Assembly: GCA_004298015.1 (NCBI GenBank)
Contig: SCSE01000035.1
Location: 1 to 64,000 of the forward strand
Source of the DNA: Rhodanobacter sp.
Lineage (GTDB): Bacteria > Pseudomonadota > Gammaproteobacteria > Xanthomonadales > Rhodanobacteraceae
Direction of reading: 5' to 3'
DNA: 64,000 bases
The notes under the pieces were generated by a model. That model made no database searches and was not told the DNA's origin. It worked only from the letters and a program-made list of their open reading frames with translations. Every line of letters starts with the position of its first letter. Within the stretch, counting starts at the first letter, position 1. The translations under genes and the position numbers were made by a program. This document shows, piece after piece, positions 1-64,000 of this stretch.

Positions 1-17
1 TCGACGAACCGATCTGA

Positions 18-927
18 CTACCGATACGATGAAACAGCACCGAGGGCCGTCGCCCTCGGCTTCCATCCCTGGTCAATTTTCAATCGGCAGAGATGGTCAA
101 CTTTCAGTCGGCAGCAACACACGGACACATCAATGCTGTGAAATCGCCATTTCGGCATGACTTCGACGAGCTTACCCTCTTGAACGAACGACGGAGACAC
201 AATAGGTGGCAAGTCGCCTATGCCCGCGCCTGAGACCAAGGCCGTCGCCAGGCCCGCGTAGTCATTCATGGCCAAATTGGGTTGAAATGTGATTGTCTCG
301 GTTCTTGCACCGTCCAGGAATGTCCACGAGCTCTGTGGGTTCCAGAACGAAAAAGCGAGTAGTCGGTGGCTCAACAAGTCAGCCGGCTTCTCCGGCGCCT
401 TGACATTCTCCAGATAGGCCGGGCTTGCGAGCAGTTGATGACGATAGCGCAGCACCTTTCGGGCAATAAGGGCCGAGTCTTCCAATGGACCGACACGGAA
501 CACGAGATCGATGCCCTCTACAATGTGATCCACATAGCGATCAGTAACCAACACTTGCACACTGACTTCCGGGTAGGACGCTTGGAACCCGGTTATCAGT
601 GGTGCGAGCAAGCTATCAGAAATGCTGGGGGGCGCCGACAGCCGCAGCGTGCCCTTTACTTGCGTCAGTTGGTTCGAGACCACGCCATCCACAGCTTCGC
701 TGACTTCCAGACCTTTTCGAGCGTATTCAAGTACGTCAACCCCAACTTCGGTCAGGCGAAGTTGCCGTGTCGAACGCTCAAGCAGCCGAACACCGAGCTG
801 GTCTTCCAGCTCAGCCACTTTGCGGCTTACGGTTGATATTGGCATCCCAAGGCGCTGAGCGGCTTTGGTGAAGCTCTTGGCTTCTACAACCTTTTGCAAA
901 GATGAGCAGTGCGTTCAGGTCCAACAT
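18..927 (-). pseudogene. LysR-family transcriptional regulator, frameshifted and C-terminally truncated
   Basis: The frame carries a normal LysR helix-turn-helix (FTKAAQRLGMPISTVSRKV) followed by most of the substrate-binding domain. The natural start is the ATG at 927, preceded by TTAGGA; it encodes MLDLNALLIFAK and then runs out of frame. One extra A in a run of four (T-run at 892-895 on the plus strand) separates this from VVEAKSF in the main frame, which itself has a stop codon 18 bases above its first usable TTG. At the other end, similarity to the family stops near WRFHSIDVSV, about 35 residues short, and the frame continues through the 21-bp direct repeats as unrelated sequence. It is divergent from the SnoaL-like/DoxX/MDR cluster and was probably its regulator. 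A sequencing error in the A-run could explain the frameshift but not the lost C-terminus. Confidence 0.8.
70..114. repeat. Paired 21-bp direct repeats, possible IS21-type end
   Basis: Two copies of TGGTCAAnTTTCAnTCGGCAG lie at 70-90 and 94-114 and differ at only two positions. Closely spaced repeats of this kind are typical of IS21-family termini; that family assignment is from memory and unverified. They coincide with the point where the LysR gene to the right loses similarity to its family, so an insertion that removed the regulator's C-terminus is the simplest reading. No transposase is visible inside the window, so any element would extend to the left. Confidence 0.4.
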
Positions 928-1040
928 TACATTCCTAAATCTGGGAAAGTCATTTCAAAAATACCATCTAATTCTAGATGATGGAACAAATTACACTTCC
1001 CACACTTCGAAAAATACCGGTTGCCACGCAGGAGAAAAAT
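928..1040. promoter_or_regulatory. Divergent intergenic region with LysR-type palindrome
   Basis: This short A+T-rich gap separates the LysR remnant from the cluster it faces. It contains CATCTA-ATTC-TAGATG at 965-980, a perfect 6+6 bp inverted repeat of the size and position expected for a LysR recognition site. The assignment as an operator is inferred from layout only. Confidence 0.45.
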
Positions 1041-1517
1041 ATGAAAAAACTTACAAAAGCGCTGTGTGTGGCGACCGCTGCGATCTCGCTGTCCACAGGA
1101 GCCGCTGCCACCGAAAATGACGCAGATCGCTTGCAGATTGAGGCGGTGTTGTCGATTTACGAAAAGGCATTGAACGCCTCGGATGCGAATACTGTAATGA
1201 CGCTCTATACAGACGATGGCGTGTTTATGCCTCAGCACAGTGTGCCGAATGTGGGTAAAAAAATGGTGCGCGCCGCATACAATAGAGTGTTCCAGACCAT
1301 CACGCTTGACATCAAGTTCACCGTTGACGAAATCATGCAGGTATCGCCACATTGGGCTTTTGTCCGCACACACTCCGAAGGCTTTGTGACCGTCAATGCG
1401 ACGGGTGACAAGGGGCCGGAAGCCAATCAGGAACTGTTCATTTTCCAAAAGCTGGATGACGGTGGCTGGAAAATCGCGCGCTACATATTCTCCACCACGA
1501 ATCCACCACGCCGGTAG
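1041..1517 (+). CDS. Secreted SnoaL/NTF2-like domain protein
   Basis: This 158-residue protein has an N-terminal signal peptide (MKKLTKALCVATAAISLSTG, probable cleavage after AAA or ATE) and an NTF2-like body. The body shows features of the SgcJ/EcaC or DUF4440 type, such as IEAVLSIYEKALNASDANTV and LYTDDGVFMPQ. Such proteins form small cone-shaped folds that bind or modify small hydrophobic ligands, often with no proven reaction. The start at 1041 is chosen because GGAG lies 8-10 bases before it and the signal peptide follows directly; an in-frame start at 978 would bury the signal. It leads a co-oriented cluster with DoxX and an MDR oxidoreductase, 11 bases before DoxX, which suggests an envelope role in redox or electrophile stress. 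The substrate is unknown. Confidence 0.75.
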   Translation: MKKLTKALCVATAAISLSTGAAATENDADRLQIEAVLSIYEKALNASDANTVMTLYTDDGVFMPQHSVPNVGKKMVRAAYNRVFQTITLDIKFTVDEIMQVSPHWAFVRTHSEGFVTVNATGDKGPEANQELFIFQKLDDGGWKIARYIFSTTNPPRR

Positions 1518-1528
1518 GAGAGGTTCTC

Positions 1529-1930
1529 ATGTTAAATCAATTGACCAAATTTGCCGATGTGCCTGCGCGGGTGCTGATGGCGGCGATTTTTGTTCTGTCG
1601 GGCGTTGGCAAGATCACGGCATATGAGGCAACTCGAGGTTACATGGAGGCGTTCGGGTTGCCAGGCATTCTCCTTGCCCCGACTGTTGTCTTCGAGCTGG
1701 GTGCCGGTCTCGCGTTGCTGGTCGGTCTTAAGACGCGCTATGTGGCCATTTTATTGGCCGGGTTCTCGATCATCTCAGCCGTAATCTTTCACGCCAATTT
1801 TGGCAACCAAATGCAGCAGATTATGTTCCTGAAAAACCTCGCGATGGCGGGTGGATTTCTGCTGCTTGCCAAGGTCGGTGCACCGGGTTTGAGTGTGGAT
1901 CAACTCCTGGCGGCAAGGAAGGGAGCGTAG
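1529..1930 (+). CDS. DoxX family membrane protein
   Basis: A 133-residue integral membrane protein with four predicted hydrophobic segments and the DoxX signature region near the N-terminus (RVLMAAIFVLSGVGKI). DoxX/DoxD-like proteins are small four-helix membrane proteins associated with quinone or thiol redox chemistry, but most bacterial members have no assigned reaction. A strong GTAGGAGAGG ribosome-binding site overlaps the stop of the SnoaL-like gene. Only three bases separate its stop from the next gene, so the three form one operon. Membership of the family is clear; the role is not. Confidence 0.85.
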   Translation: MLNQLTKFADVPARVLMAAIFVLSGVGKITAYEATRGYMEAFGLPGILLAPTVVFELGAGLALLVGLKTRYVAILLAGFSIISAVIFHANFGNQMQQIMFLKNLAMAGGFLLLAKVGAPGLSVDQLLAARKGA

Positions 1931-1933
1931 CGC

Positions 1934-2920
1934 GTGAACAACATGATGAAGGCCGCTGTCATCTATGAGGCTGGAGGACCGGAGGTCCTAAAAATTGAGA
2001 GCCGGCCTATTCCCCGACCGAAGGACGGCCAAGTGCTGATTCGCGTTAAAGCCTTTGGCCTGAACCGCTCCGAGTTGTTTACTCGACGGGGCTACTCTCC
2101 TGTTTCGGTGGTGCAGTTTCCGCGGATTCTAGGCATCGAAGCTGTGGGCGTTGTTGAGACTGCGCCAGGCGGCGAGTTTGAGCAAGGCGATATCGTGGCG
2201 ACCGCAATGGGTGGGATGGGCCGCTCGTTTGATGGTGGCTATGCTGAATTCACCTCTGTTCCTGCCAGTCAAGTCCAAAAGCTCGATACCAAGCTGCCCT
2301 GGGAAACGCTCGGCGCGATCCCTGAGATGCTGCAAACCGCCTGGGGGTCACTTTTCAGATCGCTACATCTGGAAAAAGGCGAATCGATTTTGATCCGTGG
2401 TGGCACCAGTTCGGTCGGCTTGGCCGCAGCCGCTCTTGCCAAGAATCACGGTGCGATTGTGGCGGCAACCACACGCAAACCCGAGCGGAACAGGCTTTTG
2501 CGAGACAACGGCGCTGATCACGTATTCATCGATACCGGAGAGATTGCTGATCAAGTACGCGATGTTTTTCCCTGCGGTGTAAACAAGGTTCTGGAGTTGG
2601 TCGGCACGACGACTCTACTGGATTCATTACGTAGCACCCGGTCCAAGGGCACCGTTTGCATGACGGGTATGGTGGGCGATCGATGGTTGTTCAAAGAGTT
2701 CAGCCCGATGAGTGCGATCCCTACGGCTGTGAGCCTGACCACCTATGCAGGCGGCGCAGATGATTTCATTCGTACACCCCTGCAGGATCTTGTTCGCCAG
2801 ATCGAGAGCGGCTTACTGCGACCATCGATCGGTCAATTATTTTCACTCGAAAATATCGTCGAAGCCCACCGGTGCATGGAGGAAAACCGTGCTGGCGGGA
2901 AGATCGTCGTGATCACCTAA
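1934..2920 (+). CDS. Quinone oxidoreductase-like MDR dehydrogenase
   Basis: A 328-residue medium-chain dehydrogenase/reductase. The N-terminal GroES-like half has no zinc-binding cysteines, and the Rossmann half carries the nucleotide motif [15 protein letters not shown] followed by a basic ATTRKPERN stretch that favours NADPH. This pattern fits the zinc-independent quinone oxidoreductase/enoyl reductase branch (QOR-like), which reduces quinones or activated double bonds. The GTG at 1934 has a purine-rich AAGGAAGGGAG 8-18 bases upstream; ATG codons at 1943 and 1946 are alternatives. It is the last gene of the SnoaL-like/DoxX operon, suggesting detoxification of quinones or other electrophiles under control of the divergent, now broken LysR gene. 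Confidence 0.85.
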
Positions 2921-3039
2921 GCTAGATTGGCGGGAACTCCGGTCTCCCAAGGTTCAGCTTCGATCCTTGACTGATCTGAGCCAGTTTCGTTTTTGATCTA
3001 CGAAACTCCGTTAAAAGCTTTTGGAGCCGGCATTTCTAC

Positions 3040-3516
3040 TTGGCTCAGGAGGACGACTTGCAATCATTGGCCATGTATATAAGGCGCATCAACTTTCTGG
3101 TGGCTAAGGGCGGCGGACTATTGATTGGTGTCGACTTGAAAAAGGACGCCGCGATTCTTGAGGCTACCTATAATGATGCGCAGGGTGTGACAGCCGAGTT
3201 CAATCTCAACATATTGGCGTATATAAATCGCAGCCTTGGGGCCGACTTCGGCCTAGGTAATTTCGCGCATCGGGCATTTTATCATGCTGAGAAAGGACGA
3301 ATAGAAATGCATCTGGTAAGCCTGCTGCAGCAGGAGGTACGAATCGGTGGCAGGATCTATGCGTTTAAGGCAGCGGAGACGGTTCACACCGAAAATTCCT
3401 ACAAATATTCGATAGAGGAATTTCATCAATTGGCAGAACAAACTGGCCTCATCCAAATCAAGGTGTGGGTCGACAGTAAAAAGTTGTTTAGCGTCCACTT
3501 TTTGGTAGGCCCATAG
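3040..3516 (+). pseudogene. egtD: 5'-truncated egtD (histidine N-alpha-methyltransferase) fragment
   Basis: From about 3091 the translation matches the C-terminal half of EgtD-type methyltransferases: GGGLLIGVDLKKD, AYNDAQGVTAEFNLN, FGLGNFAHRAFYHAEKGRIE and the conserved HTENSYKYSIEEF. EgtD uses S-adenosylmethionine to trimethylate histidine in ergothioneine synthesis and is about 320 residues long. Here only roughly 140 homologous residues remain, and the whole SAM-binding N-terminus (including FPGSTIGNF) is absent upstream. The TTG at 3040 is only the first possible start; the residues before GGGLL still resemble the family, so the break lies upstream of it. No egtB partner is nearby. It is best read as a dead fragment carried in the island. 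Confidence 0.75.
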
Positions 3517-3777
3517 CTCACACACAAGATTACTTTCCTCCAAAATTTGGAGCCTATTCATACTCCAAAATATTAGTTCGTTGCCGAGCGTTGAAGCTGG
3601 ATATTATGCGAATTTGGTAAGGCGTTTTTCGGTCACAACTGCCAAGCGTACTGAAGTAAATGAGATACTAAATGCCGCAACCTAGCCCCGGGCAAAATCT
3701 CGAGCAGAAAAGTTGAAATCCCATACTAGTTCGAACACCCATCGCGACTTGATATTCCAATATGAGGGAGACATAAA

Positions 3778-4071
3778 ATGTCGGCATTCATAATTTTTCA
3801 TTCTACGGTAACAGATCCAGATGCCTTTGCCGGTTACGCAAAATCAGTGCCCGCCACCTTGGCGCCCTTTGACGGCACGCTGCTGACCAAGGGCAAAGTT
3901 GAAAGGGTCTTTTCTGGTCAACACGAACACAGTAACGTCGGAATTATCCGATTTCCCGAGCTGGACAAGGCACACGAATGGTATGGGTCGGAGGCCTACC
4001 AAGCGTTGATTCCGGTACGGGATGCCGCAGCCGCCATGACGGTGATTAGCTACCAAGAGCCCGCGGCGTGA
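3778..4071 (+). CDS. DUF1330 domain protein
   Basis: A complete 97-residue protein of the DUF1330 family, a ferredoxin-like dimeric alpha/beta-barrel fold. Typical features are the opening beta strand (SAFIIFHSTVTDPDAFAGY), the central GKVERVFSG and the closing EAYQALIPVRDAAAAM. The biochemical role of the family is not established. A clear GAGGGAGA ribosome-binding site precedes the ATG. It stands alone in the accessory island, 261 bases after the egtD fragment, in sequence more A+T-rich than the core, which suggests horizontal acquisition with its surroundings. The gap in front of it (3517-3777) holds no gene or repeat I can support. Confidence 0.85.
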   Translation: MSAFIIFHSTVTDPDAFAGYAKSVPATLAPFDGTLLTKGKVERVFSGQHEHSNVGIIRFPELDKAHEWYGSEAYQALIPVRDAAAAMTVISYQEPAA

Positions 4072-4206
4072 TGAGATGACCTGATTCCGTTCGTCACGCA
4101 TTCAAGGTTGCGAGGCGGTAGGCCAGGGACGGCGTCCGTGCCACAGCGATGGTAAATCGCGGTACGAGCGCTGCCAGATCGAAACGACGATTGAAGCGGT
4201 AAGTGT

Positions 4207-4236
4207 CCCCCGGCAAAGCCGGGGGCTTTAGTTTTG
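4207..4236 (+). terminator. Rho-independent terminator, apparently orphan
   Basis: A perfect CCCCCGGC/GCCGGGGG stem (4207-4214 and 4218-4225) with an AAA loop is followed by CTTTAGTTTT. It starts four bases after a TAA (4200-4202) that closes a short Lys/Arg-rich open stretch with no start codon or recognisable homology. This looks like the 3' end and terminator of a gene whose body was lost at the island boundary. Confidence 0.6.
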
Positions 4237-4295
4237 TGAGCGGCTCGAAGCGGCTTGGGCGGGGTCGCTAACGTGCCCCCTCTGGTTGGGCCACC

Positions 4296-4547
4296 CTATG
4301 GTGGCCTGCCTATCGCGTCGGCGACCGAGTCCGCCTCGCGCCAGTCGGCGAAACCGCCAATTCGCGTGGCCTCGTCGATCGCCCGCCGGAATGCCGCCGC
4401 CACATTGCCTCGACCGCCCCGGGCACGCTCGGCCTTCAGCAGCAATGACTGGTACCACCGGTCGTCGCGCCCGGCGATGTCCAGCAGCAGATCGACGCCT
4501 TCGAGACATGCGGGGTAAATCAGTTCATCGAGTATGGTTGGGAACCG
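4296..4547 (-). pseudogene. C-terminal gene fragment directly after trpE
   Basis: Immediately after the trpE stop codon and in the same frame, 83 sense codons run to a TAG at 4296-4298 with no start codon. The peptide (FPTILDELIYPACLEGVDLL ... ERARGGRGNVAAAFRRAIDE ... FADWREADSVAD) has regular helical, amphipathic composition and normal codon use, so it looks like real coding sequence. I do not recognise the family. It is probably the 3' remnant of a gene fused to the trpE locus by deletion. The 4072-4547 gap otherwise holds only the orphan terminator. Confidence 0.45.
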
Positions 4548-6023
4548 TTACAACCCCTTCGCCGCCTGCGCCACCGCGCGGAACAGCGCGCGCCCCTTGC
4601 TCATGGTTTCCTCCCACTCGGCGGCCGGGTCGGAGTCGTAGACGATCCCCGCGCCGGCCTGCACGTAGAGGCGGCCGTCCTGGATTACCGCGGTACGGAT
4701 CGCGATCGCGGTATCGGCATCGCCCCACCAGCCGATCCAGCCGATCGCACCGGCGTAGATGTTGCGCTTGGTCGGCTCCAGCTCCTGGATGATTTCCAGC
4801 GCGCGGATCTTCGGCGCCCCGCTGAGGGTGCCGGCCGGGAACGTCGCCTTGAGCACGTCCATGTAGCTGAGCCCGGGCGTGGCGGTGCCCTGCACCTCGG
4901 ACACGATATGCATCACGTGCGAGTAGCGCTCGATTGCGAACGAGTCGGTGACCTCGACCGTGCCGGCTTCGCTGATCCGCCCGATGTCGTTGCGACCCAG
5001 GTCGATCAGCATCACGTGCTCGGCGCGCTCCTTCGGATCGGCCAGCAGCTCGGCCTCCAGCGCCTGATCCTCGGCTTCGGTCGCACCACGCTTGCGCGTG
5101 CCGGCGAGCGGGCGCACCACCACCTTGCCATCCTTGAGGCGAGCCAGGATCTCCGGCGAGGAACCGACGATCTGGGTATCGCCGAGGTCGAAAAAATACA
5201 TGTACGGCGAGGGGTTCATCGCGCGCAGCGCACGGTACACATCGACCGGCCGCGCATGGAAACCCACGCTCAGACGCTGCGACGGCACCACCTGGAAGAT
5301 GTCGCCGGCACGAATGTATTCCTTCGCCTGCTCCACCATCGCCTCGAAGGCTTCGCGCGTGAACGAGGACTTGAAGTCGCTCTCGTCCAGCGCCACCGAC
5401 TGGGTCGGCTGCGGATAGGACGCACCGCCCTGGCGCAGCCGATAGACCAGCGCGTCGAGCCGGCGCTGGGCCGTGGCATAGGCCTGCGGTTGCGACGGGT
5501 CGGCATGCACGATCAGGTACAGGCGGCCCTTGAGGTTGTCGAATACCGCCACTTCCTCGGCCAGCATCAGCAGCACGTCCGGCGTACCCAGTTCGTCCGC
5601 ACGATCCCACTGCGCCAGCCGCGGCTCGATGTAGCCGATCGTCTCGAAGCCGAAGTAGCCAACCAGCCCGCCGCTGAACGCGGGCAGCTGCGGCAGCCGC
5701 GGCACGTCGTACTGCTGGCGCAGCTGCTCGATCTCCGCCAGCGGATCGTCGAGATGGCGCCGCTCGGTGACCTCGCCCGAGTCCTCCACCTCCAACTCGT
5801 GCCCGCGCAGCCGGTACACCCGCTTCGCCGGCAAGCCGATGATCGAATAACGGCCCCAGTTGGCACCGCCTTCGACCGACTCCAGCAGAAAGGTATAGCG
5901 ACCGTCGGCCAGCTTCAGGTACACCGAAAGCGGCGTATCAAGATCGGAAAACACCTCGCGCACCAACGGTATGCGGGTGTGGCCCTGAGCTGCCAGGGCA
6001 TCGAATTCATCACGGGAGATCAC
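4548..6023 (-). CDS. trpE: Anthranilate synthase component I
   Basis: TrpE converts chorismate plus ammonia (from the TrpG glutaminase) to anthranilate and pyruvate, the first committed step of tryptophan synthesis in the cytoplasm. The 491-residue protein has the N-terminal regulatory part with the LLES-type tryptophan-binding motif (YTFLLESVEGG). It also has the chorismate-binding domain with FQVVPSQRLS, GSSPE, RPLAGTRKRG, DPKERAEHVMLIDLGRNDIG, FPAGTLSGAPK and a GAGIVYDSDP C-terminus. The GTG at 6023 gives the family-typical opening ISRDEFDALAAQGHTRIPLV. Upstream on the same strand is the pdsS kinase, with 56 bases between them. trpG, often near trpE in related genomes, is not in the window; instead the stop is followed at once by gene debris, so the downstream neighbourhood has been rearranged. 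Confidence 0.95.
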   Translation of the reverse strand: MISRDEFDALAAQGHTRIPLVREVFSDLDTPLSVYLKLADGRYTFLLESVEGGANWGRYSIIGLPAKRVYRLRGHELEVEDSGEVTERRHLDDPLAEIEQLRQQYDVPRLPQLPAFSGGLVGYFGFETIGYIEPRLAQWDRADELGTPDVLLMLAEEVAVFDNLKGRLYLIVHADPSQPQAYATAQRRLDALVYRLRQGGASYPQPTQSVALDESDFKSSFTREAFEAMVEQAKEYIRAGDIFQVVPSQRLSVGFHARPVDVYRALRAMNPSPYMYFFDLGDTQIVGSSPEILARLKDGKVVVRPLAGTRKRGATEAEDQALEAELLADPKERAEHVMLIDLGRNDIGRISEAGTVEVTDSFAIERYSHVMHIVSEVQGTATPGLSYMDVLKATFPAGTLSGAPKIRALEIIQELEPTKRNIYAGAIGWIGWWGDADTAIAIRTAVIQDGRLYVQAGAGIVYDSDPAAEWEETMSKGRALFRAVAQAAKGL

Positions 6024-6079
6024 GTCGGCAATCCACAAGGTCAAACCAGGGAAGCGGCCATTGTAGGGGAAGCCCGGCC

Positions 6080-8095
6080 TCAGCCACCCAAGCGCTGCCG
6101 TGGCATGCCTTTCAGTTGCAGCGTGAAGGCGACACCGCTGCCGTCGTCGAGATTGCGTGCCGTGGCGACGCCACCGTGGCGTTCGGCGACCAGCCGCACC
6201 ACGTAAAGACCAAGCCCCAGATGCGGTGCATCGCCGGGTGTCGCCTTGTCGCGCAGGCTGACCAGCGAATCGAACAATCGCCCCTGCATCGCCGCCGGCA
6301 GCGCGGGCCCCTGGTTGGACAGCGACATCGCGGCACCGTCGGCGGTGGCGTGCAGCGTGAGCCGCAGCCAGCCGTCGGCGGGCGTGAACGACAGCGCATT
6401 GTCGAGCAACTTGTCCAGCGCCTGCGCCAGCAGCTCGGGCGCGCAATGCAGATGCAGCGGAACCGTGGGCAGATCGCAGTCGAGCCGGCGCTGACCGACG
6501 AGCGGGCGATAGGCCTCGGCGCAGCCGCGTACCACCTCGCGCAAGTCGACATCCTCGGGCTCGGCCGCGCTGATCGCGCGCTCCATTCGGCTCGATTCGC
6601 TCATCGCCCGCACCAGCGTACCCAGCCGGGCGACGCCGTCGCGCGCGCGCTCCAGATAAGGCTGTGCATCGGCGGGCATCGCCGCATGCTCGAGGTTGTC
6701 CAGCGACGACTTGACGATCGCCAGCGGGGTATTCAGCTCGTGCGACAGTTTGGAGGCCAGCGTGCGCAGATAGTCGGTATAACCGTCGACCACCTCGAAC
6801 AAGCGCTCGAAGCTGCGCGCCAGGTCGCCGATCTCATCCGGCGCATCGGTCATCGGGAACCGCTCCTGCCTGAAAAGGCCGTCCAGACGTCCGTCACCGA
6901 GCTGGGCGCGCTCGGCGGCATTGCGCAGCCGGCCAAGCCGCAGACTGAGCCGGGTGGCAAAGGCCAGCAGAATGCCACCGGCCACCAGCAACACGCCGAA
7001 GCTGGTCAGCAGCAAACCGAACAGCGCACGATTGGCCAGCAGCGGCACGGTGCGGCTGGCCTGCTCCAGCAGCAGCACGCCGTCGACCTGGCCCGCATGC
7101 TCGATCGGCACCGCAGCGGCAAGCACCACGCTACCGCGTTCCTCGCCGTTGCGCCACACGCTGACCGGCTTGCCGGCACTGGCCTGGACCACTTCACGCG
7201 TATCCAGCCGCGGCACGTCCTGTGACCACAGGTTGGCACGCTCCATGCGCGTCGCCAGCAGCGAGCGATAGATCAGCGAGGCAAACCAGCCCGGCTGGCC
7301 GTGCGCACCCGGCGCGGTGTTCAAGCGACCGCTGCGCGCCAATAGCCAGCCCTGCGGCGACAGCACCCGCGCCTGCACCCGGTCGGGCACCAACCTGGCC
7401 AGTTCGCTGGATAGCGCGGTCGAATACTGCCGCAACGGCCGGTTCTCCACTGCCAGCGGGTTGCCGCCTGCGGCGGCGACATAGGCACCCACGCCGAGCG
7501 TCTGCAGCGCGTGCCGGTGCGGCAACCGCAACTCGACCCGGAAGCCGCTGCCATCCTCCTGCCATTGCGCAGGCAGCAGATCCGGCAGGCCGGCTACCGG
7601 CGGATCGAGCGCCCGCCCCAGCACGGCGCCCGGCGCGGCACTGGCCAGCAGGTAGCGCTGCCGGCCCTGCGCATCGCCGAGGCTGAGGATCAGGTGATCG
7701 GCGGCCAGCGCATCGGGATCGCCGGCATCGGCGCGGGTACGCCGCGTATCAGGTACCTGCGCATACAGGTACAGGCCGTCGCGATCCTCGGCCAGCAACA
7801 GCCGCCCCCCGTGGCCGAATCGCTGGCTCCACGGGGTCAATGGCGCCCAGTCGTCGCCGTAGCCATCCACGGTGATCGGATTGGTTGCGTGCTGCACATA
7901 CCAGACGCTGCCATCCTGTGGCGTGACCGCGCCGGTGACCACCAGGCTGCGCGCCACCGCCCGCGCGGACGCCTGCAGCGCCTGGGCCTGGCCCTCGCGC
8001 AGCAAGGTCTCCATCTGCCGCACGTACAGCCAACCGGCCACCGGCAACGCCAGCGTACACAGGGCGACCAGCAGCAGCTTGCGGCGCAACGTCAT
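6080..8095 (-). CDS. pdsS: Sensor histidine kinase of the proteobacterial dedicated sortase type (PdsS-like)
   Basis: A membrane sensor kinase of about 671 residues. It has an N-terminal transmembrane helix (LLLVALCTLALPVAGWLYV), a long periplasmic region resembling a carbohydrate-binding fold (NPITVDGYGDDWAPL), a second helix near residues 365-390, and a HAMP-like linker. The H-box is LASKLSHELNTPLAIVKSSL, and the ATPase domain has LLDNALSF, LSNQGP and HLGLGLYVVR. The FERLFEVVDGYTDYL stretch before the H-box is characteristic of the dedicated-sortase kinase family (TIGR03785-like, recalled rather than searched). The ATG at 8095 places the signal anchor at the N-terminus. It lies downstream of its likely response regulator, separated by one small secreted-protein gene. 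No sortase or LPXTG-like target is visible in the window. Confidence 0.8.
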   Translation of the reverse strand: MTLRRKLLLVALCTLALPVAGWLYVRQMETLLREGQAQALQASARAVARSLVVTGAVTPQDGSVWYVQHATNPITVDGYGDDWAPLTPWSQRFGHGGRLLLAEDRDGLYLYAQVPDTRRTRADAGDPDALAADHLILSLGDAQGRQRYLLASAAPGAVLGRALDPPVAGLPDLLPAQWQEDGSGFRVELRLPHRHALQTLGVGAYVAAAGGNPLAVENRPLRQYSTALSSELARLVPDRVQARVLSPQGWLLARSGRLNTAPGAHGQPGWFASLIYRSLLATRMERANLWSQDVPRLDTREVVQASAGKPVSVWRNGEERGSVVLAAAVPIEHAGQVDGVLLLEQASRTVPLLANRALFGLLLTSFGVLLVAGGILLAFATRLSLRLGRLRNAAERAQLGDGRLDGLFRQERFPMTDAPDEIGDLARSFERLFEVVDGYTDYLRTLASKLSHELNTPLAIVKSSLDNLEHAAMPADAQPYLERARDGVARLGTLVRAMSESSRMERAISAAEPEDVDLREVVRGCAEAYRPLVGQRRLDCDLPTVPLHLHCAPELLAQALDKLLDNALSFTPADGWLRLTLHATADGAAMSLSNQGPALPAAMQGRLFDSLVSLRDKATPGDAPHLGLGLYVVRLVAERHGGVATARNLDDGSGVAFTLQLKGMPRQRLGG

Positions 8096-8233
8096 GACAT
8101 GCGGATCCGGCGAAAAGGCAGCAAGGCCAGCCTGGGGATGATGCCGGCCCATAGTACGCAAACCTGTTCAGCCTGCACCTGGCACAGCGCTGTCGCGGGC
8201 TGCCGGCAATACACCTGCTGGCAGGCCGGGTCG

Positions 8234-8845
8234 CTAATGCGTACCGCTCGCGTGCGCCGTCCCCTCGGCGTGCGTATACACCATGTAGCGCGATTTCCCG
8301 ACCAACTGCCGAAACCGTGCCAGCAGCTGTTTCCGCTGTGGATCATTCGCCGCGACCGTCATCGACCAGCTGTAGCGGACCCCGGCAACCTTCCCGGGAT
8401 CGCAGAACACCACAGCGTCATCGAGGTGATCGGTTCCCTGATACAGCAAGCCGTGGCAAGGCATCGACGGATTGCCGACGGGAAACGCCGTCACCTTCGC
8501 CCGCGGATCAAGGCCGAGGTAATGCTTGCGATCGGCGCGCCATTCGGCGGCCAGCGTCGGCAGCTTGCGTGGCCATACGTTGAGCACCATCACCCGCTCC
8601 GGTTTGCCGGTCCAGGTGCCGTGGTAGATCACCGCGTTCACGCCGATCGCCTGCGCATAGTCACAGCAATCACTGGTCCAGCCACTCGGTACAGGCGCGC
8701 TGATGGCCCAGCCGGGAGCCGCACCATCGGCCTTGCCATAAGCGATCACCCTCTTCTCGCCAGAGGGTGTCCCGGGGCGCGCGGCCACCGCTGCCGACAG
8801 CGCGACAAACAGTACGGCCAGCCAGGCCGGTGCCCGGCGTCTCAT
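8234..8845 (-). CDS. Secreted protein of unknown function between pdsR and pdsS
   Basis: A 203-residue exported protein with a signal peptide (MRRRAPAWLAVLFVALSAAV, ending AVAA). The mature part contains a CC pair (SDCCDYAQAIGVN), two further cysteines (SMPCHGLLYQ, AVVFCDPGK) and a WPRKLPTL segment, suggesting a disulfide-stabilised periplasmic domain. I do not recognise a family. The ATG at 8845 overlaps the TGA of pdsR as ATGA, a classic sign of translational coupling; an in-frame ATG at 8854 is the alternative. With the kinase gene 138 bases downstream it forms one likely operon. That makes it a candidate ligand-sensing or accessory partner of the kinase, an inference from position alone. 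Confidence 0.8.
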   Translation of the reverse strand: MRRRAPAWLAVLFVALSAAVAARPGTPSGEKRVIAYGKADGAAPGWAISAPVPSGWTSDCCDYAQAIGVNAVIYHGTWTGKPERVMVLNVWPRKLPTLAAEWRADRKHYLGLDPRAKVTAFPVGNPSMPCHGLLYQGTDHLDDAVVFCDPGKVAGVRYSWSMTVAANDPQRKQLLARFRQLVGKSRYMVYTHAEGTAHASGTH

Positions 8846-9531
8846 GGCTTCCACCGATAGCCGACGCCGTGCACGGTCTCGATCGCGTCGAACTCCGGCG
8901 CAACTGCAATGAACTTCTTGCGGATGCGCTTGATGTGCGAGGTGATGGTGGCATCGTCGACCACCAGCTCGGCTTCACGCATCAGCTGGTCGCGGTTCTT
9001 CACATGGCCGGGGAAGCGGACCAGCGTATGCACCATCCAGAATTCGGTGACGGTGAGCGGAATTTCCTCGCCGCGCCAGCTGATCCGCATACGTTCGGAT
9101 TCGAGCTTCAGCGGTCCGTGCTCGATCACGGTTTCGCTGGATGTCGGCGCCTTCAGCGACTCGATGCGGCGAAACAGCGCCGCGATGCGGGCAGCGAGCT
9201 GGTGCAGGCTGGTGTCCTTGCTGAGGTAATCGTCGGCACCGAGGCGCAATCCGGAGATCACGTCGAAATCGGAATCGCGGGCGGTGAGGAAGATCAGCGG
9301 CAGCGTCGCCGACTTCGCCCGCAGCTCGCGGCACAGGTCAAAGCCACCTTCGGGCTCGTCACCCAGGCCGATGTCGATGATCACCAGCTCCGGCAGGCGC
9401 ATGGCGAAGGCACTGGACGCTTCCTGGCGCGAGCCGTAGCCGCGCGCATCGTAGCCGAAACGGTTCAGCGCCTCGACATAGTTGGCGCGGATCAACGGTT
9501 CGTCTTCGACGATGGCAATGCTGCGGCCCAT
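8842..9531 (-). CDS. pdsR: Response regulator of the proteobacterial dedicated sortase type (PdsR-like)
   Basis: A 229-residue OmpR/PhoB-type regulator. The receiver domain has the acidic pocket (VEDEP), the phosphoacceptor Asp in VIIDIGLGDEPEGG, the switch Thr in FLTARD and the conserved Lys in YLSKDT. The C-terminal winged helix ends in KRIRKKF and ETVHGVGYRWKP. The extended GLGDEPEGGFDLCRELR segment after the phosphorylated Asp matches the dedicated-sortase regulators (TIGR03787-like, recalled). GGGAG lies seven bases before the ATG at 9531. It is first in the unit pdsR-unknown-pdsS, so it is expected to be phosphorylated by the kinase encoded downstream. The target genes are not apparent here. 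Confidence 0.85.
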   Translation of the reverse strand: MGRSIAIVEDEPLIRANYVEALNRFGYDARGYGSRQEASSAFAMRLPELVIIDIGLGDEPEGGFDLCRELRAKSATLPLIFLTARDSDFDVISGLRLGADDYLSKDTSLHQLAARIAALFRRIESLKAPTSSETVIEHGPLKLESERMRISWRGEEIPLTVTEFWMVHTLVRFPGHVKNRDQLMREAELVVDDATITSHIKRIRKKFIAVAPEFDAIETVHGVGYRWKP

Positions 9532-9708
9532 GGCACGCTCCCGGTGTGAGGGTTGCAGCGTGCTATGCGAACCGCCCGCACGCAAGCCGCCCCATGCCAC
9601 TGCCCGCATTCCGCCACATGCCGGCAACAAGTCGGCCCGATTGTGCCAGCCGCAGCGCCCCGCCAGGAGGTGTGATGCAAGTCAGGCACACCACGTAAGG
9701 AATCGATC

Positions 9709-9828
9709 ATGGCAACCCCCGAATCCGGCCAAGCGGATCTCAACGCCGAACTGCGCAGCTTCGAGCCCTTGCGGGTGACCCTGGCGCTGGGCGCCCTGCT
9801 GCTGGGCCTGCTCCTGGGCCTGCACTGA
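9709..9828 (+). CDS. 39-residue single-span membrane peptide
   Basis: A short open frame with a good ribosome-binding site (GTAAGGA, 8 bases upstream) encodes a 39-residue peptide. It has a polar N-terminus (MATPESGQADLNAELRSFEP) and one C-terminal transmembrane helix rich in Leu and Gly (VTLALGALLLGLLLGLH). Such peptides often stabilise or tune a larger membrane complex. It is divergent from pdsR across a 177-base gap, so sharing a regulatory region with the two-component system is possible. No homologue is recognised; the evidence is start context, composition and helix design. Confidence 0.55.
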   Translation: MATPESGQADLNAELRSFEPLRVTLALGALLLGLLLGLH

Positions 9829-9855
9829 GCGGCTGTAGAAAAGAGGACGCACGTC

Positions 9856-9951
9856 ATGCAAAACGTCCAGCTGTCCCGTCACCTTTACAGCCTCGCCGGC
9901 GCCAGCTCCATCGATCGGGAAGACCCCGATCCGGATTGGCAACCCCTGTAG
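9856..9951 (+). CDS. Possible 31-residue small ORF
   Basis: An ATG with AGAGGA about 11 bases upstream opens a 31-codon frame (MQNVQLSRHLYSLAGASSID and then an acidic EDPDPDW stretch ending WQPL). It follows the single-span peptide gene by 27 bases in the same direction and could be co-transcribed with it up to the terminators further downstream. Composition is not decisive and no family is recognised, so this may be chance. Confidence 0.25.
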   Translation: MQNVQLSRHLYSLAGASSIDREDPDPDWQPL

Positions 9952-10146
9952 TTCCGCGCGATGCCCGTCTCGTCGTGTCTGCGCGCCCGCTAAGGTCGAG
10001 CACACGGGAAACGGCGCCAGGCGAGCATCCCGTGTCTGACCGAGCGGCCCGCCGTCACAGCGGTGGCGCTTTCGCCGAAAATATCTGCCGGCGCCAGTCC
10101 GGATCATCCTGAAACGCCCATCCTGTCCACCGTGGTGGTTCCCTTT

Positions 10147-10171
10147 CCCCTCCCCGCGAGGGGATTTTTTT
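10147..10171 (+). terminator. Rho-independent terminator
   Basis: CCCCTC-CCCGC-GAGGGG forms a 6-bp G/C stem followed by A and seven T residues. It would end plus-strand transcripts from the small ORFs at 9709-9951 or a small RNA from the 9952-10146 stretch, where I see no convincing gene. Confidence 0.6.
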
Positions 10172-10376
10172 ACCTCCACATGTGGCCACCGTGCAGGCAA
10201 GCCACCGCAGTATTTCATCACTGCGGGAACCATTCCTCAACCGCGCGGTCAATAGCTTCGATTGGCGACGTCTCCATTGCCGTGGAACGCGCCGGCGCGG
10301 CTACTGACCCTCCCTTGCAGCGGTCGTGCCGGCGGGCCAATCGATGGTGTTGACCTCACGTCCTCCGACGACGTTG

Positions 10377-10411
10377 ATCCCGGCGCAGCTGTTCAGGGCG
10401 CCGGGATTTTT
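10377..10411 (+). terminator. Second plus-strand terminator in the same gap
   Basis: A perfect 10-bp stem ATCCCGGCGC/GCGCCGGGAT (10377-10386 and 10398-10407) closes an 11-base loop and is followed by T-rich sequence. About 200 bases separate it from the preceding terminator and no open frame in that interval is credible. A separate short transcript, for example a small RNA, would explain two terminators in series. Apart from these hairpins the 9952-10464 gap shows nothing I can name. Confidence 0.55.
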
Positions 10412-10464
10412 ATGCGCGGATGCCCCGGCCTGCCATCAGACGGCACAGCGCGCCGGTATAGAGC

Positions 10465-10534
10465 GCGCAAATATTCAGCCGATCGCCTTGCGCATGGCGG
10501 CGCAAATACTCAGCCGATCGCCTTGCGCATGGCG
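10465..10534. repeat. 35-bp tandem duplication of the 3' end of rpe
   Basis: Two adjacent 35-bp units (10465-10499 and 10500-10534) differ by one base. The inner unit contains the last codons and the TGA of rpe; the outer one is a duplicate beyond the stop. The coding sequence is therefore intact, and the second copy is a slippage or unequal-exchange duplication in the 3' untranslated region. Confidence 0.85.
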
Positions 10535-11178
10535 GCGATCTCGGCACCATAGTCGCTGGCGTGGAAGATCGCCGAACCGGCAACGAAGGTATCGGCACCG
10601 GCGGCGGCAATTGCGGCGATGTTGTCTGCGCTGACCCCGCCGTCGACTTCCAGGCGGATCGCCCGGCCGCTGTCATCGATCCGCCGGCGGGCCTGACGCA
10701 ATTTTTCCAGCGTGCCGGGGATGAATTTCTGCCCCCCGAAACCTGGATTGACCGACATGATCAGGATCAGGTCGAGCTTGTCCATCACGTAGTCGAGATG
10801 ATCCAGCGGCGTGGCCGGGTTGAATACCAGACCAGCCTGGCAACCGGCCTCCCTGATCAGTCCGAGCGTACGATCGATATGCTCGCTGGCCTCCGGATGG
10901 AAGCTGATCAGGCTGGCGCCAGCCCCGGCGAAGTCCGGCACGATGCGATCCACCGGCTTGATCATCAAGTGCACGTCGATCGGCGCCTTGATGCCGTAGC
11001 CACGCAACGACTTGAGCACCATCGGCCCCATCGTGAGATTCGGCACATAGTGATTGTCCATCACGTCGAAATGCACCCAGTCGGCACCCGCGGCCAGCGC
11101 AGCGGCGGTGTCGTCGCCGAGCCGGGCAAAGTCGGCGGCAAGGATGGACGGGGCGATGATCGGGGCTTGCTTGGGCAT
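10510..11178 (-). CDS. rpe: Ribulose-phosphate 3-epimerase
   Basis: Rpe interconverts D-ribulose 5-phosphate and D-xylulose 5-phosphate in the pentose phosphate pathway in the cytoplasm. The 222-residue TIM barrel shows every family motif: [36 protein letters not shown] with the metal ligands, [30 protein letters not shown] and FVAGSAIF. The start at 11178 gives [12 protein letters not shown], the family length; longer in-frame extensions run into a REP palindrome. The 3' end is duplicated in tandem just past the stop. No convincing ribosome-binding site precedes the ATG. Confidence 0.95.
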
Positions 11179-11208
11179 GGTAAGGCCTGGCTGTAAGGGT
11201 GGTGTCTG

Positions 11209-11283
11209 CGTGTAGGAGCGCACCCTGTGCGCGAATGCTCTTGAGGCCGCAAAGGCATCGCGCACAGGGTGCGCTCCTACACG
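11209..11283. repeat. GTAG-type REP palindrome pair, copy 1
   Basis: TGTAGGAGCGCACCCTGTGC begins the left arm, and the right arm is its exact inverted complement ending GCTCCTACACG. The two arms enclose about 23 bases. The GTAG head is the hallmark of REP elements mobilised by RAYT transposases in Stenotrophomonas and relatives (SMAG-like). A second copy with the same arms lies at 32734-32813. It sits between djlA and rpe, where it may act as a transcript-stabilising or terminating hairpin. Confidence 0.85.
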
Positions 11284-11314
11284 ACGGTGTGTCCCTGCAG
11301 GACCTAATCTACGA

Positions 11315-12127
11315 TTATTTGAACCCGCGCGCTTCCTTGATGCGGTCGTACGCGGCGTTGATCTCGCTGGCGCGCGACTCGGCGCGCTTGCGCATGTCTT
11401 CGGGCAGGTCGCCGAGGCGATCGGGATGATGTTCGGAAATCAGCTTGCGGTAGGCGCGCTTGACCGCCCGTTCATCGGCGCTGCGCTCGATACCGAGCAC
11501 GGCATAGGGATCCGGCCCCAGCGCCGTGCGCTGGGGCGGCACGTAGCCGCCGCCTGAACCGTACCCCCGGCGATAACCGCGCTGACCGGTGCCGCCGGTA
11601 TTCCACGCATAGCCCTTCATCGCCAGCAGTGCCATCAGCTCCATGTCGCTGACCCGCAGGGCGAAGGCGAGCTGGCGCAGGATGGCCATTTTTTCCGGTG
11701 GCGGGTTGCCTTCGGCCAGCACGGTTTCGATCACCACGTCCAGTACCGGAAACGCATGGTCGCGGCGCATGCCCACCCAGTTGCGCAACTCGGTAATGGT
11801 GCGGGTGACGTCGAATTCAGCCTGCTTGCCGACGTTGAACGCGGCCACGGCCTGTTTGCGCTGCTCGGCATCGAGCTTCATCCGCGACATCATGCGCTCG
11901 GCGACCGCGATCTCCGCCTCGGACACCCGGCCGTCGGATTTCGCCACCGCGCCCAGCAGGGTGAACAGCGGCCCGACAAAGCCCCCCGCCTCCGGCGTGG
12001 CCTGCTGGCGTCGGCTATGCCGCAGGTTGTCGAAGATGAAGCCGAGGATCGCGCCGGTGATCGCCCCGGGGCCATGCCCGATGATCAGCCCGAAAAACGC
12101 GAACCACAAGGTATAGGAAAAACTCAT
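11315..12127 (-). CDS. djlA: DjlA-type membrane-anchored J-domain co-chaperone
   Basis: A 270-residue protein with the DjlA architecture. It has an N-terminal transmembrane segment with small residues ([20 protein letters not shown]), a central TerB-like helical domain (residues about 55-165, [17 protein letters not shown]) and a C-terminal J domain ([20 protein letters not shown]) with the essential HPD motif in [10 protein letters not shown]. DjlA recruits DnaK to the cytoplasmic face of the inner membrane and is linked to capsule and envelope stress regulation in enterics. A Gly/Tyr-rich linker joins the last two domains. Its ATG overlaps the stop of the cytochrome gene (ATGA), so the two are translated together. 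Confidence 0.93.
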
Positions 12128-12450
12128 GGATGCGCCCGTGGCTGCGGCGCTTGCGCGCTGTACCAGCGTGCCAGCGCATCCAGTTCAGCATCGCTGAGCG
12201 GACCGATCGCGGCGCGCATCACCGGCACGGCACGGCGCCCGTCACGGTATTGCTTGAGCGCCTGGCGCAGGTAATCGAGCTTCTGGCCAGCCAGATTCGG
12301 CACGCCCGGCATGCTGGCGTGGCCAGTCGCGCCGTGACAGGCCGCACACAGGCCGAGCCGGCTCGGCCGCACCGGTGGCGTGGCCTGGCTCCGGGCAACG
12401 CCGGGGATGGCGGCGATCAGGCACAGGATCGCGGTCAATGGGATTCGCAT
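12124..12450 (-). CDS. Periplasmic mono-haem cytochrome c
   Basis: A 108-residue exported class I cytochrome c. A signal peptide ([20 protein letters not shown]) is followed by the haem-binding CAACH motif and a distal methionine candidate in [19 protein letters not shown], the layout of cytochrome c553/c4-like electron carriers. It would shuttle electrons in the periplasm, possibly to a terminal oxidase. The start at 12450 places the signal peptide at the N-terminus. The gene ends in an ATGA overlap with djlA and is divergent from purC. Its redox partner is not evident. Confidence 0.9.
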
Positions 12451-12576
12451 CGGCAGATAGTGGGGCTGAAGATCGTCAATTCTAGCAGTCTGTCCCAAAT
12501 CCCCCACAGTCCGTTTCCGGCCACGGGGTCGCAGCAGCTAGAATGTGCCGTTCATCCTGCCTGCGGAACCACGCTC

Positions 12577-13473
12577 GTGCCTACCACTCTGCCGCAATCG
12601 AACCTGCCTGGCCTGGAACTGATCCATCGCGGCAAGGTACGCGATGTCTACGCATTGCCCGATGAGCGGCTGCTGATGGTCGCCACCGATCGGCTGTCGG
12701 CGTTCGACGTGGTGTTGCCCAACCCGATCCCGGGCAAGGGCGAGATGCTCACGCAGATGTCCAATTTCTGGTTCGGCCGGACGGCGCACCTGCTGCCGAA
12801 CCATCTGCTCGATGTGCCGCTGGCGGAGGTATTGCCGGCCGGCACCGATCTGGCGTTGTATGCAAAGCGCGCGGTGGTGACGCGACGCCTGAAGCCGGTG
12901 CCGGTGGAGGCGATCGCCCGCGGCTACCTGATCGGTTCAGGCTGGAAGGACTACCAGGCGACCGGCTCGCTGTGCGGCATCGCCCTGCCCGCCGGCCTGC
13001 AACAGGCGCAGCAGCTGCCGGCACCGATCTTCACGCCATCGACCAAGGCGGCGGTCGGCGACCACGACGAAAATGTCAGTTACGACGCAGTGGTCGCCGC
13101 CATCGGGGGCGAACTGGCGGGCAAGGTACGCGATGCGACCCTGGCAATCTATCAGTGGGCGGCCGCGTATGCCGCCGAGCGCGGCATCATCATCGCCGAT
13201 ACCAAGTTCGAGTTCGGCACCGATGCCGACGGCACGCTGTACGTGATGGACGAGATGCTGACCCCGGACTCCTCGCGCTTCTGGCCGGCGGAGCACTACC
13301 GTGTCGGCATCAGCCCGCCCAGCTATGACAAGCAGTTCGTCCGCGACTGGCTGGAAACGCAGGACTGGAACAAGACCGCACCCGGCCCGGTGATCCCGGC
13401 GCCGATCATTGCCGCTACCGCGGCCAAATATGCCGAGGCGCTGGAACGCCTGGCCGGTATCCAGCTCGACTGA
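12577..13473 (+). CDS. purC: Phosphoribosylaminoimidazole-succinocarboxamide synthase
   Basis: PurC joins CAIR and aspartate using ATP to give SAICAR in de novo purine synthesis. The 298-residue protein is of the longer, yeast-like SAICAR synthetase type. It shows [77 protein letters not shown] and [13 protein letters not shown]. The GTG at 12577 starts [20 protein letters not shown], matching the family; no ATG fits. It is divergent from the cytochrome/djlA pair and is followed after 24 bases by a co-oriented membrane-protein gene. Confidence 0.95.
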
Positions 13474-13497
13474 TGCAGCTCAACCGGGAGTAGTTCC

Positions 13498-13968
13498 ATG
13501 CGCACGATGCAGAGCTGGCTCGATGGCTACAGCGCCGACCATCAGAACCCGACCAACCAGGTGCTGCACTGGATCTGCGTGCCGCCGATCGTGTGGAGCG
13601 TGATCGCCCTGCTGTGGACCATCCCGGTGCCGGCCAGCCTGTTCCGTCCCGGCACCTGGGCGGTTGGCGTGATGGTGCTGGCGTTCTACTGGTACTGGAA
13701 GCACGCGCGCCGGCTGGCGCTGGGTTTGCTGGTGGCGTTCGCGCTGCTGGGCCTGTTCACCAATCTGCTGTTCGTTCGGCTCGGCGCGCCCTCGTTGCGC
13801 TGGTGGGCGATCGGCGTCTTCGTGGTGGCCTGGATCGGCCAGTTCATCGGTCACACGTTCGAAGGTCGCCGACCGAGCTTTCTCACCGACCTCTCCTACC
13901 TGTTGATCGGACCGGCCTGGCTGATGGCCAAGCTGTTGCGCAAACTGGGCGTCCACAACCTCGCATGA
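13498..13968 (+). CDS. DUF962/Mpo1-like membrane protein
   Basis: A 156-residue membrane protein of the DUF962 family related to yeast Mpo1, a dioxygenase in alpha-oxidation of phytosphingosine-derived acyl chains. Family features are YSADHQNPTNQVLHWICVPP near the N-terminus and the C-terminal IGQFIGHTFEGRRPSFLTDL, holding the histidines thought to bind iron. Four hydrophobic segments are visible. The bacterial substrate is unknown. GGGAG precedes the ATG. Its stop overlaps the start of the next gene (ATGA), so the two are coupled. Confidence 0.85.
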   Translation: MRTMQSWLDGYSADHQNPTNQVLHWICVPPIVWSVIALLWTIPVPASLFRPGTWAVGVMVLAFYWYWKHARRLALGLLVAFALLGLFTNLLFVRLGAPSLRWWAIGVFVVAWIGQFIGHTFEGRRPSFLTDLSYLLIGPAWLMAKLLRKLGVHNLA

Positions 13969-14372
13969 CCCTTTTGCTCACCGTACTCAGCAGCCTGCTC
14001 TGGTGGGTGCTGTACAGCTCCATCTTCGCGCTGTTTTTCGCCTTGATCGCGTGGCCGGTACTGCGTTGGGCCGAACGCGGCAACGTGGTCTTCAACCGCG
14101 TCTACCTGGCCTGCCTGGCGTGGAACCTTGTCGGCATGCTGCTGATCGTCGGTGTCGCGGCGTTCGAGGGTCACCTGCACCCGCCCTATGGCGCGCTGCT
14201 GCGCTCAGGCCTGCTGCGCTGGACCCTGGTGCTGGACATGCTGATCGGCAGCCTCCTGCTGTGGCGGCTGATTCCACGCGTCGACGCGCGCCGCATCCGC
14301 CCCGGCAGCGCCTGCATGGCGGTAGCGATGATCATGGCGATCAGTTTTGGCGTGGTCACCAGCCTGGTCTGA
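13965..14372 (+). CDS. Four-helix membrane protein of unknown function
   Basis: A 135-residue hydrophobic protein with four likely transmembrane helices: LLTVLSSLLWWVLYSSIFAL, the ALIAWPVL region, LAWNLVGMLLIVGVAAFEGH, and a final SACMAVAMIMAISFGVV. I recognise no family. The ATG shares ATGA with the stop of the DUF962 gene, implying coupled translation and probably a related membrane role. The 218 bases that follow, up to the dnaE2 stop, contain no gene I can support. Confidence 0.75.
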   Translation: MTLLLTVLSSLLWWVLYSSIFALFFALIAWPVLRWAERGNVVFNRVYLACLAWNLVGMLLIVGVAAFEGHLHPPYGALLRSGLLRWTLVLDMLIGSLLLWRLIPRVDARRIRPGSACMAVAMIMAISFGVVTSLV

Positions 14373-14590
14373 GAGCCCGGCCGGCTGCGGACTATGCTCA
14401 GCCGAACTGCAACGTCGTCGCTGCAGTCCATGTTTTCGCCTCGCGCACCAAAATCCGACAGCGTCGCGGGAAAACTTCGGCCTCCGTAGCGAGCGCGTCG
14501 CCAGCACAGGCATCCGGCGGCGATCGCAGCAGGCGGGTGTTTTTTTGGCAGCCTTTCAGACCCTGAGTCCGACCTGGTGGCTTTGGCCAT

Positions 14591-17500
14591 TCAATGAAAA
14601 TCGCGCGAGCGGCTGTCCAGCGCACCCAGCAGTGCACTCATGTCGGCGAGCCGAGCGGCGATCAGGTGACTGACCCCGTCGACGCTTTCCCACTGCCCTT
14701 CCACGCCGAGCAGGCTGGCCTCCAGATACACGCGCCGCTGACGCTCGGCCACATGGCGCCAGACCACCACGTTGATCAAGCCGTGCTCGTCCTCCATGGT
14801 GATGAAGGTGACCCCGCTGGCGGTCTGCGGCTGCTGGCGCTGGGTCACCAGACCGGCTGCGCGCACCCGGCTCTGGTGCGGCTGGCGGCGCAGGCTGCGT
14901 GAATCGACATAGCGCGCCGCACGCAGCCGCGGACGGATCAATTTCAGTGGATGCGGCCCCAGGCTGAGGCCGGTGCGGGCATAGTCGGCCTGCAGGTTTT
15001 CCGCCGTCGAGGGCGAGGGCAACACGATCGCCTGCTCGGCCGGACTGGCGCGACCGAACAGCGGCAGTTGCGGCTCGACCCCGGCCACCGCCCACTTCGC
15101 CCGATGGCGATGACCGGCCAACCCGCGCAGCGCGCCCGCCTCGGCCAGTAGCTCCTGCTGGCGTCGGTCGATGCCGGTACGCGTGCACAGGTCGACCAGG
15201 TCGGTGAACGCGCTGGCGGCCCGTGCCGCCGCCAGCCGCGCCGCCACATCCTGGCGAAAACCGCGCACCTGGCGCAGGCCGAGCCGCAGCGCCGGCTGGC
15301 CGCGACCACGCGGATCGTGCTCCAGCGTGCAGTCCCAGTCGCTGTGGCGCACATCCAGCGGGCGCACCGCGATGCCGTGGCGCTGCACGTCCTGCACGAT
15401 CTGGCTTGGGCCATAGAAACCCATCGGCTGGGCATTCAACAACGCGCAGGCAAACGCGGCCGGTTGGTGGCATTTCAGCCAGCAGCTGGCGTAGACGATG
15501 CCGGCAAAACTCGCCGCGTGGCTTTCCGGAAAACCGTAGCTGCCGAAGCCCTTGATCTGCTCGAACAGCCGCGCCGCGAACTCGGCGGTATAACCGCGCT
15601 CGAGCATGCCGCGCATGATCCGCTCGCGATGTTTCTCCATGCCGCCATGACGTTTCCACGCGGCCATCGCCCGGCGCAGCTGATCGGCCTCGCCCGGCGT
15701 ATAGCCGGCCGCCACGATCGCCAGCTTCATCACCTGCTCCTGGAACAGCGGCACGCCGAGGGTGCGTTCGAACACCGCCTTGAGATCCTCCGACGGATAG
15801 TCCACCGCCTCCTCGCCACGACGCCGGCGCAGGTAGGGATGCACCATGTCGCCCTGGATCGGGCCGGGCCGCACGATCGCCACCTGAATCACCAGGTCGT
15901 AGAAATTCGCCGGCCGATGCCGCGGCAGCATCGCCATCTGCGCGCGGCTCTCGATCTGGAACACGCCGAGGGTGTCGGCGTTCTGGATCATCCGGTAGGT
16001 GGCTGGATCCTCGGCCGGCAACGTCGCCATCGTGTAATCCTGGCCACGCTGTGCACGTAGCAGGTCGAGACACTTGCGCACGCAAGTGAGCATGCCCAGC
16101 GCCAGGCAATCGACCTTGAGCAGCCTCATCGTGTCCAGATCGTCTTTGTCCCACTGGATGATGGTGCGCTCGGGCATCGCCGCGTTTTCCACCGGCACCA
16201 GTTCGCTCAGCGGCGCATCGCTGATCACGAAACCGCCGACGTGCTGCGACAGATGCCGCGGCATGTCGAGCAGCTCGGCGGTGAGTTTCAGCACCCGCCG
16301 CAGCACCGCGCTATCCGGATCGAAGCCGCGTTCGCGCAACCGCTCATCGAGGCTGGTCACGCCATCCCACCAGGCAAAAATCGCGCTCAACTGATCGACC
16401 TGGTCCAGCGGCAGGCCCAGCGCCTTGGCCACGTCGCGCACTGCGCTCTTGCCGCAATAGCAGATCACCGTCGCCGCCAGCGCGGCGCGCTCGCGGCCAT
16501 ACTTGCGGTAGATGTACTGGATCACCTGCTCGCGCCGCTCGTGCTCGAAATCCACGTCGATGTCGGGCGGCTCGTTGCGCTCCTTGCTGATGAAGCGCTC
16601 GACCAGCAGGTTCATCCGCGCCGGGTCGACCTCGGTCACGCCGAGCGCGTAACACACTGCGGAATTGGCCGCTGAGCCGCGACCCTGGCAAAGGATTCCC
16701 TCGCTGCGCGCGTAGCGCACGATGTCGTGCACGGTGAGGAAATACGACTCGTAGCGCAGCTCCTCGATCAGGCACAGTTCGTGCTCGATCTGCGCGCGGA
16801 CTTTTTCCGTCGCACCGTCCGGCCAGCGCCAGCGCATGCCTTCCTCGGTGAGCTGGCGCAGCCAGCTGATCGCGCTGTGGCCCGCCGGCACCAGTTCGTT
16901 GGGGTAACGATATTCCAGCTGGTCGAGACTGAACTGGCAGCGCGCGGCGATCGCCACGCTCTCCTGCAGCAGGGCGTCAGGATAGATCGCCGCCAGCGCC
17001 TCGCGCCGGCGCAGGTGACGCTCGCCATTGCGAAAGATCAGCGCGCCGGCCTCGGCGATCGGCAGCCGGTGGCGGATCGCGGTCAAGGTGTTTTGCAGCG
17101 CCAGCCGGCGACGCACATGCATGTGCACGTCGCCGGCGGCGACCAGGGGTAGCTCCAGGCTGGCCGCCAGTCTTTCCAGCTCGCGCAGGCGCTGCGCATC
17201 GTCGGCGCCGTGGTGCAATTCCACCGCCAGCCATGCGCGCGTGCCGAAGGTCGCACGCAGCCAGCGCCCGTGCGCGGGGTCGGGCTGAGGTTCGGGCAGC
17301 CACAAGGCGAGCGTGCCCGGCAGGCCATCGATCAGGTCGGCGCAGCGCAGTCGGTACGTGCCCTTGCCTGCGGCGCGCCGGCCGCGCGTGATCAGCCCGC
17401 ACAGGGCGGTATAGCCGGCGCGGTTCTCGCACAGCAACACCAGCTTCGGGCCATCCTGCAACTGGAATTCGGCGCCCACGATCAGTTTCACGCCGGTCTC

Positions 17501-17668
17501 GCGCGAGGCTTCCAACGCACGGACGATGCCGGCCAGCGAGCATTCGTCGGTGATCGCCAGCGCGCTGTAACCGCAGCTTCTGGCGCGCTCGAACAGCTCC
17601 CGCGCGCTGGAGGCGCCACGCCCGAACGAGAACGCCGACAGGCAATGCAGCTCGGCATACGCGTTCAC
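14591..17668 (-). CDS. dnaE2: Error-prone DNA polymerase DnaE2 (ImuC)
   Basis: A 1025-residue C-family polymerase of the DnaE2/ImuC branch, the catalytic subunit of the SOS mutasome with ImuA and ImuB. The N-terminal PHP domain starts [18 protein letters not shown]. The palm carries the catalytic [20 protein letters not shown] stretch with [16 protein letters not shown] before it. Finger and OB-fold motifs follow ([35 protein letters not shown]). The GTG at 17668 overlaps the imuB TGA (GTGA) and gives NAYAELHC as the opening, so the frame upstream is not used. It is the last gene of the lexA2-imuA-imuB-dnaE2 operon and should be induced by DNA damage. Confidence 0.95.
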
Positions 17669-19065
17669 GCGAACCAACCCTGCAGCATCCAGCCGGTCTG
17701 CTCGCCCGGCGCGCAAAACGCCCACGCGCGCTGGCCCTGCGCGGTCTCGACCACGTAGTAATCGCGGCATACCTCGCCGCCATCCCACCAGCCGGTTTCC
17801 AGCCGCTCGGGGCCAGCCAGGATGCGCGGCCCCCGCCCGCGCAGTGGAATCGGCCGATCCAGCAGCCAGGTCGGTCGCGGCGACGGTTCCTGCGCGCCGT
17901 CGTCGCGCGCTGCGATGCGCTGTGCCCGCTCCGGCCGCGGGTCGGTGGTGCTGCCCAGTTGATGCACGGCACGGTCGCCGAGGCGCGCACGCAGGCGCTC
18001 GCGCAGTTGCTCGATCGGCAAGGCATTCGCCGGGCGCTCGTCGAACAGGTCGCGACCGGCCGGCACGAACGGCGGCAACTCGCGTGCCAACAGGCGCAGG
18101 GCAAGTACCGGCGCAGGCAGTTGCACTTGTTCCAGCCGTCCGCGCGCCAGTTCGAACAACATGCCGGCATCCCGCTCCGGCGTCAGCAGGCCGACCGCCA
18201 TGTCGGTGACGCTGTCACGATGTTCCAGTCGCAGCAGGAAGCGCTGCACCCCGCCGTCGCGACCGGCCAGATAGGCGGCCAGATCGGCCGTCATGCGGCG
18301 CAACGGAAACACCAGCGCGGCGAGGTTCTCGACTTCGTGCGACAACTCGACGCGCAGGCCGAAGCTGTCCGGCGGACGAAAACTGTCCAGCCCGGCCGGG
18401 GTCTCGCCGGTCAGGCGGTCCAGCGCCAGCAGCAGCTCCGCACCGAAGCGTCGGCGCAAGCCATCGCGCGGCATCCGCAGCAACTGACCGAGGTTGCGGA
18501 CGCCCATGCCCGGCAACGCGGCGGCGGTCGCGGTGGGCAAGCGGCTCTTGTGCAGCGGCACGTGCTGCAGCGCGCGGCCCAACGCCTCGGGCGTCAGCAC
18601 CGCCTGGCCGTCGTCGACGCCAGCCAGCACATACGCCGCATGCGCGGTAGGCGCCACGCTGATGCGGTGGCGAAAGCCCAGCGCGGTGAAATCCGAACGC
18701 AGCATGCTTTCCAGCCGAGGCCACGGACCGAACAGGCCCATGCTGCGGCTCACCTCCAGCACGATCGCATGCGGCAGCAGGCTCACCTCGGAGCTGTAGC
18801 GATACGCCACCGCAGCGAGAAACTGCTGCCAGCGATCCACCGCGTCGGGCTCGTACGGCAAGGCCTCGAAGCGGGCCAGCAAGGCTTGTGCGGCGCTCAG
18901 CCGCTGACCCACGCGCAGGCCGGCTTCACGTGCCGCGGCGTTGACCGCCACGATGCTGCGCGCCTGCGCCGCGCCGGCTACCAGCACCAGCGGGCCGGCC
19001 GTGGGCCGCCGACGGAGGACTCCATCCAGCGCCAGTTGCGGCAACAATACACAGGCCCACAACAT
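17665..19065 (-). CDS. imuB: Y-family polymerase-like mutasome subunit ImuB
   Basis: A 466-residue DinB/UmuC-superfamily protein that has lost polymerase function: the N-terminus ([19 protein letters not shown]) lacks the catalytic aspartate of the active family's MDAFYASVE motif. The palm, fingers and little finger order is kept ([51 protein letters not shown]). ImuB is known to act as a hub that binds the beta clamp, ImuA and DnaE2 rather than as a polymerase. It starts 12 bases after imuA and overlaps dnaE2 by four bases, so all four mutasome genes are tightly packed. Confidence 0.93.
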
Positions 19066-19077
19066 GTCCGCCAGCCA

Positions 19078-19716
19078 TCAATGCAGGGCAGCGAGCGCGA
19101 GCGGCACCGGCTGCGCCGGCACCGCGCCACCGCGGCATTTGCGTACCCATACCTGGGTGCGCGGCGTGGCTTCCAGTTCCAGCCGCAGTGCGGCCGGCGA
19201 GGCATTCGCCAGATGCCGGCGATCGCGAAACGCAAACGCCAGCGCCCGACCGCTGTCGGCCGCCACCTGCAGCCGACGCAGCGCGCGGTCATCCGCCTGC
19301 TGCGGCCACGCCAGTACCGCCGCGCAACTGCCCGAGCGCAGACATTGTTCGGTTGCCCACAACACCTCGCGCGCCGCCGCCGTGACAATCTCGACCCGAC
19401 GCATGTCCACGCCGTGCTGGCGCCAGCCGGCCACGCACGGCGCATACGGCGGCGCCACCAGCATTACGGGACGTGTCCCCCGGCTGAGCCGGGCCAGCGT
19501 GGGCAACACCAATTGCAGCTCGCCCACGCCATCCAGCGGCAGCAGGATTTCCGACAGCGAAGCCTCGGGCCAGCCGCCACTGGGCAGCACCGCATCCAGT
19601 GCAGCCCAGCCGGTCGGCTGCTCGCCGGCCGGTCGTTCGAGGGCAGCCGGCATGGCGCGCCCGCGCCAGACCTGTTGCGCGTCGAGCAGGGTGGACAAGG
19701 CCACCACCGCACTCAT
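19078..19716 (-). CDS. imuA: Mutasome accessory protein ImuA
   Basis: A 212-residue RecA/SulA-like protein. Family features are GWAALDAVLPSGGWPEASLS, EILLPLDGVGELQLVLPTLA, the MLVAPPYAP segment and the C-terminal RTQVWVRKCRGG. ImuA associates with ImuB and RecA and supports translesion synthesis by DnaE2. Its ATG shares one base with the TGA of lexA2. A short, diverged piece of a second imuA is found at about 21256-21298 next to a lexA2 fragment, so the cassette was once duplicated in part. Confidence 0.9.
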   Translation of the reverse strand: MSAVVALSTLLDAQQVWRGRAMPAALERPAGEQPTGWAALDAVLPSGGWPEASLSEILLPLDGVGELQLVLPTLARLSRGTRPVMLVAPPYAPCVAGWRQHGVDMRRVEIVTAAAREVLWATEQCLRSGSCAAVLAWPQQADDRALRRLQVAADSGRALAFAFRDRRHLANASPAALRLELEATPRTQVWVRKCRGGAVPAQPVPLALAALH

Positions 19717-20336
19717 CAGCTACCCCTCAGCAGGCCGGCAAACAGGCCTTCGATGGCGAAATCCTCGGTCGGGTCCGGATCGATCGGCTGATAACCCGGG
19801 CTGTTCGGCAGCAGGCGGATCACCTCACCCTGCCAGTGCAGCCGCTTGATCGTGAAGCGATCGCCGTCGACCCGCGCCGCCACCACCTGGCCATGCCGCG
19901 CCATCGGCGTGGCATGTACGCCGACCAGATCCTGATCGAGGATGCCTTCGTCACGCATGGAATCGCCAACCACCCGCACCAGATAGTCCGGCGGCAACCG
20001 GAACAGCCAGCGCGATACCCGCAGCGTGCGCTCGATCCGCGCCTCGGAAAACAACGGCTCGCCGGCGGCGATCCGACCCACCAGCGGCAACTCCATGGTG
20101 TCCGCATCCAGCGCATCGGCCGTGGTCACCAGCCGGATTCCGCGTGAACGGTTCGGCTCGATCAGCAGCCGCCCCTTGGCCTCCAGCGAGCGCACATGCT
20201 TCAGCACCGCGCTGACATTAGCCAGGCCCATCGCCTGGCCGATCTCTTCCAGCGTGGGCGCCAGCCCGGTCTGCTCCAGTCGTGCCCGGATGAAGTCGAG
20301 GATGTTCGATTGGCGGCTGGTCAGTTGCAGGCTCAT
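19716..20336 (-). CDS. lexA: LexA2-type SOS repressor of the mutasome operon
   Basis: A 206-residue LexA. The N-terminal winged helix (TSRQSNILDFIRARLEQTGL; EIGQAMGLANVSAVLKHVRS) differs from the usual LexA recognition helix. The C-terminal S24 peptidase domain has the AAGEP self-cleavage site, the catalytic serine in VVGDSMRDEG and lysine in DRFTIKRLHW. It represses until RecA filaments trigger autocleavage. The ATG at 20336 is chosen because MSLQLTSRQ is the family opening; the in-frame sequence upstream is the operator palindrome. Located first in lexA2-imuA-imuB-dnaE2, it presumably controls its own operon through a palindrome unlike the canonical CTGT-N8-ACAG box. Confidence 0.93.
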   Translation of the reverse strand: MSLQLTSRQSNILDFIRARLEQTGLAPTLEEIGQAMGLANVSAVLKHVRSLEAKGRLLIEPNRSRGIRLVTTADALDADTMELPLVGRIAAGEPLFSEARIERTLRVSRWLFRLPPDYLVRVVGDSMRDEGILDQDLVGVHATPMARHGQVVAARVDGDRFTIKRLHWQGEVIRLLPNSPGYQPIDPDPTEDFAIEGLFAGLLRGS

Positions 20337-20344
20337 GGCCGCTA

Positions 20345-20370
20345 TATTTTCACCTTTTATGGTGAAAATA
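20345..20370. promoter_or_regulatory. Probable LexA2 operator (perfect 10+10 bp palindrome)
   Basis: TATTTTCACC at 20345-20354 and its exact inverse GGTGAAAATA at 20361-20370 flank a 6-base TTTTAT spacer, 8 bases upstream of the lexA2 ATG. The A+T-rich sequence here likely also holds the -10 region. Position and symmetry point to autoregulation of the mutasome operon by LexA2. The homologous stretch in the decayed copy near 21370-21380 has lost the symmetry. Confidence 0.75.
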
Positions 20371-20584
20371 AAGAAAAACATGGCGCTGCCCTGAAATGCG
20401 CCTCAGGGCAACGCCATCCCGCCTGAGCGCGTCGCCCTACTCGCACAGATGCTGGCGCCGGGACCTGACATTTAACTTCCTCCTCCCCCTCTTATCCGGT
20501 TTCACCGACATCCCGTGTCACGGCTACACTGGACCAATCGGCATTGCCGTATCGCGGCACCCACTACTTCGCGAGGCATTCACG

Positions 20585-20875
20585 ATGTTGCTCGACGCAT
20601 TGCACGGACAAAAAAACGCCATTCATGCCGCATGCCGCCAATTCGGTGCACGTCGCATCCGTGTGTTCGGCTCAGTCGCGCGCGGCGAGGAGCGGCCAGA
20701 TAGCGACATCGATTTTCTGGTGGATTTCCCACCTGGATACGACCCGTTCGGTCAGCGCATGCCATTGGCCGAGCGCCTGGCGCAAATTACAGGCGGACGG
20801 CTGGATCTGATCCCGGAACACGAACTCAACCCTCACCTGCGCGACGCCGTGCTGAAGGAAGCGGTCGAGTTGTGA
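20585..20875 (+). CDS. mntA: MNT-domain nucleotidyltransferase antitoxin (MntA-like)
   Basis: A 96-residue minimal nucleotidyltransferase with the motif GSVARGEERPDSDIDFLVDF (GS, ten residues, DxD) that binds the metal and nucleotide. In MntA/HepT (type VII) systems this protein neutralises its HEPN partner by adding AMP groups to the tyrosine of RX4HXY. The ATG at 20585 lacks a strong ribosome-binding site. The gene overlaps the downstream HEPN gene by four bases (GTGA), as usual for the pair. It is divergent from lexA2 with a 248-base gap whose only named element is the LexA2 operator. The catalytic motif is intact although the partner's target tyrosine is gone. Confidence 0.88.
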   Translation: MLLDALHGQKNAIHAACRQFGARRIRVFGSVARGEERPDSDIDFLVDFPPGYDPFGQRMPLAERLAQITGGRLDLIPEHELNPHLRDAVLKEAVEL

Positions 20876-21201
20876 GCAAGGATTGGCGGGTCTACGCACA
20901 ACATGTTCTCGCCGCCATCGAGAAGATTCGACGTATCGAGCAGCGCGGCGACCTGACAAGAGACGAGGTGCTCTACGACGCCAGCTTGCGCAACCTGCAC
21001 ACCTTGTCCGAGGCGACCCAACGCCTGCCCGACGAACTCAAAAATGCTTACCCGGAAATTCCGTGGCAACAGATCGGTGGATTTCGCAATATTCTCCTGC
21101 TAACTATCTGGGTGACATCGACGCGCAAACGATCGCCAAGGTTAGTGAAACACTACCTGCCGCCGATCGATGTCGCCGTCAGACACATGCTCGCCCACTG
21201 A
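20872..21201 (+). CDS. hepT: HEPN (DUF86, HepT-like) toxin with destroyed active site
   Basis: A 109-residue HEPN protein, the expected RNase toxin of the MntA pair. Residues 1-75 and the C-terminus (VKHYLPPIDVAVRHMLAH) match the family well. The catalytic RX4HXY motif is not encoded. After GFRNILL one base is missing, so the conserved continuation HNYLGDIDAQTIAKV is read out of frame as LTIWVTSTRKRSPRL (the NYLGDIDAQTIAKV part is still legible in the +1 frame, about 21100-21142). An inserted base near 21145 restores the frame. Full length is kept but the active His and Tyr are lost, so the product should be non-toxic. The GTG start overlaps the mntA stop. Confidence 0.85.
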   Translation: MSKDWRVYAQHVLAAIEKIRRIEQRGDLTRDEVLYDASLRNLHTLSEATQRLPDELKNAYPEIPWQQIGGFRNILLLTIWVTSTRKRSPRLVKHYLPPIDVAVRHMLAH

Positions 21202-21255
21202 CTGAGACACTCCACCCGCCCATCTGACGCCGCCAGCATTTTGTGCTGAGAGGCC

Positions 21256-21380
21256 ATGATCACCCGCCGCATGTCCGCGCCATACTGGCGCCAACCCGGC
21301 CTGCTCCAGCCGAGTCCGGCTGAAGTCGAGGATGTTCGATTGGCAGGTGGTCAGCTGCAGGCTGATGGGCGCTATATCTT
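21256..21380. repeat. Decayed fused fragments of imuA and lexA2
   Basis: On the minus strand, 21287-21380 aligns without gaps to the lexA2 5' end and leader at 20257-20350 (offset 1030; 70 of the last 80 bases identical). It still reads SLQLTTCQSNILDFSRTRLE followed by QAGLAP. Directly adjoining, 21256-21298 matches an internal imuA stretch at about 19390-19430 (reads WRQYGADMRRV). The joint removes the rest of lexA2 and the 5' part of imuA. Both fragments are oriented like the intact operon, so mntA-hepT is flanked by direct repeats of the lexA2 head. Confidence 0.85.
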
Positions 21381-21407
21381 TCCCCTTGCGGACCCCGGCC
21401 AGCGCGG

Positions 21408-22754
21408 TCATTCCGAGTCGACGAGCATCGTCCAGGCCAGCATGGCGCCAGCAAAGATCACCACCGATCCGATACCCATGGCCTTGCCGAAGCCCGAGGC
21501 CGCATTGCCTGCCGCCGCATAGACCGCGCCCAGTACACCAACCCCCAGCGTGGCACCGACCATGCGCGCGGTGTTGACCATGGCTGAAACGGTGCCGGCG
21601 CGTGCGGGTTCCACCGCCGCCACGGCGCTCGCCAGCACCGGACCGGTGTTCAAGGCCATGCCCACGCCGGTGAGCAACAGGCCCGCTTCGGTCAGCCACA
21701 AACGTTGCCCTGCATGCGTGAATGCCAGCACGGCGAGGCCCGCGCCGATCAGCGCCATGCCGCCCGCCGTTAACCGCCGCGTGCCGAAGCGCACACTCCA
21801 CGACCCCGAGCGGTGCGACAGCGCGACGAAGGCCAGCGACATCGGCAGCAGCGCAAGACCCGCACCGGTGGCATCGAGCACGCCACCGCGCAGCCAGCTC
21901 AGCGGCAGCAAAAACAGCACGCCGTACATGCCGAAGGTCATCGCCGCGGCGACCCCGTTCACCGCGGCCAGCCGCGCGTTGCCGAGCAGCGGCAGCGGGA
22001 TCATCGCTCCCGACCCAGCGCGGCGCTCGGCACGCACGAACAGCAGCGCGGCAAGCAAGGCCACGGCGAGGGCGGGACACATGAAGCGATGCACGATGGC
22101 GGCCACCGCCAGCGCGGCAAGCAGCAGGCCGCCGACCATTTGCCCCGGCAGATCGACGCGCCGACCCCGCGTATCGTGCGATTCGGGGATGGCACGTGGC
22201 GCCCACCACAGCACCGCCACACCGATCGGCACGATCAGCAGAAACACACTGCGCCAGCCCGTGGTCTGGATCAGCCAGCCTCCCAGCGTCGGCCCGATCG
22301 CCAGCGCCGCACCATTGGTGCCGGCCCACACACCGATGGCGTGCGCGCGCTCGTGCGGGTCGGCCCAGATGACGCGGATCAGCGCCAGACTCGCCGGCAG
22401 CAGCAGGGCCGCGCCGATGCCCGCCAGCACACGTCCGGCAATCAGCGCGGTGATGTTGGGCGCAAGCCCGGCGAGCAGCGACCCGAGCACGAACACCGCC
22501 GCGCCCGCCTGCAGCACGCGCCGCCGCCCGAGCAGATCGGCCAGCGTGCCACCGGTCATCAGCAGCGCGGCGTAGCTCAGGTTGTAGCCGCCCACCACCC
22601 ATTGCAGCGCCGGCAGCGGCGCATGCAATCCCACGCCGATGGCGTGCACCGCCAGATTGACCACCGAGGTATCCACCTGGGCGATGAGCACGGCCAGGCT
22701 GAGAATAAACAGGATGACGCGACGATTGATGTGTCCTGCAGGGGCGTGGGTCAT
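21408..22754 (-). CDS. DHA2-type major facilitator exporter
   Basis: A 448-residue MFS transporter with about 14 hydrophobic segments. The drug:H+ antiporter-2 signature is visible: LIAQVDTSVVNLAVHAIGVG in helix 1 (motif D1), GGTLADLLGRRRVLQAGAAV after helix 2 (motif A), RVLAGIGAALLLPASLALI (motif B) and GTNGAALAIGPTLGGWLI (motif C). It probably exports drugs or metabolites by proton exchange. The ATG at 22754 opens with a short cytoplasmic lead before helix 1; an in-frame ATG near 22785 would add 10 residues. It is divergent from an ArsR-like regulator gene 135 bases away, a common pairing for efflux genes. The substrate is not predictable. Confidence 0.88.
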   Translation of the reverse strand: MTHAPAGHINRRVILFILSLAVLIAQVDTSVVNLAVHAIGVGLHAPLPALQWVVGGYNLSYAALLMTGGTLADLLGRRRVLQAGAAVFVLGSLLAGLAPNITALIAGRVLAGIGAALLLPASLALIRVIWADPHERAHAIGVWAGTNGAALAIGPTLGGWLIQTTGWRSVFLLIVPIGVAVLWWAPRAIPESHDTRGRRVDLPGQMVGGLLLAALAVAAIVHRFMCPALAVALLAALLFVRAERRAGSGAMIPLPLLGNARLAAVNGVAAAMTFGMYGVLFLLPLSWLRGGVLDATGAGLALLPMSLAFVALSHRSGSWSVRFGTRRLTAGGMALIGAGLAVLAFTHAGQRLWLTEAGLLLTGVGMALNTGPVLASAVAAVEPARAGTVSAMVNTARMVGATLGVGVLGAVYAAAGNAASGFGKAMGIGSVVIFAGAMLAWTMLVDSE

Positions 22755-22889
22755 GGCATCGGATTTGGCTGGAGACGCCGCCATCGTCGCCGCGCACGCG
22801 TCGCCATGCTTCGGCGGGTACCGAAGCGTTCCGTCCCTGCGACCAGTACCATCACGACCTACCTGTTGCTTGCAGAGGATGCGCGGAAG

Positions 22890-23639
22890 GTGAACCCGGA
22901 CATCGCCCGTATCGCCGCACTGGTCGGTGACCCCGCACGTGCCACCATGCTGCTGGCACTGGGCGATGGTCGTGCGCTGCCTGCGGGCGAACTGGCCGCC
23001 TGTGCCGGGGTGAGCGCCGCGACCGCCAGCGGCCATCTCGGCGCCATGCGCGAAGTGGGTCTGCTGACCGTGGTGCCGCAGGGACGCCATCGCTACTACC
23101 GGCTGGCGTCGCCACAGGTCGCCGCGTTGCTCGAATCGCTGATGCTGGTGGCCGCCGGGAATCCGGTCGGCATCGCCCCTTCCCGCGTCGATCCGCTGCT
23201 GCAGGCCGGGCGCACCTGCTACAACCATCTCGCCGGTCGGCTGGGCGTGGCGATTTGCGATGCATTGATTGCGTGCCACGCGCTGCACATCGACGATGAC
23301 ATCGCCCACTTCTCGCCCTCAGGGATCCGTCTGCTGGATGATTTCGGCCTTGACACGCGCACCCTGCGCCGCCGGAAAATCAGCAAAACCTGCATCGACT
23401 GGAGCGAGCGACGCTCTCACCTCTCCGGTCCGGCCGGCGTAGCCTTGTATCGGCGCTGTCTGGACCTGGGTTGGGTACGACGCCATCTCGACAGCCGCGC
23501 AGTCAGCGTCACCACAGCGGGGATCAAGGGGTTCGCGACTGTATTCGGCAGCGGATTTTTGCCACCCGCAAGCGCGCGATGTGCCGACGCCAGCCTGCGC
23601 AAGATGCCGGCGCGCGGAAATGGTCACAGGCCGGCGTAG
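22890..23639 (+). CDS. ArsR-family transcriptional regulator
   Basis: A 249-residue regulator with an N-terminal ArsR-type winged helix (VNPDIARIAALVGDPARATM; ELAACAGVSAATASGHLGAM; LTVVPQGRHRYYRL). A long C-terminal region shows RTCYNHLAGRLGVAICDALI and CIDWSERRSHLSGPAGVALY motifs common in the larger ArsR-like regulators. No metal-binding CXC or CVC motif is seen in the DNA-recognition helix, so the signal may be organic or thiol based. The GTG at 22890 is preceded by AGAGGA, about 12 bases away. It is divergent from the DHA2 exporter and probably controls it. The C-terminal ~30 residues look unlike the family and end just before a repeat element. Confidence 0.82.
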   Translation: MNPDIARIAALVGDPARATMLLALGDGRALPAGELAACAGVSAATASGHLGAMREVGLLTVVPQGRHRYYRLASPQVAALLESLMLVAAGNPVGIAPSRVDPLLQAGRTCYNHLAGRLGVAICDALIACHALHIDDDIAHFSPSGIRLLDDFGLDTRTLRRRKISKTCIDWSERRSHLSGPAGVALYRRCLDLGWVRRHLDSRAVSVTTAGIKGFATVFGSGFLPPASARCADASLRKMPARGNGHRPA

Positions 23640-23666
23640 GCTGGCAGACCAGTATCGCCTGCCCCA

Positions 23667-23829
23667 GCAGCCTGTCGGGTTTTGGCGGTCGAGGCGAGTA
23701 TTCGGCTGTGCGAGGACAGATTCCTGACGCTTCGCCGGCCCATCGTGGTTCCATGGGCCAAGAAGCGACGGAAGTAAGGACCACACGGACGGATTCGCAG
23801 ACCGGCCGACCACAGTCCGACAGGCTGCC
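23667..23829 (+). repeat. Dispersed ~163-bp inverted-end element, copy A
   Basis: The element begins GCAGCCTGTCGGGTTTTGGC and ends CAGTCCGACAGGCTGC, giving ~15-bp imperfect inverted ends. Internal landmarks shared with the other copies are GGTCGAGGCGA, TGCGAGGACAGATT, GTGGTTCCATGGGCCA and GATTCGCAGACCGGCCGAC. It fills most of the gap between the convergent ArsR-like and LysR genes. Related copies are at 51531-51692 (reverse), 54986-55148 and 58659-58822. Confidence 0.8.
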
Positions 23830-23879
23830 ATGTCATGCGGCCTTCCCATGGATAACTTCATCCACCCGGACGCTACGCT

Positions 23880-24758
23880 TCAGGGCGCACTTGCACGCGC
23901 ATCGGCCTGCAGACTCTCGAGCAGACGGTTCAGGAGGGAGGAATGAGCCGTACGTGGCCGGATCAGCACAGTATCCACCCGGGCGATGCGCGCAGGAATC
24001 TCGCGCAACGAAAGCTCATCACGCTGCGGATAGAGGTCCAGTACGGACTGTGGAACCAGACTGACCCCGACCCCTGCCGCCGAAGCTGCCAGGATCGCAT
24101 GATAGGAGCCGAATTCCAGCATTCGGCCGGGCACCACCCGCAAGCTCTGCAGCCAGCGCTCCAGGCGTCGGCGATAGGCACAGCCATTGCCCTGGAAAAC
24201 CAGAAAGGTGCTGCCGGCCAGACCTTTGGGCTTGTCGAGCAAGGCACATCCGCTGCAACCGACCAATACCAGATGCTCGACATACAGTGGCGTGCTGAGG
24301 AAACGCTCACCATCGACCGCATCACCCACCACGGAGGCATCCAGTTCACCCGCCTGCATGCGCGCGATCAACTCCTGCGAGGTTGCCGTTTGCAGTTCGA
24401 CCGACACCTCCGGATATTGCCGATGGAATGCCGCCAGCGGACGCGGCAGGCGACTCGCCGCGACGCTTTCCATGGCACCCAGCCGAAGGCGCCCGCAGAC
24501 CCGATCCCGATGAACCGCTGTGCGTGCCTCCTCGGCCAGATCCAGCAGGCGCCCGGCGTAACCGAACAGGACTTCACCGGTCGGGGTCAGGCGCAGACTC
24601 CTGCCTTCGCGAAGGAAAAGTTCGCTACCCAGCGAAGCCTCGAGCTGGCGGATTCGTGCCGTCACGCTGGACTGGGCCCGATGCAGACGTTCCGCGGCGC
24701 GGCTGATGCCACCGCACTCGACGACGGCCCGAAAGGTTTCCAGTGCTCGCAGATCCAT
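23880..24758 (-). CDS. LysR-family transcriptional regulator
   Basis: A complete 292-residue LysR regulator. It has the DNA-binding region MDLRALETFRAVVECGGISR with AERLHRAQSSVTARIRQLEA, then an effector domain with LRLGAMESVAASRLPRPLAA, MQAGELDASVV and GVGVSLVPQSVL. Its length and start are standard. It is divergent from a YbfB/YjiJ-type MFS gene with 93 bases between starts, and a 7+7 bp palindrome in that gap is the probable operator. The usual logic is activation of the divergent transporter in response to a small ligand. Confidence 0.92.
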   Translation of the reverse strand: MDLRALETFRAVVECGGISRAAERLHRAQSSVTARIRQLEASLGSELFLREGRSLRLTPTGEVLFGYAGRLLDLAEEARTAVHRDRVCGRLRLGAMESVAASRLPRPLAAFHRQYPEVSVELQTATSQELIARMQAGELDASVVGDAVDGERFLSTPLYVEHLVLVGCSGCALLDKPKGLAGSTFLVFQGNGCAYRRRLERWLQSLRVVPGRMLEFGSYHAILAASAAGVGVSLVPQSVLDLYPQRDELSLREIPARIARVDTVLIRPRTAHSSLLNRLLESLQADARASAP

Positions 24759-24783
24759 ATCGATTTTTCCGATTGTTCAGGAC

Positions 24784-24803
24784 CGAATAATTCATTTTAT
24801 TCG
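24784..24803. promoter_or_regulatory. Candidate LysR operator between regulator and MFS gene
   Basis: CGAATAA-TTCATT-TTATTCG is a perfect 7+7 bp inverted repeat with a 6-base spacer in an A+T-rich stretch of the divergent intergenic region. It is 26 bases upstream of the regulator's start, where LysR recognition sites normally lie. Confidence 0.55.
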
Positions 24804-24851
24804 AATTTCATGCCGATATAGCATGGCCGTGTTCCAACCGCGGGAGTCCCC

Positions 24852-26006
24852 ATGCGTCGCGATCTGCAAAGCGCTTTCGCCGGCCTGGCGATACTGGGCG
24901 TAGCGCTCGGCATCGGCCGTTTCGCGCTGACCCCGCTGCTGCCATTGATGCAGGTCGACGCGGGCCTCAGCTTGCTGGCGGGGGGCTGGCTGGCCTCGAT
25001 GAACAACCTGGGCTACCTCGTCGGGGCCATGCTCTGCACCGCCTTGGCCCTGCCGCAGCGAAACACGCTGCGTACCGCGCTGGTGCTCAGCGGCCTGCTG
25101 ACCCTGGGCATGGGCCTGACCGGGAGCACCCCGGCGTGGCTGACCCTGCGTTTTCTTTCCGGCGTAGTCTCCGCCGCCCTCGTCATCCATGGCATTGCGT
25201 TCGCGTTGGCACGCCTGCAGCCGGACGGGCCACGGGTACTCGAGGCCCTCGTGTTCACTGGTACCGGTGTCGGTATCGTCTTCTGCGGATTGTTGGTCGG
25301 CATCCTGCATCCGTTCGGTATGGCCTCCGCCGAGGCCTGGGAAGGTTTCGGCGTGACCAGTCTGCTGACCGCCGCCGTGATCTGGAGGGTGCTCGGCTTC
25401 CCCGCGAATTCCCATGCCAGCAGCGTACCCAACCACCTGCCGCAGGCACCCTCCGGGCCGGTCTGGTCGCTGCTGCTGGCCTACGGATTGATCGGCTTCG
25501 GCTACGTGATTCCCGCCGTGTTCCTGCCGCTGATTGCACAACAACATCTGCATATCCCCGGTCTGCGCGAAGTGTTCTGGCCGATCTACGGCCTGGCGAC
25601 CATTGCCGTGACCCTGGTACTGCCATGGCTCCCTGCACGCATCGGCAACCGCAGCGCCCTCGGCCTGTGCTGCACCTCGATCATCCTGGGCGAACTGCTG
25701 TGTCTGTTCTGGCCGACCCTTCCCGGCCTGACGCTGGGGACCGTTCTGATCGGCGGAATGACCATGCCGATCGTTCTCCTGGTCATGCGCGAAGCACGCC
25801 TGCTGGTGCATCCGGACCCCACCCGACTCATTGCCGGACTCACCGCGTTCTTCAGTATCGGCCAGATTGTCGGCCCGTTGCTGGCGGCCTGGCTGGCTGG
25901 GCGTTACCACAGCTTTGCCGCACCGCTGGCGCTTGCCGCCGCCGCGCTGGTACTGGCGCTGGGGCTCACCCGGGTACGCAACCATGCCGCACGCTGCACT
26001 ACCTGA
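24852..26006 (+). CDS. YbfB/YjiJ family MFS transporter
   Basis: A 384-residue membrane protein with about 12 transmembrane helices and the family's N-terminal GLAILGVALGIGRFALTPLL motif. This is followed by GGWLASMNNLGYLVGAMLCT and, in the second half, AYGLIGFGYVIPAVFLP and FFSIGQIVGPLLAAWL. The YbfB/YjiJ group is a poorly characterised branch of the major facilitator superfamily. GGGAG precedes the ATG at 24852. It is divergent from and probably controlled by the LysR gene to its left. The following 279 bases up to the MerR gene hold no feature I can support. Confidence 0.88.
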   Translation: MRRDLQSAFAGLAILGVALGIGRFALTPLLPLMQVDAGLSLLAGGWLASMNNLGYLVGAMLCTALALPQRNTLRTALVLSGLLTLGMGLTGSTPAWLTLRFLSGVVSAALVIHGIAFALARLQPDGPRVLEALVFTGTGVGIVFCGLLVGILHPFGMASAEAWEGFGVTSLLTAAVIWRVLGFPANSHASSVPNHLPQAPSGPVWSLLLAYGLIGFGYVIPAVFLPLIAQQHLHIPGLREVFWPIYGLATIAVTLVLPWLPARIGNRSALGLCCTSIILGELLCLFWPTLPGLTLGTVLIGGMTMPIVLLVMREARLLVHPDPTRLIAGLTAFFSIGQIVGPLLAAWLAGRYHSFAAPLALAAAALVLALGLTRVRNHAARCTT

Positions 26007-26285
26007 TGGTCCGCTCGCACGCACCTCGCTTGCGCAACGAGGAGGTCGAACAGGGTAATCGTGGCCTGAGAAACGTGGTTGAAGAAAGGTACGGAGGCGG
26101 AAGGTCTCCGTCTCACCCGCAAAATCTGGTTGGACAGGCAGCATTTTGATGGCCATGTCTCCCATCAACGGCTCGTTGACGCGGATCTACCGAGTCATCT
26201 TCCGATGACCAGCCAGTGGCAGACCAGGGAAGCCGCCGACCGTATCCGCGACACCTGGCAGCCGCCGGCCGCATCCACTGCACTT

Positions 26286-27020
26286 TCATTCTTCGGCAGG
26301 CAACGCGGCGATCGCCTTGCTCGCATAAGCCATCAACGCCGGATCGATACCGGTGTGCTGCTGCATGCTGGCGGGCTCCTGCTTGAACATGCTGTTGAGC
26401 GAGCGCTGGATGCCGGCATCGCCGCCGGTGAATTCGCGCAGCAGCGAACGCCATTGTTGCGCCAGCGCGCGCGCCTCGTCGCTGGCCGGGTCCTTGTTCG
26501 ATTGCATCGCGGTCGACATGCCGGCGATCACCTGCGGCCAGGCCTGCTCGACCTCGCCGATGCGCTCGGCACCCAGCATTTCGCCATGTCGCCGAATCGT
26601 CTCGCGCTGTTCGTCACTCAGATAGTTTTCCATGATGGTGCTTGCCTCGATGGTGGACAGGAGGGTGTTGCCATCAATCACCTCGCCAGCGGCCAGCCGC
26701 TGCTCCAGCTGTTCCAGCCGGGCCAGCAACGCATGCTGGCGGGTGATCGTCTCCCGCAACCGTGCCACCTGCTGCAGCAAGGCCTCGGCCAGCGTGGGTG
26801 CATCGGCATCGAGGCTGGCACGGATGGCGTCGAGCGTGAAACCGAGCGCCTTCAACGAAACAATGTGCTGCAACCGTCGCAGTTCCAGCTCGCCATACAG
26901 GCGATAGCCTGCACCACTGCGCCCCGCCGGCGGCAACAGCCCGCAGGCTTCGTAGTGATGCAGGGTACGGACCGTGACGCCGGTGCGGCGCGCCACCTGA
27001 CTGACGGACAGCAGCTTCAT
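26286..27020 (-). CDS. MerR-family regulator with TipAS-like effector domain
   Basis: A 244-residue regulator. It has an N-terminal MerR helix-turn-helix (LLSVSQVARRTGVTVRTLHH, then YEACGLLPPAGRSGAGYRLY), a coiled coil around residues 75-110, and a C-terminal TipAS/albicidin-resistance type helical domain (ENYLSDEQRETIRRHGEMLG; QWRSLLREFTGGDAGIQRSL). TipA-like proteins bind bulky antibiotics or peptides and then activate transcription. The ATG at 27020 has GGAGGAAACC just upstream. No obvious target gene is adjacent, so it may regulate itself or a distant efflux gene. Confidence 0.9.
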   Translation of the reverse strand: MKLLSVSQVARRTGVTVRTLHHYEACGLLPPAGRSGAGYRLYGELELRRLQHIVSLKALGFTLDAIRASLDADAPTLAEALLQQVARLRETITRQHALLARLEQLEQRLAAGEVIDGNTLLSTIEASTIMENYLSDEQRETIRRHGEMLGAERIGEVEQAWPQVIAGMSTAMQSNKDPASDEARALAQQWRSLLREFTGGDAGIQRSLNSMFKQEPASMQQHTGIDPALMAYASKAIAALPAEE

Positions 27021-27234
27021 GGTTTCCTCCGTTGCGGTTGAGCACAGCCTGCGGCCTCACGTGGCGTGAGAGTCAAGCCTGGTCCGATACCGTCTGCAAA
27101 CTGGCATGCCAAAGCCTAATTTGAGAGCATGGCATCTGCCCGATGCAGCATGAGCTTCATTGTTCGAGCGTCAGGGCCAATCCACTGCTGCCATGACGTG
27201 ATGGTCGCGGCCACACGTACCGGTGCGTTCGACG

Positions 27235-28791
27235 ATGACTGATTCCACAACCCGCTACTGGGATCGCGCCCAACGTTATCTGGCCAACGGCCAGACAACA
27301 GCGGCACGTTTTTCCCTTGAGTCCCTGCTGCAACGCAATCCGACGCATATCCCCTCGCTGCTTACCCTCGTGGTTATCGCCCTGGCGGACGATCGTGTAC
27401 GCGCCGCCACGGCGCTTGCGCTGACTGCCGCGCACCATCTTCCGGACGACCCTGTCCTGATCAATGACGTCGCCGACGCGCTGCTGCAGGTTGGCGAGCC
27501 GGTGGTGGCACGGGCCTGCATGGGACACCCGGCTCTCGCGGATACCCACGATGCCGGCGTTCTTGCACACTTGGCGGCGTTACGACAGCTGGTGGGCGAT
27601 CATGTCGAGTCCCTGAGCTTGCTGAAACGGGCCGACGCAGAAGGCCTGAATACTCCGGAATTCAGGTTCGACTTCGGCCAGGCATTGATATTCAACGGGC
27701 ATTTGGAGGAAGGCGAAGTCGAACTCGGGAAGAGCCTTGGCTTGCGGCCATCCCACGGCCTGACGGCGCTGGCCCTGGCGCGGCTGCACAAACAGACGCC
27801 GCAGGACAATCACCTGCATCACCTGAAGCTGCAATTGCAGCGCGTGACGCAGGGTTCCGAGGATCATGCGGCACTGGAGTTCGCGCTGCACAAGGAGCTG
27901 GAAGATCTCGGTCACTACGACGAGGCGTGGGATGCACTCACGCGCGCCAACGCGCTCATGTACGCGCGTCAACGGCATGATCCGGAGTACGCATGGGGTC
28001 TGTTCAACAGCCTGATCGACCGCTGCACACCGCAATGCCTGGAGCCGGCCGATGATCTCGTTCACGAGGGCCCGCAACCGATTTTCATCATCGGCATGCC
28101 GCGTTCCGGAACTACCTTGCTGGAGCGCGTGCTCAGCAATCATTCGAAGGTAACCTCGGCAGGCGAGCTCAACGAATTTGCCATGCAACTGCGGTGGGCT
28201 GCCGATCACGCCAGCACGCTGGACGACTACATCGTGCAACGCTTGCCCGATCTGGACTATGCGCAAATCGGGCGGCGCTACCTGGAGCGCACCCAGTGGC
28301 GGGCAAGGGGCAAGGATTTTTTTGTCGACAAGCTGCCGCGCAACTGGATGGCCGCCGGCATGATTCGCCGTGCGCTGCCCCAGGCACGCATCCTCAATCT
28401 GGTCCGTGACCCCATGGATGTCTGCTTCTCCAATTATCGTACGTGGGTCATGGGCGAGTCGTTCCCATGGAGTTACGATCTCAAGGCACTGGCAGCACAC
28501 TACCTGCAATACCGGCGGGTGATGGCCCACTGGCACGCGACGATGCCCGGGCAGATTCTCGATGTGCCGTACGGTGACCTGGTGCGTGATCCGGAAACCA
28601 CGACGCGCAAGGTGCTGACGTATTGCGGTCTGGAATGGGAGCCTGGCTGCATCGACATAACCCGCAACCGTGCAGCGGTTGCCACGCTCAGCGTGGCGCA
28701 AGTACGTGAGCCGATCCACCAGCGGTTTTTCGACGAGTGGCGGCGATATGAAACACCGTTGCAGCCGTTGCGCGAGGCGCTTGCCGTTTAG
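27235..28791 (+). CDS. TPR-repeat sulfotransferase
   Basis: A 518-residue two-part protein. Residues 1-265 form helical tetratricopeptide-like repeats (RAQRYLANGQTTAARFSLES; LNTPEFRFDFGQALIFNGHL). Residues 275-510 form a sulfotransferase domain with the 5'-phosphosulfate loop in IFIIGMPRSGTTLLERVLSN and the 3'-phosphate site in LVRDPMDVCFSNYRTW. It would transfer sulfate from PAPS to an acceptor bound through the repeats, possibly a carbohydrate or peptide. The ATG at 27235 is preferred over a GTG four codons upstream. It is unlinked to PAPS synthesis genes. The gap after it (28792-29044) shows nothing I can name. Confidence 0.9.
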   Translation: MTDSTTRYWDRAQRYLANGQTTAARFSLESLLQRNPTHIPSLLTLVVIALADDRVRAATALALTAAHHLPDDPVLINDVADALLQVGEPVVARACMGHPALADTHDAGVLAHLAALRQLVGDHVESLSLLKRADAEGLNTPEFRFDFGQALIFNGHLEEGEVELGKSLGLRPSHGLTALALARLHKQTPQDNHLHHLKLQLQRVTQGSEDHAALEFALHKELEDLGHYDEAWDALTRANALMYARQRHDPEYAWGLFNSLIDRCTPQCLEPADDLVHEGPQPIFIIGMPRSGTTLLERVLSNHSKVTSAGELNEFAMQLRWAADHASTLDDYIVQRLPDLDYAQIGRRYLERTQWRARGKDFFVDKLPRNWMAAGMIRRALPQARILNLVRDPMDVCFSNYRTWVMGESFPWSYDLKALAAHYLQYRRVMAHWHATMPGQILDVPYGDLVRDPETTTRKVLTYCGLEWEPGCIDITRNRAAVATLSVAQVREPIHQRFFDEWRRYETPLQPLREALAV

Positions 28792-29044
28792 CCCACGGCT
28801 CCTTATGACGTCGGATATTTCGTTGCCTTCAGCCCTTGCATGTGCAGTGTCGGCGGCAACCCTGGGGCAGGCGGATGCACCCCCGAATCCCGCGTGCATC
28901 GCGGCGCCAACGAACGCTTCATCGGCAACCCTTTCCGCGGAAAATCGCATGTCTCCGCTGACCTCGCTTCAGCCACGATGTTTTGCCTCAAGCCGATGCC
29001 AAATGCATTGCTGCTGAAGTCGTTCCCGCAGGGACATCATCGCG

Positions 29045-30382
29045 TCAAATCGAATGCCCGCGCGACCAGTACTGCCAGCCGTAATACACCGGCACACCGA
29101 GCGCGATGATCAGCAGGCTCATGCCAGCGTCGCGCGGGGTGTGGATGGCGGTGGCCACGATGACCCCGAGCACGGTGATCACGAACAGCAGCGGCAGCAA
29201 CGGATAGAACGGCACCCGATACGGCGAGGGCCGATCGAAGAAGCGCCGGCGGTACCAGAACAGTGTGGCGATACCGAACACATGCGCCAGCCATTCGCCG
29301 ACCGTGGTGTAGTCGAGCAACTGGCCGAAACTGCCGGACAGGGTCAGCACGATCGCCCACAGACCGAGCGCGGCCAGCGCGATCTGCGGCGCGCGGGTGC
29401 GTGGTTCTATCCGGGCTGCCGCGCTGAAGAACATGCCGTCCGCGCCCATCGTCTGCAGCACCCGCGCGCCACCGGCGATCGCGATGTTGCAATAGCCGAA
29501 AGTGGAACAGGCGATGCCGACCGCGATCACGGTAGCGCCGTGCTCGCCGAACAGGCGGCGCATCAGGTCTGCCGCCGGCGCCTGGCTGGCAGCGAGACCA
29601 GCATGGCCGAGTCCAGCCATGTAGGCGACATTGACCAGCACATAGCAGGCCACCACGCCGGCCATGCCCATGCCCAGTGCACGCGGCAAGGTGCGCTGCG
29701 GGTTGCGCACCTCACCGGCCAGATCGTTGAGGTAATGGAAGCCGCCGTAGGCGAACAGCACCGGCAGCAACGCGCCGAGAAACGCACCTGAGGGCACCGG
29801 GTGCGCGGTATCGGTCGCCAGCACGATGCCCAGATGACCGCGCGCCAGCACCAGCCCGACCACCACCAGCAAGGCGATCGCCGCCAGCTTCAGCACGGTG
29901 AAGATGTTCTGCACCATCGAGCCGGCGCGGATGCCGAACAGGTTGATGCCGACGATGAAGGCGATCGCGCCGACCGCCACCGGTTTCACCAGCAACAGCG
30001 GCAAGCCGATCGCGGCGCAGAAATAATCGGCGAACGTGGTGGCCACCGCCGCCACGCTGCCGGGGTAGTTGATCAGCGCCATGGTCCAGCCGAACAGGAA
30101 GGCCGGCAGCTTGCCGAATGCCTCACGCAGGTACACATACGTGCCGCCGGCCTGCGGCCGCCGCGCGCCCAGTTCGGCGTAGCAGAGCACCCCGGCCAAT
30201 GTCAGCAGGCCGCCGATCGTCCACAGGATCAACACCTGCGTACCCGAACCGGTGCGCTCGGCAACCGTCGCCGGGGTGCGGAAAATACCCGCGCCGATCA
30301 CGCCACCGATCACGATCATCGCCGCGTCCCACATCCCCAGGCGACGGATATAGCTGCTGGCAGGGGCGGTTTCATTCGACAT
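29045..30382 (-). CDS. APC-family amino acid permease
   Basis: A 445-residue transporter with 12 predicted helices. The APC signature at the first helix (GMWDAAMIVIGGVIGAGIFR) contains the unwound GXGIF-type substrate site, followed by CYAELGARRPQAGGTYVYLR. The LAT/PotE-like ending is FYPLLPLLFVITVLGVIVAT. It imports or exchanges amino acids across the inner membrane. The start at 30382 (MSNETAPASSYIRRLG) is preferred; an in-frame ATG lies four codons upstream. It is divergent from the ATP-grasp gene. The specific amino acid cannot be told from sequence alone. Confidence 0.9.
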   Translation of the reverse strand: MSNETAPASSYIRRLGMWDAAMIVIGGVIGAGIFRTPATVAERTGSGTQVLILWTIGGLLTLAGVLCYAELGARRPQAGGTYVYLREAFGKLPAFLFGWTMALINYPGSVAAVATTFADYFCAAIGLPLLLVKPVAVGAIAFIVGINLFGIRAGSMVQNIFTVLKLAAIALLVVVGLVLARGHLGIVLATDTAHPVPSGAFLGALLPVLFAYGGFHYLNDLAGEVRNPQRTLPRALGMGMAGVVACYVLVNVAYMAGLGHAGLAASQAPAADLMRRLFGEHGATVIAVGIACSTFGYCNIAIAGGARVLQTMGADGMFFSAAARIEPRTRAPQIALAALGLWAIVLTLSGSFGQLLDYTTVGEWLAHVFGIATLFWYRRRFFDRPSPYRVPFYPLLPLLFVITVLGVIVATAIHTPRDAGMSLLIIALGVPVYYGWQYWSRGHSI

Positions 30383-30579
30383 GGCCGCTACCATGCCATT
30401 GTGCGTGGGGTTTCAGCCAGCACGCTGTGGCATGCGGTTGCACCTGTCCCGGCAACCACGCGATCGTGCAGCGCAAATTGACAAGCCTCGGCCTGCCCGA
30501 AACACTACCGACAACTCCCCCAGTCCGGTCACGCTGCTTTCCGACAAGGGCGCCCGCTCCCGTCGTTGAAGGTCTTGCC

Positions 30580-31485
30580 ATGCCGATCCGCCCTGCCCAC
30601 TCACCTCGCCTGGCGATAGCCACATCGGCGGATTACCCCGCGCTCGACGCCGACGATGCGGCAGCCGTGGTTGCGCTCGAACGCCTCGGCACGCCGTCAA
30701 CGATTTGCGTGTGGAACGACCCGCAGGTTGACTGGACGCAGTTCGATGCGGTGCTGATCCGCACCATCTGGGACTATTTCAAGCACTACGCGGCGTTCCG
30801 GCGCTGGCTGGATCGTCTCGACCAGCTGGGCGTGGCCACGATCAACGACAGCGCACTGCTGCGCTGGAACAGCGACAAGCACTATCTGCTCGAACTGGCG
30901 CAACACGACGTCGAGATCATTCCCACCCGAGTCGCCGACACGCGTGCACTGCCTGCCCTGCTCGCCACGATGCCGGCGCAACAGGTGGTGGTGAAGCCAA
31001 CCGTCAGTGGCGGCGCATGGCTTACGCTGCAAGGTACCGCCGGTGATGCAGCGTTCGATCAGGCCGTCGCGCAGCTGCCGCTCGGCCACGACTTCCTGGT
31101 ACAGCCGTTCGTACCGGAAATCGTCAGCGAGGGTGAGTGGTCGCTGCTGTATTTCGGCGGTGCCTTCAGCCATGCGGTGATCAAACGCCCGGCCAGCGGC
31201 GACTACCGCGTGCAAGGCAAATTCGGCGGCAGCGCCGAGCCGCTGCAGCCAGGCGCCACGATCCTGGCCGCCGCCGATCATGCGCTGGCCGCTGTCGCCA
31301 GGATCGGGCATCGCGATCACGCCTACGTGCGCGTCGACGGTGTGCTTTGTGCCGGCCGCTTCCTGATCATGGAGCTGGAAATGATCGAACCGTCCCTGCA
31401 TCTCGATGCCCATCCGCAAGCCGCCGAACGCTTTGCCACGCAGGTGGCCGCACGGCTGCGCTGCGGGACGAAGCTACAGGCCTGA
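30580..31485 (+). CDS. ATP-grasp enzyme of the RimK/glutathione-synthetase-like type
   Basis: A 301-residue protein with the ATP-grasp order: an N-terminal preATP-grasp part (WTQFDAVLIRTIWDYFKHYA), a central ATP-binding lysine in QQVVVKPTVSGGAWLTL, the DFLVQPFVPEIVSEGEWSLL clamp with FGGAFSHAVIKRP, and the C-terminal LIMELEMIEPSLHLD metal site. These enzymes join a carboxylate to an amine through an acyl phosphate. The SGGAW variant marks a subgroup often annotated as hypothetical or glutathione-synthetase-like. GAAGG precedes the ATG at 30580. The substrates are unknown and neighbours give no clue. Confidence 0.85.
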   Translation: MPIRPAHSPRLAIATSADYPALDADDAAAVVALERLGTPSTICVWNDPQVDWTQFDAVLIRTIWDYFKHYAAFRRWLDRLDQLGVATINDSALLRWNSDKHYLLELAQHDVEIIPTRVADTRALPALLATMPAQQVVVKPTVSGGAWLTLQGTAGDAAFDQAVAQLPLGHDFLVQPFVPEIVSEGEWSLLYFGGAFSHAVIKRPASGDYRVQGKFGGSAEPLQPGATILAAADHALAAVARIGHRDHAYVRVDGVLCAGRFLIMELEMIEPSLHLDAHPQAAERFATQVAARLRCGTKLQA

Positions 31486-31638
31486 GCGGCCTGCACTGGC
31501 CAGCTATCTCATGCCTGCACGGCTCACCTCCCGCGATGAAAAGCATGAACCCATGGAGTACGGCGCGACGGCCAAGCTATCCAGATCCGGACCAGCTGCC
31601 TAGAATCGACGCATAGCCGCTGCCCGACCCGCGTCGCC

Positions 31639-32727
31639 GTGCCCAACCCCCAACGCAAGATTCTGCATGTCGACATGGACGCGTTCTACGCGTCGGTGGA
31701 GCAGCGCGACGATCCGTCGCTGCGCGGCAAGCCAGTGGCGGTGGCCTGGCGCGGTGCGCGTTCGGTGGTCTGCGCGGCGAGTTACGAGGCGCGCGTATTC
31801 GGCGTGCGCTCGGCGATGCCTGCGCTGCGTGCCGAACGGCTGTGCCCCGAGCTGGTGTTCGTGCCGCCGGATTTCGTGCGTTACAAGGCAGTGTCGCGAC
31901 AGATCCGCGAGATCTTCGCGCGGCATACCGAGCTGATCGAACCGCTGTCGCTGGACGAGGCCTACCTCGATGTCACCGTGACCCGCACCGGGCTGCCCTC
32001 AGCCACCGCCACCGCCGAGGCGATCCGTACGGCGATCCGCGAGGAGACCGGACTGACCGCCTCCGCCGGCGTGGCACCGAACAAATTCCTGGCCAAGATC
32101 GCCTCGGACTGGAACAAGCCCGATGGGCTATGGGTGATCCGTCCGCACCAGGTCGAGGCCTTCCTCACACCGCTGCCGGTCGGGCGGCTGCCGGGCGTCG
32201 GCAAGGTGATGGAGGCGAAGCTGGCCGAACTGGGGATCCGCAAGGTCGGCGAGCTGCGCTCACACGCACTGGCCGCGCTGGAGATGCGCTTCGGCCGCTG
32301 GGGGGTGCGCCTGCATGAACTGGCGCAGGGTATCGACGCACACCCGGTACAGCCGGAGCGACCGACGGTGCAGATTTCCGCCGAGGACACCTTCGCGCAC
32401 GACCTGTTGCTGGACGAGCTCGAACCGCATATCCGCCGCCTCGCCGACAAGGCCTGGGCCAGCTATCTGCGCGAACACGAGCGACTGGCGCGCACCGTGG
32501 TGCTGAAGCTCAAGACCGCGGATTTCCGCACCCTGACCCGCAGCCTGACCCCACCGCAACAACCGCGCTCGGCAAGCGAGCTGGCCGCCATTGCCTGCGC
32601 ACTGCGCGAGCGGGTGGAACGGGACACCGACGAGCGCTATCGGCTGGTCGGGGTCGGCCTGTCCGGCTTCATCGATCGCGACAGCTACCAGGCGCAGGCC
32701 GATTTGTTCGATAGACCGCTGAGCTGA
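31639..32727 (+). CDS. dinB: DNA polymerase IV
   Basis: A 362-residue Y-family polymerase. The catalytic residues are present in ILHVDMDAFYASVEQRDDPS and PLSLDEAYLDVT. The steric-gate region, the helix-hairpin-helix (LPVGRLPGVGKVMEAKLAEL) and the little finger follow, and the beta-clamp motif QADLF is at the very C-terminus. It performs translesion synthesis past minor-groove lesions. The GTG at 31639 gives the family opening. It is 14 kb from the dnaE2 mutasome, so the window encodes two translesion routes. No LexA2-like palindrome is seen in front of it. Confidence 0.95.
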   Translation: MPNPQRKILHVDMDAFYASVEQRDDPSLRGKPVAVAWRGARSVVCAASYEARVFGVRSAMPALRAERLCPELVFVPPDFVRYKAVSRQIREIFARHTELIEPLSLDEAYLDVTVTRTGLPSATATAEAIRTAIREETGLTASAGVAPNKFLAKIASDWNKPDGLWVIRPHQVEAFLTPLPVGRLPGVGKVMEAKLAELGIRKVGELRSHALAALEMRFGRWGVRLHELAQGIDAHPVQPERPTVQISAEDTFAHDLLLDELEPHIRRLADKAWASYLREHERLARTVVLKLKTADFRTLTRSLTPPQQPRSASELAAIACALRERVERDTDERYRLVGVGLSGFIDRDSYQAQADLFDRPLS

Positions 32728-32733
32728 TCATTC

Positions 32734-32813
32734 TGTAGGAGCGCACCCTGTGCGCGATGCTCTTTCCCGCGATGTGACAAAGAGCGATCGCGCACAGGGT
32801 GCGCTCCTACACG
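32734..32813. repeat. GTAG-type REP palindrome pair, copy 2
   Basis: The arms are the same TGTAGGAGCGCACCCTGTGC sequence plus GCGA and its inverse as in the copy at 11209-11283, here enclosing about 30 bases. It starts seven bases after the dinB stop and ends seven bases before the convergent ABC permease stop, a position where REP hairpins often end or protect both transcripts. Confidence 0.85.
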
Positions 32814-32820
32814 TCACCGT

Positions 32821-34133
32821 TCAGGCCCTGATCCAGCGCCACAGTTCGCGCCACGACGGCTTCTTGCCGTACATCAGGATGCCGGTGCGATAGATCCTCG
32901 CCGCCAGCCATACGCAGGCCAGCAGGGCGATCACCATCAACGCCAGCGACATGGCCAGTTGCAGCGGCGGCACCGAACTCAGCGACCAGCGCACCGGCAT
33001 GGTGAACGGCGCGAAGAACGGAATGAACGACATCGTGGTACCGAGGTTGCCGGTGGGGTCCTTGATCAGGCTGAACACGGCGAAGAAGCCGACCATGATG
33101 AACACGGTGACAAAGATGGCGTATTGCTGGGTTTCCTGGATCGTGTTGCACATCGCGCCGATCGCCGCGTACAGCGCGCCATACAGCAGGAACCCGAGGA
33201 TGAAATAAAGCAGGAACACCACCAGTAGCCCCGGCGCCATGCTCGGGATCGGAAAACGCTGGATCGCCTCGGCGCTCATTCCCAGCATGCCGGCCAGGTG
33301 CATGCGCTGGCTGCTGATCAGAAACACCGAGCCGCCCCAGATCGCCATCTGGGTCAGGCCGGCCAGGCCCACGCCCAGCACCTTGCCCAGCAGCATCTGG
33401 AACGGCGTCAGCGACGAGGTCAGCACCTCCATGATGCGCGAGGTCTTTTCCTCGATCACCGAAGTCATCGTCTGCTGGCCGTACACCAGAATCGAGATGT
33501 ACAGGATGAAGCCCATGAAATAGGCGATGAAGAACGACTCCGTGCCGCTCTGTCCGGTCAGCTTGCCGTCCGATACCTTGGTGGTCTGCATGTCCGCTGG
33601 CGCCATCGCCTGCCGCACCAGCGCCGGGTCCACACCGGACTTGCCCAGGCGCACACCGGCCAGCGCCTGCGACACCGCCCGTTGCAGCGTCCTCATCGAC
33701 TGCACCGCCCCGACGTTGCCGCCGTAATACGCCAGCTTGCCGCTGGCCAGGGTGTGGTCGGTGAGTACCAGCACGCCGTCCCAGCGGTCGGCATGCGTAT
33801 CCCTGGAGAAGCCGGTTTTCGCGATCAGCCCGTCACGCACCGCGACCAGGTCCTGCCCGGTGGCCGGAAACACCTGCACCTCATAGCGCGCCTTGGCACC
33901 GGGCTTGTCGCCCAGTTTTTCCCCCTGCAACGCCTGGCTGACCGGCTGACCGAGACCGCTTGACGAGGCGTCGACCACGGCCACCCGGGTGGTGTGATCG
34001 GTACCGCTCATCATCAGGCCCGGAAGCACCGCCATCAGCACGATGAACACCGGCAGCATCACGGTGGAAATCACGAACGCCTTGGTCCGCACCCGTTCGA
34101 CAAATTCGCGGCGGACGACGGCAATGATCTTCT

Positions 34134-34137
<4 letters not shown>
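32821..34137 (-). CDS. ABC-2 type exporter permease (NatB-like)
   Basis: A 438-residue permease with one N-terminal helix (FVISTVMLPVFIVLMAVLPG), a large extracytoplasmic domain (residues about 50-170), and five further helices. The family's loop VIEEKTSRIMEVLTSSLTPF precedes FQMLLGKVLGVGLAGLTQMA, matching NatB/YhaP-type sodium or drug extrusion permeases. Its ATG overlaps the ATPase stop by four bases (ATGA), so stoichiometric synthesis is likely. The exported substrate is unknown. The REP palindrome lies just past its stop. Confidence 0.88.
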
Positions 34138-35084
<947 letters not shown>

Positions 35085-35320
35085 GGAAGCCCCCCCTGGC
35101 AAGTCGGACACGACTGTCCGGTCCCGGCAAACTAGCATGCAGCCGCGGGCCCGAGAACATGACTGATGGCCGCTTGCGGTCGCATCCGCAGGGCCGCCGT
35201 GAGTCCCGCAGCAGGCCGTGCGTGCCCCGGCGAGCGCGCGGGAGAGACGCGCACGGCCCGGTTCCGCAGCGGCAACAGTCAGCGGATGCGGGTAGTCTCA
35301 CCAAAACACCGGAGACTGCC

Positions 35321-35914
35321 ATGCGCCCAGAAACCCCGCCCCTTTCCGTTGCCGTGCTGCTCGGCTCGGTGCGCCGTGATCGCATGGGCATACGCGCAGC
35401 GAAGCTGGTCATCAACGCACTCGAAGCCCGCGGCCACGAAGCGATCCTGGTCGACCCGGCGACACGGCAGCTGCCCCTGCTCGACCGCATGTACAAGGAA
35501 TACGAAACCGGCACGGCGCCGGTCGTGCTGGAGCAACTGGCCACGCTGTACCGGCGTGTCGACGGTTTCCTGATCGTCAGCGGCGAATACAACCATGGCA
35601 TTCCGCCGGCGATGAAGAACCTGCTGGATCATTTTCTCGAAGAATATTTCTGGCGTCCGTCCGGCATTGTCTGCTACTCGGCAGGCATGTTCGGTGGCGT
35701 ACGTGCGGCGGTCGCCTTGCGCGCCACCCTGGCCGAGCTCGGCATGCCGAGCATCTCCAGCGAATGTCCGATCCCGCGTATCGGCAGCGCACTCGACGAA
35801 GACGGCCAGCCGCAGAACGAACACGTGCCACGTACCTTGAGCCGCTTCCTCGACGAGTTCGAATGGTATGCCTGCGCGTTGCGGCGGCAGCGGCAGGAGG
35901 GTACGCCGTATTGA
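35321..35914 (+). CDS. NAD(P)H-dependent FMN reductase
   Basis: A 197-residue flavodoxin-like reductase. The phosphate-binding loop is in [20 protein letters not shown], and the flavin-binding segment is [20 protein letters not shown] followed by NLLDHF. It reduces FMN or quinones and similar acceptors with NAD(P)H in the cytoplasm. The ATG at 35321 is preceded by CCGGAGA. Its stop overlaps the start of the GIY-YIG gene (TTGA), so the two are coupled although their roles seem unrelated. Azoreductase or chromate reductase activity is also possible in this family. Confidence 0.9.
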
Positions 35915-36234
35915 ACGCCCCCAAGCCTGCGCGCACCGGCGATGAAGGTTGGTGCCTGTACCTGATCGAATGCCGCAATGGCAGCTGGTACGCCGGCATC
36001 ACCAACCGCTTGCAGGCACGCTACGCGGCCCATGTTGCCGGCCGCGGCGCGCGCTACACCCGCGCCAACCCGCCGCTGCGTCTGCTGGGGTTTCGCGGCT
36101 ACCCTGACCGCTCCAGCGCGGCACGCGCCGAGTGGGCGATCAAGCAACTGCCGCGCCAGCGTAAGCTGGCTTTTCTGCACGCCGAGCCCGGCCCGGCGAG
36201 CACCCGGCCCTGCCGTGAACAGCGGCCTACATGA
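35911..36234 (+). CDS. GIY-YIG domain protein (UPF0213/YhbQ type)
   Basis: A 107-residue single-domain GIY-YIG protein. The variant motif is [20 protein letters not shown] (LYL...YAG), followed by [15 protein letters not shown] and the conserved arginine/glutamate helix in [17 protein letters not shown]. YhbQ/UPF0213 proteins are putative structure-specific nucleases implicated in DNA repair or RNA turnover, without a settled substrate. The TTG at 35911 overlaps the previous stop and has AGGAGG 8-10 bases before it, which decides the start. It is longer at the C-terminus than minimal family members. Confidence 0.88.
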
Positions 36235-36268
36235 TCGGCATCCCGCCCCGCCCCCCGAAGAACCCGCC

Positions 36269-38701
<2,433 letters not shown>

Positions 38702-38912
38702 CGCACGGCAGCACACTTCGGTCAATCACCTCACCGGACCCGCGCCCGGACATGCCGACGAACGCCAACAGCGCTGTCCGCCTGTGGTCGCTTTTCGCCT
38801 CAATGGTGTTCTTGAAAGTTTTCGCGTTACCGGGGTGGAATCGCCTGGACTCGTCTCCGGTATTCCGGACCGCAAATCGCCAGCCGACCTTCAGAAGGAA
38901 AACGACGAACGT

Positions 38913-39725
38913 TCAGGCATTCGTGTGTTTTTTCAAGATGGCTTCGATTGCGCTGACGACCTCCGTCACCTTGCCCGGGTCGAGCGCATCGGCATGCGGG
39001 GCGGCAAACTGCCCGGAGTCGTTGTCGAAGTATTGGCCGGAGGCTGAGGCGAATTCTTCCGCCAGTGCGGCGCGAGCAAGAATGTCCGCACCGATGCGCA
39101 GGTCTTTTCCCGCCATTCCGAAAGCCTGTTTGACCATTTTGCTGCCCAGCAAAGAGCCGGGATTGACCGCCATGACGACGGGACCTTCGTCATCGCGAAC
39201 ACGTGCCATGTAGCGAGACCACATCGTCAGCGCGAGCTTGCTCTGGGCATAGGCCTCACCATCAGTCAGGCGGCGTTTCCCGACCAGGGCATCAAGATCG
39301 ACCGGGGACTGCGCCGCAGAGGAAACGTTGATGACCCGTCCCGATCCACCGAACAACGGCAGCAGGCGTGTTGTCAGCAGATACGGGGCGACTGTATTGA
39401 CGACAAAGCGCACATCGAGTCCATCACTCGTCACCGTGTCGCCGGCCATGAACACGCCTGCGTTGTTGATCAGGACATCCAGCCTTGAGTGCTTTTCGGT
39501 TACCGCCCTGGCCAGCGCTTCGACCTCGTCAAAGCGGGCCAGGTCGGCGACACAGGTTTCAACAAGGCGACTATCTGCAACGCCAGCAAGCGAGCTGACC
39601 GCTATCTCGAGTTTTGCGGCACTGCGTCCGTGCAGCAAGACCTGGTGCCCCATGCCGACGAGCAATCTTGCGGTTTCCAAGCCGATGCCGTCGGTCGCTC
39701 CAGTGATGAGAATGGTTTTTTGCAT
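38913..39725 (-). CDS. Short-chain dehydrogenase/reductase
   Basis: A 270-residue SDR. The cofactor motif is ILITGATDGIGLETARLLVG, the structural NNAG is in LDVLINNAGVFMAGDTV, the catalytic serine in VINVSSAAQSP and the YxxxK pair in GEAYAQSKLALTMW. The retinol-dehydrogenase-like arrangement and VNPGSLLGSKMV suggest a classical or atypical NADP-dependent enzyme; the substrate is unknown. It lies in a patch of slightly lower G+C between the YyaL-like gene and an IS481 remnant, so it may be acquired. The preceding 211-base gap holds nothing I can name. Confidence 0.9.
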   Translation of the reverse strand: MQKTILITGATDGIGLETARLLVGMGHQVLLHGRSAAKLEIAVSSLAGVADSRLVETCVADLARFDEVEALARAVTEKHSRLDVLINNAGVFMAGDTVTSDGLDVRFVVNTVAPYLLTTRLLPLFGGSGRVINVSSAAQSPVDLDALVGKRRLTDGEAYAQSKLALTMWSRYMARVRDDEGPVVMAVNPGSLLGSKMVKQAFGMAGKDLRIGADILARAALAEEFASASGQYFDNDSGQFAAPHADALDPGKVTEVVSAIEAILKKHTNA

Positions 39726-39737
39726 GATGAGGGTCTC

Positions 39738-40277
39738 TCAGGTTGCCAGTCCCGCAGGGTTCTTTCTCTTTCCGTTGAATAGCTCCGACCGTACCGTGTG
39801 CCAAGTCCGTATCGCTTGAAGCGGGGTCCTATGGCCCAGTGCATGCCGCCGCAAGGGGTCGTTGTAAAGATTTTCGTAGCGTTCCAACCTGATCAGCAGG
39901 CTCTCGCGCGAACGGAATCGGGTGAGGGTGAGTACCTTGCGAATCCGACCATTGAAGCGCTCGACCATGCCGTCGGTTTGCGGCTGGCGCGGTTCGAGCA
40001 AGCGATGCTCGATGCCCAGCAGTATCCACTCACGATCAAACCCGTGGTAGCCAGACGGTTTCTTTGCCTTGCCGGTGAAACGGTCGGTGAACTGACTGCC
40101 ATTGTCGGTGAGCGGTTTGACGATTTTCATCGACGGGACTGCCTTGAGGCGACGGAGAAAGTCCGGGCTGCTGACCTCGTTCCGGTCGTTGTAGATACGC
40201 AGAAACGCCCGGCGCGTCGCACGGCCGATGGTAACGAATAAATGCCACCGCGCCGTCTCATCCGCCCTCTGCGGCAA
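39738..40277 (-). pseudogene. IS481-family transposase, 5'-truncated
   Basis: The 179 codons encode the C-terminal catalytic half of an IS481-type DDE transposase. The second Asp is in VKPLTDNGSQFTDRF, the Glu in QPQTDGMVERFNGRI, and the ending (YNDPLRRHALGHRTPLQAIR) is family-typical. The N-terminal helix-turn-helix and first Asp region are missing: similarity begins abruptly near LPQRADETARWHLFVTIGRA at about 40277. No inverted terminal repeats are evident on either side. It is a dead remnant between the SDR gene and lpdA. Confidence 0.88.
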
Positions 40278-40352
40278 TTACTCGATACCCCTATAAAGAA
40301 ATCCGATAACGCCAGATGCGCTGCTCAACAGGATTACATCGGACCTGACAGA

Positions 40353-42200
40353 TCACTTCTTCTTCGGCATATACAGGTCGGTGATCGTGCCCTCGTAGAT
40401 TTCTGCCGCCATGCCCACCGATTCGCTCAGGGTGGGATGCGGATGGATGGTGAGGCCGATGTCGGCCGCTTCGCTGCCCATCTCGATGGCCAGGGCGACT
40501 TCGGAAATCAGGTCACCGGCGTGCACGCCGACGATACCGCCGCCAACCACGCGGTGGGTGGCTTCGTCGAACAGCAGCTTGGTGAAGCCTTCGGTGCGAT
40601 CGATGCCGATGGCGCGCCCGCTGGCGGCCCAGGGAAACTTTCCGACGCCGATCTTCAGCCCCTTCTCCTTCGCCTCACGCTCAGTCACACCGACCCAGGC
40701 GATTTCCGGATCGGTGTAGGCGACCGACGGGATCACCCGCGCATCGAAGTGGCTCTTCTGCCCGGCGACGACTTCGGCGGCGACCTTGGCCTCATGCGTG
40801 GCCTTGTGCGCCAGCATCGGCTGGCCGACCAGATCGCCGATCGCGAAGATGTGCGGCACGTTGGTACGCATCTGCGTGTCGACGTCGATGAAACCGCGCT
40901 CGGTCACCGCCACGCCGGCTTTGTCGGCGCCGATCTTGCCGCCATTGGGCGAGCGCCCCACCGATACCAGCACCCGGTCGAACAGCGTGGTCGCAGGAAT
41001 GCTGTCGCCTTCGTAGCCGACCTCGATACCCTTCTTGGTGGCCTTCGCCTCAACCACCTTGGTCTTCAGATGTACGCCCTTCAGCCGCTTGCCAAGGCGC
41101 TGTGCCAGCGGCTTGATCAGGTCGGCATCGGCACCGGGGATCAACTGATCCATGAACTCGACCACGGTCACTTCGCTGCCCAGCGCGGCATACACGGTGG
41201 CCATTTCCAGGCCGATGATGCCGCCACCCACGACCAGCAACTTTTTCGGCACGTCCTTGAGTTCGAGCGCGCCGGTAGAGTCGACGATACGCTCGTCGTC
41301 CCACGGGAACGACGGCAGCTTCACCGACTGCGAACCGGCCGCGATGATGGCGTGCTCGAAGCGAATCAGCTTCACGCCATCCCTGGTCCGGACTTCGATT
41401 TCGTTCGGCGAAACGAAACTACCCACGCCCTCGACGGTGCGAACCTTGCGCTGTTTGGCCATCCCGGCGAGCCCACCGGTGAGTTTGCCGACCACTTTGC
41501 TCTTGAAGTCGCGCAGCTTGTCGATATCGATCTTCGGCTTGCCGAAGCTGACCCCGTGTGCGGCCATCGCCTCGGCCTCGTCGATCACGGCGGCAGCATG
41601 CAGCAAGGCCTTGGAGGGGATGCAGCCAACGTTGAGACACACGCCACCAAGGGTAGGGTGACGTTCCACCAGCACCGTATCGACACCGAGATCGGCGGCG
41701 CGGAAAGCCGCCGTATAGCCGCCCGGGCCGGAGCCGAGCACGACCAGCTTGCACTCGATGTCGGCGGTTCTTCCCGATGATGAAGCTGCTTGCGGCGCTT
41801 TCGCCCCCTCTCCACCCTGGGTCGGGGTCTGGGCTGAGGGTCGGGTGCTCGCGGCAGAGCTGCTGACTGTGGCCGCTTCATTGGAGGCTTTCGGCGGCCG
41901 TGTCCCCTCATCCTGGCCTTCTCCCCGGGGGGGCGAAGGGGACGTGGTGTCAGCTTCGCCAGCGACTTCCAACAGGGCAATCAGCGCACCTTCGGATACT
42001 TCATCGCCGACCTTGAGCTTCATCTCGCGAATCGTGCCGGCGGCGGTCGAGGGAATTTCCATGGTGGCCTTGTCGGACTCCAGCGTGATCAGGCTCTGAT
42101 CCTTGCTGACGCTGTCGCCGGCACTTACCAGCACCTCGATCACCGGCACGTTGTCGTGCCCGCCGATGTCGGGAACCTTGATCTCGATGGTCTGGGTCAT
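40353..42200 (-). CDS. lpdA: Dihydrolipoyl dehydrogenase with N-terminal lipoyl domain (E3 of pyruvate dehydrogenase)
   Basis: A 615-residue E3 that reoxidises lipoyl groups of the pyruvate dehydrogenase complex, passing electrons to NAD+. Residues 1-80 are a lipoyl domain with the modified lysine in [14 protein letters not shown] linker of about 65 residues (85-150) follows, then the flavoprotein: FAD motif LVVLGSGPGGYTAAFRAADL, redox-active cysteines in GGVCLNVGCIPSKAL, NAD motif VVGGGIIGLEMATVYAAL and interface His-Glu in IHPHPTLSE. It is the last gene of aceF-mscS-lpdA. The linker is encoded by inverted C- and G-rich tracts (41800-41808 and 41929-41937) resembling an intergenic palindrome captured in frame. 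Confidence 0.95.
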   Translation of the reverse strand: MTQTIEIKVPDIGGHDNVPVIEVLVSAGDSVSKDQSLITLESDKATMEIPSTAAGTIREMKLKVGDEVSEGALIALLEVAGEADTTSPSPPRGEGQDEGTRPPKASNEAATVSSSAASTRPSAQTPTQGGEGAKAPQAASSSGRTADIECKLVVLGSGPGGYTAAFRAADLGVDTVLVERHPTLGGVCLNVGCIPSKALLHAAAVIDEAEAMAAHGVSFGKPKIDIDKLRDFKSKVVGKLTGGLAGMAKQRKVRTVEGVGSFVSPNEIEVRTRDGVKLIRFEHAIIAAGSQSVKLPSFPWDDERIVDSTGALELKDVPKKLLVVGGGIIGLEMATVYAALGSEVTVVEFMDQLIPGADADLIKPLAQRLGKRLKGVHLKTKVVEAKATKKGIEVGYEGDSIPATTLFDRVLVSVGRSPNGGKIGADKAGVAVTERGFIDVDTQMRTNVPHIFAIGDLVGQPMLAHKATHEAKVAAEVVAGQKSHFDARVIPSVAYTDPEIAWVGVTEREAKEKGLKIGVGKFPWAASGRAIGIDRTEGFTKLLFDEATHRVVGGGIVGVHAGDLISEVALAIEMGSEAADIGLTIHPHPTLSESVGMAAEIYEGTITDLYMPKKK

Positions 42201-42229
42201 GCGGGTTGTTTCCTTCGTGTTGCGGGGCA

Positions 42230-43324
42230 TCAGCGCGCTGCGCCCGGATTTTTGGCGGGGGATGGGGTGTCGCTTCGACTTGCCGATTCTTCGGCAATGT
42301 CACGCTCGACATCGCGTGCGGCATCGTTGCCGTGGACACGGCTACCGTCCGCTGGCATGGACCCTGCGGCAGCCGGCTTGTCATCGGGACGTCGGTCTGG
42401 CCTGACCCAGCTCTTGACGTGCAGGTCGCGTTGCGGAAACGGTATTTCGATGCCGTATTTCTCCAACGCAGTATGCAGTGCCCAGTAATAGGCTGCCGTC
42501 ACTGCGCCGGGACGACGGGTAGCATCGGCGTTGAGCCAGACCACCAGCTGATAGTCGAGCGAGGAGTCGCCGAAGCCGGTCAGCCATACCTGCGGCCCAC
42601 GCGGCCCGTCCAGACTCAACGTGAATGGCACCTCGGTGGCCGCCTCCAGTGCCGCCTTCTTGACCAGCTCCTTGTCGGTGCCATAGGCAACACCGAAAGG
42701 AACCTTCAGGCGCCTTGCCACCTCGCGCAGCGTCCAGTTGACCACGCGGCCGTTCACGAATTCGGAGTTGGGTACCAGGATGTCGATGTCATCGTTGGTG
42801 GTGATGCGGGTGGCGCGGATATAGATGTCACGGACGTGGCCGTGCACACCGGACGCCAGCTCGACGAAGTCGCCGACCTTCAGGCTTCGTTCGAACAGCA
42901 GGATCAGGCCGGACACGAAGTTGTTGAAGATCGCCTGCAGGCCGAATCCCAGACCAACGCCCAGGGCACCGGCAAACACCGTCATCTTGGCCATCGGGAT
43001 ACCGGCGACACTCAACGCCCACAGCACGCCGACCGTCAGCAGGAAATAGTGCAGCAGTCGCTCGAAGGTGTAGATCGTGGACTTGTTGACGTGCTCGTTG
43101 CGCTGTGCATAACGATGCAGAAGACGTTTCAGCATCGCTGAAATGACCAGGAACAGCGCCAGCAGCAACAGCGAGCCCAGCACCGAGCCGATCGTCACAT
43201 TGACGCCACCAAGCTTGAACCCCAGCCCCATCCACTGACCGAGCTGCCTGACTCCCTGCTGGAACGGCGTCGGCGCGGCCAGCGCCAGCACCCCTGCGTG
43301 CAAGTCGAGCATGGCAGCGCGCAT
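42230..43324 (-). CDS. MscS-family mechanosensitive channel inside the pyruvate dehydrogenase operon
   Basis: A 364-residue small-conductance channel. Three N-terminal helices are followed by the pore helix region (VFAGALGVGLGFGLQAIFNN) and the beta domain (LILLFERSLKVGDFVEL; DIYIRATRITTNDDIDILVP). The C-terminal vestibule ends with the family's EIPFPQRDLHV. A polar tail of about 60 residues (GSMPADGSRVHGNDAARDVE) is extra. It opens under membrane tension to release solutes. It starts 12 bases after aceF and ends 29 bases before lpdA, so it is transcribed with them. The ATG at 43312 is an alternative to 43324. Confidence 0.92.
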   Translation of the reverse strand: MRAAMLDLHAGVLALAAPTPFQQGVRQLGQWMGLGFKLGGVNVTIGSVLGSLLLLALFLVISAMLKRLLHRYAQRNEHVNKSTIYTFERLLHYFLLTVGVLWALSVAGIPMAKMTVFAGALGVGLGFGLQAIFNNFVSGLILLFERSLKVGDFVELASGVHGHVRDIYIRATRITTNDDIDILVPNSEFVNGRVVNWTLREVARRLKVPFGVAYGTDKELVKKAALEAATEVPFTLSLDGPRGPQVWLTGFGDSSLDYQLVVWLNADATRRPGAVTAAYYWALHTALEKYGIEIPFPQRDLHVKSWVRPDRRPDDKPAAAGSMPADGSRVHGNDAARDVERDIAEESASRSDTPSPAKNPGAAR

Positions 43325-43336
43325 CCCGGCGTTCCG

Positions 43337-44725
43337 TTACAGCAGCAGGCGACGGATGTCGCCGAGCTGGCTGGCCAGGAACACCGAAAAACGCGCCGCC
43401 AGCGCACCGTCGATCACCCGGTGATCGTAGGACAACGACAACGGCAACATCAGCCGTGGCGCGAACTCCTTGCCGTTCCACACCGGCTTCATCGCCGCCT
43501 TGGTGACACCGAGAATGGCGACTTCCGGCGCGTTGACGATCGGCGTAAAGCCGGTACCGCCAATACCGCCAAGCGAGCTGATCGAGAAACAGCCGCCGGA
43601 CATTTCGGCCGGACCAAGCTTCTTGTCGCGCGCCTTCTTCGAAATTTCGCCGAGCTCGCGAGCCAGCTCGAGCAGACCCTTCTTGTCGCAATCGCGCAGT
43701 ACCGGCACCACCAGGCCATCGGGCGTGTCCACCGCGATGCCGATATGGAAATATTTCTTGAGGATCAATTTCTCGCCCGACTCGTCGAGCGAGGCATTGA
43801 ACTGTGGAAACTGCTTCAACGCCGCCACCACCGCCTTGATCTGGAACACCAGCGGCGTGACCTTGAGATCCTTGTTCTCGGCACCGAGCTGTTTGCGGAA
43901 CGCCTCCAACTCGGTGATGTCGGCATTCTCGTGGTGGGTGACGTGCGGAATCATCGCCCAGTTGCGCGACAGGTTGGCGCCGGAAATCTTCTGGATCCGC
44001 GACAGCGGCTTTTCCTCGATCTCGCCGAACTTGGAGAAATCCACCTTCGGCCACGGCAGCAGACTCAGGCCACCGATGGCAGCAGACGCACCACCGGCCG
44101 GGCGCGCGCCCGAGGCCAGCGCGTGCTTGACCCAGGCGCTGACGTCATCGCGCTGGATGCGACCGCCCCGGCCACTGCCCTTCACCTGCGCGATGTCCAC
44201 GCCCAGCTCGCGGGCAAATGCGCGAATCGCCGGGCTGGCGTAGGGTGCATCGCCGGGCATCACCACCGTGGCATCCAGCGGCGGGCGGGCTGTCGGCGCC
44301 ACGCTGGCTTCCGGTGCGCTGCCGGGCTGCACGCCGCGGCCAACGCTCGGCGCGGGTTTGTCAGCAGGCTGGCTCTGGTCTTTTTCGGCGGCAGCTGGCG
44401 CTGGTGCTGGTGCTGGTGCCGGTGCGGCTGTCGGCTTCTCGTCGTCACTGCCCGCCTTGGCCGGCGGGGGAGCCTCGGTAGCGGTGGCATCCACTTCGAT
44501 CATCGCAATCAGGCTACCCTCAGCCACCTCGTCGCCGAGTTTCACCTTCACTTCCCTGACCGTGCCGGCAAACGGCGCCGGCACCTCCATGGTGGCCTTG
44601 TCCGACTCCAGCGTGATCAGGCTCTGTTCCTTCTCCACCCGATCGCCGGCCTTGATCATCACTTCGATCACCGGCACCTTGTCGCTGCCAATGTCGGGGA
44701 CGAGTGCTTCTTTCAAGTCAGCCAT
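43337..44725 (-). CDS. aceF: Dihydrolipoyllysine acetyltransferase (E2 of pyruvate dehydrogenase)
   Basis: The 462-residue E2 core transfers the acetyl group from lipoyl-lysine to coenzyme A. It has a single lipoyl domain ([20 protein letters not shown], lysine in DKA), an Ala/Pro linker ([13 protein letters not shown]), a peripheral-subunit-binding domain ([20 protein letters not shown]) and the catalytic domain ending in [18 protein letters not shown] with the active HxxxDG. Enteric E2 has three lipoyl domains; one here plus one on lpdA is a known variation. aceF heads aceF-mscS-lpdA, while aceE lies 16 kb away on the same strand. The start at 44725 gives [20 protein letters not shown]. Confidence 0.95.
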
Positions 44726-44960
44726 GAGGATTCCTGCAAATATGGGTGAGAGAGGGGACCGCCCGGGGATGGCGGAAAACAAAAAGCCAAGCCCCAATCA
44801 TAGCGAACGCCAGCGCTCTTCGTATGCCCGAATGAGCACCGGAGGCGTTGCCGGGCATACCATGCGCCCGCGTATGCATGACATTGAGCTCACGCACACG
44901 CTCCCCCGAACACCTATAGTCAGGGAATCATCGAGGCCGCTGCAGCGCAGGAAACGTCCC

Positions 44961-45845
44961 ATGCTGACAATTCGCGATCTGTCGAAAACCTATGCAAACG
45001 GCGTCAAGGCGCTGCGTGACGTATCGCTGGATATTCCGAACGGGATGTTCGGTCTGCTCGGTCCGAACGGCGCCGGCAAATCCTCGCTGATGCGCACGAT
45101 CGCCACGCTGCAGGATCCCGACCAGGGCACGATCGCGCTCGACGAGATGGACCTGCAGGCCGACAAGCAGGCCACCCGCCGGCTGCTCGGCTACCTGCCG
45201 CAGGAATTCGGTGTGTACCCGAAGGTGACGGCCGAAGCGATGCTGGATCACTTCGCGATACTCAAGGGCGTCATCGTGAAAGCGGAACGCCGCGAACTGG
45301 TCGAGGCGCTGTTGCGGCAGGTAAACCTGTGGGATGTGCGCAAGCGCAAGCTCGGCACCTACTCCGGCGGCATGCGCCAGCGTTTCGGTATCGCCCAGGC
45401 ACTGATCGGCGATCCGCGCCTGGTGATCGTCGACGAACCCACTGCCGGCCTCGATCCGGAGGAGCGCAACCGTTTTCTCAATCTGCTGGCCGAAATCGGC
45501 GAACGGGTCGTGGTGATCCTGTCCACCCATATCGTCGAGGATGTCACCGACCTGTGCTCGCGGATGGCGATCATCGGCCAGGGCCAGGTGCTGCTCAACG
45601 GTGAACCGGCCGAAGCGATCCGTTCACTGGACGGACGGGTCTGGCGACGCAGCATCGACAAAGCCGAGCTGGACGGCTATCGCGCCCGCATGAATATCCT
45701 GTCGACCCGTCTCGCCGGCGGCCGCACCCTGCTGCATGTGCTGGCCGACACGCTGCCGGAGCCCGGCTTCGAGGCCGTTGCGCCGGATCTGGAGGATGTC
45801 TACTTCGGCCACCTTCGTGCGCAGGCCACGACCCGGACCAGCTGA
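44961..45845 (+). CDS. ABC transporter ATPase partnered with an M1-peptidase-fused permease
   Basis: A 294-residue ATPase with Walker A GLLGPNGAGKSSLMRTIATL, Q-loop YLPQEFGVYPKVTAEAMLDH, signature YSGGMRQRFGIAQALIG, Walker B LVIVDEPTAGLDPEERN and H-loop ILSTHIVEDV. A short C-terminal part (DGRVWRRSIDKAELDGYRAR) follows. CAGGAAA precedes the ATG at 44961. The permease/peptidase gene starts 49 bases downstream in the same direction, and the pair makes one exporter-like complex. It is divergent from aceF across 235 bases. The transported substrate is unknown. Confidence 0.92.
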   Translation: MLTIRDLSKTYANGVKALRDVSLDIPNGMFGLLGPNGAGKSSLMRTIATLQDPDQGTIALDEMDLQADKQATRRLLGYLPQEFGVYPKVTAEAMLDHFAILKGVIVKAERRELVEALLRQVNLWDVRKRKLGTYSGGMRQRFGIAQALIGDPRLVIVDEPTAGLDPEERNRFLNLLAEIGERVVVILSTHIVEDVTDLCSRMAIIGQGQVLLNGEPAEAIRSLDGRVWRRSIDKAELDGYRARMNILSTRLAGGRTLLHVLADTLPEPGFEAVAPDLEDVYFGHLRAQATTRTS

Positions 45846-45894
45846 CCCTTCCGCGCTTTTTTGGCCGACATCCACGACACGGACGGGAACGCCG

Positions 45895-48800
45895 ATGTTC
45901 TTCGAAATACTACGATTTGAATGGCGCCAGCAACTGCGGGCTCCGCTGTTCTGGATCATCGCCGTGGCCTTCGGCGCGCTGGCCTTCACCCTGGTCACCA
46001 CCGATGCGGTGATCATCGGCGGCGCCAGCGGCAACGTGCTGCGCAACGCGCCGATGGTGATCGTGCGCCTGCTCAGCGTACTCACCGTCTTCAGCACGTT
46101 TCTGGTCACCGTGTTCGTCGCCGGTGCCGCGCTGCGTGATTTCGAGCAGCGCACCTCGGAGTTGGTGTTCACCACCCCGGTCGGTCGCGGCGCCTATCTC
46201 GGCGGCCGCTTCGCCGCCGGCTATCTGGCGGCGACGACGATCATGCTGGTGTGTGCCCTGGGCATCGCACTCGGCGGCATGATGCCGTGGATCGATGCCG
46301 CCAGGCTGGGTCCGGCCAGCTGGCACGGCTACGCGTGGGGCTTCGGCGTGATGGTGCTGCCGGATCTGTTGTTCATCGCCGCATTGCTGTTTTTGCTGGC
46401 CAGCACCACCCGCTCGCTGCTGGTCACTTATATCGGCCTGATCGTTTTCTTCGTGTTGCAGGGCGTGGTCGGTCAATTGACCAAGGATGTGAACAATCAT
46501 TTTGTCGCCGCCCTGCTCGACCCGTTCGGCGGGCGCACAGTGGCGCTGGTGACGCGCTACTGGTCCGCCTTCCAGTCCAATCATCAGTTGCCGCCGCTGA
46601 GCGGTGTGCTGCTGTTCAACCGGCTGCTGTGGATCGGCGTGAGCGTGCTGATGCTCGGTGCCACCTTGCTGCTGTTTCGGTCCAACCGCGAAGGCCTGCA
46701 ATTGCCGCGTCGCAAGAAGCGCGGCGAGCCGCCGATACTGCGCGCACAGGCCAGCGGCGCGGCATTGACCCTGCCTACGGTACGGCTGGCGGACAACCTG
46801 CGCGCGCGGCTGCTGCAACTGCGCACCCAGTGGCGGTTCGACACCGCCAGCGTACTGCGCGGCGTGCCGTTTCTGATCATGTTGCTGCTCGGGGTGGCCA
46901 ACCTGTTCGGTGCGTTGCTGCTCGGCGGCCGGATCTACGGCACGGCCACCTGGCCGGTGACCCACCAGATGCTGGAGATGGCCCAAGGAGCCTTCCAGTG
47001 GTTGTTGTTCATCATCATCACGTTCTACGCCGGTGAACTGGTCTGGCGGGAGCGCAGCCAGCGCTCGGCCGAGGTCAGCGATGCGTTTCCGCTGCCCGAC
47101 TGGATTCCCCTGGTCGCCAAGCTGGGCGCGCTGCTGGCGGTGATTGCGACCTTCCTGCTGGTCGGCGCCGTGGTGACCATCGGCTGGCAGCTCGGTCATG
47201 GCTACACCCACCTGGAACCGGGTCTGTACCTGGAAACGCTGGCACTGAATGCGATTCCGTTCGTGCTGCTGGCGGCGCTCGCCTTGTTCCTGCAGGTGAT
47301 CTCCAACAACAAGTTTCTCGGCTACCTGCTGACCATCCTGTGGTTTGTCGCGCAGATCGGCTTCGGCCTGCTGCACTGGGAGCAGAACCTCTACAACTAC
47401 GGCAACGCACCGGCGACACCGTATTCGGACATGAATGGCTTCGGCCACTTCCTGCGCGCCGCGCTGTGGTTCGATTTCTACTGGGCCAGTTGTGCCGTGG
47501 CGTTGCTGGTGCTGGCGGCGATGTTCTGGGTCCGTGGCACCGGCCACAGCTGGGCCGGGCGGCTGCGCGAGGCCCGGGCGCGGCTGCACCGGCCTGCCGC
47601 GTTGGCGCTCGGCCTGGCGCTGCTCGCGTTCGTCGTCAGCGGCGGCTGGATCTACTACAACACCAACGTGCTCAACCACTACCGCAACAGCACAGCCAAG
47701 ATGCAGCAACGCGCGGATTATGAAAAGCGATACGCCAAGTACAAGCATGCGCCGCAGCCGCGGATCACCGCGGTCAAGGCCGATGTGGCGATCTATCCCT
47801 ACCGGCGCAAGCTGGACATCCACGGCCATTACACCCTGGTCAACAAGCACGATGCGCCGATCAGCATGCTGTACGTCAACTACACCGACGGTTTCACGCT
47901 GAAGTCGCTGCATTTCGCGCCGCATGAAACGGTCAGCACGGACAAGGATCTCGGCTTCACCATTTACCGGCTGAAAACGCCGCTGGCGCCGGGCGCATCG
48001 ATGCGTTTCGATTTCGATCTCGAATACGCCCCGAAAGGCTTCACCAACAGCCCGCAAGGCACCTTCCTGGCCCACAACGGCACCTTTTTCAACAACAGCG
48101 TGATGCCGCAATTCGGCTACCAGAGCAAGGTCCAGATCACCGATCCCAACGACCGTCGTAAATACGGTCTGAGCGGCGAGGTACCGCGCATGCCCAGACT
48201 CGGCGATGAAAAGGCCCGCGCCAATACCTACATCAGCAACGACGCGGACTGGATCAGCTTCGACACCACGGTGTCTACCGCCGCCGACCAGATCGCGCTG
48301 GCACCCGGCACGTTGCAGAAGGAATGGACCGCCAACGGTCGACGCTATTTTCACTACACGATGCAGCAGCCGATGCTGAATTTCTTTTCGTACCTGTCGG
48401 CGCGCTATGCGGTGAAGCAGGTAACCTGGAAGGGCGTGAGGATCGGTGTCTACTACAACCCGGCACACGCCTGGAACGTGGACCGGATGATCGAGAGCGT
48501 CGAGGATTCACTGGCCTATTACGACAGCCACTTCACGCCATATCAGTTCAAGCAGCTGCGCATCGTGGAGTTTCCCGGCTATGCCGCCTTCGCGCAGTCC
48601 TTCGCCAACACCATTCCGTTTTCCGAATCGATCGGCTTCATCGCCGACCTGCGTGACAAGTCGAAGATCGATTACGTCTACTACGTCACCGCGCATGAAG
48701 TCGCCCACCAGTGGTGGGCACACCGGGTGATCGGCGCCAACATGCAGGGGTCGACCATGCTCAGCGAGTCGCTGGCGCAGTATTCCGCGCTGATGGTGAT

Positions 48801-49479
48801 GAAGCACAAATATGGCGCCGACCAGATGCGCAAGTTCCTCAAGTACGAGCTCGACGGCTACCTGGCCGGCCGCGCCACCGAGAAGATCGCCGAGGAACCG
48901 CTGGCCAAGGTCGAGAACCAGCAATACATCCATTACCGCAAAGGCTCGCTGGTGTTCTATGCGCTGCAGGACTACATCGGCGAGGACACCCTCGACGCGG
49001 TACTCAGGCAATTCCTCATCGACAAGGGTTTCCAGCAACCGCCGTATACCACCTCGCAGGAATTCATGGACGCGCTGAGCAAGGCGATCGGGCCGAAATG
49101 GCAGCCGCTGCTGAATGATTTTTTCTGGAAGATCACCTTGTTCGACAACCGCATGATCGCGGTCACCGCGAAAAAACTGTCGGACGGCAAGTACCGGGTA
49201 ACCATGAAGGTGCACGCCGCCAAGGTCTACGTCGACGGTACCGGCAAGGAAACCCCGGGCAAGCCGGATATCCCGATCGAGATCGGCGTGTTCGCTGCCT
49301 CACCCGGCGCCGGCAAGGACGGCAAGCCGCTATATCTGCAAAAGCGCCTGCTACCCAACGGCGACAGCACGATCACGGTCACCGTCGACAGCAAACCGGC
49401 CGAGGCGGGTATCGACCCGTACAACGAACTCATCGACAAGGTATCCAGCGACAACCGTCGGGCGGTGACGCTGCAATAG
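45895..49479 (+). CDS. ABC permease fused to M1-family aminopeptidase
   Basis: A 1194-residue protein with two halves. Residues 1-600 contain about 12 transmembrane helices in two ABC-2-like blocks (LRFEWRQQLRAPLFWIIAVA; ALRDFEQRTSELVFTTPVGR). Residues about 640-1190 form an extracytoplasmic M1 metallopeptidase: the zinc motif is in YYVTAHEVAHQWWAHRVIGA (HExxH) with the third ligand Glu in STMLSESLAQYSALMVM, 18 residues on. The GXMEN exopeptidase signature is not evident, so true aminopeptidase activity is uncertain. Such fusions are known in annotation but not characterised. The gene follows its ATPase partner. The arrangement suggests export or membrane extraction coupled to peptide cleavage. 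Confidence 0.92.
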   Translation: MFFEILRFEWRQQLRAPLFWIIAVAFGALAFTLVTTDAVIIGGASGNVLRNAPMVIVRLLSVLTVFSTFLVTVFVAGAALRDFEQRTSELVFTTPVGRGAYLGGRFAAGYLAATTIMLVCALGIALGGMMPWIDAARLGPASWHGYAWGFGVMVLPDLLFIAALLFLLASTTRSLLVTYIGLIVFFVLQGVVGQLTKDVNNHFVAALLDPFGGRTVALVTRYWSAFQSNHQLPPLSGVLLFNRLLWIGVSVLMLGATLLLFRSNREGLQLPRRKKRGEPPILRAQASGAALTLPTVRLADNLRARLLQLRTQWRFDTASVLRGVPFLIMLLLGVANLFGALLLGGRIYGTATWPVTHQMLEMAQGAFQWLLFIIITFYAGELVWRERSQRSAEVSDAFPLPDWIPLVAKLGALLAVIATFLLVGAVVTIGWQLGHGYTHLEPGLYLETLALNAIPFVLLAALALFLQVISNNKFLGYLLTILWFVAQIGFGLLHWEQNLYNYGNAPATPYSDMNGFGHFLRAALWFDFYWASCAVALLVLAAMFWVRGTGHSWAGRLREARARLHRPAALALGLALLAFVVSGGWIYYNTNVLNHYRNSTAKMQQRADYEKRYAKYKHAPQPRITAVKADVAIYPYRRKLDIHGHYTLVNKHDAPISMLYVNYTDGFTLKSLHFAPHETVSTDKDLGFTIYRLKTPLAPGASMRFDFDLEYAPKGFTNSPQGTFLAHNGTFFNNSVMPQFGYQSKVQITDPNDRRKYGLSGEVPRMPRLGDEKARANTYISNDADWISFDTTVSTAADQIALAPGTLQKEWTANGRRYFHYTMQQPMLNFFSYLSARYAVKQVTWKGVRIGVYYNPAHAWNVDRMIESVEDSLAYYDSHFTPYQFKQLRIVEFPGYAAFAQSFANTIPFSESIGFIADLRDKSKIDYVYYVTAHEVAHQWWAHRVIGANMQGSTMLSESLAQYSALMVMKHKYGADQMRKFLKYELDGYLAGRATEKIAEEPLAKVENQQYIHYRKGSLVFYALQDYIGEDTLDAVLRQFLIDKGFQQPPYTTSQEFMDALSKAIGPKWQPLLNDFFWKITLFDNRMIAVTAKKLSDGKYRVTMKVHAAKVYVDGTGKETPGKPDIPIEIGVFAASPGAGKDGKPLYLQKRLLPNGDSTITVTVDSKPAEAGIDPYNELIDKVSSDNRRAVTLQ

Positions 49480-49515
49480 GCGGATGCCCGGGACGACCGG
49501 GCCGCCACGGCGGTA

Positions 49516-50367
49516 TCAATCCTGCTTGGGCATGGCCAGTGGCGCACTGCCCTGCAGCACCGTCAGCTCGCGCTGCGGGAACGGGATGCTGATGCCAGCC
49601 TTGTCGTAGTGCTCCTTGATCGCCCGCAGCAGATCGGTCTTGGTGGCCCAGAAATCCGGTGCCTTGGTCCACGCCCGCACCACCAGATTGACCGAACTTT
49701 CGCCCAGGGCAGACGTCCATACGCCGGGAGCCGGGTCCTTCAGAATCCGCGCGTCCTGTTCGAACAGTTTCTTTATTTCGGCCATTGCGGCGCCGATGTC
49801 GTCCTTGTAGCCAATGCCCACCTCAAAATCGAAGCGACGTGTGCCGCGGACGTTGTAGTTGACGATGGCATCGCTGCCGACCTTGCCATTCGGCAAAGTC
49901 GCCTCGCGACCATCCGGCAGCAACAGCACGGTGTGCATAAGGTTGATGCTGTCCACGGTGCCGTCGATCCCGGCGGCAGTGACGAAGTCGCCCACCCGGA
50001 ACGGGCGGAAGATGACCAGTAGCACACCCCAGGCCAGATTGCTCAGCGAACCCTGCAACGCGAGACCGATCGCCAACCCGGCGGCGCCGAGGGCCGCGAC
50101 CAGCGGCGCCGTCGAAATGCCCGCCGTGGTCAAGGCCATCACGATCATCAGGGCAATCAGCACGCCGTAGATCAGGTTGCGCAGGAAGCCGATCAGCGTT
50201 GCATCAAAGGACGCCCGGTGCATGGCCTTCTGGGTCAGATTGGCCAGTCGCGCGGCGACCCATATTCCGACCAGCAGCACCAGCAACGCCAGCAGCAATT
50301 GCATCCCGGCATGCAGGATGCTCGCGGAAAACCTGGTCCCCAGGATCGTCGAAAGAAAGTCACGCAT
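49516..50367 (-). CDS. MscS-family mechanosensitive channel
   Basis: A compact 283-residue MscS homologue. Helices 1-2 (AGMQLLLALLVLLVGIWVAA; NLIYGVLIALMIVMALTTAG), the Gly/Ala-packed pore helix (APLVAALGAAGLAIGLALQG), the beta domain (FRPFRVGDFVTAAGIDGTVD; LPNGKVGSDAIVNYNV) and the C-terminal ISIPFPQRELTVLQG are all present and the length matches E. coli MscS. It protects against hypoosmotic shock. It is convergent with the ABC-permease/M1 gene. A second, longer MscS lies 7 kb away in the pyruvate dehydrogenase operon. Confidence 0.93.
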   Translation of the reverse strand: MRDFLSTILGTRFSASILHAGMQLLLALLVLLVGIWVAARLANLTQKAMHRASFDATLIGFLRNLIYGVLIALMIVMALTTAGISTAPLVAALGAAGLAIGLALQGSLSNLAWGVLLVIFRPFRVGDFVTAAGIDGTVDSINLMHTVLLLPDGREATLPNGKVGSDAIVNYNVRGTRRFDFEVGIGYKDDIGAAMAEIKKLFEQDARILKDPAPGVWTSALGESSVNLVVRAWTKAPDFWATKTDLLRAIKEHYDKAGISIPFPQRELTVLQGSAPLAMPKQD

Positions 50368-50520
50368 ACCCGTCCACCTGTTGGATTGAGCGATTCAGCG
50401 TAACAAACCGGCGATCAAAAATATGCGCAGCCAGCGGGTCTCGCGCCTGCGCACCGTCGGCAATCCATGAATGCAGTGCAAAACCAGGACCTGTACATCG
50501 AGCGCCGCCGCCGATCTCAC

Positions 50521-50829
50521 TCAGAATCGGTGATCCTCGATATCGATCACCGTGCCGTCGACGATGGTGACCGTCGTCACGTGGTCGCCGCGACGATACT
50601 GCCAGTGCTCGCCGGCCGCGCGGTTTCGGCTGCCGCGGCGATGCCGGCTGCGCCCGCTGCGCTGACGCGTGCTGCGGCTGCGCGACTTGTAAGACGGCTT
50701 TCCCAGCAAGGCGGTAACCCGCGTGGCGCTGTCGCCGGCGGTCAGCACCTGATTGCCTATGCGCAAGGTACTGGATGCCTGCACGATGGCGCTGAAGGCG
50801 AACAACCCGATGATCAAACCGATACGCAT
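50521..50829 (-). CDS. Small exported protein with Arg/Ser-rich insert
   Basis: A 102-residue protein with a signal peptide (MRIGLIIGLFAFSAIVQASS) and flanking beta-rich segments (TLRIGNQVLTAGDSATRVTA; VTTVTIVDGTVIDIEDHRF). These resemble the DUF2845 or SmpA-like small periplasmic fold in which a glycine-controlled ALLGKPSY turn is typical. Between them lies a basic low-complexity insert (KSRSRSTRQRSGRSRHRRGS) not expected in that family. A strong AAGGAG is six bases before the ATG. It might bind nucleic acid or acidic polymers, but function is unknown. It runs in the same direction as mscS, 153 bases upstream. Confidence 0.7.
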   Translation of the reverse strand: MRIGLIIGLFAFSAIVQASSTLRIGNQVLTAGDSATRVTALLGKPSYKSRSRSTRQRSGRSRHRRGSRNRAAGEHWQYRRGDHVTTVTIVDGTVIDIEDHRF

Positions 50830-50886
50830 GACACGCTCCTTGTCTGGATGGAATCCTTCACGCTCTCGACAACCCGTCACGTCACA

Positions 50887-51462
50887 TCAGAAGCCGGCGC
50901 CGGGCTCGGCCAGATAGCGCACTTCTTCAGGCGTGCTGGTGCGACCGAGTACCGTGTTGCGATGAGGGAACCGCCCAAAGCGTGCGACCACCTCGCGGTG
51001 CCGTCGAGCATAGTCGAGAAATCCGCTGAAACGTTGCTGCTGATCTTCCGGCACATCGGCAGACAAGGCCTCGAACAAGGCCACCGAGCGCTGCTGCAAG
51101 CCCATATCCTCGGCATGTTCCAGCGGCAGGTAGGCAAACACGCGCTGCAGCGGCGGCAATTGCCGGTCGTCACCGCGGGAAATGCCTGACAAGGCCACGC
51201 GCTGTGCCTTGACATCCTGCGCCCAGGCCCCGGGTTCATGGCGATGCAGGTTGCGCGGACACTGGTCGAGCAGGATCAGCAGCGCAAGCCAGCTCGATGG
51301 TGACTGACTCCAGTGATCGAGGCGCCCTTCGGCGGCATCCCTGGCGAGCCCACCGAAATGCCGGCGCAAGCGGTCGTCGAATGTCGCATCGGCACGGAAC
51401 CAGTTCGCCGAGGCTTCGTCGGAAAACCAGAACTCAAGCAGTTGCTGTGCGTCGACCGGCAT
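50887..51462 (-). CDS. DUF924 family protein
   Basis: A 191-residue helical protein of the DUF924 family, with the opening LLEFWFSDEASANWFRADAT, the central LILLDQCPRNLHRHEPGAWA and the closing FGRFPHRNTVLGRTSTPEE. The fold is TPR-like and the function is not established. The start at 51462 has GGAG 8-11 bases upstream; that sequence lies at the tip of a repeat element, which may thus supply the ribosome-binding site. A 57-base gap separates it from the gene downstream. Confidence 0.9.
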   Translation of the reverse strand: MPVDAQQLLEFWFSDEASANWFRADATFDDRLRRHFGGLARDAAEGRLDHWSQSPSSWLALLILLDQCPRNLHRHEPGAWAQDVKAQRVALSGISRGDDRQLPPLQRVFAYLPLEHAEDMGLQQRSVALFEALSADVPEDQQQRFSGFLDYARRHREVVARFGRFPHRNTVLGRTSTPEEVRYLAEPGAGF

Positions 51463-51468
51463 GCTTTC

Positions 51469-51830
51469 TCCGCAGAGGTTGAGAAAATATCGAACACCGT
51501 AGCAGGAGTGTCGCCAGCGGTTCGTGACAAGGAGTCGGCCGGGCTTTGGTTGGCCGGTCTGCGAATCCGTCCGGGCGACCCACTACCTGCGGCGTCCTGG
51601 CCCATAGAACCACTACCCGCCAGCAAAGCGTGAGAAATCGGCCCTCGCACAATCGAATTTTCGTCTCGACCGCCAACGCCCGACAGGCTCCCGGGTGCGT
51701 GCCGGGGAAAGTCCAGGCGTTTGGTGCGCCAGATGATCCGGATCTACCCACAGCGCGCCACTGGGACGGGCCGCGGGTGCCTGACGGCGATCCGCACCAG
51801 GCGGACGATTTTATCTCTACCTCTCAGTAG
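51469..51830 (+). repeat. ~180-bp inverted-end element, copy E1, interrupted by another repeat
   Basis: The two outer parts (51469-51530 and 51693-51830) are together homologous to the uninterrupted copy at 55645-55830. Shared landmarks are GAGGTTGAGAAAATATCGAA at the left and CCAGATGATCCGGAT plus GACGATTTTATCTCTACCTC at the right; the ends are imperfect inverted repeats (GAGGTNGAGANAANATCG). The 162 bases between belong to the ~163-bp family, inserted in reverse. The right end covers the stop codon of the gene at 51824. Confidence 0.7.
51531..51692 (-). repeat. Dispersed ~163-bp inverted-end element, copy D (nested)
   Basis: Read on the minus strand it runs GAGCCTGTCGGG, GTTGGCGGTCGAGACGAAAA, TTCGATTGTGCGAGGGCCGA, GTGGTTCTATGGGCCAGG, GGACGGATTCGCAGACCGGC, closely following the copy at 23667-23829. 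Its inner end is more diverged (GCCCGGCCGACTCC). It splits the E1 element, so it inserted later. Confidence 0.8.
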
Positions 51831-52252
51831 CGCACGATGCCAACCAGACTATGCATGTCCAGATCGATACTGCGCAAACGTGGCAGTTGTCGACGCAGGA
51901 TCAGAGCCGCGTCCGCCGGAGCGAGCGCAACGGATTGCTCGAATATCCGCAACAACGCGTGTTCGTGACGAGCCAGCACCCGAATCCAGCCGGCGTCATC
52001 ACGCGGCCAGAGCCCGAGCATCCGTCGATACCACCAACCCGCCCTGCTGCCGCGCTCGTGCGCCTGGTCGCCGGCGCCGCGCAGTTGCGCCTGCAGGTCG
52101 GCAATCAGCATTGCCAGGGTATGGGCATTTTCGCTCAACACCATGCGCAGTCCCGGCTCGTAGGCAACCGCAGCCTGCCGATACAGCTTGCACAAGTCGA
52201 TGCTGCGCCGAATCAGACGACGACAACTGGACGGCGGAACCTGCAGCGGCAT
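51824..52252 (-). CDS. DUF2383/PA2169-like helical protein
   Basis: A 142-residue soluble helical protein. IDLCKLYRQAAVAYEPGLRM, LSENAHTLAMLIADLQAQLR and the C-terminal LPRLRSIDLDMHSLVGIVRY suggest a four-helix bundle of the DUF2383/PA2169 type. That assignment is from pattern only. WWYRRMLGLWP in the middle could touch a membrane. The start at 52252 is the ATG before LQVPPSSCRRLIRRSIDLC. Its stop codon falls inside the right end of a repeat element. Function unknown. Confidence 0.65.
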   Translation of the reverse strand: MPLQVPPSSCRRLIRRSIDLCKLYRQAAVAYEPGLRMVLSENAHTLAMLIADLQAQLRGAGDQAHERGSRAGWWYRRMLGLWPRDDAGWIRVLARHEHALLRIFEQSVALAPADAALILRRQLPRLRSIDLDMHSLVGIVRY

Positions 52253-52390
52253 GGCCGCCTCCTTGCGAGGCAATGGGCAAATCACCCCAGCATCCTCGCC
52301 CAAATCCGCTTAGCCGGAGATTAACCTGCGGCAATTTCCTGCGACACGGTCAGCGGGCGTTGCAACAAGGCAACTCCTGCACCCCGGCTT

Positions 52391-53146
52391 TCACGGGGCA
52401 ATCTGCAGCAAGTTCAGGAGTTTCCCGTTGCTGCCACGCACACCGCGCTGCAAGGCTGCAAGCCGGTCGATCGATGGACATAGTGCCTCGATCTGCGGGC
52501 GCAACGCCTGCATCCGGCGTTGTAGCCGTGGCTGCAGGCGGGTGGCCAGCTCGGCTGCGCGATCACGCAAGCTGGCGGCGGTCTGCAGGTCGCCACTGAG
52601 CGCCGCATTGACCGCCTGCTGACCGAGGTCGGCGGCGACCAGCGGCACCAGGTCGCCGGCCATTCGCCGCGCATACCGGTCGGCGATCTCGCCGTGCCAG
52701 TCGTGCGTGCTGCGACTGCTGGCAATGCGCTGCTTGAGTTGCTCGGCATCGGCGTTCAAACGGTCATCGAGTTGCCGACGCGTCTGAGTACTCAGCTGCA
52801 TGCCGACCGCCTCGGCCCGAATCGCCTGCACCGCCATGTTCACACCGTTCGTGGCGACGGTGCGGACCCGCGGCAACAGCGCACGCAGATCTCGCTCGAA
52901 CAGCGCCAGCCGATCGCGATCCTCCGCGTTCAGCGCTACGGCGACACCGTCGGTATCCAGCACACCGTGCTGCAGCTCGACCCGCTGCGGTGCCGGCGAG
53001 GCTCGATCGAACAACAGGCTGCCGGGTGTCACGGTCACGTCGTAGCTGCTGCTGGCATGGCAGGTGGACACCAGATCCTGCGCATGCAACGGCGCCATGG
53101 CCAGCAGGCAGCCGACAAATCCGAGAGTTGGTAGCAAGCGAGGCAT
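52391..53146 (-). CDS. Exported DUF2884 (YggN-like) protein
   Basis: A 251-residue periplasmic protein with a signal peptide (PTLGFVGCLLAMAPLHAQ) and the DUF2884 pattern. It has a beta N-terminal part with two cysteines bracketing the domain (LVSTCHASSSYDVTVTPGSL; IEALCPSIDRL), LLFDRASPAPQRVELQHG, and a long helical C-terminal half (AAELATRLQPRLQRRMQALR). Related YggN proteins have no proven role. The ATG at 53146 matches the signal peptide start. It runs in the same direction as the small helical protein gene, 138 bases upstream of it. Confidence 0.8.
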   Translation of the reverse strand: MPRLLPTLGFVGCLLAMAPLHAQDLVSTCHASSSYDVTVTPGSLLFDRASPAPQRVELQHGVLDTDGVAVALNAEDRDRLALFERDLRALLPRVRTVATNGVNMAVQAIRAEAVGMQLSTQTRRQLDDRLNADAEQLKQRIASSRSTHDWHGEIADRYARRMAGDLVPLVAADLGQQAVNAALSGDLQTAASLRDRAAELATRLQPRLQRRMQALRPQIEALCPSIDRLAALQRGVRGSNGKLLNLLQIAP

Positions 53147-53322
53147 TGGAAATTTCCGCGAATCGACGCATTAGCGATAACCGCGCAACCGCCAACCTGC
53201 GCTGAATCAGGCGCTGCCCAGCGGTGACAGCAAGTGCAATCCCTGGCCGAGAATCGCGATGTGGCCTTTGGAAACGACATCTGCGGTGGCGCCAGCAGGT
53301 GTCACGCTGGCAGCCCCTGCCA

Positions 53323-53462
53323 CCTCCTGATTACCCCTCGGCGGCATCCTCGTGTGGAGTATGGCTTGAGATGGTCATCCCCGAACGGTAGGGTCGTGAA
53401 AAAATTGGCAGGCCCAGCCGCTTCGCAACATGGAGGATGCACCATGGGGGGAAATCAGGAGG
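53323..53462 (+). repeat. ~145-bp inverted-end element, copy F1
   Basis: The left end CCTCCTGATTACCCC and the right end GGGGGAAATCAGGAGG are inverted repeats, each followed inward by a GCATCCTC-type stretch. The body (GTATGGCTTGAGATGGTCAT; AAAATTGGCAGGCCC) matches the copy at 60209-60365. It occupies the centre of the 420-base gap between the DUF2884 gene and the membrane-protein gene at 53567; nothing else in that gap is recognisable. Confidence 0.75.
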
Positions 53463-53566
53463 CACGTTATTCTTCCGCCGCGTAGGGCGGACACCGTCCG
53501 CCAATCTTCGTCATGACGTTCCGGGCAGGGCCGGCGGGCCGTGCCCCCACGCCGGCGCGATGTCGT

Positions 53567-54037
53567 TCAACGCCGTGGGCGGAACTGCGCCTGCACCGCC
53601 GGTTTGCCCAGCACTACCGCCAGCCACAGCAGCAGCGGGATCGCGATGACCTTGAGTGCCAACCCGACCTGCCAGGTGCGTTGCGCGCGGTCGATCATCC
53701 AGATCAACACCTCGCCGAGTTTCGGCTGCGCCTGCACCTGTTGGCGCGCACGCTCAAAATCGCCCCAGTGCTGCAACATCAAGCCCGCGCTGATCAATGC
53801 CCACAAAGCCAGCAGCACCGCCATCCAGCGCATCGCCACGCGCGCCCATGCCTGGCGCAGGATGCAGCCCGCCGATACCGCGATCACCAGCAAGGCAGCC
53901 AGCAGGTAGATGTAGTCGCCATGCTTCAGATACTGCACACCGCCCATGGCGGCGACCAGCAGCAACAGCCAGGGACCGATCGCCCATGCGGCGAAGCGAC
54001 GATTCGCCGAAGTCTTGGCAAGCGCTGACAGAGCCAT
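53567..54037 (-). CDS. Four-helix inner-membrane protein of unknown function
   Basis: A 156-residue membrane protein with four hydrophobic helices: AIGPWLLLLVAAMGGVQYL, YLLAALLVIAVSAGCILRQA, AVLLALWALISAGLMLQHWG and a final GLALKVIAIPLLLWLAVVLG. An amphipathic loop (FERARQQVQAQPKLGEVLIW) precedes the last helix and the C-terminus is basic. I recognise no family. It has no close same-strand neighbour: 232 bases separate it from the secreted-protein gene upstream, with a palindromic hairpin between. Confidence 0.7.
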   Translation of the reverse strand: MALSALAKTSANRRFAAWAIGPWLLLLVAAMGGVQYLKHGDYIYLLAALLVIAVSAGCILRQAWARVAMRWMAVLLALWALISAGLMLQHWGDFERARQQVQAQPKLGEVLIWMIDRAQRTWQVGLALKVIAIPLLLWLAVVLGKPAVQAQFRPRR

Positions 54038-54177
54038 CAGGAGGTCACCTTCAAGGCTGTCAGGTCACCTCGCTGAAATGCCGGAGAACACAATCTCCCC
54101 GTGGAAAATTGGCGCATGACAGGATCTCCATCGAGCTAACGGGCGTACCCGGGACGGCGCCAGTTTACGCGCACAGA

Positions 54178-54201
54178 GAAGGGCGCCGTTAGGCGCCCTT
54201 C
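54178..54201. terminator. Perfect 10-bp hairpin between two minus-strand genes
   Basis: GAAGGGCGCC and its inverse GGCGCCCTTC surround a GTTA loop. It lies 69 bases past the stop of the gene at 54270 and could terminate that transcript, although the run of T residues expected of an intrinsic terminator is weak on both strands. Confidence 0.45.
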
Positions 54202-54269
54202 GTCACGACACGTCGGATCGGGATATCGGTAGCGGGACAGTCATCATGCCCCGATCCCGCAAGCCGCGG

Positions 54270-54740
54270 TCAGCGTGGGCTGATGGTGAACTTGCCGACC
54301 GAGATTCCCAGGTTCACGCCTTGACCGGTGCCCGACAGCGCCAGTGACGTGGTGCCCTTGGTCAGCACCTGAGCCTGCGCGCTCTTGACCACACCCGCGT
54401 CGGCGCTGGCTTGCACATAGTCGCCGTACACATCCCTGATCCCATGCACATGGCTGATCTCGCCCTTGCCATGATCGATGTGGTACTTGCCGGCAGTAAG
54501 ACCGCCGCCGACCACGGTGATCTTCACCTTGGCATGCTGGCCGTTGTCGCAGGTGATCACACCGGTGCCTTCCGCATGTTTGTAGATCAGCGACCAGCCA
54601 GCCAGGTTGTAGGTCATGTCACATGAGACATGCGCCTCACCGGCTTCCTCGGCCGCATGGGCCTGGCTGAGCGGCAGCATCGTCACGGCCCCTGCACAGG
54701 CCAGCACCAGCGCCGCCATTCCGAAAGTATGCTTGATCAT
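54270..54740 (-). CDS. Exported glycine/histidine-rich protein of unknown function
   Basis: A 156-residue secreted protein. The signal peptide (FGMAALVLACAGAVTMLPLS, ending HAA) is followed by a beta-rich domain with two cysteines (HVSCDMTYNLAGW; GTGVITCDNGQHAKV) and VGGGLTAGKYHIDHGKGEIS, ending LGISVGKFTISPR. The pattern resembles small bacterial surface proteins of the YSC84/SYLF neighbourhood only weakly, so I leave it unassigned. AAGGAGA is eight bases before the ATG. It may be an envelope-stress protein. Confidence 0.75.
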   Translation of the reverse strand: MIKHTFGMAALVLACAGAVTMLPLSQAHAAEEAGEAHVSCDMTYNLAGWSLIYKHAEGTGVITCDNGQHAKVKITVVGGGLTAGKYHIDHGKGEISHVHGIRDVYGDYVQASADAGVVKSAQAQVLTKGTTSLALSGTGQGVNLGISVGKFTISPR

Positions 54741-54985
54741 CGTTGTCTCCTTGAGTCTCAGCGGATGGAAGGTTATTGCCGACGCAGCGCTACCCGTTCC
54801 CTCTGGACGTTGATATACCGCTACGTGGAGGTGAAGCGTGTGCGCGCATCTGTGACAGCGGTGTGCAGGCGCCGTGTACATGTTCAGCTTTGTGATCTCG
54901 CCTTCACGCCATGGCGCCCCTGGCGCAGACGGTTGCCGAGGCTTGGCTCCGAAAGCATTTTTTTGGCGGCGTAGAACCCATGGGA

Positions 54986-55148
54986 GCAGGAGGCTGTCGG
55001 GTTTGATGGTCGAGGGGGGGATTCGATGGTGCGAGCGAGGATTTTCGGCGATTCACCGACTCATAGCGGTTGTATGGGGCAGGAATCGACGGAAAGATGG
55101 ACCACGCAGGGGGATCACCGACCGGCCGATCAAAGTTCGACCGCCTGC
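54986..55148 (+). repeat. Dispersed ~163-bp inverted-end element, copy B
   Basis: It starts GCAGGAGGCTGTCGGGTTTG and ends TCGACCGCCTGC, with TGGTCGAGG, GTGCGAGCGAGGATTTTCGG, ATAGCGGTTGTATGGGGCAG and CACCGACCGGCCGAT inside. It is the most diverged of the four copies. It lies in the 451-base divergent gap before the universal stress protein gene. Apart from it, that gap shows only ordinary upstream sequence. Confidence 0.75.
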
Positions 55149-55191
55149 TAAACTCTACGTCCGCATCCCGGAATCAGACAAGCGGCGCGCC

Positions 55192-55608
55192 ATGATCAAA
55201 TATTCCCTGGTCGGTTACGACGGATCCGATGCCTCACGAAAGGCATTCCAGTTTGCGGTCGAGCTGGCACGGGTCTGCGGTGGCCGGGTCCGCGTGGTAT
55301 CGGTGTTGCAGGTTACCGAAGCGGGCGCCGACGCATGTGCGTTGCTGATGGCCGACTCCGGCACCAGCCGCGCCCAGCAGTTGCTGGATGAGCTGATCGC
55401 CCTGGCGCCCGATGCCGCGACGCTGGTCGACGTGGCGCTGATTCACGGCAGTCCCGGCGACGTTCTGCTCGGCCAGGTCGAGTCACATGGCGTCGACCAT
55501 ATCGTGATCGGGCATACCGAACGCGGGGCACTGGCACGCTGGCTGCTCGGCTCGGTATCGAGCAACCTGCTGGCGCGGGCCCACGTACCGGTGACGGTGG
55601 TGCGCTGA
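55192..55608 (+). CDS. Universal stress protein (UspA family)
   Basis: A 138-residue UspA-fold protein: opening SLVGYDGSDASRKAFQFAVE, the middle LIHGSPGDVLLGQVESHGVD and the ATP-binding C-terminus HIVIGHTERGALARWLLGSV with SSNLLARAHVPVTVV. The G-2X-G-9X-G-S type nucleotide motif is present as GHTERGALARWLLGSVS, so it probably binds ATP. Such proteins support survival under stress. The start at 55192 gives the standard MIKYSLVGYDGS. Repeat element B lies directly upstream, so transcription probably starts within or just after it. Confidence 0.92.
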   Translation: MIKYSLVGYDGSDASRKAFQFAVELARVCGGRVRVVSVLQVTEAGADACALLMADSGTSRAQQLLDELIALAPDAATLVDVALIHGSPGDVLLGQVESHGVDHIVIGHTERGALARWLLGSVSSNLLARAHVPVTVVR

Positions 55609-55644
55609 ACGCGCGCCACCGGGTCTCAACACCGGGCAGCCTGT

Positions 55645-55830
55645 CTCGGAGGCTGGGAAACTATCGAACGCCGGAGCCAGAGCATCGCCAGGCGCTCCTG
55701 GCCAGGAGTGCTGTGGAAACATTCGGGGAGTTTAGTGACCCAGATGACCCGGATTTGCCGGCGGCGCGCCGCCGGCACGGGTGTCTGATGGCGATCGAAG
55801 CAGGCAGGCGATTTTTCTCAGCCGCTCAGG
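55645..55830 (+). repeat. ~180-bp inverted-end element, copy E2 (uninterrupted)
   Basis: Left end CTCGGAGGCTGGGAAACTAT and right end GCGATTTTTCTCAGCCGCTC form imperfect inverted repeats (GGCTGNGAAANNATCG). The body CCAGATGACCCGGAT and GCGCGCCGCCGGC matches the outer parts of E1. Its right end lies ten bases after the stop of the alcohol dehydrogenase gene. Confidence 0.7.
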
Positions 55831-55839
55831 CCCCCGTCA

Positions 55840-56895
55840 TCAGGCGGCTTGGTGCAATGAGGCCATGTCGATCACAAAGCGGTATTTCACGTCGCTCTTG
55901 AGCATCCGTTCGTAGGCTTCATTGATATCCTGGATGCGGATCTTCTCGATGTCCGAGACGATGCCGTGCTCCGCGCAGAAATCCAGCATTTCCTGGGTCT
56001 CCGCGATGCCGCCAATCAGCGACCCGGCCAGCGAATGGCGCCCGAAGATCAGCGATCCGCCGTGAACGGTCGGCGGCGTATCGGGCAGACCGACCAGGGT
56101 CATGGTGCCATCGCGCTTGAGCATCTGCAGGTAGGTATTCAGGTCGTGCGGTGCCGAAACCGTATCCAGAATGAAATCGAAGCTTCCGGCATGCTGCTTC
56201 ATCTGTTCGGGATCGTTCGACAGCACTACTTCGTCGGCACCCAGGCGCAACGCGTCGTCGCGCTTGGATGGCGAAGTGGTGAACTGCACCACGGTGGCAC
56301 CGAAGGCATGCGCCAGCTTCAAGGCCATGTGGCCCAGACCGCCAAGACCGACCACGCCGACCTTGCTGCCCTTGCCCACCTTCCAGTGTTTGAGCGGGGA
56401 ATACGTGGTGATACCGGCACACAGCAGGGGTGCGACGGCGGCCGGGTCGAGCTTGTCCGAGACGCGGAGCACGAAGGCCTCATCCACTACGATCTGGGTG
56501 GAGTAGCCACCCTGCGTGGGCGTCCCGTCGAGACGGTCCTTGCCTGAATAGGTAAAAGTGGCACCCTGCATGCAGAACTGCTCAAGATCGTCCTTGCAAT
56601 TGGTGCACTCGCGGCAGGAGTCGACCATGCAGCCGACGCCGGCCAGATCGCCCTGCTTGAACTTGCTCACGCCTTTGCCGACACGGGTAACCCGCCCGAC
56701 GATTTCGTGTCCCGGCACGATCGGATACGTGCCTTTGCTCCATTCATCCCGCACGGTATGCAGGTCGGAGTGGCAGACCCCGCAATACAGGATCTCGATC
56801 ACCACGTCCTGATCGCGAGGCTCGCGGCGTTCAAACTTGTACGGTGCCAGCGGGGCACTGGCGCTGTGGGCGGCATAGCTGAGGGTGGGAATCAT
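55840..56895 (-). CDS. Zinc-dependent NAD(P) alcohol dehydrogenase (YahK/AdhC type)
   Basis: A 351-residue zinc MDR. The catalytic zinc ligands are in VIEILYCGVCHSDLHTVRDE and PGHEIVG, the structural zinc cluster in CMVDSCRECTNCKDDLEQFC, and the cofactor motif is VGVVGLGGLGHMALKLAHAF. This arrangement is shared with YahK and cinnamyl-alcohol-dehydrogenase-like enzymes, which reduce aldehydes with NADPH. TGGAG precedes the ATG at 56895. The gene stands alone between element E2 and a 299-base gap (56896-57194) in which I see nothing. Confidence 0.93.
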   Translation of the reverse strand: MIPTLSYAAHSASAPLAPYKFERREPRDQDVVIEILYCGVCHSDLHTVRDEWSKGTYPIVPGHEIVGRVTRVGKGVSKFKQGDLAGVGCMVDSCRECTNCKDDLEQFCMQGATFTYSGKDRLDGTPTQGGYSTQIVVDEAFVLRVSDKLDPAAVAPLLCAGITTYSPLKHWKVGKGSKVGVVGLGGLGHMALKLAHAFGATVVQFTTSPSKRDDALRLGADEVVLSNDPEQMKQHAGSFDFILDTVSAPHDLNTYLQMLKRDGTMTLVGLPDTPPTVHGGSLIFGRHSLAGSLIGGIAETQEMLDFCAEHGIVSDIEKIRIQDINEAYERMLKSDVKYRFVIDMASLHQAA

Positions 56896-57194
56896 GCATG
56901 GCTCCAGGAGTGGGTGATCGATATGGGTGGCGTGCACTGCCGGGGCGCCGGCGTGCATCAGCCTGACCCGATGACATGAGGTCGGTTGCGAAAAATCCAA
57001 TGGGCCACCGACGCGACGCGATCGCCAGCGCCGAAGCCCGGAACGCGGTGTCGTATCGGCCCAGCCGTACCAGAAGGCGGGCCTGTTCGGTCTCTGCGCC
57101 AGAGGGTCGACAAAGGGCGTGCGGTGTCAGCCTGACATCGACAGGCAGCGACCGTAGCCCCTGACGCGGGACGAGCTAGCCGGAGTCGCTACCG

Positions 57195-57641
57195 TCAACG
57201 GTCAGCGGCCGGACGCGGACGACTCTCGATGCGATGCTGTGGGTGTTGCAGTGCCTTCAGATGCGCCACGTCGATCGGGCGGATCTCCCTGATCGCACAC
57301 GGCACCGGCGAGCCAGCGACGAGTACCCGATCGAAGTTCACCGATATCTGATGGAGGTAGGAGGTGATCGCAATGGCGTTGCCATAGCCAAGTTGCAGGC
57401 AGTGCGGCGACACATCCAGCAGCCACGCCTTGTTCGGTTTGGTATAAACGGCCAGCTGGCTGTCACCCAGCGATTCCCACGAATACAGCGTAAAAAAGTT
57501 GAAGTGTTTCACCGCTGCACCGGCGGCGGCCGCATACTCCAGCTGTCGCTGATGCAGGCGTTGTGCATTGGGCAAGCTGGCACAGCCGGCCAGGGCCATG
57601 CCGGTGAGTAGAACTGCCAAGCGGGTGAAAGCGTTGCTCAC
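57195..57641 (-). CDS. Lipoprotein with DUF6491-like domain
   Basis: A 148-residue lipoprotein. The signal peptide ends in a lipobox (VLLTGMALAGCASLP, Cys at residue 20). The small beta domain is FFTLYSWESLGDSQLAVYTK, VSPHCLQLGYGNAIAITSYL and PCAIREIRPIDVAHLKAL. Two cysteines (SPHC and VPCAI) may form a disulfide. This pattern matches the DUF6491 family of Xanthomonadales lipoproteins (recalled), function unknown. The next same-strand gene upstream is another lipoprotein gene, 220 bases away. Confidence 0.8.
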   Translation of the reverse strand: MSNAFTRLAVLLTGMALAGCASLPNAQRLHQRQLEYAAAAGAAVKHFNFFTLYSWESLGDSQLAVYTKPNKAWLLDVSPHCLQLGYGNAIAITSYLHQISVNFDRVLVAGSPVPCAIREIRPIDVAHLKALQHPQHRIESRPRPAADR

Positions 57642-57861
57642 GGCGTTCTCCTGTGCATAGGCTCGGTGGCCGAAAGCCGGTCAGCGTTGGGCAGTATGGA
57701 TCGCGGGTACCTGGCGACCTCGGCCGACGCATCGAGCGATGCCGATGACAACATGACGCTGTTGCGGGCCACCCCCGAGACGGACAGACACGCAACCGCC
57801 AGGCATCGACAACCACCCATCGCTTCACGCCTTCACCGCATGGAACACGGCGGCAGGTTTA

Positions 57862-58593
57862 CTACTTTTTGTGCTGCTTGCCCAGTTCCTTCCACTTGGC
57901 CGGCACAAAACCCCCAACCTCGTACACCAGCTGTTCCTTCTTGTCATGATCGCGCAAGGTCACGTCCATGGTGATCTTGCGGGCCTTGGTGAGCATGGCG
58001 ATGAAGGCCTTGCCGTGGCGAATCATCAGTGCCGGCTCACCCGATGGGGGTGCAAATGCCTCGATATGCCTCAGCTTGCCGTCAACATGCGTCATCAGCG
58101 TGCAGTTGCCACGGCAGACGAAGCCATGGCCGCTGCCATACAGAAACACGTTCAAACCCCAGCTGGTGTGTCGACGCAACACCAACCGCACCCGATCATT
58201 GCCGGAAGGCTGACTGCTGTAGATGGTGGCCGTCGACTGCGTACCACCGGCCATCGGCGATACCTGGTACAGCCACAGCGCCGCCAGCCGCTGCTTCTCG
58301 CTGTTCTCGCGATAGCGCTTCTCGATCGCCGGCAGGGTTTTCTGCACTTCACCGGCGGCCGCGCTGTCGGGAAAGCGGCTGAGGATGTCGTGGCCCATTG
58401 TCACCGCCATTTGGTCGTTGCCGATGCGCAGCAACTGGCGGTAGGTGTCGAGGTTTCGCGCCGCCGCCGCAGCCTTGGCCTGCGCTTGCTGCTGCGCGGC
58501 GGACGGCGCGGGTGTGCCCGACGGCGAGCAGCCCGCAAGCAACAATCCCGTGCAAGCCAGCACGGGCAGAAAAAAACGATATGACAAGTTCAT
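57862..58593 (-). CDS. Lipoprotein of unknown function
   Basis: A 243-residue protein with a lipoprotein signal (FFLPVLACTGLLLAGCSPSG, Cys at residue 22) and an Ala/Gln-rich segment (AQQQAQAKAAAAARNLDTYR). A short helical part with YRQLLRIGNDQMAVTMGHDI resembles a single TPR-like hairpin. The beta-rich C-terminal half contains a disulfide-sized CRGNC pair (GHGFVCRGNCTLMTHVDG). It is anchored to the outer or inner membrane; the role is unknown. The ATG at 58593 lacks a strong ribosome-binding site. Element C lies just upstream. Confidence 0.78.
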   Translation of the reverse strand: MNLSYRFFLPVLACTGLLLAGCSPSGTPAPSAAQQQAQAKAAAAARNLDTYRQLLRIGNDQMAVTMGHDILSRFPDSAAAGEVQKTLPAIEKRYRENSEKQRLAALWLYQVSPMAGGTQSTATIYSSQPSGNDRVRLVLRRHTSWGLNVFLYGSGHGFVCRGNCTLMTHVDGKLRHIEAFAPPSGEPALMIRHGKAFIAMLTKARKITMDVTLRDHDKKEQLVYEVGGFVPAKWKELGKQHKK

Positions 58594-58658
58594 CGGCGGC
58601 ACACCAGGACAGAAGACAGACCCATAGAGTGGGCCGAGCCACCGCTCCGGTGCAAGCT

Positions 58659-58822
58659 GCAGGCTGCCGGGCCTGGGGGGTCGAGGCAAAGATCTGGCTA
58701 CGCGAGGACAGACAGCGACGATTCGCCGGTCGATGGTGGTTCTATGCGGCAAGAATCGATGGCAACATGGACCGCTCAGATAGATTTGCAGACCGGCCGA
58801 TGAAGGTCCGACAGCCTCCTGC
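58659..58822 (+). repeat. Dispersed ~163-bp inverted-end element, copy C
   Basis: It starts GCAGGCTGCCGGGCCTGG and ends GGTCCGACAGCCTCCTGC with inverted ends. Inside are GGGTCGAGGCAAAGATCTGG, CTACGCGAGGACAGACAGCG, TGGTGGTTCTATGCGGCAAG and TTGCAGACCGGCCGATGAAG. It has the most regular ends and would be the best query for the family. Confidence 0.8.
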
Positions 58823-59527
58823 GGCGAGGGGGCCACCAGACGATGGCGGACGCCTTCTGGAGCCCCTTGTACCCTCGCCGCCGTATCGCGCCGGATCGAA
58901 TACGCCTGCTGTCCCTTGCATCCGGCACACGGTAAAACCGACCGCTTCCATGCGCCCGTCGGCACCACGGACACTCACCACGATCACCACGATCACCACG
59001 ATCGGCTGCGCGACGCCGGGACTGTGGCCTCAGCGAACGCTGCGACATGGCCGGCGCCGAAGCGATGTACCAGGCGCCCGGGCTGCAATGAATGTTCTGT
59101 TTCGAGCTGGCCGACGCGGAGTACCACACCAATGTGGTGTTGACGCTGCTGGCGAGCCGCGCGGCGATCGTCGCCGCTGACGGATTCCGCGACCGGGACT
59201 CCCCAGGGCAATAGCACAAGCACATCGCAACCGTGGGATCCGGCTCAGCCCCGCGCAGAAGAACGCATTTGCCGCCCCATGCGATTGCCCTCGGTGGCGA
59301 GCGTGTGTGGATGAGCGCGGGCGCCGCGGCGTCATCGTCGGCACGGTCGAGCTGGACGGGATCGAGAAGGCCGCTGGCGGCCTGCGCTGCTGTGTCGGCG
59401 AAATTTTCTGAAGCCCGCAGCGACTGGCAGGGTGGCAGCGCAAGCAGCGCAGTACCTGCCCCTCATGCTATCCCGATACCTCGTGTGCCGGTTACGCTGT
59501 TCGTTCTCGACTCCAGGGGGACACCCG
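58823..59527. other. Degenerate region with coding remnants
   Basis: This ~700-base stretch before the GST gene has no intact gene. On the plus strand 59216-59412 is an open, start-less reading stretch ending in TGA (GIRLSPAQKNAFAAPCDCPR ... RRGVIVGTVELDGIEKAAGG), composed like a real protein C-terminus, perhaps ASCH-like, though I cannot confirm that. Near 58975-59010 is a His/Asp repeat (HHDHHDHHD) of the kind seen in metal-binding proteins, out of frame with the rest. I read the region as gene decay after element insertion. Confidence 0.4.
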
Positions 59528-60199
59528 ATGATCGTCGTGCACCATCTCAACAACTCACGCTCGCAACGCATCCTGTGGTTGCTCGAAGAGCTTGGTGTGC
59601 CGTACGAGATCAAGCGCTACCAGCGCGACCCGGCGAGCATGCTGGCGCCACCGGAGCTGCGCCGTGTCCATCCGCTGGGCAAGTCGCCGGTGATCACCGA
59701 TGACGACGTCACCGTGGCTGAATCCGGCGCCATCATCGAATACCTCGCCGACCGCTACGCCGCCGGCGTGCTGATCCCCGTCCACGGCTCACCCGCACGG
59801 CGACGCTGCAACTACTGGCTGCATTACGCGGAAGGATCGGCGATGCCGCCGTTGCTGCTCAAGCTGGTATTCCAGCGACTCGAAACCGCCCCCGCACCGT
59901 TCTTTGTCAGGCCAATCGCACGAAATATCGCCGGCAAGGTCCAGCAGAGTTTCGTCGACCCCCAGTTGAAACTGCACCTGGACTACCTGGAAGCCGCACT
60001 GGCGACAAGCGCCTGGTTCGGCGGCGAGCGTTTCAGCGTCGCCGACATCCAGCTGAGTTTTCCTTTGGAAGCCTTCGCCGCAGGTGGCGACCTGAACGCC
60101 GAGTACCCGCAACTGTCGGCCTTTCTCAAACGCATCCATGCCCGCGCCCCCTATCAGCGTGCGCTTGACCGGGGCGGAGCGTACCAGTTGGGCCATTGA
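59528..60199 (+). CDS. Glutathione S-transferase
   Basis: A 223-residue GST. The N-terminal thioredoxin-like domain begins IVVHHLNNSRSQRILWLLEE with the candidate catalytic residue in the NNSRSQ turn, the cis-Pro site is SPVITDDDVTVAESGAIIEY, and the helical domain contains PLLLKLVFQRLETAPAPFFV and FSVADIQLSFPLEA. The pattern fits the beta/GST3-like group common in proteobacteria. It would conjugate glutathione to electrophiles or act as a reductase. The ATG at 59528 is the family start. Element F2 follows the gene. Confidence 0.92.
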   Translation: MIVVHHLNNSRSQRILWLLEELGVPYEIKRYQRDPASMLAPPELRRVHPLGKSPVITDDDVTVAESGAIIEYLADRYAAGVLIPVHGSPARRRCNYWLHYAEGSAMPPLLLKLVFQRLETAPAPFFVRPIARNIAGKVQQSFVDPQLKLHLDYLEAALATSAWFGGERFSVADIQLSFPLEAFAAGGDLNAEYPQLSAFLKRIHARAPYQRALDRGGAYQLGH

Positions 60200-60208
60200 T
60201 AACTGGCA

Positions 60209-60365
60209 TCCTGATCACCCATCGGCTGCATCCTTAATTTGGGGTATGGCTGGAGATGGCCAACCTCGATCGGTGGGTTGAGCAAAACTTGGCAGACCGC
60301 CGCCGCAAACGGCCATCTGATGAGGATCTGCTGAAGTGAGGATGCAACATGTGGGGAATCAGGAC
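60209..60365 (+). repeat. ~145-157-bp inverted-end element, copy F2
   Basis: Left end TCCTGATCACCC and right end GGGGAATCAGGA are inverted, with GCTGCATCC and GGATGCAAC just inside. The body (GGTATGGCTGGAGATGGCCA; ACTTGGCAGACCGCC) matches F1. Here the body also reads as an open stretch (VWLEMANLDRWVEQNLADRR and KRPSDEDLLK, then TGA), possibly the 3' end of a parental transposase gene. It starts ten bases after the GST stop. Confidence 0.75.
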
Positions 60366-60464
60366 GGGCATTGCTGAACCGGACGCCCTGAGCCGCGGCA
60401 ATCTCCACATGCTGCTCACGACGTCACTGGCACTCTCCTTTGCAACGTAACCAGGAGAACGCCG

Positions 60465-60794
60465 ATGCGCGACCGTGATATCAAACACCAGCTACAGGAC
60501 GTCGGCACCCAGGTTGGCGAACGCGCACGTCAGTATGCCGACGACGCTGGCAACACGGCGCAAACGCTGCTGGATCGCGGCCGCCATCTCGGCGAACGTT
60601 TCGGCCCTCGCAGCAAACGCTACAGCCGGCGTTTGACGACCACCGCCGAAGACATCGCGGACGAGGCAAACTACCACTACCGCCGGCTGCGTCGTCAGGT
60701 CAACCGTCACCCTGCGGCAACGGTGGCGATCGTCGCCGGGACCATCGGTGCGTTTTTGCTGCTGCGCCGTGCCTTCCGCAGCGACGACGACTGA
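60465..60794 (+). CDS. ElaB/YqjD-like membrane-anchored ribosome-associated protein family member
   Basis: A 109-residue protein: a long, charged, Arg- and Gln-rich helix (VGTQVGERARQYADDAGNTA; GRHLGERFGPRSKRYSRRLT) followed by one C-terminal transmembrane helix (TVAIVAGTIGAFLLLRRAF) and an acidic tip (SDDD). This is the DUF883/ElaB/YqjD architecture, tail-anchored proteins that can dock ribosomes at the inner membrane in stationary phase. CCAGGAGA precedes the ATG at 60465. A bidirectional terminator follows. Related genes often respond to the general stress response. Confidence 0.75.
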   Translation: MRDRDIKHQLQDVGTQVGERARQYADDAGNTAQTLLDRGRHLGERFGPRSKRYSRRLTTTAEDIADEANYHYRRLRRQVNRHPAATVAIVAGTIGAFLLLRRAFRSDDD

Positions 60795-60849
60795 TTCCCG
60801 CCACCGGGCATCACCGGCAGCACCGGTCCGTTCGGCCACGATGTTCTCT

Positions 60850-60885
60850 GCATGAAAAAGCCGCCTGTCGGCGGCTTTTTCATGC
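60850..60885. terminator. Bidirectional Rho-independent terminator
   Basis: GCATGAAAAAGCCGCC-TGTC-GGCGGCTTTTTCATGC is a perfect 16-bp palindrome with a G/C core and A5/T5 arms. It ends both the ElaB-like gene (plus strand) and aceE (minus strand), which converge here. Confidence 0.9.
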
Positions 60886-60899
60886 AGGCCTGAGCGTGC

Positions 60900-63611
60900 T
60901 CAGACGGTCTGCGGGTTCGGCTTGTCCGGATCGAGCTTGTATTCCTTGATCGCCCGGCTGACGTCCTTGGGGTTGACCTTGCCGTCCTTCGCCAGCGCCG
61001 CCAGCGCGGCGTGGGCGATCCAGTAACGATCGACCTCGAAGAATTCGCGCAAGTGCGCCCGCGTGTCCGAACGCCCGAAACCATCCGTACCCAGCACGGT
61101 ATAGCGCATGCCCTCGGGCAGGAAGGCACGGACCTGGTCGGCGAACTCACGCACGTAATCGGTAGCGGCGATTGCCGGTCCCTGACGGCCCTCGAGCAAA
61201 CCGGTGATGTAAGGCACCCGTTGCTCGGACTCCGGATGCAGGCGATTCCAGCGCTCCGCATCGAAGCCATCGCGACGCAGCTCGATGAAGCTGGGGCAGG
61301 ACCAGATGTCGGACTTTACGCCGAAATCCTTCTCCAGTAGCTCGGCCGCCGCGATCACTTCGCGCAGGATCGTGCCCGAGCCCAGCAGTTGCACCCGCGG
61401 CTCCGCCTTCTTCGGCTTGCCACCATCCTTGAACAGGTACATGCCCTTGATGATGCCGTCCTCGACACCGCCGTTTTTATCCGACTTGGGCAGGTCCGGA
61501 TGACTGTAGTTCTCGTTCATCACGGTGATGTAGTAGTAGATATCTTCCTGCTCCTGCATCATCCGCCGCGTGCCGTCTTGCAGGATTACCGCGACTTCAT
61601 AGGAGAACGTCGGGTCATACGACTTCACGTTCGGGATCGCGCCGGACATCAGGTGCGACTGACCGTCCTCATGCTGCAGGCCTTCGCCGTTGAGCGTAGT
61701 GCGCCCTGCCGTGCCGCCGATCAGGAAGCCACGCGAGCGCATGTCGCCAGCCGCCCAGCACAGGTCGCCGATGCGCTGGAAACCGAACATCGAGTAATAG
61801 ATGAAGAACGGCAACATCGCCTGGTTGCTGACCGAGTAGCTGGTCGCCGCCGCCATCCACGATGCCATGCCGCCGGCTTCGCTGATGCCCTGCTGCAGCA
61901 CCTGGCCCTTCTGGTCCTCGCGGTAGTACAGCAACTGGTCGGAATCCTGCGGCCGGTACTTCTGGCCGAACGGCGCATAGATGCCGATCTGTCGGAACAT
62001 GCCTTCCATGCCGAAGGTACGCGCCTCATCGGCGACGATCGGCACTATCCGCTCACCCAGTTGCTTGTCGCGCAACAGCAGGTTGATGCCGCGTACCAAG
62101 GCCATGGTGGTCGAGATCTCGCGCTCGCCGGTACCCTTGGTGATCTGCTCGAAGGCCGACAGTTCCGGCGTCTTCAGCTTCGCCTCCGCCTTGCGTCGGC
62201 GCTGCGGCAACGCGCCACCCAGCGCCTTGCGCCGCTCCAGCATGTACTGCACTTCGGGCGAGTCCTTGCCCGGGTGGTAGTACGGCACGTCCTTGAGCTT
62301 GTCGTCGGAAATCGGAATCTGGAAGCGGTCGCGGAAATGATGCACCGAACCCTCATCCAGCTTCTTCTGCTGGTGGGTCGGGTTTTGCGACTCGCCAGAG
62401 CCCAGGCCCATGCCGTAGCCCTTGACCGTCTTGGCCAGGATCACCGTCGGCATGCCCTTGGTATTGGACGCGGCGTGGTAGGCGGCATAGACCTTGTGCG
62501 GATCATGGCCGCCGCGGTTCAAGCGCCAGATATCGTCGTCGCTGAGATTGGCAACCATCTCGCGGGTCTCCGGATACTTGCCGAAGAAATGTTCGCGCGT
62601 GTAGGCACCACCGAACGCCTTGCAGGCCTGGTATTCGCCGTCGACGGTTTCCATCATCAGCTTGCGCAGTACGCCCTTGTGGTCGCGCGCGAGGAGCGGA
62701 TCCCAGTAACTGCCCCAGACCAGCTTGATGGTATTCCAGCCACCACCGCGGAACACACCTTCCAGCTCCTGGATGATCTTGCCGTTGCCACGCACCGGGC
62801 CATCCAGTCGCTGCAAGTTGCAGTTGATCACGAAGATCAGGTTGTCCAGACCCTCACGGCCAGCCAGCGAGATCGCACCGAGCGACTCCGGCTCGTCGCA
62901 CTCGCCGTCCCCCAGGAAGCACCAGATCTTGCGATCACTCTTGGGGATCAGGCCCCGGTGCTCGAGATACTTGAAGAACTGCGCCTGGTAGATCGCCTGG
63001 ATCGGCCCCAGTCCCATCGACACCGTCGGCACCTGCCAGTAGTCCGGCATCAGCCACGGATGCGGGTACGACGACAACGCGCGTCCCTTGCCGGCCACCT
63101 CCATGCGGAACAGGTCGAGCTGATCCTCTTTCAGGCGACCTTCGAGAAAGGAGCGCGCATAGATGCCGGGACTGGAATGACCTTGATGCAGTACCAGATC
63201 ACCCGGGTGATCCGCCGATGGCGCACGCCAGAAATGGTTGAAGCCGACGTCATACAAGGTCGCCGAGGAGGCGAAGCTGGCGATATGCCCGCCCAGCTCG
63301 CCGGGCTTGCGGTTGGCGCGTACTACCATCGCCATCGCGTTCCAGCGGATCAGCGAGCGGATACGCCATTCCATTGCCGGGTCGCCCGGCATCTTCGCCT
63401 CGTTACCGGGCGCGATCGTGTTGACATACTCGGTGGTCGGGTCAAACGGCAGATACCCGCCTGAACGGCGCGTCGAATCGACCATCCGCTCCAGCAAAAA
63501 ATGTGCGCGCTCGGTGCCATCGTGATCGATGACCGCATCGAGTGAATCCATCCATTCCCGGGTTTCGGTGGGGTCGATGTCCTGGTTCAGGATATCGTCG
63601 AGCTGATCCAT
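60900..63611 (-). CDS. aceE: Pyruvate dehydrogenase E1 component (homodimeric)
   Basis: AceE decarboxylates pyruvate with thiamine diphosphate and acetylates the E2 lipoyl group. The 903-residue protein is of the single-chain type and shows YLPFDPTTEYVNTIAPGNEA near the N-terminus, the thiamine-diphosphate motif WCFLGDGECDEPESLGAISL, the HEDGQSHL loop and the C-terminal GTDGFGRSDTRAHLREFFEV. It is isolated from aceF-mscS-lpdA by 16 kb of other genes on the same strand. Upstream is the 206-base gap before the malic enzyme gene. It is followed by the bidirectional terminator. Confidence 0.96.
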   Translation of the reverse strand: MDQLDDILNQDIDPTETREWMDSLDAVIDHDGTERAHFLLERMVDSTRRSGGYLPFDPTTEYVNTIAPGNEAKMPGDPAMEWRIRSLIRWNAMAMVVRANRKPGELGGHIASFASSATLYDVGFNHFWRAPSADHPGDLVLHQGHSSPGIYARSFLEGRLKEDQLDLFRMEVAGKGRALSSYPHPWLMPDYWQVPTVSMGLGPIQAIYQAQFFKYLEHRGLIPKSDRKIWCFLGDGECDEPESLGAISLAGREGLDNLIFVINCNLQRLDGPVRGNGKIIQELEGVFRGGGWNTIKLVWGSYWDPLLARDHKGVLRKLMMETVDGEYQACKAFGGAYTREHFFGKYPETREMVANLSDDDIWRLNRGGHDPHKVYAAYHAASNTKGMPTVILAKTVKGYGMGLGSGESQNPTHQQKKLDEGSVHHFRDRFQIPISDDKLKDVPYYHPGKDSPEVQYMLERRKALGGALPQRRRKAEAKLKTPELSAFEQITKGTGEREISTTMALVRGINLLLRDKQLGERIVPIVADEARTFGMEGMFRQIGIYAPFGQKYRPQDSDQLLYYREDQKGQVLQQGISEAGGMASWMAAATSYSVSNQAMLPFFIYYSMFGFQRIGDLCWAAGDMRSRGFLIGGTAGRTTLNGEGLQHEDGQSHLMSGAIPNVKSYDPTFSYEVAVILQDGTRRMMQEQEDIYYYITVMNENYSHPDLPKSDKNGGVEDGIIKGMYLFKDGGKPKKAEPRVQLLGSGTILREVIAAAELLEKDFGVKSDIWSCPSFIELRRDGFDAERWNRLHPESEQRVPYITGLLEGRQGPAIAATDYVREFADQVRAFLPEGMRYTVLGTDGFGRSDTRAHLREFFEVDRYWIAHAALAALAKDGKVNPKDVSRAIKEYKLDPDKPNPQTV

Positions 63612-63817
63612 GTGAGGTCTCCGGGATGCCGTGCGGCGTCAGGCTTGAGGGGATTCCCGCCACGGGGGGCGCGGCGGGATCAACGCCCGAGTTTAGCGCC
63701 TGAACCGGTACGCTGCCAATTCAGACATCCATTCGCAGACGCACGGAAAGCGCCCATCGATCCTGACGGCGGCCGCCATCGCCACCGTGGCCAGTCATGG
63801 CGATGGCGCGATAGCGC

Positions 63818-64000
63818 TCAACGTGGCGTGCGGTTGCCGGCGCGGATCTGCGCATCGACCGCCGCCACCGCCGTCATGTTGACGATGCGGCGGACCGTCG
63901 AGGCCGAGGTCAGGATATGCGCGGGTTTGTCCAGACCCATCAGGATCGGCCCGATCGCCACCCCGTCGCTCATCACCCGCACCATGTTGTAGGCAATGTT
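63818..64000 (-). CDS. maeB: C-terminus of NADP-dependent malic enzyme (phosphotransacetylase-like domain), partial
   Basis: The last 60 codons of a minus-strand gene whose body lies outside the window. They encode the C-terminus of a phosphotransacetylase-like domain: NIAYNMVRVMSDGVAIGPIL, KPAHILTSASTVRRIVNMTA and AVAAVDAQIR before the TGA. This pattern is found at the end of long malic enzymes (MaeB), which convert malate to pyruvate with NADP+. A stand-alone phosphotransacetylase is the alternative. Confidence 0.7.
   Translation of the reverse strand, partial: NIAYNMVRVMSDGVAIGPILMGLDKPAHILTSASTVRRIVNMTAVAAVDAQIRAGNRTPR

Follow-up and report, generated by a model that had tools for sequence, protein, structure and literature searches.

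The window analysed here, a stretch of 64,000 nucleotides from the soil bacterium Rhodanobacter sp. (genome G000 in our comparisons; assembly of 3.93 Mb in 90 contigs), carries an adjoining pair of genes, mntA and hepT, beside the gene lexA2 (Table 1). The product of the first matches PF01909 in a profile search (E 3e-12), bears the GSX10DXD motif and adjoins hepT, and is assigned to MntA on these grounds. The product of the second matches the HepT-like family PF01934 (E 8.5e-12; score 45.3 bits, cut-off 23.5) over residues 13-75, the match ending exactly where the R-X4-H-X-Y motif is due. This motif, by which membership of HepT, the toxin of Class I HEPN/MNT pairs, is judged, is absent from the window protein, and the gene is treated here as an apparently broken derivative rather than as a functioning HepT. 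The start of hepT and the stop of mntA share four bases, an overlap that recurs in 14 of 14 loci with an intact HepT.

Table 1. Features of the mntA-hepT locus in the window
Feature	Positions	Strand	Description
lexA2	19716-20381	-	LexA DNA-binding and peptidase S24 domains; adjoins the pair, in G039 too
mntA	20585-20875	+	minimal nucleotidyltransferase antitoxin, 96 aa, GSX10DXD intact
hepT	20872-21201	+	HEPN toxin ORF, 109 aa, GTG start
hepT codons 72-76	21085-21099	+	in register: RNIL, then changed residue 76; motif R kept
hepT codons 77-91	21100-21144	+	displaced frame between two single-base length differences; motif His and Tyr lost
hepT codons 92-109	21145-21198	+	register regained relative to the intact relative
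lexA2 relic, 101 bases	21287-21387		87% like 20257-20356 inside lexA2

Among the PADLOC models, the window MntA matched the candidate defence family PDC-S09 (best E 9.2e-31) and HepT matched nothing at E 0.1, any role in defence being putative. Among the PDB sequences, MntA matched a single entry, 1wot, and the intact HepT of the nearest relative, G039, matched nothing at E 0.01. The nearest named matches to the window HepT are two Rhodanobacter records (L019 and L020). Plasmid records gave two short DNA matches to part of mntA and, with the HepT protein, 33 records, every one below 60% identity. When 20300-21400 was scanned with consensus patterns, no sigma-70-like site emerged; a single terminator-like stem (20417-20380, minus strand) did, shuffled sequences giving as many.

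The nearest relative of the locus lies on contig JASBTI010000031.1 of the MAG Rhodanobacter sp. BWSM_3 (G039; L004/L019), where the DNA is nearly identical to that of the window and HepT is intact, with 109 residues (RNILVHNYLGDID) and the motif region RNILVHNYLGDIDAQTIATVVKHYLPP. In the window, the encoded frame of this region reads RNILLLTIWVTSTRKRSPRLVKHYLPP, and an alternative frame (ORF 20883-21227) spells NYLGDIDAQTIAKV, so that the canonical HEPN sequence is legible there, as the preliminary description had reported. The survival of the family's conserved residues in the displaced frame is no chance effect. The two compensating frameshifts that had been proposed are likewise seen in the DNA alignment with G039, as two opposite-sign single-base length differences near 21101 and 21142, about 40 nt apart. 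Residues 77-91 are replaced and R-X4-H-X-Y is lost, while the length of 109 residues is kept and the register agrees with that of G039 over residues 1-75 and 92-109. In alignment A1, composed of G039 and 13 others picked for looking intact, H77 and Y79 are present in 14 of 14, and neither occurs in the window HepT. Besides the length differences, five substitutions separate the window hepT from that of G039, one synonymous and four altering the residue of the codon (codons 43, 76, 90 and 99). Gene conversion from a divergent copy was considered and rejected, the window being identical to G039 between the length differences, bar one base just before the second.

The likely consequence of this lesion can be read from the Shewanella oneidensis pair HepT/MntA (SO_3166/SO_3165), which, in the portions of PMC7641770 and PMC4621449 drawn on here, has the antitoxin gene first and the toxin gene second, as in the window, and shares with it the MNT motif GSX10DXD and a toxin of the HepT-like family PF01934. 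In that toxin, R97G and H102A each remove toxicity (PMC4621449), and Tyr104 of RX4HXY is the AMP acceptor, with MntA as the donor through GSX10DXD (PMC7641770). The window HepT, unlike its S. oneidensis counterpart, has no R-X4-H-X-Y and so neither the RNase histidine nor the adenylylated tyrosine. By analogy with the Shewanella mutants, its product would be non-toxic, and the detoxified allele suggested by the preliminary description is likely. MntA keeps its motif, as had also been noted, yet the described adenylylation of its own partner cannot occur because the target tyrosine is absent. The two sources differ on what follows for neutralisation: with a tyrosine-mutant HepT, MntA still neutralised the toxin according to PMC4621449, whereas neutralisation was reduced according to PMC7641770.

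The recent history of the pair was followed by polarising differences between the window and G039 on the outgroup majority, with the displaced HepT residues 77-91 and the unclear ImuA position 26 left out. Changes at MntA 11, 54 and 71 (of which 54 and 71 are near-invariant in the other 17 loci compared) and at HepT 43, 76 and 99 are derived on the window lineage, and none is derived in G039. The control genes gave 7:8 derived changes for window and G039 (lexA2 2:3, imuA 5:5), against 6:0 for the pair (Fisher P 0.046; the numbers are small). Synonymous divergence is 0.090 in mntA, 0.020 in hepT codons 1-75 and none in codons 92-109, as against 0.166 in lexA2 and 0.282 in imuA; when pooled, the pair has 7 synonymous changes in about 135 sites and lexA2 with imuA 68 in about 353 (P 4e-5). 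From this lower divergence we infer that mntA-hepT was probably exchanged between the window and G039 lineages after their split, in which case the changes in hepT would be recent.

No mntA-hepT block adjoins lexA2 at any of 28 other Rhodanobacter lexA2 loci (flanks of up to 1.5 kb), and the low divergence of the block (20457-21220) together with this absence suggests recent exchange or insertion. The preliminary description had suggested that the detoxified allele was perhaps fixed once a lexA2 cassette was duplicated. This link is not supported: only the 101-base relic lies downstream, with no cassette and nothing that connects it to the hepT lesion. Of the earlier interpretation, the lesion, the motif loss and the likely detoxification thus stand, and the tie to a lexA2 duplication does not.

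Several features elsewhere in the window are recorded for completeness. Two near-palindromic, MITE- or REP-like elements of about 75-80 bases (11209-11283 and 32734-32813) are 82-84% alike and resemble their own reverse complements at 86-89%; the first has a 76-base match of 98.7% on the G039 contig. At 23663-23835, 51525-51695 and 58659-58817 lie dispersed repeats, each about 160-174 bases long and 74-77% similar to one another. A further pair of opposite-sign single-base gaps relative to G039, nine bases apart (17415-17424), falls inside a long minus-strand ORF (14594-18214), and it may stem from the alignment itself, the sequence being divergent there.

The state of the two genes was then compared across 233 genomes of the Rhodanobacteraceae, one per species, searched with both MntA and HepT. 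HepT was scored as intact when an uninterrupted ORF ran from the overlapping start and held R-X4-H-X-Y, and MntA when it reached its stop after 96 residues (in G194, 95 as counted from the start of the alignment) with its motif present. The MntA subtype of the window occurs in 19 of the 233 genomes; HepT of any subtype was matched in 27 (E 0.001), 17 of which have this subtype, partial copies included, and all 17 fall within the 19. HepT is intact in 7 of the 19 (G039, G038, G032, G028, G011, G207 and G171) and broken or absent in the other 12, among which MntA is intact in seven: the window, with its two compensating length differences; G179, with a stop after residue 59; G030, with a stop at codon 5; G008, with a stop at codon 5 and a frame change near 68; G014, with a frame change at a site other than that of G015; G194, reduced to an N-terminal piece; and G027, in which an internal deletion leaves 46 residues. 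MntA is damaged as well in G025 (its stop lost and the ORF continuing; hepT with a frame change near 89 and no start codon), G015 (hepT with a frame change), G170 (motif Asp changed to Asn; an N-terminal piece of hepT), G037 (an N-terminal piece only) and G082 (no hepT found). An intact HepT beside a damaged MntA was found in none of the seven family genomes with an intact HepT.

The same asymmetry extends beyond the family. In a class draw of 369 genomes, ten others carry this MntA: five have intact pairs (G595, G791, G830, G767 and G593), four an intact MntA with HepT broken or absent (G779, G750, G640 and G542), and one a partial MntA with no HepT (G846); every genome that gave one of the eight HepT matches of at least 55% identity in this draw, the window aside, carries this MntA. 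An order draw of 398 genomes adds one locus, G338, which is intact, and outside these draws the pair is intact in Nitrosomonas (L021), and MntA is intact beside a frame-broken HepT in Thiohalocapsa (L022). Over the family, the class draw and Thiohalocapsa, loci drawn by likeness to MntA or HepT, the discordant pairs number 12 with loss of the toxin only and 0 with loss of the antitoxin only (P 0.0005 if independent), and in the family alone 7 and 0 (P 0.016). Six loci (G170, G025, G015, G037, G082 and, from the class draw, G846) are kept out of the 12 because MntA is damaged there too, and G082 (57% identity) and G542 (61%, with another gene after mntA) may belong to other subtypes. Among other HepT subtypes, at 32-47% identity, 11 of 11 loci retain R-X4-H-X-Y and have the MntA motif encoded upstream, although no loss rate can be drawn from them because the E-value limit there favours intact copies; a twelfth locus in that set, L122, is the G750 locus already scored as broken.

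Broken states are scattered in the MntA tree, the window having an intact sister in G039 and G008 standing among intact genomes. The losses of HepT are not all independent, however, given the weakly supported group that unites G025, G014, G015, G030 and G037. G030 (L005) and G008 (L011) carry a TGA at the identical hepT codon 5, Trp in most relatives, and stand in separate parts of the tree despite it, which points to recurrence or exchange. In G170 (L069), Asn replaces the first Asp of the DXD of MntA beside the truncated hepT. In G014 (L051), a 111-aa ORF that begins 10 nt past the mntA stop fuses an N-terminal half read out of frame to a half in frame that bears RNILVHNY. In G027 (L060), the first ten or so residues are joined in frame to residue 79 onward, and the deletion takes out the motif R and His.

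The alternative that best survives these data, though still an unlikely one, is a local sequencing or assembly error, by which the HepT of the strain would be intact and the contig wrong at several bases. Five of the seven hepT changes fall within 70 nt (three transversions and the two single-base length differences), four of the five substitutions are transversions as against 28% in imuA, imuB and lexA2 (P 0.024), and the sister HepT is intact; there are also 9 and 18 gaps in two segments aligned with G039 (1.7 and 4.2 kb), many of which crowd into 10130-10503. Against this, the clustering is not significant under either of two null sets (P 0.10 and 0.59), neither length-difference site has three or more equal bases in a row, and in two aligned segments of 9.4 kb the gaps amount only to an opposite-sign single-base pair, a 3-base gap and a gap where a segment ends. 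Neither lexA2 nor imuA shows a surplus of derived changes on the window side, and mntA bears derived changes too. Random errors would strike genes of similar length alike, and error alone therefore does not yield the 12:0 asymmetry between hepT and mntA across species.

A second question is whether MntA is retained for its own sake. Between genomes in which HepT is broken in both (G179/G170, G030/G037, G014/G015 and G014/G025), the dN/dS of mntA is 0.08-0.13, so that MntA is not plainly drifting there; it is 0.04-0.07 in three pairs of which both members have an intact HepT. Mixed pairs gave 0.04 (G008/G032), 0.07 (G008/G028), 0.13 (G779/G830), 0.16 (window/G039) and 0.33 (G194/G207). The balance of these values leans towards a constraint that is somewhat relaxed but present. 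That this subtype of MntA is selected after the death of its toxin, as a stand-alone adenylyltransferase that shields the cell from incoming HepT-bearing elements (anti-addiction) or controls other genes, with the window as an early stage in which HepT is full-length and disarmed, is a speculative reading that we consider doubtful.

The kept length of the window HepT could also mean that selection restored the frame because a dead full-length protein is still of use, for example as a partner that binds MntA, as a stabiliser of the operon mRNA by way of translational coupling or as a regulator. The register and length of the protein and the start-stop overlap, which suggests coupled translation, speak for this, and in another family an inactive pair reportedly serves in regulation (PMC11826091). 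It is nevertheless improbable, the allele being seen in one genome; in 11 of the 12 family loci without an intact HepT the copy is missing, out of register or shortened by truncation or deletion, and for this reason no need for a full-length HepT is visible. To regain register at both ends is unusual for a broken copy, and only G027, through its large internal deletion, also keeps the frame. Programmed recoding, in which ribosomes would leave the frame and return to make the canonical motif, draws on the residues legible in another frame and can be virtually dismissed, since it requires two shifts of opposite sign separated by some 14 codons, inspection by eye shows no known slippery heptamer at the first site and relatives encode the motif with no shift at all.

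The reading we favour, at a probability of roughly 0.7, is that mntA-hepT in the window is a chromosomal toxin-antitoxin pair of type VII (MNT/HEPN) with an inactivated toxin, a module in decay. The two length differences displace the frame over residues 77-91 and remove the catalytic His and the Tyr adenylylated by MntA, leaving a product presumably unable to cleave RNA. The host cell would then be freed from needing MntA against its own HepT, and both genes would have begun to drift. The recovery of the frame is probably a second chance hit in a little-constrained gene, or else the whole is one clustered mutation. The window allele would be one instance of a recurring process in which the toxin is lost first, because loss of the antitoxin first would be costly.

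The features of a decaying chromosomal module are found here, namely a damaged toxin frame, a kept antitoxin ORF and intact relatives, with the loss of toxicity deduced from the motif. Decay of such modules has been published (PMC2654758, PMC7167474), and solo toxins and solo antitoxins are on record (PMC2701414), in the portions of these papers available. The ccdO157 module of the E. coli chromosome (Mine et al. 2009, as cited in the first two) is likewise a chromosomal module in decay; it belongs to a different toxin-antitoxin family, and the present case differs in offering one full-length, frame-restored allele and decay that recurs across the species of a family. A thin search of the open-licence literature returned no mention of HepT decay in the titles and opening lines of abstracts among the matches listed. 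The window locus is a new, well-documented case of known toxin-antitoxin decay, and the repeated loss of the toxin first is the most useful part of the finding. If real, it would supply a dozen natural HepT knock-outs with an intact MntA adjoining and none of the reverse, and sequence evidence that HepT without MntA harms its host; it would then become testable whether MntA left on its own is only a remnant or has a task, such as blocking addiction by incoming elements.
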